Shown piece by piece: positions 1 through 35,111 of a stretch of 35,111 nt of DNA (its first letter is position 1; the number at the start of each line of letters is the position of its first letter). The stretch lies in IMG/VR virus record IMGVR_UViG_3300032236_001771, positions 100,077 through 135,187 of that record. One strand, written 5' to 3'. The translations under genes and the position numbers were made by a program. Origin of the DNA: a virus. The notes under the pieces are model-generated. The model did no database searches. It was not told where the DNA came from and saw nothing but the letters and a program-made list of their open reading frames with translations.

Positions 1-1
1 T

Positions 2-592
2 GGTAATATTGATAAAAAAACGATTATTAAGTTCATTAATGATACGCCATTACAGGATACATATGAAGAAGTTCGTTCTGCGTATTATTGTGAGGATAGT
101 TACCTAACAGAAGCATATGGACATTTGAAAAGAAATCATCTTCGTGAATTCAAAGAAATGCTTGAAGAATATATTGAAGATGCTCATAAGTATTCAGGAG
201 AAAAGAATGTTCGTTCTGGGAAAACTATTTCTGCTGAACAACAAGTAGCAAAAGTAAAGTATAGTAAAACTTGTGAAGTTAATGGAGTAATTTATAATTC
301 TATTGAGCCAAAAGAATTAATTGGTAAAAGAGTTGCTTGTCTTTATGATCATCACCGAGAAAAGCTTTCAGTATATTATTCAACTGGATTTGTAGTCAAG
401 GGAAGTACTATTATTAATTTTGATCCAAATAAATCTTGGATGAAAAAACTTCGTAAACCAAATGAAATTTTAGATTATATTGTAGATAGTAGTCAAATTG
501 CCATTAATAATCTTTCTGGTAATTTGACAACTAAACCATATCCGCCAACTGGTCGGATTGGGTTGAACTATATTATTTTGAAGGTTTTTTAA
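2..592 (+). CDS. Conserved hypothetical protein, 5' end outside the window
   Basis: The reading frame is open from base 2, so the gene starts upstream of the window; about 196 C-terminal residues are visible. The product is mixed charged and aromatic. It has a helix-rich first part (TYEEVRSAYYCEDSYLTEAY near the visible start) and a probably beta-rich second half (GKRVACLYDHHREKLSVYY, then FVVKGSTIINF). No catalytic motif, membrane segment or signal peptide is recognised. Position just before small cyanophage-type genes and RNase H suggests an early or middle gene, but no function is assigned. The stop codon overlaps the start of the next small ORF (TAATG), so the two may be translationally coupled. 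Confidence 0.8.
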   Translation, partial: GNIDKKTIIKFINDTPLQDTYEEVRSAYYCEDSYLTEAYGHLKRNHLREFKEMLEEYIEDAHKYSGEKNVRSGKTISAEQQVAKVKYSKTCEVNGVIYNSIEPKELIGKRVACLYDHHREKLSVYYSTGFVVKGSTIINFDPNKSWMKKLRKPNEILDYIVDSSQIAINNLSGNLTTKPYPPTGRIGLNYIILKVF

Positions 593-759
593 TGGATATT
601 GATGAGTTAAGACTAAATAAAGGTGTGGCAATAATGTTTCCCGTTAGGGAGGAGAAGAAAAGGAAATCTATTTTTGGTATAAACAGAATGATTACTTTTC
701 TAAATTATGAATTAGATATTAAGATTAATATCTTTACGAGAAAGCGAAGAATGAAATAA
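592..759 (+). CDS. Small basic hypothetical protein (55 aa)
   Basis: This ORF starts at an ATG that overlaps the previous stop codon (TAATG) and runs 55 codons to TAA. The product is strongly basic, with Lys/Arg clusters in the middle (REEKKRK) and at the C terminus (TRKRRMK), and has a short hydrophobic centre. It fills the gap between two genes on the same strand, in a genome where TAATG overlaps are used repeatedly. No family is recognised. It could be a nucleic-acid-binding early protein, but that is inference from charge alone. Confidence 0.5.
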   Translation: MDIDELRLNKGVAIMFPVREEKKRKSIFGINRMITFLNYELDIKINIFTRKRRMK

Positions 760-784
760 ACCTCAACCCAAAAGGAAAAAACAG

Positions 785-1012
785 ATGGAAACCAACGTAA
801 TCATATATTTTTCAGTTTTTATTATTCTTGGATCATTTTTGGTTGGTTTTTTATTTGGTTGGTTTGGTAATGCTTATTTTGACAATTTTGTTCAAACCAA
901 ACATCAACATACACTTCACCCAGAATTATATGATGAAGATGGTGAACTATTAAACGAACAGCTTATTGCTTTTAGATTTGAAAATAATTATTTTGACGAA
1001 GACGAGGATTAA
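785..1012 (+). CDS. Small single-span membrane protein
   Basis: A 75-residue protein with one clear N-terminal transmembrane helix at about residues 5-29 (IIYFSVFIILGSFLVGFLFG). A His-containing linker and an acidic C terminus ending in DEDED follow. An AAGGA ribosome-binding site lies about 10 bases before the ATG. Small membrane proteins of this layout, with a tail containing a HPELYDEDGELL-like motif, are common in T4-like cyanophages next to RNase H; their role is not known. No signal-peptidase site is apparent, so it is probably anchored in the inner membrane with the acidic tail in the cytoplasm (topology inferred). Confidence 0.75.
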   Translation: METNVIIYFSVFIILGSFLVGFLFGWFGNAYFDNFVQTKHQHTLHPELYDEDGELLNEQLIAFRFENNYFDEDED

Positions 1013-1014
1013 AT

Positions 1015-1866
1015 ATGGCTGTTTTGGTTGATATGAATCAAATTATGATTAGTAATTTGATGGTTTCTATAAAACCTAATAATAATGATGATTTACAGGA
1101 AGACCTAATCCGCCATATGGTTATTTCTTCTCTTCGTCATTATGAGACTAAATTTCATAATGATTATGGAGAACTCATTCTTTGTTATGATAGTAAGCAT
1201 TATTGGCGTAAAGATTATTTCCCACATTATAAAGCTACCCGAAAAAAAGATAGGGAAGATTCTAAATTAAATTGGGGATTAATTTTTGATTGTTTGAATA
1301 AAATTCGTGATGAAATAAATGAAAATTTACATTATAAAGTAATTGAAGTATATGGTGCTGAAGCAGATGATATTATTGCTACTTTAACAAAATATTGTTC
1401 TAATCATATTAAAGAAAAAATTTTAATTCTTTCTGGTGATAAAGATATGGGACAACTTCAAAAGTATCCTGATGTTGAACAATTTAATCCTATTCAAAAA
1501 AAGTTTTTGATACAGGAAAATCCGAAACGATTTCTTAAAGAACATATTGTTAAAGGTGATAGAAGTGATGGAATTCCCAATTTTCTTTCTGATGATGATA
1601 GCTTTGTCTCTTCAAAAAGGCAAAGACCTATCAGCAAAAAGAATATAGATAAATGGATTGATTATGAACCAGAAAAATTTTGTAATACGGATCAATTAAG
1701 GAATTATCATCGGAATAAAACTTTAATTGATTTTGAATATATTCCAAAAGAACTTGAACAAACTATTTTGAAATCTTATATCAATAGTATGCAACACAAA
1801 AAAAGTGTAAAATTGAATTACTTTATTCAAAATAAATTAACTAAACTACTCGCTGAATTTAATTGA
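1015..1866 (+). CDS. rnh: RNase H, T4-type 5'-3' exonuclease (FEN family)
   Basis: The 283-residue product matches T4 RNase H, the 5' nuclease that removes RNA primers and adjacent DNA from lagging-strand fragments. Metal-binding acidic motifs of the FEN/PIN fold are visible. These are Asp6 in the first strand (VLVDMN), the YDSKHYWRKDYFPHYKATRK arch-side motif at about 58-77, GAEADDI at 114-120, SGDKDMGQL at 140-148 and GDRSDGIPN at 181-189. The last is the helix-hairpin-helix side. Length is close to the 305 residues of T4 RNase H. In T4 the order is rnh-dsbA-33-59-32; here the same order is kept but several genes are inserted before 33. It starts 2 bases after the previous stop, so it is in an operon. 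Confidence 0.93.
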   Translation: MAVLVDMNQIMISNLMVSIKPNNNDDLQEDLIRHMVISSLRHYETKFHNDYGELILCYDSKHYWRKDYFPHYKATRKKDREDSKLNWGLIFDCLNKIRDEINENLHYKVIEVYGAEADDIIATLTKYCSNHIKEKILILSGDKDMGQLQKYPDVEQFNPIQKKFLIQENPKRFLKEHIVKGDRSDGIPNFLSDDDSFVSSKRQRPISKKNIDKWIDYEPEKFCNTDQLRNYHRNKTLIDFEYIPKELEQTILKSYINSMQHKKSVKLNYFIQNKLTKLLAEFN

Positions 1867-1873
1867 GGTAACT

Positions 1874-2314
1874 ATGTCTGAAAGTCTTTTAATATCTGAA
1901 ATCTTACAAAAAGTAAGTAACGCCAAAACTAAAGCAGAAAAAGCTGAACTTCTTCGCAAGTATAATTCTCCTGCTCTTAGACAGCTTTTGATTTGGAATT
2001 ATGATGATTCTGTAAAATCTGCAATTCCAGAAGGTGAAGTCCCTTATACTAAAAATGAAGCTCCTCCTGGTACTGAACATACTCGTTTAGAAAAAGAATA
2101 CAGAGTTTTTTATAATTTTGTTAAAGGAGGCAATGATAGTTTGCCTCGGGCACAAAAAGAAAATATGTTTATTCAGTTACTTGAAGGTCTTCATGAATCA
2201 GAAGCTGAAGTTGTGTGTCTTGTAAAAGATAAAGATTTACAAGCCAAATATAGGTTGACAAAAGCTGCAGTTCAAGAAGCATTTCCTGAAATCCAATGGG
2301 GTAATCGTAGTTGA
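1874..2314 (+). CDS. DUF6433-like conserved cyanophage protein
   Basis: A 146-residue soluble protein with an N-terminal helical segment rich in Lys/Ala/Glu (NAKTKAEKAELLRKYNSPAL), a central Pro/Gly-rich stretch and a C terminus ending in AFPEIQWGNRS. It looks like a protein family common in T4-like phages at this place, which I recall as DUF6433; the function is unknown. It starts 8 bases after rnh with a GAGGTAA ribosome-binding site overlapping the rnh stop. It occupies the position of T4 dsbA between rnh and 33, but I see no sequence resemblance to DsbA. Confidence 0.7.
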   Translation: MSESLLISEILQKVSNAKTKAEKAELLRKYNSPALRQLLIWNYDDSVKSAIPEGEVPYTKNEAPPGTEHTRLEKEYRVFYNFVKGGNDSLPRAQKENMFIQLLEGLHESEAEVVCLVKDKDLQAKYRLTKAAVQEAFPEIQWGNRS

Positions 2315-2323
2315 GGATAATTG

Positions 2324-2509
2324 ATGAGACTTAAAGATACTATAAGATTAGTAAAAATAGCTTTAAAAAATCCACATCTATATTCAGATGCTGAACTTCA
2401 ATATATGACTAAACAACTTGATACTGCTTTAATACAATTAGCTAGAAAAAAATTTTTAAAAAAGCAACAAAAAGGATTTGGATATCAAAATTATGAAACC
2501 AACGGTTAA
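2324..2509 (+). CDS. Small basic helical protein (61 aa)
   Basis: The ATG at 2324 is preferred over an upstream TTG at 2321 because GAGG at 2313-2316 is correctly spaced from it. The product is highly basic and probably all-helical (Leu/Lys/Ala rich, ending GFGYQNYETNG). Its 3' end overlaps the thyX start region by about 17 bases, indicating tight packing and possible coupling. No known family is recognised, and it is too short for a functional guess. Confidence 0.6.
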   Translation: MRLKDTIRLVKIALKNPHLYSDAELQYMTKQLDTALIQLARKKFLKKQQKGFGYQNYETNG

Positions 2510-3185
2510 ACTTATTTCTGCTACACCTGATGCAGAAAAACATATTGCATATTGTGCTCGTGTAAGTAATCCCAAAAACCAAGATAATTCTAATTTTGAA
2601 GGTTTACTTAAATACTGTATTAAGCATCAACACTGGAGCATTTTTGAACATGCTTTTATGACGGTTGAAATTAATACTTCACTTGCAATTGCCACACAAA
2701 TTCTTCGCCATAGGAGTTTTACTTTTCAACAGTTTAGTCAAAGATACGCAGACAGCACAGAACTTCAACTAGAACTTCCAGTTCCTGATCTCAGAAGACA
2801 GGACATAAAGAATAGGCAAAATTCCACAGACGATCTTGGAGATTATGTAAAACTTGGTCTTCAAGAAGAAATTCGTAAGCACTTTGATTATTCTTTGAAA
2901 CTTTATAATAAGATGCTTGAAAAAGGTGTTGCGAAGGAATGTGCCCGTTTTGTGCTTCCACAGGCAACACAGACCCGTCTCTATATGTCGGGCAGTCTTC
3001 GTAGTTGGATGCATTACGTAGACCTTAGAAGTGCCCATGGCACCCAGGCCGAGCATATGGATGTTGCTGAAGCAATCAAATGTATTTTTTGTTGTCAGTA
3101 TCCAACTATTGCTTCAGCTCTTGATTGGGTAAGAGGTGAAAATTGTCCAGAATGTGTAGATGCTCCCTCAATTAGGATTGATTAA
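2493..3185 (+). CDS. thyX: Flavin-dependent thymidylate synthase ThyX
   Basis: ThyX makes dTMP from dUMP using FAD, NADPH and methylene-tetrahydrofolate. With the ATG at 2493 the protein is 230 residues, a normal ThyX size. The diagnostic motif RHRxxSxxxxSxRY is present as RHRSFTFQQFSQRY at residues 72-85; a Thr replaces the first Ser. The conserved C-terminal region (RFVLPQATQTRLYMSGSLRS and following HYVDLR) that binds dUMP and FAD is intact. An in-frame TTG at 2478 is possible but has a badly placed ribosome-binding site. ThyX is frequent in T4-like cyanophages and supplies dTTP for phage DNA synthesis. Bases 2941-3060 are 53% G+C (64 of 120), far above the surrounding DNA. Confidence 0.95.
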   Translation: MKPTVKLISATPDAEKHIAYCARVSNPKNQDNSNFEGLLKYCIKHQHWSIFEHAFMTVEINTSLAIATQILRHRSFTFQQFSQRYADSTELQLELPVPDLRRQDIKNRQNSTDDLGDYVKLGLQEEIRKHFDYSLKLYNKMLEKGVAKECARFVLPQATQTRLYMSGSLRSWMHYVDLRSAHGTQAEHMDVAEAIKCIFCCQYPTIASALDWVRGENCPECVDAPSIRID

Positions 3186-3186
3186 T

Positions 3187-3420
3187 ATGCCATTGTATGA
3201 TTTTGAAAATATAGAAACTGGTGAAAGATTTGAAAAATCATTTACCATATCTGATAAAGAAAAATATCTTGAAGAAAATAAAAGTATTAAACAAATACAC
3301 ACTTCAGGACTTAATGCAGTATCAGATCCTGGAATAAAAAATAAAGTTCCAGATGGAATGAGAACTCTTCTTAGAGGAATTAAAAAAGCTAATCGCGGTT
3401 CAAACTTTAACACTCACTAA
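3187..3420 (+). CDS. FmdB-like small protein lacking the zinc-ribbon cysteines
   Basis: The product (77 residues from the ATG at 3187) opens with MPLYDFENIETGERFEKSF. This resembles the start of FmdB-type zinc-ribbon proteins (M-P-x-Y-x-F-x-C-x-x-C-G-x-x-F), but both cysteine positions are replaced (ENIETGERF). The remainder is charged and ends with LLRGIKKANRGSNFNTH. Similar Cys-less proteins occur in T4-like cyanophages near phoH; no function is known. The gene starts one base after the thyX stop. The FmdB relationship rests only on the N-terminal pattern. Confidence 0.65.
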   Translation: MPLYDFENIETGERFEKSFTISDKEKYLEENKSIKQIHTSGLNAVSDPGIKNKVPDGMRTLLRGIKKANRGSNFNTH

Positions 3421-3426
3421 AATCAA

Positions 3427-4182
3427 ATGGCAAGACGTAAAAGAACAGAAAATTTTACCGACGTTCCTGCAAAAACAATGCGAAGAAAAAAACCAATTAA
3501 TTCTGACCATCTAATTAATATAGAACCACTAACAGAAAACCAAGAAAAAGTTTTTGAAGCTTATGCTAATAATAAGAATCTTTTTCTTTGTGGTTCGGCG
3601 GGCACTGGCAAGACGTTCATTACAATTTATCTTGCACTAAAAGAAATTCTTTCGGCTACAACTCCTTACGAAAAACTTTATATTGTAAGAAGTTTAGTGC
3701 CTACAAGAGAAATTGGTTTCCTTCCTGGCAGTCATGATGATAAAGCATCTCTTTATCAAATACCATATAAGAATATGGTAAAACATATGTTCAAAATGTC
3801 AAGCGAAGATGCTTTTGAAGTATTGTATGAGAATTTAAAAACTCAAGAAACAATTAGTTTTTGGAGTACATCATTTCTTCGTGGAGTAACATTAGATAAT
3901 GCAATTATTTTAATTGATGAATGCCAAAATTTAACTTTTCATGAGTTAGATTCTATTATTACTCGTGTAGGTATTGATTCTAAAATTATATTCTGTGGAG
4001 ATACTGCTCAAAGTGATTTGTTAAAACAATATGAAAGAACAGGTGCCCATGATTTTATTAAAATTGTACATGCTATGGAGTCATTTGAAATGGTTGAATT
4101 TGGTATTCAAGATGTCTGTCGTTCTGGATTAGTTAAAGAATATTTAATTGCCAAACATAATATGGGGTTGAATCCACAATAA
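3427..4182 (+). CDS. phoH: PhoH-like P-loop ATPase
   Basis: A 251-residue PhoH-family protein. The Walker A motif GSAGTGKT is at residues 56-63, following a strand (NLFLC). The Walker B motif IILIDE is at about 160-165 and is followed by CQNLT. Typical PhoH sequence between them includes IVRSLVPTREIGFLPG (about 86-101). A basic N-terminal 25 residues precedes the domain. PhoH is very common in cyanophages; in bacteria it is linked to phosphate stress and RNA metabolism, and its phage role is unresolved. Its stop overlaps the next start (TAATG), placing it in one transcription unit with the exonuclease. Confidence 0.93.
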   Translation: MARRKRTENFTDVPAKTMRRKKPINSDHLINIEPLTENQEKVFEAYANNKNLFLCGSAGTGKTFITIYLALKEILSATTPYEKLYIVRSLVPTREIGFLPGSHDDKASLYQIPYKNMVKHMFKMSSEDAFEVLYENLKTQETISFWSTSFLRGVTLDNAIILIDECQNLTFHELDSIITRVGIDSKIIFCGDTAQSDLLKQYERTGAHDFIKIVHAMESFEMVEFGIQDVCRSGLVKEYLIAKHNMGLNPQ

Positions 4183-4868
4183 TGTTTAATTATGTTGGTA
4201 CTCCAGTAGAACTGGTTGAACTTGAAGCAGAAATGATTGATGGTACTAGATACTATACTATTCCTAATGGTAATAAGTATCCATCAATCACTTCTGTTTT
4301 GTCCCTTCAATCTAAAGAAGGTATTGAGCGATGGAAACGTAGAATTGGCAAAAAAGAAGCAGAAAAACAATCATATCGTGCTGCTACTCGTGGTACTGCC
4401 ATGCACTCAATTATTGAAAATTATCTACAAAATAACTACAATCCGACTGAGTTTATTGCCCATCCTTTAGCACAAATGTTATTTGGGATATGTAAGCCAG
4501 TATTAAGTCGGATAAATAATATACATATGCAAGAAGCTCCTCTTTATTCTGATGTATTAAAGATTGCTGGTCGGGTTGATTGTATTGCTGAATTTGATGG
4601 TGTGTTATCTATTATTGATTTTAAGACATCAAAAAAAGAAAAAGAGGAAAGATATATTTTAAATTATTTTGTACAAGAATCGGCGTATGCAGCGATGTAC
4701 TACGAAAGAACTGGAGTTGCTGTAAAGCAATTAGTTACCATTATTGCTGGAGAGGATGGTGGTTGTCAAGTATTTGTTAAAAATGATGTGTTTGGATATT
4801 TGAAAATTTTAAAAAGTTACATTAATCAATTTAATGAGTATAGACAAAATCAATTAGTTGTGGTATAA
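4182..4868 (+). CDS. PD-(D/E)XK exonuclease
   Basis: A 228-residue nuclease of the PD-(D/E)XK superfamily, resembling the Cas4/RecB-like exonucleases of T4-like cyanophages. Visible motifs are RGTAMHSIIE at 70-79, GRVD at 130-133 with the first catalytic Asp, DFKTSK at 146-151 supplying D-x-K, and QESAYA at 165-170, the downstream Q-x-x-x-Y motif. This set is typical of single-strand-specific or end-processing nucleases of this class. It starts inside the phoH stop codon. A role in DNA recombination or host DNA degradation is likely from family and context, but the substrate is not shown by sequence. Confidence 0.85.
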   Translation: MFNYVGTPVELVELEAEMIDGTRYYTIPNGNKYPSITSVLSLQSKEGIERWKRRIGKKEAEKQSYRAATRGTAMHSIIENYLQNNYNPTEFIAHPLAQMLFGICKPVLSRINNIHMQEAPLYSDVLKIAGRVDCIAEFDGVLSIIDFKTSKKEKEERYILNYFVQESAYAAMYYERTGVAVKQLVTIIAGEDGGCQVFVKNDVFGYLKILKSYINQFNEYRQNQLVVV

Positions 4869-4869
4869 T

Positions 4870-5127
4870 ATGGAAGACAACTTAGATGAGATTTTAAATA
4901 CTAAATTTATGACAGCAACAAAATTTTCTATGGATATAGAGAATTTGGTAAAAGAAAGTAAAAATCAAAGTTATATTGATGTGATTGTTGAATATTGCTT
5001 AATCAATGACATTGAAATTGAATCTGTTTCCAAATTAATTTCCAAGCCATTAAAAGAAAAGATCAAAGCCGATGCAATAAGACTTAATTATATGAAAAAA
5101 ACATCAAGAGGTGTTTTGCCATTTTGA
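4870..5127 (+). CDS. 33: gp33-like late-transcription coactivator
   Basis: The product (85 residues from the ATG at 4870, two bases after the previous stop) fits T4 gp33, the protein that links RNA polymerase (beta flap) to the sliding clamp for late transcription. The core matches the T4 pattern: a helix with SYIDVIVEYCLINDIEIES, then SKLISKPLKEKIKADAI. It ends in a hydrophobic tail VLPF in place of the clamp-binding LDFLL of T4. The gene order 33-59-32 is that of T4. The late-type boxes found later in the window would depend on this protein with gp55 and gp45. Confidence 0.8.
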   Translation: MEDNLDEILNTKFMTATKFSMDIENLVKESKNQSYIDVIVEYCLINDIEIESVSKLISKPLKEKIKADAIRLNYMKKTSRGVLPF

Positions 5128-5726
5128 CAGGGTTTGAGTCTTATCAAATGTATCTTGGAATCAAGACGCATTTTAAAAACGAAAAATATGATTATTTTAA
5201 GTTTAATGGTAAGACCAAAGCTAAATTAGAATCTTTTGAAAAAAGAAATGATCGGTATTTTTTTAAAAAATTAAGTTTAAAATATAATGGAGATGAATTA
5301 AAAAATTTTTATGTTTCTAATTTTATAAAGGATGATTTTTGGATAGGAACTTTAGCTAAAACTGGTGAGACTAATTACATAGAATGGAAAAAGAAAATTG
5401 AATCCATTAGTTATTTTTTTGAACAGGATGTTGATTGTTTATTGGAATCAGTAGATAAGTTTGATGACTTGTTTACTTGTCCAAGCAATCAACATCCTGT
5501 TCTTTTAAAGTATTATTTGTCAAATAAAATTTCCTTAGAAACATTGACAGTATTTAATGTTAAGTTTAGTTTTGTTAAACAGTTTGATATTGATATTAAA
5601 GAGACTGTTGTTTGGCCTGGAATAAAATTAAAGATTGAAAAGTATTTTCCTTTTTTAGATATCAATTACACAAATCTTAACTTTGTATTAAAACGAAAGG
5701 TCTTGGGCTTGACATCGCAGAACTGA
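5124..5726 (+). CDS. 59: gp59 loader of gp41 DNA helicase
   Basis: The 200-residue protein matches T4 gp59, which binds fork DNA and gp32 and loads the replicative helicase. Family-like stretches include YQMYLGIKTHF near the N terminus, the basic FFKKLSLKY segment, FYVSNFIKDDFWIGTL and, near the C terminus, a charged KLKIEKYFPFLDINYTN region. The start is a TTG overlapping the gp33 stop (TTGA); AGAGG at 5107-5111 gives a plausible ribosome-binding site. No in-frame ATG lies early enough to keep the conserved N-terminal YLxIK motif. The 3' end contains the promoter for gene 32. Confidence 0.87.
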   Translation: MTGFESYQMYLGIKTHFKNEKYDYFKFNGKTKAKLESFEKRNDRYFFKKLSLKYNGDELKNFYVSNFIKDDFWIGTLAKTGETNYIEWKKKIESISYFFEQDVDCLLESVDKFDDLFTCPSNQHPVLLKYYLSNKISLETLTVFNVKFSFVKQFDIDIKETVVWPGIKLKIEKYFPFLDINYTNLNFVLKRKVLGLTSQN

Positions 5727-5737
5727 TATGCTATAAT
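5709..5737 (+). promoter_or_regulatory. Consensus sigma-70 promoter for gene 32
   Basis: TTGACA at 5709-5714, a 17-base spacer and TATAAT at 5732-5737 match the bacterial consensus at all 12 positions. The promoter lies across the last codons of gene 59. The start of transcription is expected near 5744, giving a leader of about 60 bases before the gp32 ATG. It can be read by host polymerase without phage factors, which suggests early or middle expression of gp32 independent of the upstream operon. Confidence 0.9.
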
Positions 5738-5743
5738 GGTTTT

Positions 5744-5802
5744 GTTGGGGTGGAGAACCAAAACACACAACACATAAAAACAAATTATACGGAGAAATAT
5801 TA
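5744..5802 (+). promoter_or_regulatory. gp32 leader, possible autoregulatory site
   Basis: After a short G-rich 5' part that can form a weak stem (TTGG 5745-5748 with CCAA 5758-5761), the leader becomes a long A/C-rich stretch. Almost no G occurs from about 5757 to 5790, ahead of a GGAG ribosome-binding site at 5791. T4 gp32 represses its own translation by nucleating on a leader structure and spreading over unstructured RNA. The layout here is compatible with that, but no convincing pseudoknot is seen. Confidence 0.4.
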
Positions 5803-6693
5803 ATGTCTTTTGCCTCACTTAAAACTCAATCACAATCAAACTTTGCATCTCTTACTAAAGAGCTAGAGAAGATTGCTAATCCAGAATCTGGTGGTGCTGA
5901 TGATAGGCTTTGGAAGCCAACAATGAATAAAGGGGATACTGGTTCTGCTGTTATTCGTTTTCTTCCTGCTCCTGAGGGAGAAGAACTTCCTTGGGCTAAA
6001 GTTTGGAGTCATGCATTTCAAGGCCCTGGTGGATGGTTGATTGATAATTGTGCTACAACTATTGGTGAAAAATGTCCTGTATGTGAGGAAAATTCTAAAC
6101 TTTGGAACTCTGGACAAGAAAAGGACAAAGAAGTTGCTCGCAAACAAAAGCGTAAGCTTTCTTATTATGCAAACATCTTTGTGATTCAAGATCAAGCAAA
6201 TCCAGATAAAGAAGGAAAGGTTTTTCTGTACAAATTTGGCAAGAAAATTTTTGACAAAATTATGGAATCAATGCAACCTGCATTTGCTGATGAAGAACCA
6301 ATCAATCCTTTTGATTTTTGGAAAGGTGCTGATTTTAAATTGAAGATTCGCAAAGTTGATGGATATTGGAATTATGATAAATCAGAATTTGCATCTCCAT
6401 CAGTTCTTGGTAATCAATCAGATGATGTTCTAGAAAAGATTTGGAAAACTCAATATTCTCTAACTGAGTTTACCAACAAGAGTAACTTTAAGAGTTATGA
6501 AGAAACTAGTAAGCGACTTCAAGCAGTTCTTAGTGGTTCTGTATCACCTAGGATTGATTATGAAACTGAAGAACTAGAAAGTGAATGGAAATCTTCTATT
6601 GAAGAATCTATTAAAACTCCTAGTTATACACCATCTGCAACAGAAGAAGATGATGATTTGTCGTATTTTGCCCGTCTAGCTAGCGAAGATTGA
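5803..6693 (+). CDS. 32: gp32 single-stranded DNA-binding protein
   Basis: A 296-residue gp32 homologue, which coats ssDNA during replication, recombination and repair. The N-terminal basic/helical segment (residues 1-25) corresponds to the cooperativity domain. The zinc site is visible as His70, Cys83, Cys91 and Cys94 (H-x12-C-x7-C-x2-C; T4 has H-x12-C-x9-C-x2-C). The C terminus is acidic, with EEDDD before the final SYFARLASED, as expected for the arm that binds gp59, gp43 and other partners. A GGAG ribosome-binding site precedes the ATG. It has its own promoter and its own terminator, so it can be a monocistronic unit. Confidence 0.95.
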   Translation: MSFASLKTQSQSNFASLTKELEKIANPESGGADDRLWKPTMNKGDTGSAVIRFLPAPEGEELPWAKVWSHAFQGPGGWLIDNCATTIGEKCPVCEENSKLWNSGQEKDKEVARKQKRKLSYYANIFVIQDQANPDKEGKVFLYKFGKKIFDKIMESMQPAFADEEPINPFDFWKGADFKLKIRKVDGYWNYDKSEFASPSVLGNQSDDVLEKIWKTQYSLTEFTNKSNFKSYEETSKRLQAVLSGSVSPRIDYETEELESEWKSSIEESIKTPSYTPSATEEDDDLSYFARLASED

Positions 6694-6699
6694 TTTATT

Positions 6700-6721
6700 G
6701 GGGGCTAAAGCCCCCTTTTTT
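6700..6721 (+). terminator. Rho-independent terminator after gp32
   Basis: GGGGGC at 6700-6705 pairs with GCCCCC at 6710-6715 around a TAAA loop and is followed by six T (6716-6721). It ends the + strand operon where it meets the convergent - strand gene 53, whose stop codon overlaps the T-run. On the - strand the hairpin lacks a good U-tract, so it works mainly in the + direction. Confidence 0.93.
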
Positions 6722-7379
6722 ATATCTTAGGAAGAATTCCTGATGCAGTAGTTTTTAATGTAGATGAAACAACATTAGGTGCTTTAGTATCATATTTTAA
6801 TAAAGAAGTAATTTCATTGACAAACATTGTCAGGTAATTGGGGTTTAATAATTGGATGTATCTATTTTTTTCATTTAATGAAATTTCATAATCATAATTA
6901 GTTACTGGGATAGTAATTTGATTTCCAGTTTTGGTGTATGTTACATTACCATCAGTATAGGTAAAAGAAAAAGTAGAATCAACTTGTAATCCAGCAGGAA
7001 GAAGAATATTACCAGCAGAATTTTTAATTTCTAAAGTTTCATAATGATGTGTGGAGTATGTGTTTTCTGCATACTTATAGAAAACATATTGGTCCAAAGC
7101 AGAAGCAGATTTTGGCCATTGATCATAAAAATTAATTAGTCTATTATTACAAATAATTACAACCCAATCATAATAAGAATCACCATATAAGTTATATGCT
7201 ATTGTATCTGGTCTATCACCATCTTTAATAATATAAGTATCAAAAATAGTAACATACTTAGAAGCTAATTTTGAAAATACACTTCTTGTAAATAAATTTT
7301 TTACAAGAATATTTTCTCCTTGATAAGGATTATTTGAATATTTAAGATATTGTAAATCTGGGAGTAATTTGAAGTACAT
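6720..7379 (-). CDS. 53: gp53 baseplate wedge protein
   Basis: The 219-residue product matches T4 gp53, the wedge component that helps join wedges around the hub. It carries the LysM-like segment of gp53 (KDGDRPDTIAYNLYGDSYYD at about 52-71, followed by WVVIICNNRLINFYDQWP). The N-terminal MYFKLLPDLQYLKY is typical of cyanophage gp53. It is the last gene of a - strand block; its start overlaps the gp48 stop by one base (TAATG). In T4 gene 53 also neighbours genes 2 and 4. Confidence 0.88.
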   Translation of the reverse strand: MYFKLLPDLQYLKYSNNPYQGENILVKNLFTRSVFSKLASKYVTIFDTYIIKDGDRPDTIAYNLYGDSYYDWVVIICNNRLINFYDQWPKSASALDQYVFYKYAENTYSTHHYETLEIKNSAGNILLPAGLQVDSTFSFTYTDGNVTYTKTGNQITIPVTNYDYEISLNEKNRYIQLLNPNYLTMFVNEITSLLKYDTKAPNVVSSTLKTTASGILPKI

Positions 7380-8542
7380 TAGAAGATAGCTCCGTTTTGA
7401 CTATAATCTGAATTAAGATTTCCTGTAAAATCACTTCCAATTAGACTGCTATTTTGAATTTGGTCAGCAGTAAGAGGAGTAAGTTCTTTAAATGAAATAT
7501 CCATTTGTATTGCTGGAATTGCACCATCAGTTAATGTTGTAAAAAGAGAACTTGGTGTGTAATTTAATTTTAAATCTGTTATTGCACAATATTTTGTTTT
7601 TGGTATATATTGATTATCTTTAGATCCAATTTTATATGTTATAATCCAAAGTTTTGGATATTTTAATACTGGTGGTCTAGCGTTGGGGATATTTAAAGCT
7701 TGTCCCTCAACTACATCTATTGCTTTAGCCGGATGCATTCCAAGTTTAAATACATTTATTATTTGATTAATTTGCTTTTGTTCTGGTTGATTTCTTGCTA
7801 CAAATAAAAATGAATAACTAAAAGTTCTTAAATTTATATTTGTAAATGTAGAAAATTCATTTTTATTATAAATTAATCCGGTAGTTAATCCTATTAATTG
7901 TTCTCCTGTTAAATTTGCACCTGGAAGTTTTTCTAAAATTGTTGCTAAACTTTCAACTCCTTTACTTACAGCAGTGTTGTAAATATTTTCAGTTCCTTTT
8001 GCTCCAGATGCAATTGGTCCCAACGATGCTTGGCCCCAGTTAGCTCCATAACTAACATTAATACTTGGGGGAACATATAATTTTATAATATCTTTAGAAT
8101 ATGGTTGAATGCTTGATGTTAATGATATAGCTTTTTGTGCAAAATCACTAATATTAGCATCACCAAAACTAGATGTTTTATAAATTTCATTTGATTTTTG
8201 AATGTCAGAAAAATCAAATGATTTAAATTGAATATAAGTTTGATTTGACTTATTTTCTCCCAAATTGCTTGGATATGAGTAATTAGTACTACTTAATGTA
8301 TTCTGTATACTTGATAAAGTTGGATCAAACAAAGAATTTAAAATTGATGCTGTTCCAGTAGTTAAATTTTGAATTGGAGCTATTGGAGTAAGCAAATGAT
8401 TTCCATTTGTATCAAGTTCACTTAATCCAACTTGTGCTCTTATAATATTTTCTGTAATGGCATCTGGTGATGGAATAATTTTTCCACTATTTGTGTCTAT
8501 AGTATATGCTGTACCGCTATAATTTACAAATTTGATTGCCAT
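7379..8542 (-). CDS. 48: gp48-like baseplate tail-tube cap protein
   Basis: A 387-residue protein resembling T4 gp48 (364 aa), which with gp54 caps the hub and starts tail-tube polymerisation. The region NLRTFSYSFLFVARNQPEQK (about 231-250) followed by a helix (QINQIINVFKLGMHP) corresponds to the tube-like fold that gp48 shares with gp19 and gp54. The late IQMDISFKELTPLTADQI matches the conserved strand before the C terminus. The N-terminal 130 residues are Ser/Asn/Thr-rich and less conserved. gp54 is the alternative assignment, but the position next to gp53 and the length favour gp48. Confidence 0.75.
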   Translation of the reverse strand: MAIKFVNYSGTAYTIDTNSGKIIPSPDAITENIIRAQVGLSELDTNGNHLLTPIAPIQNLTTGTASILNSLFDPTLSSIQNTLSSTNYSYPSNLGENKSNQTYIQFKSFDFSDIQKSNEIYKTSSFGDANISDFAQKAISLTSSIQPYSKDIIKLYVPPSINVSYGANWGQASLGPIASGAKGTENIYNTAVSKGVESLATILEKLPGANLTGEQLIGLTTGLIYNKNEFSTFTNINLRTFSYSFLFVARNQPEQKQINQIINVFKLGMHPAKAIDVVEGQALNIPNARPPVLKYPKLWIITYKIGSKDNQYIPKTKYCAITDLKLNYTPSSLFTTLTDGAIPAIQMDISFKELTPLTADQIQNSSLIGSDFTGNLNSDYSQNGAIF

Positions 8543-8549
8543 TTAATTC

Positions 8550-9224
8550 CTACTGTACTGGGTAAAGTTCTCTTTGTTTTGCAGATGTTTTGGTTGCCAT
8601 AAATTTCCAAACAGATCCATTTGGTATACTTTTTCTAACTCCACCAATATCTCTCCAAAATTGTTCTATGGGTAGTTCAATGGCAATATTCCAATTACTT
8701 GGAGTAATTTCAACAACTTCACTCTTTACATATTTAGCTAAGTATCTATGGAATGTAAATCCAGGTGCTTGGGCATTTCCTGTATTTCTTATATCATTTA
8801 AAAAGTTTAATCTAGGTCTATTTTTAGTTCTTTGATCTGGTCTAGGTAAATAATGTAAATTAATTCCTGTAAACCCTGGACCTTCTTCATCAACTGCTGG
8901 ATTAAATTTACTATCAATAACATAAATTAAAGGTAATGCATCATAAACTTGAAGTGTATATTTATATTTTGGATCATAATAATAAAACATACAAAGTTTA
9001 CCCGGAAGTGGTGCTCTACTGACTAAATTAGCAGTTGATTTATTTTGAGCATCAAATTTTCCAGATATTTCATCTTTAACTATTTTAAGGGGATTATTAA
9101 CATATCCCATTTCAATAGCTAATTCTAATACTCTATTTTTATACCAATCAAAATATTTAAAAGTCGGTTTTTTTCCTAACTCTTGAGCTTCCTCATAAAT
9201 TTGTTCAAAGATTGTTTTAGACAT
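8550..9224 (-). CDS. 2: Probable gp2-type DNA end protector / head protein
   Basis: A 224-residue protein between gp4 and gp48. Its middle has a pattern I associate with cyanophage proteins annotated as gp2: PGKLCMFYYYDPKYKYTL, then DALPLIYVIDSK, then GPGFTGINLHYLPRPDQR. The C-terminal half is basic and aromatic. T4 gp2 binds the ends of packaged DNA and protects them from RecBCD. The T4 order 2-4-53 on one strand supports the assignment. No direct residue-level match to T4 gp2 can be shown here, so the name is tentative. The start overlaps the gp4 stop by 8 bases. Confidence 0.55.
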   Translation of the reverse strand: MSKTIFEQIYEEAQELGKKPTFKYFDWYKNRVLELAIEMGYVNNPLKIVKDEISGKFDAQNKSTANLVSRAPLPGKLCMFYYYDPKYKYTLQVYDALPLIYVIDSKFNPAVDEEGPGFTGINLHYLPRPDQRTKNRPRLNFLNDIRNTGNAQAPGFTFHRYLAKYVKSEVVEITPSNWNIAIELPIEQFWRDIGGVRKSIPNGSVWKFMATKTSAKQRELYPVQ

Positions 9225-9657
9225 TTAATTCTTTCTCTGTAAGTATAAGAAATTCCCAATTACGATCTTTACAATATTCTCTAGCTGCATCCCATTTTGA
9301 TTGGTTTTTACCCCAAGTAACAACCTCATTTAACCATTGTTTTGTTTTTCTTGTTGGATTTGTTGCTGGAGGTTGAGTTTGTCTTTTTGGTTTAATTTCA
9401 ACTAAGTATTCTTTAATAGTTCCATCAGTTTGTTTGACTTTCATATAGAAGTCAACAAAATATCTATGTCTTTTACCATCTATAGGTGATACATAAGGAA
9501 TAACAATTTCTTCAGAAGAAAATTTAATTATATCTGGATTGGTATCACAATAATTTAAAAATTTTAATTCCCAAGAAGACCTGTAGATTACGTTTGAGGG
9601 ATCTCCTTTATATTTTTGAGGATTTTTTAGACGATATTTTCCCTGATAATATTTCAT
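9217..9657 (-). CDS. 4: gp4 head completion protein (TnsA-like nuclease fold)
   Basis: The 146-residue product matches T4 gp4 (gp50), needed to finish filled heads before tail joining. Strong family stretches are QKYKGDPSNVIYRSSWELKF (15-34), SSEEIVIPYVSPIDGKRHRY (48-67) and VDFYMKV (68-74). The set Glu30, Asp69, Glu87-x-Lys89 forms the PD-(D/E)XK catalytic pattern of TnsA-like nucleases; the EIKPKRQT segment is intact, so the protein may be active on DNA. It is the first gene of the - strand block, reading away from the divergent CTAAATA region. Confidence 0.92.
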   Translation of the reverse strand: MKYYQGKYRLKNPQKYKGDPSNVIYRSSWELKFLNYCDTNPDIIKFSSEEIVIPYVSPIDGKRHRYFVDFYMKVKQTDGTIKEYLVEIKPKRQTQPPATNPTRKTKQWLNEVVTWGKNQSKWDAAREYCKDRNWEFLILTEKELNV

Positions 9658-9663
9658 TTCAAC

Positions 9664-9670
9664 CTAAATA
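9664..9670 (+). promoter_or_regulatory. Late-type promoter box (CTAAATA)
   Basis: CTAAATA, 32 bases before the ATG of the tail-tube family gene, in a 38-base divergent intergenic strip. It matches the T4 late -10 (TATAAATA) in its last six bases and recurs before other late genes of the window. Confidence 0.6.
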
Positions 9671-9688
9671 CCTTAGGGATTTTATATC

Positions 9689-9695
9689 TATTTAG
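9689..9695 (-). promoter_or_regulatory. Late-type promoter box for the - strand block
   Basis: On the - strand the box CTAAATA reads from 9695 to 9689, ending 32 bases before the gp4 ATG at 9657. This is the same spacing seen for the + strand boxes in this window. It would serve gp4, the gp2-like gene, gp48 and gp53. Confidence 0.55.
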
Positions 9696-10370
9696 ATGGC
9701 AAGAATACAATCATTTATTGATAATGTTATAGGAAAGGGATTTTCTATTAATAATGAATTTATGCTTTCTTTTGACACTCCAAAAGATAAATTACTTGCA
9801 GTATTTAATAATTTTGGAGTGGGTGCAAAGTTATTTGCTCCAGAAACAAATGATATGACTGTAAATGTTGGAACAACTGCAGGGGGAAAAATTCAAGTTT
9901 TATGTGAAGAAATAAATTTACCTGGAGTTACTTCTTCAACTAATGTAGCTAGAGGAATTTATCAAGGTGTTGATTTTAAATATGCTCATACTAAAACATA
10001 TAATGATTTGAATATGGTATTTTTACTAGATGTTGATTTACTTCCGTTAAGATTTTTCCAAACATGGTTTAATTTTATTTACGAAGGAAGCGATAGTACT
10101 GGCAAATCTAAATCACAAACATATACCACAAAATATTATGATGATTATACTTTAAATATGTATATTCAAAAATTTGAAAAAATTCCAGATAAAATTAATA
10201 AAGATTTACCAACTTATAATGGAGTATATCAATTAATTAATGCTTATCCATTAACAATATCTTCTATTCCTCTTAATAGTGGTGCATCTGCTCTTACTAG
10301 AGTATCAGTAACTATGGCTTATGAAAGATGGATATTTAAACATCCACCAAATAATAATTACAGTCAATAA
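9696..10370 (+). CDS. Tail-tube family protein (gp19/gp54-like)
   Basis: A 224-residue protein of the T4 tail tube fold. Pattern elements of gp19-like proteins are visible: the GGKIQVLCEEINLPGVT segment (about 64-80), RGIYQGVDFKYAH, a hydrophobic strand NDLNMVFLLDVDLLPLRFFQ leading to WFNFIYEG, and a final AYERWIFKH. It is longer than T4 gp19 (163 aa). It lies with baseplate genes, not with the gp18 sheath, so gp54 (tube initiator) or a second tube-like protein is more likely than the main tube. The N terminus MARIQSFI is preceded by a late-type box. Confidence 0.65.
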   Translation: MARIQSFIDNVIGKGFSINNEFMLSFDTPKDKLLAVFNNFGVGAKLFAPETNDMTVNVGTTAGGKIQVLCEEINLPGVTSSTNVARGIYQGVDFKYAHTKTYNDLNMVFLLDVDLLPLRFFQTWFNFIYEGSDSTGKSKSQTYTTKYYDDYTLNMYIQKFEKIPDKINKDLPTYNGVYQLINAYPLTISSIPLNSGASALTRVSVTMAYERWIFKHPPNNNYSQ

Positions 10371-10373
10371 ATA
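10366..10373 (+). promoter_or_regulatory. Late-type promoter box overlapping a stop codon
   Basis: AATAAATA, with the TAA stop of the tail-tube family gene (10368-10370) inside it; it ends 27 bases before the gp26 ATG at 10401. It fits the (N)[A/C]TAAATA consensus seen in this window. Confidence 0.6.
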
Positions 10374-10400
10374 CTTAAAATTATCTTTATGTGATTGATT

Positions 10401-11096
10401 ATGCCTTTACCAAAACCACCGGTTCAACTTTATGAGTTGAATTTGCCTTCAACTGGGAAAAAAATTGTTTACAGACCTTTTTTAACAAAAGAAGAAAAAA
10501 TTCTTTTGATTGCTCTTGAAAGTCAAGATGAAAAACAAATCTTGCTTGCTATTAAACAGACATTAAAGAATTGTATTCAAACAAAAATTAAAATTGAAGA
10601 CTTATCTGTATTTGATGTAGAGTATCTTTTTCTTAATACTAGAGCTAGGTCTATTGGAGAAGTTATTGAATTAAAACTTACTTGTCCTGATGATGGTGAA
10701 ACCCAAATTGAAACTACAATTAATATTGATGATATTAAAGTGCAAAAAAGTAAAGATCATTCTCCTACAATCAAATTAAGTGATGATCTTATCATCACGA
10801 TGAAATATCCAAATATTGATTCTTTAGTTGATACAAATACAGATAAAGATGCGATTGAAGCAGTAGCAAAATGCATTTCTCAAATTGCTACTAATGATGA
10901 AGTTTATGATAGTTCTCAATTTACTGTTAAAGAGGCTGTTGAGTACATTGAACAATTACCAGTAAAACAATTTGAGAAAATTCAAAAATTCTTTACCTCA
11001 ATTCCAAAATTAAGTCATACTGTTAAAGTAAAAAATCCAAATACTGGTGTAACTAGTGATGTAGTAATTGAGGGTTTATACAATTTTTTCGGATAA
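10401..11096 (+). CDS. 26: gp26-like baseplate hub / tape-measure chaperone
   Basis: The product (231 residues from the ATG at 10401; an in-frame TTG at 10395 adds two residues) matches the T4_baseplate family (gp26). Hallmarks are YELNLPSTGKK at residues 10-20, RPFLTKEEKILLIALESQDE (about 24-43) and, near the C terminus, VKEAVEYIEQLPVKQFEKI. The function in T4 is hub assembly. In position and size it corresponds to the gpG-type tape-measure chaperones of other tailed phages. It ends two codons after a T TTT TTC slippery sequence, and a -1 frame continues past its stop (see the extension entry). Confidence 0.85.
   Translation: MPLPKPPVQLYELNLPSTGKKIVYRPFLTKEEKILLIALESQDEKQILLAIKQTLKNCIQTKIKIEDLSVFDVEYLFLNTRARSIGEVIELKLTCPDDGETQIETTINIDDIKVQKSKDHSPTIKLSDDLIITMKYPNIDSLVDTNTDKDAIEAVAKCISQIATNDEVYDSSQFTVKEAVEYIEQLPVKQFEKIQKFFTSIPKLSHTVKVKNPNTGVTSDVVIEGLYNFFG
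11084..11090 (+). promoter_or_regulatory. Candidate -1 ribosomal frameshift site (T TTT TTC)
   Basis: In the gp26 frame the codons are TTT TTC followed by GGA TAA. Slipping back by one base re-pairs both Phe codons as TTT TTT, a perfect X-XXY-YYZ heptamer. The -1 frame opens at 11072, just 12 bases before this site, and stays open to 11278. Confidence 0.75.
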
Positions 11097-11278
11097 GTCT
11101 TTTTCATAATAATTTGGAGGAGTATTTTAGGGTAACATTCTCTTTGATGCAACATCATAAATACTCTTTGGAGGATATTGGAAATCTTGTTCCGTGGGAG
11201 CGAGAGATATATATTGGTCTCTTAATTCAGTATCTTGAAGAAGAAAAGAAAAAACGAGAACAAGAACAAAATAGTTAA
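11090..11278 (+). CDS. Frameshift extension of gp26 (GT-like domain)
   Basis: After slipping at 11084-11090 translation would continue for 62 codons (11090-11275) to TAA at 11276-11278, giving a 292-residue fusion. The segment after Met (ATG at 11147) reads QHHKYSLEDIGNLVPWEREI and then a helix ending in Lys/Glu repeats. This is the compact helical kind of tail that follows tape-measure chaperones (lambda T, P2 E'). Independent initiation at ATG 11147 (43 aa) is the alternative. The only strong Shine-Dalgarno, GGAGGAG at 11116-11122, is about 24 bases away from it, too far for normal use. The stop overlaps the start of the next gene (TAATG). Confidence 0.7.
   Translation, partial: RISLFHNNLEEYFRVTFSLMQHHKYSLEDIGNLVPWEREIYIGLLIQYLEEEKKKREQEQNS
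11156..11163 (+). promoter_or_regulatory. Possible late-type box inside the gp26 extension
   Basis: CATAAATA fits the late-box pattern but lies in coding sequence (His-Lys-Tyr codons), 114 bases before the next ATG. It may be chance. Confidence 0.3.
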
Positions 11279-13812
11279 TGGAAAAGAACCAAAATGAAGT
11301 AGAATCAGAAATTGGTTCTTCTTCTGCCGAAACCACAAAACCAGAACAAAGAAAAAATCCTCTTGGTGCTATAAGAAAGGAAACTTTAGCCATCAAGAGG
11401 GTAGTTAAAAAGTGGCCGGAATTTGACATATCAAAACTTGAAGCAAAATTAGAAAAAGACAGAGAGAGTTTTTCTAAATTATCAGTTAGAGTTAGTAAGC
11501 AAGAAGATAAAGATACTGGTGATGGATTAGAACTTCCTAAAATTGAAGAAAAAATTAAAGAAGAAATTAGAGAAAAAGAAGAAGTAAAGGAAGAAGAAAA
11601 GTTAAAAGAAAAACCAATTGAAGAAAAATCTCCTATTGATAGAGTAAGAGAAATCAAACCTGATTTAAAAGAACTAAAAGAAGGTCCAAAATTTGAAGCT
11701 CCAGAAATACCAAAAACAAAAGTTCCTCCACAATTAGAAGGAATAGATAGATTTAAAATTGAATTTCCAGAATCAATAAAAACAACTCTTAAAGGTGTTG
11801 ATAAAGCAGCTGGTTCTGCTGTTAAAGGTTTAGGAAAAACTCTTACCAATGTAAGTCGTGTTTTTGCTGGACTTGAATTAGCGCAAGATATTTTTGTAAA
11901 GCATGATGCAAGAGGAGCAACAAAACATGCTTTACAATGGGGTGCAGCAGAAGCAGCCGCTGGATTAGATATTGTGGGGTCTGTGGTTGGAGCCCCAGAA
12001 ACGCTTGGAGGAAGTTTAGCTGGATTAGCTGCTGCTGGTGCTGTTGGAACTGGAGCTTATGTAGGAACTGGTGCTTTATTTAATAGATTATTTCCAGAAA
12101 AAAAACCAAAAATGGCCATGGGTGGGATAGTAACCAAACCCACTATGGCTATTATTGGTGAAGGTGGAGAAAAAGAATATATTGTTCCTGAAAGTAAATT
12201 ATCTGGTTTTATTCAATCACATTCTAAAGATGATTTTAAAAAACCAGCAAGAATTATTCTTGGTGTAACACATAATTTTATATCACAATTTGGTAAAGGT
12301 TCTGATGATATTACCAGAATGGTTGGACCAGAAATTTTAAGATTAGAAAGAATTTATGGTGCAGATACTTTTACAATACCAGTATTTGCAAAAGGAGAAA
12401 ATAATTTTGATAATATAATTCCAAGTGGATTATTTGATTTTCTTCGTGGTGGAGAAGTGAAATCTGGAATATCTTCAGAATTAGTTGATTCTATTGATAA
12501 TTTAATGAGTTCTTTAGATTCTTTTTTAAGTGATGTTGAGAAAATTAGTGATGGCGGTGGTGGAGATAATGCAGGTGGGGGTGGTGATGGTGGAGGTGTT
12601 ATTACCTCATCAAGCAAAGGTGATGTAAATGATAATGAAATTTATTCTTATTTAACTAAAGAAAAAAAATTAGATGATGCTCATGCAAAAGGAATTTTAG
12701 CTAATATTTCTAGGGAAAGTGGATTTAGAGTTGGTATAATAGGTGATAATGGTAGTTCCGGTGGATTATTTCAATGGCATAATGATAGATTCACATTAAT
12801 GAGAAAAAATGTTCCAAATTGGAAAACTAATTGGAAAGGACAAGTTGATTATGCTTTATTAGAAGATTATGGCCCAAAATATATTAAAAATTCTTATTCT
12901 AGTGCTAAACAGGCATCAGATGATTGGTTAATAAAATGGGAACGACCTGCAGATGTTTTTGGTGATATAAAAATAAATGATTCATATTTAGAAAGTACTG
13001 GAAATAAAATAACAAAATCAGAATCATCAACAACACTAGCATCAACACCTCCTAGTACATTAACTCCTATGGGAGAAACCACTAAAGGATTGATTAGTGG
13101 ATATGAAGTAACTCAAGAATGGCATAAGAAAAATAATCGGGATAAAGGTGGACATCCGGGAGTTGATATTGGAACAAATGTTGGAACTTCAATAGCATTA
13201 CAGGTTGAATCACAAGTTATTGCTCTTGATGCAAATGCTGGCAATCCAAGTGGATATGGTAAATATCTTTCAGTGTGGGTTCCAAGTTTAAATAAACAAT
13301 TTTTATTTGGACATTTATCCGCAATTGGTGTCAAAGAAGGTCAAACAATTCCAGCCGGAACAGTTATGGCAAAAACCGGACAGACTGGAAATGTAACAGG
13401 ACCACATTTACATTTTGAAGTGCATTCTGAAAAATATTATGAAGGAAGTGCAAAAAATGAAAACCCAGCACCATTTTGGAAAAATTTAATCCTTGGTAAA
13501 GGCGGTTCTTTTACTGCAACGTCTACTACAAGTTCTGATGATATTTCTTCAGATAAATTATCTCCAAAAAGTTCTAACGCAATAATGTCTAGAGCAACAA
13601 AAGCAAGAAGTGTATTAAGATATCAAAGTATAGATACTGCACCATTTTATGGAAGAAGACAAACCTTTATTGTTAAACCAATAATATTTCAATCACCACC
13701 AGCACCATCTCCATCTCCTCAAACTCAACCTCAAAATAATAAACCAAAACCTAAATCAAAACCAACAGCTCAAGGATTTTCCCCATTAGTAACTCCCCAA
13801 CAATTAGATTAA
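11278..13812 (+). CDS. Tape-measure-like hub protein with tail-lysozyme and M23 peptidase domains
   Basis: An 844-residue modular protein. Residues 1-160 are highly charged with Lys/Glu repeats, likely coiled or extended. Residues about 160-275 are Ala/Gly-rich and hydrophobic. A tape-measure-type motif GGIVTKPTMAIIGEGGEKEY lies at about 282-301. A Gly/Asp spacer follows near 425-440. Then comes a phage tail lysozyme-like domain (about 450-565; IYSYLTKEKKLDD, ILANISRESGF, SSGGLFQWH). An M23 zinc endopeptidase domain follows (about 604-735; GHPGVDIG and GPHLHFEV supply the H-x3-D and H-x-H zinc ligands). The C-terminal 100 residues are Ser/Pro-rich. It starts in the stop codon of the gp26 extension. 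It probably rides in the tail and cuts both glycan and peptide bonds on entry; the tape-measure role is inferred. Confidence 0.85.
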   Translation: MEKNQNEVESEIGSSSAETTKPEQRKNPLGAIRKETLAIKRVVKKWPEFDISKLEAKLEKDRESFSKLSVRVSKQEDKDTGDGLELPKIEEKIKEEIREKEEVKEEEKLKEKPIEEKSPIDRVREIKPDLKELKEGPKFEAPEIPKTKVPPQLEGIDRFKIEFPESIKTTLKGVDKAAGSAVKGLGKTLTNVSRVFAGLELAQDIFVKHDARGATKHALQWGAAEAAAGLDIVGSVVGAPETLGGSLAGLAAAGAVGTGAYVGTGALFNRLFPEKKPKMAMGGIVTKPTMAIIGEGGEKEYIVPESKLSGFIQSHSKDDFKKPARIILGVTHNFISQFGKGSDDITRMVGPEILRLERIYGADTFTIPVFAKGENNFDNIIPSGLFDFLRGGEVKSGISSELVDSIDNLMSSLDSFLSDVEKISDGGGGDNAGGGGDGGGVITSSSKGDVNDNEIYSYLTKEKKLDDAHAKGILANISRESGFRVGIIGDNGSSGGLFQWHNDRFTLMRKNVPNWKTNWKGQVDYALLEDYGPKYIKNSYSSAKQASDDWLIKWERPADVFGDIKINDSYLESTGNKITKSESSTTLASTPPSTLTPMGETTKGLISGYEVTQEWHKKNNRDKGGHPGVDIGTNVGTSIALQVESQVIALDANAGNPSGYGKYLSVWVPSLNKQFLFGHLSAIGVKEGQTIPAGTVMAKTGQTGNVTGPHLHFEVHSEKYYEGSAKNENPAPFWKNLILGKGGSFTATSTTSSDDISSDKLSPKSSNAIMSRATKARSVLRYQSIDTAPFYGRRQTFIVKPIIFQSPPAPSPSPQTQPQNNKPKPKSKPTAQGFSPLVTPQQLD

Positions 13813-13816
13813 AGTA

Positions 13817-15730
13817 ATGGATCAACCAAAACTTCCCGCCGAAATAACAAAAGCAAAACCACGTTATCGTGATAAGGAATTATATTGGCAATCTGATGTT
13901 GATAAAAGCTGTTATATTGTTGCAAATTCTAAAACACAATCTAAAAGACATACTGATTATTTAAATTGGGTTACACAAACAACTGGTTGGAATGAAGAAG
14001 AAGTTCGTGCTCATGGAAATAAAATCAAAGAATCTTTAAAGGAATTATATAAAAAATCTGAATCAAAGGGAGAATTTTGGATTGATGTTCCAGTTTTTTA
14101 TAAACCAGGAGAAATACCAAAAAAATCAGAAGAAGTAGATGAAGAACCTTGGGAACCAGAACTTCCTTATGGTGGTCCAATAACTGAATCAATGATTGAT
14201 GCTGCATTAGCTCTTCCTGACCCAGTTGTACCACCAAAACCACAAACTTTACCTAAAAGACCTAGAGCTAAGGCTGGAGAATTAACAAAAGCTCAAGAAA
14301 CTATATTAGACAATATTTTATCAGATTTAATTGAAATTAAAGTATCTCTTATTAATATAAAGAAAAATCAAGAAGATAAAATAGAGTACGAAAAGAAAAG
14401 GGATAGATTGCAAGCTGAAAGAATGGCTTTCTTGGAAAAAGAAAAGTTATTAGAAAAACCCTCGGATGTAGAAGGTAAAAGTAGTAAAAAGTCTGCCGAT
14501 AAAATTAAAGAAAAAAAGAAAAAAGAATCTTCTTTATTAAATTCTCTTATTGAATTTGCTATTGCTAGTGGGGTTGGCAGTATATTATTTGGTGGTAAAG
14601 GAACTGATAGTTCAAAAAAATCTGTTGATGATGAAACAAAAACTCCACCTAAAAAATTTGCAGAGGGTGGTATTATTGGTCCATCATTTATGCTTCCATT
14701 TGCTGATGGTGGAGCAGTAACTCCTATTGAAGGTAAAGGTGGATCTACAGCAATTCAACCATTAGAAACAGCAACAAAATCCACTAAAGCAACTTCTGGT
14801 GAAACTACATATTCAAGAGGATTTTCTCTTGATGATTTAAAATCTCCTTTAGCTGAGATTATGAAACTTCCTTTAAAAGTTGCTGGTGCTGCAGTATTAT
14901 CTGCTGTTTCTAGATTGGCATCACAATTTGATATTTCAGATAGTTCTGTTGAATCTGATTTATCAAAGATGATTGGTGATTTATCAAAAGCATTTGGTCT
15001 TCCTACATCAACAATTACATCAAAATCTGCAAAAGATACTTCTGTTAAAACAAAAAAAAGTGGAGACACTGATAATACTATTGATGTAGATCAAAAAAAA
15101 TATGCATCTTCTATTAATGCTGTAGCAGATTCTTTAAAACCAGAAGCACCTGATGCAACACCGGCAACACCACCAACACCAACATCTACGCCAGATACAC
15201 CTACACCAACTCCAACAACAGCATCAAGTTCTACAGGAAAAAGTGGATCTACACCAACTCCAGCAACAGCATCAAGTTCTCCAGGAAAAAGTGGATCTAG
15301 ACCAACTCCAAAAATAGCATCAAGTTCTCCAGGAAAAGGTGGACCATCATTAGACGCACAGAATAAATTTGAAAGTTTAAATTCAAATACCAACAATAGT
15401 TTTTCTAGGTCATCTTCATTAATGAATTTAGACTTATCATCAACAGATAAATCAAACAGTTCAAGTAATTATAGTTCTAGTAATAATACAACAAATCAAT
15501 CACTAAGTTTTAATCCTGTATCAAATAATATTACAAGAATGACTGGATTAAATCCAATTGATAGTCAATATTATGGTAATGAAGGAGAGCCCCAAACAAT
15601 AACTCTTCCTCCACAAACAATAAATAGTGCTAATAATGATTATGTTGAGCAAACAATTATTGCTTTAGCTAAAGCTCCAGGAAGTGGAGATAATTACTTT
15701 ATAAGAAATCAAATCTTGGGTTCAGTATAA
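13817..15730 (+). CDS. Hub/tape-measure-like virion protein with Pro/Thr/Ser repeats
   Basis: A 637-residue protein of unrecognised family. The N-terminal 110 residues look folded (YWQSDVDKSCYIVANSKTQS). Then come a proline-rich linker, a coiled-coil-like Lys/Glu segment (about 150-240), a short hydrophobic stretch (EFAIASGVGSILFGGKG), and a Gly-rich FAEGGIIG/FADGGAV pair similar to the tape-measure motif in the preceding protein. A further helix region is followed by a low-complexity Pro/Thr/Ser tail with three tandem repeats. The C terminus (after about residue 570) returns to defined sequence ending in NYFIRNQILGSV. Placed between the hydrolase protein and gp27, it is probably a hub or tail-interior component; a gp29-like role is a guess. 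Confidence 0.75.
   Translation: MDQPKLPAEITKAKPRYRDKELYWQSDVDKSCYIVANSKTQSKRHTDYLNWVTQTTGWNEEEVRAHGNKIKESLKELYKKSESKGEFWIDVPVFYKPGEIPKKSEEVDEEPWEPELPYGGPITESMIDAALALPDPVVPPKPQTLPKRPRAKAGELTKAQETILDNILSDLIEIKVSLINIKKNQEDKIEYEKKRDRLQAERMAFLEKEKLLEKPSDVEGKSSKKSADKIKEKKKKESSLLNSLIEFAIASGVGSILFGGKGTDSSKKSVDDETKTPPKKFAEGGIIGPSFMLPFADGGAVTPIEGKGGSTAIQPLETATKSTKATSGETTYSRGFSLDDLKSPLAEIMKLPLKVAGAAVLSAVSRLASQFDISDSSVESDLSKMIGDLSKAFGLPTSTITSKSAKDTSVKTKKSGDTDNTIDVDQKKYASSINAVADSLKPEAPDATPATPPTPTSTPDTPTPTPTTASSSTGKSGSTPTPATASSSPGKSGSRPTPKIASSSPGKGGPSLDAQNKFESLNSNTNNSFSRSSSLMNLDLSSTDKSNSSSNYSSSNNTTNQSLSFNPVSNNITRMTGLNPIDSQYYGNEGEPQTITLPPQTINSANNDYVEQTIIALAKAPGSGDNYFIRNQILGSV
15203..15346 (+). repeat. Three tandem 48-bp repeats in a coding region
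   Basis: Units at 15203-15250, 15251-15298 and 15299-15346 each encode 16 residues of the pattern TPTPxxASSSxGKSGS. Copies two and three keep SSPGK and differ from copy one by few bases, and the third is the most changed. They lie in the Pro/Thr/Ser linker of the 637-residue virion protein. Confidence 0.92.
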
Positions 15731-17094
15731 TGGCATTTCAGTCTAATTTTGAAGTAAGTAATTTTACTATCAAAATAAACAATAAAACCTATGGATTTCA
15801 ACCAAATTCTATTTTCTCTATAGAATATTATGAGAGTTTAGATAGAAGTTTTTTACATATTGCAGCTACAATTTACGATTCAACTTTTAATTTTTCTGAA
15901 CAAATTTATGGACTTGAAGAAGTTGAATTAGAATTTAAAAATATTAATAAAACTTTTGATGGTAAAGATGCAACCACTACATTTTCCTTTACCAAGAATT
16001 CAAATAATGGTCCTTTATATGTTCATTCAATTTATAATAAATCTAATATAGGAACCAAGAAATCTTTTACTCTTGGACTTTGTAGATTAGATGCCATTAA
16101 TGATAAATTTACAAAAATATCAAAGAAGTTTCCATCTACAAATGTATCAGGTAAACCAGAAGATATTGTAAAATATATTTTAACTAATTATTTACAAACT
16201 ACAAAACAATTAGTAGCAGAGCCATCATCAACAGCATTATCATTTGTTTCTCCAATGTCTAGTGCTTATGGATTAATTAATTGGTTGATTGATAAATGTA
16301 TATCTGCTGAATCAAAACAAGATAAAGGTGGTACAGATATTAGTGCTGGGTATCTGTTCTATGAAAATTATTCATCATATAATTTTATATCATTAGATAA
16401 ACTTTGTTCTCAATCTCCAGTCAATCCAAATTTCCCATATTCAGTAACACAAAATTATCAACCAGGACAAGCTCAAGATATTGCTAGAGATGCTTTTATC
16501 ATTAAAAATGAATTAAATTTCTTAAATACGATTGATGTGTTTAAAGACCTAGATATTGGATTTTTTACAAATAAAATAGCTTTTTTTGACATTGTTAAAC
16601 AGGAGTACAGCGAATATGTATTAAACCTTGAAGATTTCTATGGTAACATGACATTGCTTGGCGGACAAAAAACATTACCAAGTTCTATCATCAATACATT
16701 TAAAACTAGCAAAACAGCAACACAAAATTCATCATATTCGCCATTCGGAAATAGACCATCAAGGTTAATGACAATTAGTTATAATAATGAATTATATGCG
16801 GATCCAAATCAAAAAATTGATTATAAAAAAAGTATTGGTCAAAGTCTTATTCGTTATGGAATTATGGGTAGACAAGTTGCAACTTGTAGAGTGTATGGAA
16901 ATTTGAATCTTTCTGTTGGTTCTGTTATTAAACTTGAAATGTATAAACCAGGAAATACTTCACAACAAACAAAAGATACTACATATAGTGGAAACTTTTT
17001 AGTTTATTCTGTAACGCATATATACAATAACTCTGGATCTGGTGGATTTATGCACACGGATTTAATATTAGTAAAAGACTCTTTTGGAGAATAA
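15730..17094 (+). CDS. 27: gp27-like baseplate hub protein
   Basis: A 454-residue protein matching the T4 gp27 hub family (T4: 391 aa), the trimeric torus that connects the spike to the tail tube. Supporting segments are the N-terminal beta-rich half (SNFTIKINNKTYGFQPNSIF, then SIEYYESLDRSFLHIAATIY) and the AEPSSTALSFVSPMSSAYGL region with the NWLIDKCIS helix (about 180-195). The second beta domain ends in SGNFLVYSVTHIYNN. The following gp5-like genes support the call. Its start overlaps the preceding stop (TAATG). Confidence 0.85.
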   Translation: MAFQSNFEVSNFTIKINNKTYGFQPNSIFSIEYYESLDRSFLHIAATIYDSTFNFSEQIYGLEEVELEFKNINKTFDGKDATTTFSFTKNSNNGPLYVHSIYNKSNIGTKKSFTLGLCRLDAINDKFTKISKKFPSTNVSGKPEDIVKYILTNYLQTTKQLVAEPSSTALSFVSPMSSAYGLINWLIDKCISAESKQDKGGTDISAGYLFYENYSSYNFISLDKLCSQSPVNPNFPYSVTQNYQPGQAQDIARDAFIIKNELNFLNTIDVFKDLDIGFFTNKIAFFDIVKQEYSEYVLNLEDFYGNMTLLGGQKTLPSSIINTFKTSKTATQNSSYSPFGNRPSRLMTISYNNELYADPNQKIDYKKSIGQSLIRYGIMGRQVATCRVYGNLNLSVGSVIKLEMYKPGNTSQQTKDTTYSGNFLVYSVTHIYNNSGSGGFMHTDLILVKDSFGE

Positions 17095-17095
17095 A

Positions 17096-17218
17096 ATGTT
17101 AAATTTTCTTAAAAAACTTTTTTCAAAGCCCATTAAAAAACAAACATTTAGAGAAAAATTTGAACAATATTGTAATGAAAATCCAGATGCAGTAGAATGT
17201 AGAATATATGAGGTATAA
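17096..17218 (+). CDS. Small protein (40 aa) between gp27 and gp5
   Basis: A 40-codon ORF beginning two bases after the gp27 stop and ending at a TAA that overlaps the next ATG (TAATG). The product starts with a basic amphipathic segment (MLNFLKKLFSKPIKKQ) and ends with a Cys-containing stretch (FEQYCNENPDAVECRIYEV). The two cysteines are nine residues apart. I recall similar short proteins in cyanophage hub operons, with unknown role. The perfect packing between two real genes argues that it is translated. Confidence 0.7.
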   Translation: MLNFLKKLFSKPIKKQTFREKFEQYCNENPDAVECRIYEV

Positions 17219-19236
17219 TGTTATTAACAGGAACTAATCCAGAAAAAAATTATTGGATGGGTGCTGATGGCTTTACTTGGTGGACAGGTCAGGTTCAAGG
17301 AGATGGTGCCAAAAAATTAAACAAAGATGGCACAACATCTTCATATAAAGATGAAAAAGCATCCAATAGAGTAAAGGTTAGAATTATTGGTTATCATACA
17401 TCTAAGCATGATGAATTACCAGTAGAGGATTTGCCTTGGGCTCAAGTAATGCTTCCAGCTACAGCAGCACAATCTAGTGGTTTTGGAACAATTCATCAAC
17501 TTGCTTTAGGTAGTTGGGTTATTGGATTTTTCTTTGATGGCTTAAATTGTCAACAACCAATTGTTATGGGTGTAATTGGTGATATCTATACTGGAGAACA
17601 AAATAAAATATCACCTGGAAAAGTATTAACAGATAATCCAAATTTACCTGGATTTAATAATGTATTGCATCCATTATATGATAAAAAACTTGATGGTAGT
17701 GGTATTGGTTCTGGTATTCCTGCTGGAGCAAATCCTGCAGGAACTGGTAGTTCTGGATCTGGTGGATCTGGAGCGTATTGTTTAGCTGATTATGGTCAAC
17801 AACAAAATGAACAAACTAAAGTTTCTATTGCTAATGGAAAATGTGGAACTGATACTGCTGATAAGTTAGATCAAACTTTAGGTGATATGTTTAAATTTTT
17901 ATCTACTGTAAAAAAAATTGATGAATTATATATTAACAAATATACTGGACAAGTTATAGATTTTCTTGGAAAAATTCAAGGATTTATTGGTAGAATACAA
18001 AATATTGTTGGTGATATTTTAGGTTCAATTAAAACATTAATTACTAAGAAAATTAAAAAAATAGTTAGAAATCTTCTTAATTCTATTTTAAATCCATTAG
18101 AAATTTCTTTATTACCTGCTAAAGAATTATCATCAAAATTATTAAATTTATTAATTTGTTTGCTTGATAATATTTTAGATAGTTTAGAATCATTTATTGA
18201 AAATCTTATTATAGGTTTAGTTGAAAATGTAGTTAATGCTGCATTTTGTTTGGTACAATCTGCTATTAATTCAATTTTAAGTGCTGTAAGCTCTGCTATT
18301 TCTGGTGGTCTTCAAGCAATTCAAGGAATTGTTTCTTTAATTGCTCAAGGTGGAAGTTTAATTTCCAATTTAGCTTCTTCTATTGAAACATTTCTTGCTA
18401 CACTTTGTTCCGGGTTTAATTGTAATATTGATGTATCAAGATATGATATGAAAACTGGAGTAATGGAACCAAGAAATTTATTTGGTTCTAATGATGCAAT
18501 TATTAATACTGATTTTCTTAATATAAATGGACCACAAATTTTTGATGCAGATGGTAATTTAGTTACGGGTTCATTAAATTGTAGTCAAGATAATCTTGGA
18601 ATATTCCCATGTATTCCTCAAATTGCATTACTTGGATTAAATGGTGATGCTGGAATTCCAAAAATTATTCCCATTATTGATAATTTAGGTAGAATGATTT
18701 CAACACTTATTCAAGATCCTGGTAATAATATTACAACAAATCCAACTGCTATTGTTACTAGTTGTAATGGATATGGTTCTGGAGCTGAAGTGTCTGTTGT
18801 TGTAAATAATGGAATGGTTACTGATGTAATTATTAATAATCAAGGTAATGGATATCCTAATTTCCAAAATAATGTTGCTAATATTGATTTAACTAAAGCA
18901 ATTCCTGCTGATAGTTCAAAGTATACTGGAGTAATTATTGGATTTACTGTAACAAATCCTGGTTCTGGTTATGATGACACTACTAAGATATTAGTAGATG
19001 GATATGATTGTGCTGTTCCAAATGTTACGGATGGTTATATTACAAGTGTAGTAAATAATTGTAGTAATAGAATTATTACTCAGGCACCAAGTATTCAAAT
19101 TTTTGGAGTTGGTACTGGAGCTGTTATTGTTCCTATTATTAAATATGTTCCAAAAGAAGAATCATTAACGTTAGTTCAAAATTATAATGTTCCAATTGAA
19201 ATTATTGATTGTCCCGGACATCCACAAGGTAATTAA
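17218..19236 (+). CDS. 5: gp5-like OB-fold hub protein, without lysozyme domain
   Basis: A 672-residue protein. Residues 1-135 match the N-terminal OB-fold of T4 gp5, which sits on the gp27 trimer. Typical features are WTGQVQGDG, NRVKVRIIGYHTSKHDELP, the LPWAQVMLPATAAQSSGFG motif and SWVIGFFFDG...IVMGVIG. A glycine-rich linker (about 160-185) and a long hydrophobic/amphipathic helical region follow (about 235-400; many Leu/Ile with Asn/Ser). The beta-rich C-terminal part has two related strands-and-turns (about 515-575: NGYGSGAEVSVVVNNGMVTD and NPGSGYDDTTKILVDGYDC). No glycoside hydrolase motif is visible, in contrast to T4 gp5. The beta-helix spike part is on the next gene. Confidence 0.8.
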   Translation: MLLTGTNPEKNYWMGADGFTWWTGQVQGDGAKKLNKDGTTSSYKDEKASNRVKVRIIGYHTSKHDELPVEDLPWAQVMLPATAAQSSGFGTIHQLALGSWVIGFFFDGLNCQQPIVMGVIGDIYTGEQNKISPGKVLTDNPNLPGFNNVLHPLYDKKLDGSGIGSGIPAGANPAGTGSSGSGGSGAYCLADYGQQQNEQTKVSIANGKCGTDTADKLDQTLGDMFKFLSTVKKIDELYINKYTGQVIDFLGKIQGFIGRIQNIVGDILGSIKTLITKKIKKIVRNLLNSILNPLEISLLPAKELSSKLLNLLICLLDNILDSLESFIENLIIGLVENVVNAAFCLVQSAINSILSAVSSAISGGLQAIQGIVSLIAQGGSLISNLASSIETFLATLCSGFNCNIDVSRYDMKTGVMEPRNLFGSNDAIINTDFLNINGPQIFDADGNLVTGSLNCSQDNLGIFPCIPQIALLGLNGDAGIPKIIPIIDNLGRMISTLIQDPGNNITTNPTAIVTSCNGYGSGAEVSVVVNNGMVTDVIINNQGNGYPNFQNNVANIDLTKAIPADSSKYTGVIIGFTVTNPGSGYDDTTKILVDGYDCAVPNVTDGYITSVVNNCSNRIITQAPSIQIFGVGTGAVIVPIIKYVPKEESLTLVQNYNVPIEIIDCPGHPQGN

Positions 19237-19238
19237 TT

Positions 19239-20120
19239 ATGATAAATCCAGCAACACCACAAGCTTTAGATCCAATTACACAGGCTACAGCAAATAAATT
19301 AAAAGGAACTGAAGGTGGAGAATATCCAAATATATTTCCTATCCAACTTCCTGGTGGTCAATTTTATATTGATTCTACACCAGGAAAAGAATCTATTAAT
19401 ATTAGACACAATAAAAATGGTTCTTTTATAAAATTTGATACCAATGGTGATATTCATGTTCATTCATCAAGAGATTTAAAAGTTGTTAGTGAGGGAAACA
19501 CTGTTGTTAAAGTTGGACAAAGTGTAAAGAAAAATAGTCAATCAGATAAAGCAGTTGTTACAATTGTTGGTGATGCTCATTTAAAAGTTGAAAATGATTT
19601 ACATGTTGAAGTGTGGGGAAATAAATATGAAACTGTTTCTAAAAATAGTTTTTTAACGGTTAAAGGAACTTATACTGTTAATGCAACTAATATGAATGTT
19701 GGTGTGACAGGAACTTATAATGAAAATGCTCATGAAAAAGAAGTAACACATACTTTTACTAAAAATAATATTGGAGTTCCTGATGAAAGTGGAGTTGGTG
19801 GAGAACTTAGAGATGTAATTTTTGGTAATAGGGTATTTGAACTTGTAGATCCAAGAAGTACATTTTCTGTTATTTCTGCTGGTAATATTAGTTTATGTGC
19901 TGGAGTTCCTGTTCCTGTTGGTGATATAACACCAGGAACAATTTGTATGACTTCAGCAAATACTCAAACACAAACTGTTGGTACAAATTATCTACAAACT
20001 GTTGGAATTGATTCCAATATTAATGTTGGTGGTATATCAAATACTGATGTTGGTGGAGATTATAATGTTAATGTTGGTGGTATTATAGCAATGAATGCTG
20101 CTCAAATTTTCTTAAATTAA
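19239..20120 (+). CDS. gp5 C-terminal beta-helix spike protein (separate gene)
   Basis: The 293-residue product resembles the C-terminal spike of T4 gp5 and VgrG. After an 80-residue lead-in (PIQLPGGQFYIDSTPGKESI), alternating polar/valine strands appear: GDIHVHSSRDLKVV, then GDAHLKVENDLHVEVWGNKY. VGG-spaced repeats near the end read TVGTNYLQTVG, NVGGISNTDVGGDYNVNVGG. Such V-x-G-x5 octads build the intertwined triple-stranded beta-helix. Five Cys/Pro residues in the loop at about 215-240 are unusual for the fold. It would trimerise below the OB-fold protein and be capped by the PAAR protein. Confidence 0.8.
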   Translation: MINPATPQALDPITQATANKLKGTEGGEYPNIFPIQLPGGQFYIDSTPGKESINIRHNKNGSFIKFDTNGDIHVHSSRDLKVVSEGNTVVKVGQSVKKNSQSDKAVVTIVGDAHLKVENDLHVEVWGNKYETVSKNSFLTVKGTYTVNATNMNVGVTGTYNENAHEKEVTHTFTKNNIGVPDESGVGGELRDVIFGNRVFELVDPRSTFSVISAGNISLCAGVPVPVGDITPGTICMTSANTQTQTVGTNYLQTVGIDSNINVGGISNTDVGGDYNVNVGGIIAMNAAQIFLN

Positions 20121-20124
20121 AACT

Positions 20125-20730
20125 ATGTCGTACTTATCATCTACACTTAGTTCAGCTATAATTTATCAGGCATTTAGTGGTACAATTTCTTTTGCTACAG
20201 AAACTGCTGCTGGAGTAGGAACTACTTTTATATCAATTACAAAAACTCCAACTAGTGCTATTGGTAGTGGAACTAGTCTTTATTATCAATCATTAAGTAT
20301 GAATGGTAATGATTTTATTAATACAGATACAATTGTTTTTGGTGCTGGAGTATCATCAATTAATTTATCCGGTACTTATACTGATGCTATGTTCGCTGAT
20401 CAAACTATTAAGTATTTTGATAATCCGACAAATGTAAAAATTACAAAGAAAAATAGAGCACCTTATTATCATTCTACTCAAACTTGGGCAAAAGTACCAA
20501 ATCCAGTAAGTTTTTTGTATAGTTTTAAACCATCTGGAAGTGCAACATTAAATATATTTAATTATAGCATTACATATTATTATCAATCAGGAACTGGATA
20601 TAGTGCATATACGGCAATTGCTACTGAAAATATACTACAACCTATTAGTTATGATATAGGATACGAGACAGCGCAGTTCTTAAATGTTCTTGCCAATCAA
20701 AGATATGTAAGTTCAGGATATACAGGATAA
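20125..20730 (+). CDS. Virion-associated protein of unknown function
   Basis: A 201-residue, Ser/Thr/Tyr/Ile-rich protein with no charged helices, likely all beta. Recognisable pieces are FATETAAGVGTTFISITKTP near the N terminus and SITYYYQSGTGYSAYTA near the C terminus. It lies five bases after the spike gene and six bases before PAAR in the same operon, so it is probably a virion component near the spike. No family is recognised. Confidence 0.7.
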   Translation: MSYLSSTLSSAIIYQAFSGTISFATETAAGVGTTFISITKTPTSAIGSGTSLYYQSLSMNGNDFINTDTIVFGAGVSSINLSGTYTDAMFADQTIKYFDNPTNVKITKKNRAPYYHSTQTWAKVPNPVSFLYSFKPSGSATLNIFNYSITYYYQSGTGYSAYTAIATENILQPISYDIGYETAQFLNVLANQRYVSSGYTG

Positions 20731-20735
20731 AAATT

Positions 20736-21029
20736 ATGTCAGCAGCAGCAAGACTTGGAGATTTTACTACTGGAGAACCACCATGTTTTCCAGCAACACC
20801 AATTGAAACTAATTGTTCGCCTGATGTGTTAATTAATGGTATTGCAGCAGCGTTAATTGGTTCTGGACTTCCTCCACATACTTGTGATAAAACAACTCAT
20901 TCTGGAAGAGTTGTTGTAAGTGGAAGTTCTACTGTAATTATTAATGGTAGAGCAGCAGCTAGAATTGGGGATAAAATTAATTGTGGTGATACTATTGCTG
21001 AAGGAAGTCCTGATGTAATTATTGGATAA
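20736..21029 (+). CDS. PAAR-repeat spike tip protein (gp5.4-like)
   Basis: A 97-residue PAAR protein that forms the sharp tip of the membrane-piercing spike. The PAAR hallmarks are present: AARLGDFTTGEPPCFP at the start, SPDVLINGIAA, SGLPPHTCDKTTHSGRVV, and SSTVIINGRAAARIGDKINC with the PAAR-like GRAAAR at about 71-76. His and Cys residues (HTC, INC, FP-C) can form the metal site at the apex. T4 gp5.4 has the same fold and place. The stop codon TAA (21027-21029) lies inside a late-type promoter box for the next gene. Confidence 0.9.
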   Translation: MSAAARLGDFTTGEPPCFPATPIETNCSPDVLINGIAAALIGSGLPPHTCDKTTHSGRVVVSGSSTVIINGRAAARIGDKINCGDTIAEGSPDVIIG

Positions 21030-21032
21030 ATA
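21025..21032 (+). promoter_or_regulatory. Late-type promoter box before speD
   Basis: GATAAATA, containing the PAAR stop codon, ends 28 bases before the speD start. It suggests that speD is expressed late, with the virion genes. Confidence 0.55.
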
Positions 21033-21060
21033 ACTTAAGTTATTTTGCTGGTATGGGGAA

Positions 21061-21387
21061 TTGGGTAAGCATTACTTATTAAATCTTTATGGTTGTTCTT
21101 TTGTACTTTTAGATGATTATCAATATCTTATAAAATTACTTGAAAGTGCAGCAATAGCAAGTGGTGCAACAGTAGTTCAAACAATTTATAAAAAATTTGA
21201 TCCACAAGGAGTTACAGTATTGTGTTTATTAGCAGAAAGCCACATCAGTTTGCATAGCTGGCCTGAAAAAGGAACTGCAGCTTGTGATGTGTATTGTTGT
21301 GGTGATGCTGATCCTAAAATTGGTTGTGATCTTTTAATAAAAGAATTAAATGCAACAGAGCATAAGCTTACCTATATTGAAAGATGA
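21061..21387 (+). CDS. speD: S-adenosylmethionine decarboxylase proenzyme SpeD
   Basis: A 108-residue class 1B AdoMet decarboxylase, which makes decarboxylated SAM for spermidine synthesis. The self-cleavage site is in the motif AESHISLHSWPE, with the new pyruvoyl group arising from Ser60 after Glu59; His65 and Cys80 (DVYCCGDADP) match the processing/catalytic positions. The start is odd: the only usual start codon in frame is TTG at 21061, with GGGGA immediately before it, and the ATG at 21053 is out of frame. speD is a known cyanophage auxiliary metabolic gene. It sits here in a late position beside the tail operon. The stop overlaps the next start (ATGA). Confidence 0.93.
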   Translation: MGKHYLLNLYGCSFVLLDDYQYLIKLLESAAIASGATVVQTIYKKFDPQGVTVLCLLAESHISLHSWPEKGTAACDVYCCGDADPKIGCDLLIKELNATEHKLTYIER

Positions 21388-21665
21388 GATTAAAAGTAAC
21401 GTCAGACTACAGATTTTTATTTGAAGAGGGTATAGTCAAGATATATTATTTACATGGTATGCCTTTTGCATGGGATAGACTGACAGTAAGTGAAGAAAAT
21501 GAATTAGACCGCTTTACAATATACGAAAAAGGTGATACAATATATGCAGAACAACTTTTAAGGAACTCTGCTTATCTTATACATGAAGAATTACATCCTT
21601 TATTATTTGATATAGAATTAGATCCTGAAAGTGAATTACCAGATGCAATAAGTAAAGAAGAATAA
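21384..21665 (+). CDS. Small conserved hypothetical protein downstream of speD
   Basis: A 93-residue acidic protein (DIELDPESELPDAISKEE at the C terminus) starting with an ATGA overlap with speD. It contains an aromatic beta-like first half (KVTSDYRFLFEEGIVKIYYL) and a central RLTVSEENELDRFTIYE. The tight overlap implies cotranslation with speD, but no link to polyamine metabolism can be read from the sequence. It is the last gene before the non-coding island. Confidence 0.7.
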   Translation: MRLKVTSDYRFLFEEGIVKIYYLHGMPFAWDRLTVSEENELDRFTIYEKGDTIYAEQLLRNSAYLIHEELHPLLFDIELDPESELPDAISKEE

Positions 21666-21666
21666 T

Positions 21667-21690
21667 GCCGGAGTAGCTCAGTGATAGAGA
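21667..21690 (+). pseudogene. 5' tRNA-like fragment (acceptor strand and D-arm only)
   Basis: GCCGGAG followed by TA and the D-arm-like GCTCAGTGATAGAG is the classical first third of a tRNA. The expected anticodon arm, T-arm and matching 3' acceptor (CTCCGGC) do not follow. It starts two bases after the preceding stop codon. It is probably a remnant of a tRNA gene left by recombination or deletion; alternatively a chance match. Confidence 0.5.
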
Positions 21691-21723
21691 AAGAACGAGC
21701 AAAAAAAGATTATCACCATTCTC

Positions 21724-21752
21724 TTGACAAATAGTTTTTATTTTGTTATAAT
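21724..21752 (+). promoter_or_regulatory. Consensus sigma-70 promoter for the tRNA
   Basis: TTGACA at 21724-21729, a 17-base spacer and TATAAT at 21747-21752 match the consensus perfectly. The predicted start near 21759 is only a few bases before the tRNA 5' end at 21762. Confidence 0.9.
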
Positions 21753-21761
21753 ATATTTACT

Positions 21762-21835
21762 GCCCCCATAGTTATAGCAGTTAAAATAATCGCCTTGTAA
21801 GCGATAGTCGCGGGTGCAAATCCTCGCTGGGGGCT
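21762..21835 (+). tRNA. tRNA-Thr (anticodon UGU), structurally unusual
   Basis: A seven-pair acceptor stem (GCCCCCA 21762-21768 with TGGGGGC 21828-21834) encloses an anticodon arm: ATCGC 21789-21793 with GCGAT 21801-21805, loop CTTGTAA. The anticodon is TGT at 21796-21798. G1-C72 and C2-G71, together with the G and U at anticodon positions 2 and 3, fit threonine identity. Oddities: the D-loop has no GG pair, the T-stem (GCGGG 21810-21814) needs a bulged T (21824) to pair fully, and the T-loop is TGCAAAT rather than TTCxAxT. CCA is not encoded. It may be functional but degenerate. UGU reads ACA codons, which are abundant in the downstream fibre genes. Confidence 0.8.
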
Positions 21836-21863
21836 TTACTAAAACTCTTTTTTATGTTATAAT
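21835..21863 (+). promoter_or_regulatory. Second sigma-70-like promoter after the tRNA
   Basis: TTTACT at 21835-21840 (4 of 6 matches to -35), a 17-base spacer and a perfect TATAAT at 21858-21863. The predicted start is near 21870, at the 5' edge of a hairpin. Confidence 0.6.
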
Positions 21864-21869
21864 ACATAA

Positions 21870-21943
21870 GACGATACTGTTCGTCAGTGACCCAAAGTTC
21901 GTGTGAAATATACCTCAGGCAGATTACTGTCTGGGGTTTTATT
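21870..21943 (+). ncRNA. Candidate small non-coding RNA (about 70 nt)
   Basis: Between the promoter at 21835-21863 and a terminator ending near 21943 there is no substantial ORF. The transcript would begin with a hairpin (GACGA 21870-21874 with TCGTC 21881-21885, loop TACTGT). It continues with an A/C/G single-stranded stretch and ends in a ten-pair terminator stem. This promoter-hairpin-linker-terminator layout is typical of bacterial small RNAs. Target and function are unknown. An alternative is that this is only the spacer and terminator of the tRNA transcript. Confidence 0.5.
21913..21943 (+). terminator. Rho-independent terminator between tRNA/sRNA and fibre genes
   Basis: CCTCAGGCAG (21913-21922) pairs with CTGTCTGGGG (21927-21936) around ATTA, ten pairs with two G-T, followed by TTTTATT. 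It should stop the host-promoter transcripts of the island before the fibre genes. The last T is the first base of the late promoter box. Confidence 0.8.
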
Positions 21944-21950
21944 ATAAATA
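21943..21950 (+). promoter_or_regulatory. T4-type late promoter (TATAAATA)
   Basis: A perfect TATAAATA, directly after the terminator and 56 bases before the ATG of the collar/fibre gene. It is the only full match to the T4 late consensus in an intergenic part of the window. Confidence 0.75.
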
Positions 21951-21965
21951 TCAGTACCCGGCAAA

Positions 21966-22007
21966 ATGGATTTTTATATCCTAAGATCCTTACTACTGAA
22001 TAACTAA
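21966..22007 (+). CDS. Possible 13-codon leader peptide before the fibre gene
   Basis: An ATG about ten bases after the predicted late transcription start opens a 13-codon frame (MDFYILRSLLLNN). Its TAA overlaps the ATG of the 1324-residue gene (TAATG). The overlap repeats the coupling seen elsewhere in the genome, but there is no convincing ribosome-binding site and the frame could be chance. Confidence 0.3.
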   Translation: MDFYILRSLLLNN

Positions 22008-25000
22008 TGGCTCTTACTAGAATTACCAATTTAATTACATCTACAACTGGTAGAGTGTTATATGTAAATCCAGATGATTTTGAAGCAACAGATATAATTA
22101 GTAATAGAGGTAATTCTCCATTAAGACCATTTAAGACAATACAAAGAGCATTAATTGAAGTTGCTAAATTTAGTTATGTTCCTGGAGATGGAGGTCAAAA
22201 TGATAAATTTGACCAGTTTACCATTATGTTATATCCAGGTAATCATATTATTGATAATAGACCTGGAAGTGCAACAGCATCTATATCAGCGTTAACTGAT
22301 AATTCATTATATGATATACAAAATTCAAATAATGTATTATATCAATTTAATAGTGTTCGTGGTGGAGTAATTGTACCAAGAGGTGCTTCTATTGTTGGAA
22401 TGGATTTAAGGAAAACAAAAATTATTCCTAAATTCATTCCAGATCCAACGGCAACAAATAATGGAACTATTCAATCTGATTATCCAACAACTGGTATATT
22501 TAATACCAGTGGAGATCAAGCAACTAGATTATTAACAGCAATTGATGATGATACTAGAAGTGCTATTTTTAGAATTACTGGAGCTTGTTATTTTTGGCAA
22601 TTTAGTATTTTTGATGGTGATGCTACAATTTATACTGGAGCACCAAATTCCTCAGCACAATTAACAGCATTATCTGGAAATGATGCATTATTCAGTCGCC
22701 ATAAATTAACAGTATTTGAATATGCTTGTGTTGCTGATTTAACTTTATATTATCAAAAATTATCTAATGCATTAAGTATTCCAATTACAGATGCATTAGG
22801 ACAAAGATCAGAAGAAACCAGAATAGTTGGTCCTGGAGGAATTCAATCTGATATTATAAGATTATCATCAATTACATATAATACTAATATTGCTACAGCT
22901 ACAACAGTTCAAAGTAATGGTACTACTCCATTAGCACATGGATTTTCAATTGGCAATCAAGTCAATGTAAGTAATGCAACAAGTCCTCTTTATAATGGTA
23001 GTTTTAGAATTGTATCTCTTTCTAGTTCTGCTGGAACTGGTACTACAATTGATCAATTTAGTTATCAAATGGCAGGAATTCCTAGTTCCAATGCAGTTGC
23101 AAATACTAACACTGTTCTTAATTGTACATTAGAAACAGATACTGTTGATTCTGCATCACCATATGTTTTTAATATTTCGCTTAGATCCACATATGGTATG
23201 TGTGGACTTCATGCAAATGGAGCTTTTGCTAGCGGATTCAAGAGCATGGTTGTTGCTCAGTATACTGGTATATCATTACAAAAAGATGATAGAGCTTATG
23301 TAAGATATTGTAATGGTAGTTATATTTTGGGAACAGGAACAAGTTGTAATGGTGCCACATATAATTATCTAGCACATCAAGATATTAATTCCAAATACAG
23401 AAAAAATTGGAATCATTATCATATGAAAGTATCAAATAATGGATACGCTCAATTAGTTTCTACTTTTGCAATTGGATATTCAGTACAATTCCTTGTAGAA
23501 TCTGGTGGAGATATGTCTATCACCAATTCAAACTCTAGTTTTGGTGCAAATTCTTTAATATCTAAAGGATTTAAAGGTACAACATTTACTAAAGATTCAT
23601 TTGGAATAATTACAGATGTTATTCCTCCAAAATCTTTATCTAATATTAGTATACAAAATATATCATATCTTCCTTTGGATTTGGGACTCATTCGTTCGGT
23701 AAATGATAATAGTAAATTGTATCTTTATGGATACAATAATTTACAATTACCTCCATCAACACAGATATTAAATTATTTTATTGGTGGTAAAACTAATGAT
23801 ACTATTTCTGTTGATTTTGTTGGAAATAATAATACTATTATTACAAAATCAGACACTATCTATCCAAATGGACCTTCAGTAAAAACTGCAACTATTAATA
23901 CTGTTTCTAGTCCATTAAAATGGGATAGTACAAATAGTAATTGGTATTTAAATGTCAGTAGTACAAACATTGGTTCTTATATTGTATCTGGTTCTACTGG
24001 ACCATCACCAATTGCATATATTCAAAGAAAGCCTGATAATAGGACATTAAATGATAAAATTTATCGTTTAAGATTGTTTATTCCAAATACTAGTGTAAAT
24101 GCAGGGCCTCCACAAAAAGGATTTGTTATTCAACCATATAATTCTGGAATAGGATTAGCTTCTGCATATACAAATGTATTTTATATTTTTGATATAGAAA
24201 CATATCAAGCATTTGTTCCCAATTCTAAAGATGGAATTTATTATCTAACAGTTTTAATTGGTGATATTCAAGTAAATAATTCATATTTTGATAATAAAAA
24301 GTTTGGTCAAAATATTAATAATCTTTATCCAGCAACAGATATTGATAATTTAGTTGATGATCCAACTGCAACAGTAAGCACTGCAGATATTCAACAAATT
24401 GGATTAGTTAATGTAGATGATTCATCTAGAAGTATTACTAGAGAATCAATTAATTTGTGGAAAACAAATTCTAGTATTTCAATTTCAACTAATGCAAATA
24501 TTGGGGATACAGAAACAAGAAAAATTTCAGTTGGAGCTGGTATTTCTGTAGAATTAAGAAGACCTTCTATTCTTCGTGCTGGTAACCAAACATTTGAATA
24601 TACTGGATATGGTCCAGGAAATTATTCAACTGCTTTCCCATCAAGACAAACTAGAATTTTAACTGCCAGTGAAACTTTGTATTCTCAATCGTTACAAGAG
24701 TCTGGTGGTGTTTCGTTCTATTCTGGATTGAATTCAAATGGAAATCTTTATATTGGAAATATTGTAATTGATCCAGTTACAGGAACAAGTACAACAGTAA
24801 ATAATCCTACTACATCACAAGATGGTGGAAATACTGCAATCTTTACTGGGGTAACAATTAAAAATACATTAAATGTAATTGGTGGTCCAAATAATAATGC
24901 AACAAGCATTTTTTCAGGACCAATTTTAGTTAATAATAAACTTGGTCTTTCTGGAAATCTTGAAATAAATTCAAATTATTCATCAACTTCTCCATTTACT

Positions 25001-25981
25001 GGAGTAAGATTTAATGCTGTTGTTGCAAATTCACCAACTGTAATTCCAGTTTTTGATGTAAAAGTAAATAATTCTAGTAGATTTAAAGTTAATAGTGATG
25101 GTGGTATTGTTATTAATGGTCCACTTACTGGAACTGGTATTTCTACAGCAGTAACAACTGGTTCTAGAAATGGATTAAGTGTACAAACTGGTTCTAATGG
25201 TTCTGGATTATCATATGATCCTAATAGTGGAATATTTACTTATGGTTTACCTTCATTACAGCAGGTAACAGATTCAGGTTCAAGTACAAATAGAGCAATT
25301 ATTATACAAAATACTACATCATCTAATAGTACTGATAGTGGAGCATTAAGAGTTCTTGGTGGTATAGGTATTGGTGGTGCATTATATGCTGGTGGAGATA
25401 TTGTTGGGGCTTCGGTATCTTCTGCTGGTGCTATTTCTGGTAGTTCATTAAGTGTTGGCTCTGGTGCTATTACTGGTGGTTCATTGAATGTTAGTTTGGG
25501 TGCTATTACTGGTGGAACTATTACTGGAACAACATTTGTTGGTAATGGAACTATTCCAGTTGGTGGAATTATTATGTGGTCTGGAAGTATTTCTTCTGTT
25601 CCTACTGGATGGGCATTATGTAATGGATCAAATGGCACACCAGATTTAAGAGATAGATTTATTGTTGGTGCTGGTAATTCTTATAATCCAGGAAATACTG
25701 GTGGTGCTAATAATGTTACTTTAGACCTTACTCAAATTCCATCACATACGCACCCTGTTACTGACCCTGGACATACACATCTTACTGCTAATACAAGTGT
25801 TGCTATTAATAATGGGGGTGGTTATGGTGCAGGAAGTGGAAGTGGTCTTGGTCCAATTGGTAATACTACAATAACTGCATCTGCATTCACTGGTATTGGT
25901 GTAGGTAATACTGGTGGAGGACAGGCACATGAAAACAGACCACCATATTATGCCCTTGCTTTTATTATGAGGACTGTATGA
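22007..25981 (+). CDS. Fibre/adhesin with pectate-lyase-like start and tail-collar C terminus
   Basis: A 1324-residue structural protein. The N-terminal part (VLYVNPDDFEATDIISNRGN, RPFKTIQRALIEVAKFSYVP, FTIMLYPGNHIIDNRPG) is a cyanophage-conserved module resembling the first turns of pectate-lyase-type beta-helices. A repetitive beta-helix-like middle follows. A RPSILRAGNQTFEYTGYG module lies near residues 852-870. The Gly/Ser-rich tail leads into a phage tail collar domain (about 1185-1225: GGIIMWSG, PTGWALCNG, DLRDRFIVGAG). His-rich HTHPVTDPGHTH (about 1247-1258) resembles the metal-binding H-x-H of T4 short and long fibre tips, and it ends ENRPPYYALAFIMRTV. It is probably a baseplate- or fibre-associated host-contact protein. 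There is no enzymatic residue set for lyase activity. Confidence 0.8.
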   Translation: MALTRITNLITSTTGRVLYVNPDDFEATDIISNRGNSPLRPFKTIQRALIEVAKFSYVPGDGGQNDKFDQFTIMLYPGNHIIDNRPGSATASISALTDNSLYDIQNSNNVLYQFNSVRGGVIVPRGASIVGMDLRKTKIIPKFIPDPTATNNGTIQSDYPTTGIFNTSGDQATRLLTAIDDDTRSAIFRITGACYFWQFSIFDGDATIYTGAPNSSAQLTALSGNDALFSRHKLTVFEYACVADLTLYYQKLSNALSIPITDALGQRSEETRIVGPGGIQSDIIRLSSITYNTNIATATTVQSNGTTPLAHGFSIGNQVNVSNATSPLYNGSFRIVSLSSSAGTGTTIDQFSYQMAGIPSSNAVANTNTVLNCTLETDTVDSASPYVFNISLRSTYGMCGLHANGAFASGFKSMVVAQYTGISLQKDDRAYVRYCNGSYILGTGTSCNGATYNYLAHQDINSKYRKNWNHYHMKVSNNGYAQLVSTFAIGYSVQFLVESGGDMSITNSNSSFGANSLISKGFKGTTFTKDSFGIITDVIPPKSLSNISIQNISYLPLDLGLIRSVNDNSKLYLYGYNNLQLPPSTQILNYFIGGKTNDTISVDFVGNNNTIITKSDTIYPNGPSVKTATINTVSSPLKWDSTNSNWYLNVSSTNIGSYIVSGSTGPSPIAYIQRKPDNRTLNDKIYRLRLFIPNTSVNAGPPQKGFVIQPYNSGIGLASAYTNVFYIFDIETYQAFVPNSKDGIYYLTVLIGDIQVNNSYFDNKKFGQNINNLYPATDIDNLVDDPTATVSTADIQQIGLVNVDDSSRSITRESINLWKTNSSISISTNANIGDTETRKISVGAGISVELRRPSILRAGNQTFEYTGYGPGNYSTAFPSRQTRILTASETLYSQSLQESGGVSFYSGLNSNGNLYIGNIVIDPVTGTSTTVNNPTTSQDGGNTAIFTGVTIKNTLNVIGGPNNNATSIFSGPILVNNKLGLSGNLEINSNYSSTSPFTGVRFNAVVANSPTVIPVFDVKVNNSSRFKVNSDGGIVINGPLTGTGISTAVTTGSRNGLSVQTGSNGSGLSYDPNSGIFTYGLPSLQQVTDSGSSTNRAIIIQNTTSSNSTDSGALRVLGGIGIGGALYAGGDIVGASVSSAGAISGSSLSVGSGAITGGSLNVSLGAITGGTITGTTFVGNGTIPVGGIIMWSGSISSVPTGWALCNGSNGTPDLRDRFIVGAGNSYNPGNTGGANNVTLDLTQIPSHTHPVTDPGHTHLTANTSVAINNGGGYGAGSGSGLGPIGNTTITASAFTGIGVGNTGGGQAHENRPPYYALAFIMRTV

Positions 25982-25984
25982 GTT

Positions 25985-25991
25985 CTAAATA
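25985..25991 (+). promoter_or_regulatory. Late-type promoter box (CTAAATA)
   Basis: CTAAATA four bases after the preceding stop and 25 bases before the ATG of the 1492-residue fibre gene; the same spacing class as other boxes in this window. Confidence 0.6.
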
Positions 25992-26016
25992 TTTAAAAAA
26001 AGATACGAGTAAGTAA

Positions 26017-29000
26017 ATGCCATTAACGACCATAGGTGGAAATAGAATAACCACCGGCAGTATTGCTGAAGACAGATTAATTTATCCATATGTAAATATT
26101 TCCGGCGATACAATGACCGGAACATTAAATTTACCATCAAATGGATTAGTTGTTGGTACAAATCAATTAGTTGTTACTAACAATAGTGGTAATGTTAGAA
26201 TTGGTATTGGGAATGCAAATCCACAATATGCTCTTGATGTAACTGGACAAATAAATGCAACTAGTTTATCAATTAGTAATCAATTTAATATCAATAGTAT
26301 TGCATTAAGTACTTATGGTAGTGGTTCTGCTCCTGCAATAACGTTTAGTGGTGATACAACAACAGGTATTATAAGAAGTTATACTAATACTGTTGGATTT
26401 GTTTCTGCTGGAGCTACATCGTTAACAACAAATTCTTCTGAACTTGTTAATTATTCTGGAAAATATTCTTATATTAGGAATTCTGTTAGTGAAGCTGCTA
26501 TTGAATATAATTCAACTTATGATAAGTTATATTTTGGTAATGGAGTAACTTCTATTAGTTTTAGAACAAATAATGGTTCTGATAGAATTTTTATTAATTC
26601 TGATGGTAATGTTGGAATTAATACAAATACAATCAATCCAAATTATAAATTGTCTGTTAATGGAAGAATATATTCTACCAATGGATATTCTGGATTACAA
26701 ATAACAGATCTTCCTGGTGTTACCAGAAATCCACAAAGCGGGGAAATTTTAATTGGTAACAATACTAATATTTGGTCTTTAGGTACACTTACTGCAGGAA
26801 CTGGAATTTCCATTATTAATTCTAATGGTGCTATTATAATTACTACAAATGTTGGTGGTGGTTCTAGTGGTGGATCAATTGGTTCTGGGGTATCAAGTAT
26901 TAGTGGAACTGCAAATCAAATTTATGTTAGTAGTACTACTGGAAATATTGTAGCAAGTTTACCACAAGATATTAATATCACATCAAATGTTAGATTTAAT
27001 AATGTTACGGCAAATACATTTTATGGATCTGGTTCTGGAATAACTCAAATTCCAAATACTGCATTATCTTCTAGTTCTGTTAGTGTTAATACAATTAATG
27101 GTATTTCTGGTGGTGGTTCAGTTGCTCTTGGTGGTAGTTTAACATTATCTAATACTGGAGTTACTTCTTTATATGGTACAGCAAGTCAAGTATTAGTTTC
27201 AAGTAATACTGGAAATATAACACTTTCTCTTCCTCAAAGTATTGCAAGTACATCAAGTCCCACATTTTCTGGTCTTACATTAAATTCACCATTAGGAATT
27301 TATTCTGGAGGAACTGGATTAACATCAACTGGAGTAATATCAACAGTATTAACGTCAACAGGAACTGGTACAACATGGGCAATTATTCCTGGAGAAGTTG
27401 CATTAAAACGTTATTATGTTACTAAAAATGGTAGTGATAGTAATGATGGATTATCAGTAAAATATGCATTTGGTTCTATTAGTTATGCTTTACTTCAAGC
27501 AGCATCTGCTGGAGTTCCTTGTGCAATTTATGTATCTTCTGGTGATTATACATTAAATAATTCTGCTGGTCCAGTAACAATCCCAGCAAATTGTTCTTTA
27601 ATTGGTGATTCAGTAAGAGAAACAGTTATTCGTCCATCAACAAATGGAAACGGATTATTTTATTTTTCAAGTGGGATTTATCTTGGTAATTTTGCTTTTA
27701 GAGATAAATTAAATTTAGACGGAACATATGCCGGAACTTGGAGTTGGGTAGGACAATTTGTTCCTAATGGAATTATTGTTCAATCTCCATATATTCAAAA
27801 TTGTTCTATAATTTCTGGTACAACACCAGATGGATTACTTGGTAATGGTGGTGGAGGAATTTTAGCTGATGGTAATGCATTGAATGCAGCAACTGTATTA
27901 AAGAGTATGGTTGCTAATGCATTCACTATTATTAGTTCAAATGGTATTGGATATCAAGTACAGAACAATGCTTATATGCAATTGGTTTCTGTCTTCACTA
28001 TTTTCTGTAATAAAGGGGTTTATACAAAATCTGGTGGTTATGTTTCTGTTTCTAATTCTGCCAATAATTTTGGTAATTATGCTTTATATTCGGAAGGTTT
28101 TTCAACAACTGCATTTAATCAAGATTCTGGAACAATTGTTGGTTCTGGATATGATACTAGCTTTGGATTAGGAACAACGGTTTCTTATTTACAGATAAAT
28201 GGATTAGGAAGATTTTCAAATAGTGATCAATCAAATTATATTGTAAAATTTTATGGAGCAGGTAATACTGATGTAACTGCAACGTATGTTAATGGATATA
28301 ATCTTGGAAATCAAGTTTATGTTAATGAAGTTAATTTAGTTGGTAGTGGTGTTTCTTCTATAGATTATAGATTTTTATTAAATACAACATTGTCTACTGG
28401 TTCTACTTTACCAACAGATGGTACTGTATCTGTTAAATTGTATAGACCAAGTATTATTAATGCCTCTAATTATACTTGGGAGTATGTTGGATCTGGTATA
28501 TCGTATTCTGCTTTCCCTGGAAAAAATCCAATTCAATTAGGATTAACGCAGAAAACATCTAGGGAACAATATGATTATCAATCAGCAACAGATAATGGAG
28601 AAACTGGACCAACAGCAGCAAATTATGGAAGAATTTATGCTTCAGGAACAAATGAAACTGGTGATTTTAAAGTAGGAAAATTAATTACAGCAAATAATAG
28701 AATTGGAAATCTTACTCTTAAAGGTTCTATTTCTTTAGATAGAATTTATACGTTAAAATTTGTTAATAGTCCTATTTCTGTTAATAATATTTCATCTGAT
28801 CCCACTTTAGGTGGAGCAAATGCAAACGATACTACATTATCTACACAAAAAGCAATAACAACCTATTCGGTTAATAATTTAGGTTCGTTATATAATAAAG
28901 TTCCAACAACTGGATCAGGTTCTAGTTTTTCTAATGGAAATTATCTTGTACAACTTGATGGTACTGGAAGAATTAATGCTTCTCAAATACCACCATTGCC

Positions 29001-30495
29001 AATCTATAATACTTTTAGTGTTGGTAGTACTTCAGACAGATATACCTCTGGTACAACATATCCTACGTTAAAAATTGGTGATATTGTTTTACAGCAAAAT
29101 CCACTTTCTAACTGGATTGTTAAAAATTTACCTACAAACCAAATCAATTTTACTTTAACTATTTCTAGTGGTACATTTGAAAATAATACTTCATTTATTC
29201 AATATGGAACTGGAAATACTGGTTATATTACATCTATTACAGGTTCTGGTGCAACATATAGTGTAACCGCATTAATTACTAATGGATATTTTGGTACTGG
29301 AATTACTGTACAAAAAGTTGGTAATGCAGCTTCTGTTGGAACTATTACAAACTTAGTTGATAATTTCCAACGTCTTGATTCTAATACTAATACGATTGAT
29401 GCTTCAGCAATTATTTCGGGAATTATTACTCCTGGTAGATTAGGAACTGGTGTTGCTAACTCTGATAGTTTCTTAACTGGTAATTCAACTTATTCTAAAG
29501 TTGTACAATCTTTATCGTTAGCTTATGCTGATGCAGATAATCCTGTTAATTTATTTTCTACATTAACAACAGGAACTGGGTCATCTACGTTATATTATAA
29601 AGATATTACAATTGATATTAATAAAGTTGATTCTAACTTAATAAGTGGTGGATTTACAAATCTTGGTGTTGCTAAGTTTAATAGTAATGATTTTACTGTT
29701 GGAACTGTAGGAACTGCGGGTCAAGTATCATTAAGTACAGTTTCAACAGCTAAAGGTGGATTTGGACAAAATGTAAGTTCATCAACAGGTTTAGTTAGAT
29801 TTACTGCAGGAACATTAAGTTTTGATACTAAAGCATTCCCAACAGGAACTATTGTTGGTACAACAGATAATCAACAGATATCAAATAAACTTATTGGTAG
29901 TGGATCTACTTGGAATGGAAATATTATTTCTATTTCTTATGGTGGTACTGGAGCAACAAGTCAATCTACAGCAGCAAATAATATTCTTCCTTCACAATCA
30001 ACATATGCTGGAAATTATTTAATTACTGATGGAACAAATGCTTATTGGGGTGTTGGAGTATCAACAGTTGTTGCTGGAACTGGTATTACAGTTAGTGGTG
30101 TAGGAACAGGAACAGTTACGGTTTCCTTCAATTCAAGTGCATCATTACCTTCTATAAATATCAATACATCAAGTATTGGTACTGGAGATACTACAACATC
30201 TAATACTTCACAAGTAGTATTGGATAATTTTTCCAGTAGTTCTTATAGAACAGCTAAGTATTTGATACAAATAAAAAATACTGATAATACCGCGTATCAA
30301 TCATCAGAATTGCTTTTAATTCATGATGGAACAACTGCTTACTTGACACAGTATGCTATAATAAATACAGGCACTAATCTTGGAACATTTGATTCTACGG
30401 TTTCTGCTGGCGGAACAGTTTCGTTATTATATACCCCAACATTTAATAACAATAAAGTTAGATTCTATCGCACGTACATTCAAACATTTAATTAA
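26017..30495 (+). CDS. Large tail fibre protein (1492 aa)
   Basis: A long, Gly/Ser/Thr/Asn-rich fibre. The N-terminal 110 residues contain SGDTMTGTLNLP, a phage-fibre repeat, and a NPQYALDVTG motif of the kind repeated in structural fibres. A beta-helix-like module near residues 465-720 opens with RYYVTKNGSDSNDGLSVKYA and resembles pectate-lyase-type proteins; it shares the MQLVSVFTIF...GFSTTAFNQDSG pattern with the preceding gene. A RPSIINASNYTWEYVGSG module follows near 810. The last 100 residues form a compact domain with LLLIHDGTT, similar to the end of the gene at 33822. A late box precedes the ATG. It is probably the main receptor-binding or fibre shaft subunit. Confidence 0.82.
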   Translation: MPLTTIGGNRITTGSIAEDRLIYPYVNISGDTMTGTLNLPSNGLVVGTNQLVVTNNSGNVRIGIGNANPQYALDVTGQINATSLSISNQFNINSIALSTYGSGSAPAITFSGDTTTGIIRSYTNTVGFVSAGATSLTTNSSELVNYSGKYSYIRNSVSEAAIEYNSTYDKLYFGNGVTSISFRTNNGSDRIFINSDGNVGINTNTINPNYKLSVNGRIYSTNGYSGLQITDLPGVTRNPQSGEILIGNNTNIWSLGTLTAGTGISIINSNGAIIITTNVGGGSSGGSIGSGVSSISGTANQIYVSSTTGNIVASLPQDINITSNVRFNNVTANTFYGSGSGITQIPNTALSSSSVSVNTINGISGGGSVALGGSLTLSNTGVTSLYGTASQVLVSSNTGNITLSLPQSIASTSSPTFSGLTLNSPLGIYSGGTGLTSTGVISTVLTSTGTGTTWAIIPGEVALKRYYVTKNGSDSNDGLSVKYAFGSISYALLQAASAGVPCAIYVSSGDYTLNNSAGPVTIPANCSLIGDSVRETVIRPSTNGNGLFYFSSGIYLGNFAFRDKLNLDGTYAGTWSWVGQFVPNGIIVQSPYIQNCSIISGTTPDGLLGNGGGGILADGNALNAATVLKSMVANAFTIISSNGIGYQVQNNAYMQLVSVFTIFCNKGVYTKSGGYVSVSNSANNFGNYALYSEGFSTTAFNQDSGTIVGSGYDTSFGLGTTVSYLQINGLGRFSNSDQSNYIVKFYGAGNTDVTATYVNGYNLGNQVYVNEVNLVGSGVSSIDYRFLLNTTLSTGSTLPTDGTVSVKLYRPSIINASNYTWEYVGSGISYSAFPGKNPIQLGLTQKTSREQYDYQSATDNGETGPTAANYGRIYASGTNETGDFKVGKLITANNRIGNLTLKGSISLDRIYTLKFVNSPISVNNISSDPTLGGANANDTTLSTQKAITTYSVNNLGSLYNKVPTTGSGSSFSNGNYLVQLDGTGRINASQIPPLPIYNTFSVGSTSDRYTSGTTYPTLKIGDIVLQQNPLSNWIVKNLPTNQINFTLTISSGTFENNTSFIQYGTGNTGYITSITGSGATYSVTALITNGYFGTGITVQKVGNAASVGTITNLVDNFQRLDSNTNTIDASAIISGIITPGRLGTGVANSDSFLTGNSTYSKVVQSLSLAYADADNPVNLFSTLTTGTGSSTLYYKDITIDINKVDSNLISGGFTNLGVAKFNSNDFTVGTVGTAGQVSLSTVSTAKGGFGQNVSSSTGLVRFTAGTLSFDTKAFPTGTIVGTTDNQQISNKLIGSGSTWNGNIISISYGGTGATSQSTAANNILPSQSTYAGNYLITDGTNAYWGVGVSTVVAGTGITVSGVGTGTVTVSFNSSASLPSININTSSIGTGDTTTSNTSQVVLDNFSSSSYRTAKYLIQIKNTDNTAYQSSELLLIHDGTTAYLTQYAIINTGTNLGTFDSTVSAGGTVSLLYTPTFNNNKVRFYRTYIQTFN
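30193..30495 (+). repeat. Copy 1 of the C-terminal LIHDGTT module
   Basis: Encodes the last about 100 residues of the 1492-residue fibre: TSQVV, YRTAKYLIQIKN, LLLIHDGTT, IINTG, FDSTVSAGG, LLYTPT. The same order recurs at the end of the 211-residue gene (34165-34457). Protein-level paralogy is clear; the DNA has diverged. Confidence 0.8.
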
Positions 30496-30506
30496 GGAGT
30501 TAATTT

Positions 30507-30740
30507 ATGGCCCGTTTTCAAACTGAATTGGAAAATCTTCAAAAACAACAAAAAGAAACTATTGAAAAGTTTCAAGCTGCTGAAGCAGAAGCTTCCCGAT
30601 ATCGTGAACTTACAATTAAGCTTCAAGGAGCTATTGAAATTCTAACTTCTATGGATCAAGTACCTGAAGAAACTTCAGTTGCTCCTGTAAATCCAGAAGT
30701 TATGCCTGAAGTTCCTGCAGAACCTGCACCTGCAGCTTGA
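30507..30740 (+). CDS. Small coiled-coil protein, candidate gp57A-like fibre chaperone
   Basis: A 77-residue protein with AAGGAG at 30494-30499 as a strong ribosome-binding site. Residues 1-50 form a predicted coiled coil (MARFQTELENLQKQQKETIE, then YRELTIKLQGAIEILTSM). The C-terminal 25 residues are Pro/Ala/Glu-rich. Size, coiled coil and the KLQGAIEIL stretch are reminiscent of T4 gp57A (79 aa; SKILQGTLAEI), the general chaperone for fibre trimerisation. The location directly after a giant fibre gene supports this. The similarity is short, so the role is an inference. A strong terminator follows. Confidence 0.6.
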   Translation: MARFQTELENLQKQQKETIEKFQAAEAEASRYRELTIKLQGAIEILTSMDQVPEETSVAPVNPEVMPEVPAEPAPAA

Positions 30741-30760
30741 TTTTAATAATTTAATTCTAA

Positions 30761-30801
30761 ACCCCTACCTGTACTAAATATATACAGGTAGGGGTTTTTT
30801 T
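30761..30801 (+). terminator. Strong terminator carrying a late promoter in its loop
   Basis: A perfect 13-pair stem (ACCCCTACCTGTA 30761-30773 with TACAGGTAGGGGT 30783-30795) and a run of seven T (30795-30801). The nine-base loop is CTAAATATA, which contains a late-type box. The 3' arm also holds AGGGG, the nearest Shine-Dalgarno-like sequence for the next gene. Confidence 0.95.
30774..30780 (+). promoter_or_regulatory. Late-type promoter box in the terminator loop
   Basis: CTAAATA, ending 27 bases before the next ATG (30808). Transcription starting about six bases later would include only the 3' arm of the terminator, so the new RNA could not form the hairpin. Confidence 0.55.
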
Positions 30802-30807
30802 AATACC

Positions 30808-31146
30808 ATGGCTGTATCAGTCAGTAATTTAGTAATAAATCAAGGTTCAGATTTTACAACGAGTATCATTTTAAATGATGCTTCAGGAAATCCATTGGAT
30901 TTAACTACTTTTACTGGGATTAGTCAACTTAGAAAACATTATGGTAGCAATACTTATACAAATTTTAATGTAACTTTTGCTACTCCAAAAACTGGTGGGA
31001 CTATTACTTTAACATTAACTCACGTTCAAACTAAAAATTTAGCTTCTGGTCGTTATGTTTATGATGTAGTTCTTATTGATGCTGGTGGAAATAGAACTAG
31101 GGTATTAGAAGGAATAGCAACTGTAGTTGATGGAGTTACATTCTAA
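30808..31146 (+). CDS. Small beta-rich virion protein
   Basis: A 112-residue protein with alternating polar/hydrophobic strands (VSNLVINQGSDFTTSIILND, then GGTITLTLTHVQTKNLASGR, YVYDVVLIDAGG). It looks like a small beta-sandwich, as found in phage baseplate and fibre-linking proteins. No specific family is recognised. It has no signal peptide or membrane segment. Its stop overlaps the next start (TAATG). Confidence 0.7.
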   Translation: MAVSVSNLVINQGSDFTTSIILNDASGNPLDLTTFTGISQLRKHYGSNTYTNFNVTFATPKTGGTITLTLTHVQTKNLASGRYVYDVVLIDAGGNRTRVLEGIATVVDGVTF

Positions 31147-31391
31147 TGGCAGATATTAAAGCAAGGGTTGTACCTACCCCACCAATTCAAACAAGATTTG
31201 GAGATCAAACACAACCACAAGTATTTCAATCTATTGTTACAAATCCAAGTGGTACAGTATATCTTACAAATTTAGCTGATGTTGATTCTACAGGATTAAA
31301 GGATGGGTCTGTTCCAATTTATGATTCGGCTTCACATAAATTTAAATTAGATCAAACTCGTAATGACATTACGGACGGTGGAAATTTTTAA
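31146..31391 (+). CDS. Small structural protein with C-terminal DGGNF
   Basis: An 81-residue protein beginning in the previous stop codon. It contains a short linker-like N terminus rich in Pro/Thr (MADIKARVVPTPPIQTRFGD), a central strand pair (GTVYLTNLADVDSTGLKDGS, VPIYDSASHKFKL) and a C terminus DITDGGNF. The neighbouring 774-residue fibre ends in a similar DGGTF. Such short proteins may connect fibres to the virion; the role is unproven. Confidence 0.68.
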   Translation: MADIKARVVPTPPIQTRFGDQTQPQVFQSIVTNPSGTVYLTNLADVDSTGLKDGSVPIYDSASHKFKLDQTRNDITDGGNF

Positions 31392-31392
31392 G

Positions 31393-31400
31393 AATAAATA
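31393..31400 (+). promoter_or_regulatory. Late-type promoter box (AATAAATA)
   Basis: AATAAATA directly after the preceding stop and 28 bases before the ATG of the 774-residue fibre gene. Confidence 0.6.
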
Positions 31401-31428
31401 TTAATAAAAGAAACGCCAGGAACCATAA

Positions 31429-33753
31429 ATGTCATCCATTATTAGAATTAGAAGAAGAACTAGTCCAGGTTCTGCTGGTGCTCCAAGTTCTCTTTACCAA
31501 GCAGAAATAGCCTTTAATGAAGTTGATAAAGTACTTTATTATGGATATGGTAATGGTGGAGGAAGTCCTGCTACAGCAGCGAGTATTATTGCAATTGGTG
31601 GGGAAGGACAATATGTTACCTTAGGTACTAATCAAACAATTACTGGTAATAAAACATTTAGTGGAACTCTTACTGGTACATTAACTGGCACTGCTACTAG
31701 TGTTTCTAATTCATTAACAATTGGTGGTGGATTATCACAGAATGGAGCCACATTTAATGGTTCTTCTGCCCAAACTGTTTCGTTACCATTTATTGGTACA
31801 TCAGGAACTTATGGTTCATCAACTGCTATTCCTATTATCACCACTGATAATTATGGTAGAGTATCTGGAGTAACAACAAGTGCATTACAAAATTTAACAA
31901 TTGGTGCTGGTTTATCTCAAAATGGTAGCACTTATAATACATCAAGTTCTCAAACAATTTCTCTTCCTGTAGTATTATCAAATCCAGGAAGTTTTGGTTC
32001 TTCAACAGCAATTCCTGTAATTTCTGTTGATGGTTTTGGTAGAATTACTTCTGCTTCTACTACAAGTATTAGCACAACAATTAATTTAACTGGTAACTCT
32101 GGTACTGGTTCTGTTGCTGGTGGTGGTACTCTTGCTGTTGCTGGTGGTACTGGGATTATCAGTAGCATTGCTGGTGCTGGTATTACTGTAGCAATTGATA
32201 CTAATGTTGTTGCTACATTAACTGGAGCACAGGTATTAACAAATAAGCAAATTGATACTGGTGCTGGTAATACTGTTAAGTTTGGTGGTGTTCAAGTAAT
32301 TGGTGTTACTGGTTCTGGTACTAGCGTTGTATTAGCAACTTCACCATCATTAATTACACCAAATATTGGTGCTGCTACTGCTACTAGTGTTACTGCATCT
32401 TCTGGTAACTTAGTTCTTGCTGCTGCTTCTGGTAATAATAATGTTAATATAACACCAACTGGTAGTGGTGTTGTTGATGTTGGTGGATTTATTATTAGAA
32501 ATGTTCAAACACCTATTCTTTCTAGTGATGCAGTAAACAAATCATATGCTGATGCAATTGCATCTTCACTTAACGTTCATGATAGTGTTGCTGCTGCTAC
32601 TTGGTCACCAGTAAGTTATACTTATGTTGGTGGTGGTACTTCACAAACAATTACTACAATTTCATCTAACCTTGTTACCTTTAGTGCTAACCATGGTCTT
32701 AATACTAATGATCAGGTAAGGTCAAATAATACTGCAAATGGTTTTACTACTGGTACAACGTATTATGTTTTAACAGTTCCTGGTCTTAATCAAGTAACTC
32801 TTTCTACAACTCCTGGTGGAGCAACAAAAACTTTAACTGATGGAACTGGATTATCAATTAGTACTACAACAAATCAAGGTGTTGGTGCTCAATTAACTGG
32901 TACTGGGCAAACAGTTGACCAATATAATGTTCAAGTTAATGATAGAATTTTAGTTTTAAACCATACAAACAATGCTTATAATGGTGTTTATGTTGTAACA
33001 ACTGTTGGTACTGGTTCTAATGGTGTATGGACAAGAGCAACTGATTATGATAACTCACCAACGGGAGAAATCCTTCCTGGTGATTTTATTTTTGTTGGTA
33101 GTGGTACAACATATGCTAAGAGTGGTTGGGCTCAAACTACTGCTGGTCCAATTATTGTTGGTACAAGTTTAATTCAGTTTACCCAATTTAGTGGTGCTGG
33201 TACTTATACTGCTGGTACTGGTATCAGTATTGTTGGTAACAACATTGCATTATCTAATACTACGTTAACGGTAACTGCTGGTACAGGATTAACTGGTGGT
33301 GGTGCAGTTGCTTTAGGGCAAGCAATTACAGTAAATAATGCTGGTGTTTTAACTGTTGCTGGTACATCAAACCAAGTATTGGTTAATGGTACAACTGGTA
33401 CTGGTACATCTGGTGCTATTACTTTAGGATTACCACAAGCAATTGCTACTGGTTCTGGTGTTACTTTTGGTGCATTACTTGTAACTGGAAATATTTTATC
33501 CAGTGGTACTGGTACAAGTTTAGGTACAATTGTTAATACAGTTTGGAATGGTAGTACAGTTACAGTTCCTTATGGTGGTACTGGAGTTACTACCTTTACA
33601 ACAAAAGGTGTTTTATATGGTAATGCTGGTTCAGCAATTCAAGTTACTGCAACTGCTGGTACAGGAGATAGCAATACATCAAACCAAATTTTAACTGTTG
33701 ATGGAAATGGAGTTCCTGTTTGGTCTTCTTACATTGATGGGGGAACTTTTTAA
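31429..33753 (+). CDS. Tail fibre-like protein with internal repeats (774 aa)
   Basis: A Gly/Thr/Ser-rich fibre. The N terminus (SIIRIRRRTSPGSAGAPSSL, then AEIAFNEVDKVLYYG) is typical of phage fibre base domains. A pair of imperfect repeats of about 60 residues lies at about 98-157 and 158-217; each starts LTIGxGLSQNG, passes TVSLP/TISLP and GSSTAIP, and ends with a GR(V/I)xS motif. Further modules at about 505-575 (NDRILVLNHTNNAYNGVYVV, AGPIIVGTSLIQF) match widespread fibre repeats. The C terminus is SYIDGGTF. AGGA lies before the ATG. It probably builds part of the fibre or adhesin array; no enzyme motif is visible. Confidence 0.8.
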   Translation: MSSIIRIRRRTSPGSAGAPSSLYQAEIAFNEVDKVLYYGYGNGGGSPATAASIIAIGGEGQYVTLGTNQTITGNKTFSGTLTGTLTGTATSVSNSLTIGGGLSQNGATFNGSSAQTVSLPFIGTSGTYGSSTAIPIITTDNYGRVSGVTTSALQNLTIGAGLSQNGSTYNTSSSQTISLPVVLSNPGSFGSSTAIPVISVDGFGRITSASTTSISTTINLTGNSGTGSVAGGGTLAVAGGTGIISSIAGAGITVAIDTNVVATLTGAQVLTNKQIDTGAGNTVKFGGVQVIGVTGSGTSVVLATSPSLITPNIGAATATSVTASSGNLVLAAASGNNNVNITPTGSGVVDVGGFIIRNVQTPILSSDAVNKSYADAIASSLNVHDSVAAATWSPVSYTYVGGGTSQTITTISSNLVTFSANHGLNTNDQVRSNNTANGFTTGTTYYVLTVPGLNQVTLSTTPGGATKTLTDGTGLSISTTTNQGVGAQLTGTGQTVDQYNVQVNDRILVLNHTNNAYNGVYVVTTVGTGSNGVWTRATDYDNSPTGEILPGDFIFVGSGTTYAKSGWAQTTAGPIIVGTSLIQFTQFSGAGTYTAGTGISIVGNNIALSNTTLTVTAGTGLTGGGAVALGQAITVNNAGVLTVAGTSNQVLVNGTTGTGTSGAITLGLPQAIATGSGVTFGALLVTGNILSSGTGTSLGTIVNTVWNGSTVTVPYGGTGVTTFTTKGVLYGNAGSAIQVTATAGTGDSNTSNQILTVDGNGVPVWSSYIDGGTF

Positions 33754-33759
33754 TAAATA
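33752..33759 (+). promoter_or_regulatory. Late-type promoter box overlapping a stop codon
   Basis: AATAAATA starts inside the TAA of the 774-residue gene (33751-33753); it lies 62 bases before the ATG at 33822. Confidence 0.55.
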
Positions 33760-33772
33760 ACTAAAAATCAAG

Positions 33773-33786
33773 GGAGTATATACTCC
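33773..33786 (+). other. Perfect 14-base palindrome in a 5' leader
   Basis: GGAGTATATACTCC, followed by TATTT. If transcription starts at about 33765 from the box at 33752, this hairpin is near the 5' end of the fibre mRNA. It could stabilise the RNA, act as a weak terminator for upstream RNA, or bind a protein. Confidence 0.5.
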
Positions 33787-33821
33787 TATTTAATGCTAGA
33801 TAGCGGAGATTATGAGTCCAT

Positions 33822-34457
33822 ATGGCAACACCAATTTATTTAAGAAGTAGTGCAGTTGCATCTAAAGTTCCAACCACAACAACTCTTGCATTAAGAGAGT
33901 TAGGAGCTAATACAACTGATGGAAAATTATATTTAAGACAAGGTACTGGATTAGTATCTGATATTATTATACCAGTAAATATTTGGAATGCATCTACTGG
34001 TGGTACTACTGCATATAATACTTATTTTACTGCTGGTAATGTTGGTATTGGTAAGACCAATCCAACATATAATCTTGATGTATCAGGAACAGCAGCATTT
34101 ACATCAATTTCTGTTGGTAGTACAATTAGTTTTGGAACAGTATTTGATACAATTGGTTATACTGCAACCACAACATCAACAAGTCAAGCAACTGTTGTTA
34201 GTTTAAGTTCTACAATTTATCGTGCTGCAGAATATACTATTCAAACAACAAGAGGAACAAATTATAAAATTAGTAAAGTTGTATTAATTCATGATGGTAC
34301 AACACCAACAATTAGCGAACAAGATATTATTTCTATTGGTGTTGACCCAGCATCTTATGATGCATCAATTAGTGGAGGTAACATATTATTATTAGCAACC
34401 CCAACTAGTGCTACAAGTACTAAGTTTCAGATCGCAGTAAATGCATTTAAAATCTAA
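33822..34457 (+). CDS. Short fibre-like protein with LIHDGTT C-terminal module
   Basis: A 211-residue protein. The N-terminal part (IYLRSSAVASKVPTTTTLAL, RELGANTTDGKLYLRQGTG) resembles a fibre base. Then follows a NVGIGKTNPTYNLDVSGTAA motif, also used by the 1492-residue fibre and the last gene. The final 100 residues (YRAAEYTIQTTRG, VVLIHDGTT, IISIGVDPASYDASISGG, LLLATPTSA) align in order with the C terminus of the large fibre. This layout of a short base plus a shared tip suggests an alternative or accessory tip carrier. The ATG has only a weak ribosome-binding site nearby. Confidence 0.78.
   Translation: MATPIYLRSSAVASKVPTTTTLALRELGANTTDGKLYLRQGTGLVSDIIIPVNIWNASTGGTTAYNTYFTAGNVGIGKTNPTYNLDVSGTAAFTSISVGSTISFGTVFDTIGYTATTTSTSQATVVSLSSTIYRAAEYTIQTTRGTNYKISKVVLIHDGTTPTISEQDIISIGVDPASYDASISGGNILLLATPTSATSTKFQIAVNAFKI
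34165..34457 (+). repeat. Copy 2 of the C-terminal LIHDGTT module
   Basis: Paralogous to 30193-30495; shared order of motifs TSQ, YRxAxY, LIHDGTT, II-x-x-G, (F/Y)D(S/A), GG, LL-x-TPT. The spacing is nearly identical with few gaps. Confidence 0.8.
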
Positions 34458-34463
34458 TAAATA
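34456..34463 (+). promoter_or_regulatory. Late-type promoter box overlapping a stop codon
   Basis: AATAAATA begins inside the TAA stop (34455-34457) and ends 34 bases before the ATG at 34498. Confidence 0.6.
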
Positions 34464-34497
34464 CTAAGGACACACTCTAAGGGGATAGTGAACCTTA

Positions 34498-35111
34498 ATG
34501 GCTAATAACGTAAATTTTCAGGTTAAAAACGGTCTTACTGTAGGTACTGGTGGAAGTATTTTAATTTCTACTGGTAATAGCGTTGGTATCGGAACTACAA
34601 CACCAAATACAGCATTACAAGTATCTGGAACTATTACTGGTACTACGTTTAGTGGTTCTGCATCTGGATTGACAAGCGTTCCTGCAGGACAACTTACAGG
34701 TACAATTCCATCAGGAGTATTAGGAAATTCTTCAGTTTATATTGGTTCTACTTCTGTTGCTTTAAATAGAACAACTGGATATTTACAATTAAGTTCTGTT
34801 GATATTGTCGGTACAGCAACAACATCAACAAATCAATCTGGTGGTTTTGTTAATGCTAGCACTGGTAGTTTTAGTGGACAGATAACAGCAGCAACTGGAT
34901 CTGCTTCTGCTCCATCTTATAGTTTTACAGGAGATACTGGAACTGGAATTTATCGTCCTAGTGCTAATAATGTTGCTATTAGTACTAATAGTCAATCAAG
35001 ATTAACTGTTGATTCTAGTGGTAATATTTCAATAACATCTGCTGGTTCAGCAACAGCACCAAGTATTCAAATTGGTTCTGGTACGACTTATAATCCAGGC
35101 ATCTACTCCCC
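34498..35111 (+). CDS. Fibre-like protein, 3' end outside the window
   Basis: The frame is open from the ATG at 34498 to the window edge; about 204 residues are visible. An AAGGGGA ribosome-binding site lies about 12 bases before the ATG. The N terminus (MANNVNFQVKNGLTVGTGGS, then SVGIGTTTPNTALQVSGTIT) is the common fibre start with the NVGIG-type repeat. Later segments (SYSFTGDTGTGIYRPSANNV, SRLTVDSSGNISI) are typical of fibre shafts that often end in an S74-type chaperone or a receptor-binding tip; neither is within the window. Confidence 0.8.
   Translation, partial: MANNVNFQVKNGLTVGTGGSILISTGNSVGIGTTTPNTALQVSGTITGTTFSGSASGLTSVPAGQLTGTIPSGVLGNSSVYIGSTSVALNRTTGYLQLSSVDIVGTATTSTNQSGGFVNASTGSFSGQITAATGSASAPSYSFTGDTGTGIYRPSANNVAISTNSQSRLTVDSSGNISITSAGSATAPSIQIGSGTTYNPGIYS

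Follow-up and report, generated by a model that had tools for sequence, protein, structure and literature searches.

The window analysed here, a stretch of 35,111 nt with a GC content of 31%, covers the final 35 kb of the 135-kb record of an ocean phage, a T4-like cyanophage. On its plus strand, a tail tube protein gene (9696-10370; PF23849 Phage_TTP_2, E 3.6e-25) lies upstream of gp26 (10401-11096). The 231-aa product of gp26, read in the 0 frame and a candidate TAC-N, matches the T4_baseplate family PF12322 over the full length of the profile (positions 4-218 of 219, E 1.9e-66) as well as phrog_150 (E 1.2e-73), and is clearly homologous to T4 gp26. The gene ends with TTT TTC GGA TAA and so carries the heptamer T TTT TTC (11084-11090, plus strand) in X XXY YYZ register, two codons before its stop codon TAA (11094-11096, plus strand). 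Starting at 11072, the -1 frame contains no stop until a TAA at 11276-11278. The proposed shift would bypass the gp26 stop and append a TAC-C or 'gp51' domain of 62 aa (11090-11278, plus strand), giving a predicted fusion of 230 + 62 = 292 aa. This extension matches phrog_634, annotated 'baseplate hub assembly catalyst', i.e. gp51 (E 9e-28, profile positions 53-117 of 121). On the same strand, the slip site is preceded by a Shine-Dalgarno-like GAGGG (11070-11074), with a 9-nt spacer, and followed by a hairpin (11095-11127; arms 11095-11106 and 11115-11127, -6.6 kcal/mol), both being putative stimulators.

The next gene (11278-13812, plus strand, 844 aa) starts with an ATG that shares one base, 11278, with the stop codon of the extension (TAATG). 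Domain and PHROG similarity suggest a tape-measure-like protein: it contains phage tail lysozyme and M23 peptidase domains (PF18013, PF01551) and matches several tape-measure PHROGs, with phrog_34082 and phrog_12798 matching outside the enzyme domains. It also carries a GGIVTKPTMAIIGEGGE motif, a type known from tape measure proteins. The resulting gene order is tail tube, gp26, extension, tape-measure-like gene. A 240-aa open frame on the minus strand (11127-11849), antisense to the extension and to the start of the tape-measure-like gene, is probably spurious.

The original prediction proposed a -1 frameshift at T TTT TTC, yielding a 292-residue product in a lambda G/GT-type layout with a tape-measure-like gene downstream. 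The positions and frames on which it was built, including the overlap with the next ATG, were exact on recheck, and the predicted product length, the domain content of the downstream gene, the predicted short/long pair and the gene order all agree with it.

Conservation of the slip site and of the shifted frame

In the 8544 codon positions of the window, T TTT TTN occurs in frame seven times and X XXY YYZ heptamers 74 times. Since the heptamer is common at 31% GC, a single sequence provides only moderate evidence, and this abundance favours the view that the heptamer and the adjacent open frame both arose by chance, or that the extension is a decayed gp51 pseudogene. The 3' end of gp26 was compared across 101 non-redundant loci (less than 92% identity over 300 nt), and the heptamer, the frame and the extension proved conserved among relatives, a point that the original prediction had proposed to check. 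T TTT TTN was found in register in 96 of the 101 loci, its last base being C in 66, T in 15, A in 13 and G in 2. The exceptions comprise four Ackermannviridae loci and a single contig whose gp26 is broken (L116), interrupted by a frame error that is either a sequencing error or real; outside these, all 96 intact loci carry the motif. They come from cyanophages, pelagiphage and Methylophilales phages, Aeromonas phages PX29 and Aeh1, Citrobacter phage Ci1, Vibrio phage K571, Pseudomonas phage pf16, and Sinorhizobium, Rhizobium, Stenotrophomonas and Desulfovibrio phages.

The conservation extends to synonymous positions. All 96 loci use TTT for the first Phe, although TTC makes up 27% of Phe codons elsewhere, and the codon before it invariably ends in T (70% elsewhere), with p values of 1e-12 and 6e-15, respectively, uncorrected for phylogeny. 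When the second codon encodes Leu, as in 15 loci, it is always TTA or TTG, so that the slip bases stay T. On the other hand, the two Phe residues of the heptamer are also conserved at the protein level and, therefore, its conservation is partly due to coding.

Selection on the extension was assessed from approximately the fifth to the twentieth codon after the slip, a region located entirely 3' of the gp26 stop. There, the -1 frame has a pN/pS of 0.31, compared with 1.44 and 0.97 for the other frames. None of the 76 loci has a stop in the -1 frame of this region, whereas the other frames are interrupted in 39 and 74 of them. These values indicate purifying selection on the peptide that the -1 frame encodes beyond the gp26 stop. 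One locus (L045) has a single in-frame stop within an otherwise normal extension, either a sequencing error or real. Selection confined to the shifted frame, together with a heptamer kept in 96 of 96 loci, refutes a chance heptamer or a gp51 pseudogene, to which we attach practically no weight. An assembly artefact was likewise rejected, as many independent records and contigs agree.

A conserved peptide could also be made as a separate small gp51, with no frameshift involved, if translation started at ATG 11146 or TTG 11114 or were coupled to termination of gp26. Most cyanophage records annotate it in this way. Where such records list the extension, it stands as its own gene of about 45-60 codons; others leave it unannotated. 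The feature names shown in 60 sampled records indicate no frameshift product. Yet the peptide is conserved and under purifying selection upstream of any start. The first 19 codons of the extension contain no ATG, GTG or TTG, and hence no usable start, in 30 of 95 loci, and an ATG associated with a Shine-Dalgarno-like sequence is present in only 7 of the 95. Near the beginning of the extension in the window, TTG 11114 and ATG 11146 are the only possible starts, and neither has a well-placed Shine-Dalgarno sequence, in line with the original prediction. An independent small gene was rejected because no start codon or ribosome-binding site is conserved. In Vibrio K571, Stenotrophomonas Ps15 and Rhizobium N34 (L088, L098 and L099), an ATG does overlap the gp26 stop, which speaks for separate synthesis, but these phages also keep the heptamer; they may make both the fusion and a free C-terminal domain. 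A contig scan with the Vibrio K571 gp26 as query returned no matches. Moreover, a separate gp51 would leave the in-register heptamer, the Shine-Dalgarno-like element and the hairpin unexplained. Overall, we regard separate synthesis as unlikely and favour -1 frameshifting. Extensions of the frameshift type have relatives in 541 records.

The four exceptional Ackermannviridae, VP-1, phiA8-29, 1.244.A and Det7 (L095, L097, L100 and L101), possess gp26 and a -1 extension but no T TTT TTN. In VP-1 and 1.244.A, an ATG overlaps the gp26 stop (TAATG). Det7 and phiA8-29 have neither this overlap nor the heptamer.

Putative stimulatory elements around the slip site

A GAGG/AGGG-type sequence is found at positions -14 to -10 relative to the slip site, and codon choice there is biased. 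At the codon involved, the GAG:GAA ratio is 44:20 versus 330:899 elsewhere, a sixfold preference (p 1e-11), and at the next Gly codon GGA/GGG are enriched over GGT/GGC (p 2e-10). Escherichia coli dnaX has a Shine-Dalgarno stimulator, which the GAGG-type element upstream of the gp26 slip site resembles.

Downstream of the heptamer, sliding-window folding of 76 loci revealed a local excess of predicted RNA structure, with mean z of -1.6 to -2.4 for segments whose first base lies 0 to +12 nt from the slip start. An intermediate value of -1.0 was obtained at +16, and elsewhere the mean z is about +0.3 to -0.5. Measured from the same point, the peak spans only about +0 to +58. Hairpins of 9 to 13 bp, in two registers, are present in two subclades. 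In one of them, compensatory changes exceed those in 499 of 500 shuffles, a modest support given that both sides changed in just two cells; in the larger subclade, hairpin covariation was no higher than in shuffles. The idea of one hairpin shared by every locus was rejected, since alifold on 87 aligned loci gave no consensus; the hairpin is lineage-specific, and it is absent or different in several lineages. That of the window, at the energy given above, is weak, more so than in most cyanophages.

These flanking signals also bear on the idea that RNA polymerase slips on the six-T run and inserts a base, thereby changing the frame during RNA synthesis. All the loci do have such a run, but six T is short for transcriptional slippage and the last base of the heptamer is free. 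Furthermore, slippage of the polymerase needs neither codon register, nor a Shine-Dalgarno-like element at fixed spacing, nor a hairpin right after the slip site. It seems very improbable, even more so than a separate gp51, and ribosomal frameshifting remains the preferred reading.

Relation to T4 gp51 and to known tail assembly chaperones

T4 gp26, with 208 aa, belongs to PF12322, and the same family matches residues 1-201 of the 249-residue T4 gp51. The profile of the extension, in turn, aligns with T4 gp51 residues 200-246 (hhalign probability 94, E 1.8e-7), and this alignment begins at the residue of the frameshift junction. As judged from these alignments, T4 gp51 is the in-frame equivalent of the fusion, composed of a gp26-like domain and the extension. 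T4 would, hence, carry the short and the long forms as two genes. In T4, genes 26 and 51 are separate, divergently oriented and full-length, whereas the window has one gene with a -1 extension. T4 gp26 needs no frameshift since gene 51 encodes a complete gp26 paralogue that already carries the extension in frame, which accounts for the remark in the original prediction that T4 gp26 is not usually described as frameshifted. Relatives of T4 gp51 occur in about 1,340 records.

T4 gp26 and gp51 are described in PMC3004832 as hub assembly chaperones, with gp51 given as an essential protein whose function is unknown and which the particle does not contain. According to a 2010 genome comparison (PMC3037559), cyanophage and marine vibriophage gp51 is devoid of the first ~200 residues, and Aeromonas phage Aeh1 is said to lack gp51. 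Both observations agree with the frameshift reading. The ~200 residues 'missing' from the cyanophage and vibriophage proteins are gp26 itself. In Aeh1 (L126), T TTT TTN occupies the same slip register, and the -1 frame extends gp26 by a domain that matches phrog_634 (E 2e-14); this domain, which the record calls a hypothetical protein, is its gp51.

On the frameshift reading, the locus shares several features with lambda G/GT and P2 E/E+E': a short protein with a rare -1-shifted C-terminal extension, a slip site that precedes the stop by a few codons, and a TAC gene placed between those for the tail tube and the tape measure. The slip site of the P2 tail chaperone is also poly-T. Unlike these systems, the gp26 locus combines T TTT TTN with a Shine-Dalgarno-like element and a lineage-specific hairpin; gp26 is longer (231 aa), and the likeness noted here lies in organisation, not in sequence. 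The model of gp26 (pLDDT 88) had as its highest-probability Foldseek match in the PDB the HK97 TAC gp13 (2ob9; probability 0.77, rmsd 2.9, 61 columns, E 1.1), which is only a hint of a common fold. This likeness was not seen with the T4-type gp51 model, and sequence searches for homologues of solved structure found none that was convincing.

A 2022 study of T4-like chaperones by Vladimirov et al., to judge by its title, proposed a mechanism other than frameshifting. As cited in PMC10885494 and PMC12846349, this work identified the T4-like TAC genes, TAC-N and TAC-NC (Vladimirov, Gautam & Davidson 2022, Virology 566:9-15). In PMC12846349 it is the reference given for poly-T slip signals within the TAC-N genes of T4-like phages, and PMC10885494 reports from it separate short and long genes in some T4-like phages. 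In Vandenendeviridae and Andersonviridae (PMC12846349), TAC genes similarly have a conserved -1 frame, a poly-T slip site at the 3' end of TAC-N and an extension misannotated as a separate gene, though these are other phage families and their motif is GTTTTT instead of T TTT TTN. The principle is therefore known and the gp26 locus is a member: the link between gp26 and the tail chaperone system put forward in the original prediction is supported, but, going by these citations, not new. In the literature searched, which comprised sources other than Vladimirov et al. 2022, no description of a cyanophage gp26 frameshift was found. Relative to that study, as represented by its title and citations, the present analysis contributes the breadth of conservation, the putative stimulators, and an explanation for the 'truncated' gp51 of cyanophages and for Aeh1.

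Collectively, the slip site, the frame, the conserved coding extension, the conserved flanking signals and the homology to T4 gp51, all read from sequence, lead us to consider, with a probability of about 0.9, that gp26 and gp26-51 constitute a tail assembly chaperone pair, TAC-N/TAC-NC, produced by -1 frameshifting. We infer from them that slippage occurs, at some rate, and that gp26 and the fusion act as chaperones. Most ribosomes would terminate at TAA 11094 and release free gp26, while some would shift back one base on U UUU UUC to make the 292-aa gp26-gp51 fusion. Slippage could be aided by pairing of 16S rRNA with the GAGGG, which lies about 9 nt before the site; in many relatives the hairpin just 3' of the site could add to this. 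By analogy with lambda G/GT, many copies of gp26 would coat the tape measure protein, and a few copies of the fusion would recruit tail tube subunits via their C-terminal domain.

Among T4-like phages beyond the close relatives of T4, frameshifting with the full set of signals could be general and probably ancestral, with T4 gene 51 a derived, in-frame duplication; we hold the chances of this scenario to be evenly balanced. If it is true, the published 'mechanism other than frameshifting' would be confined to one branch.
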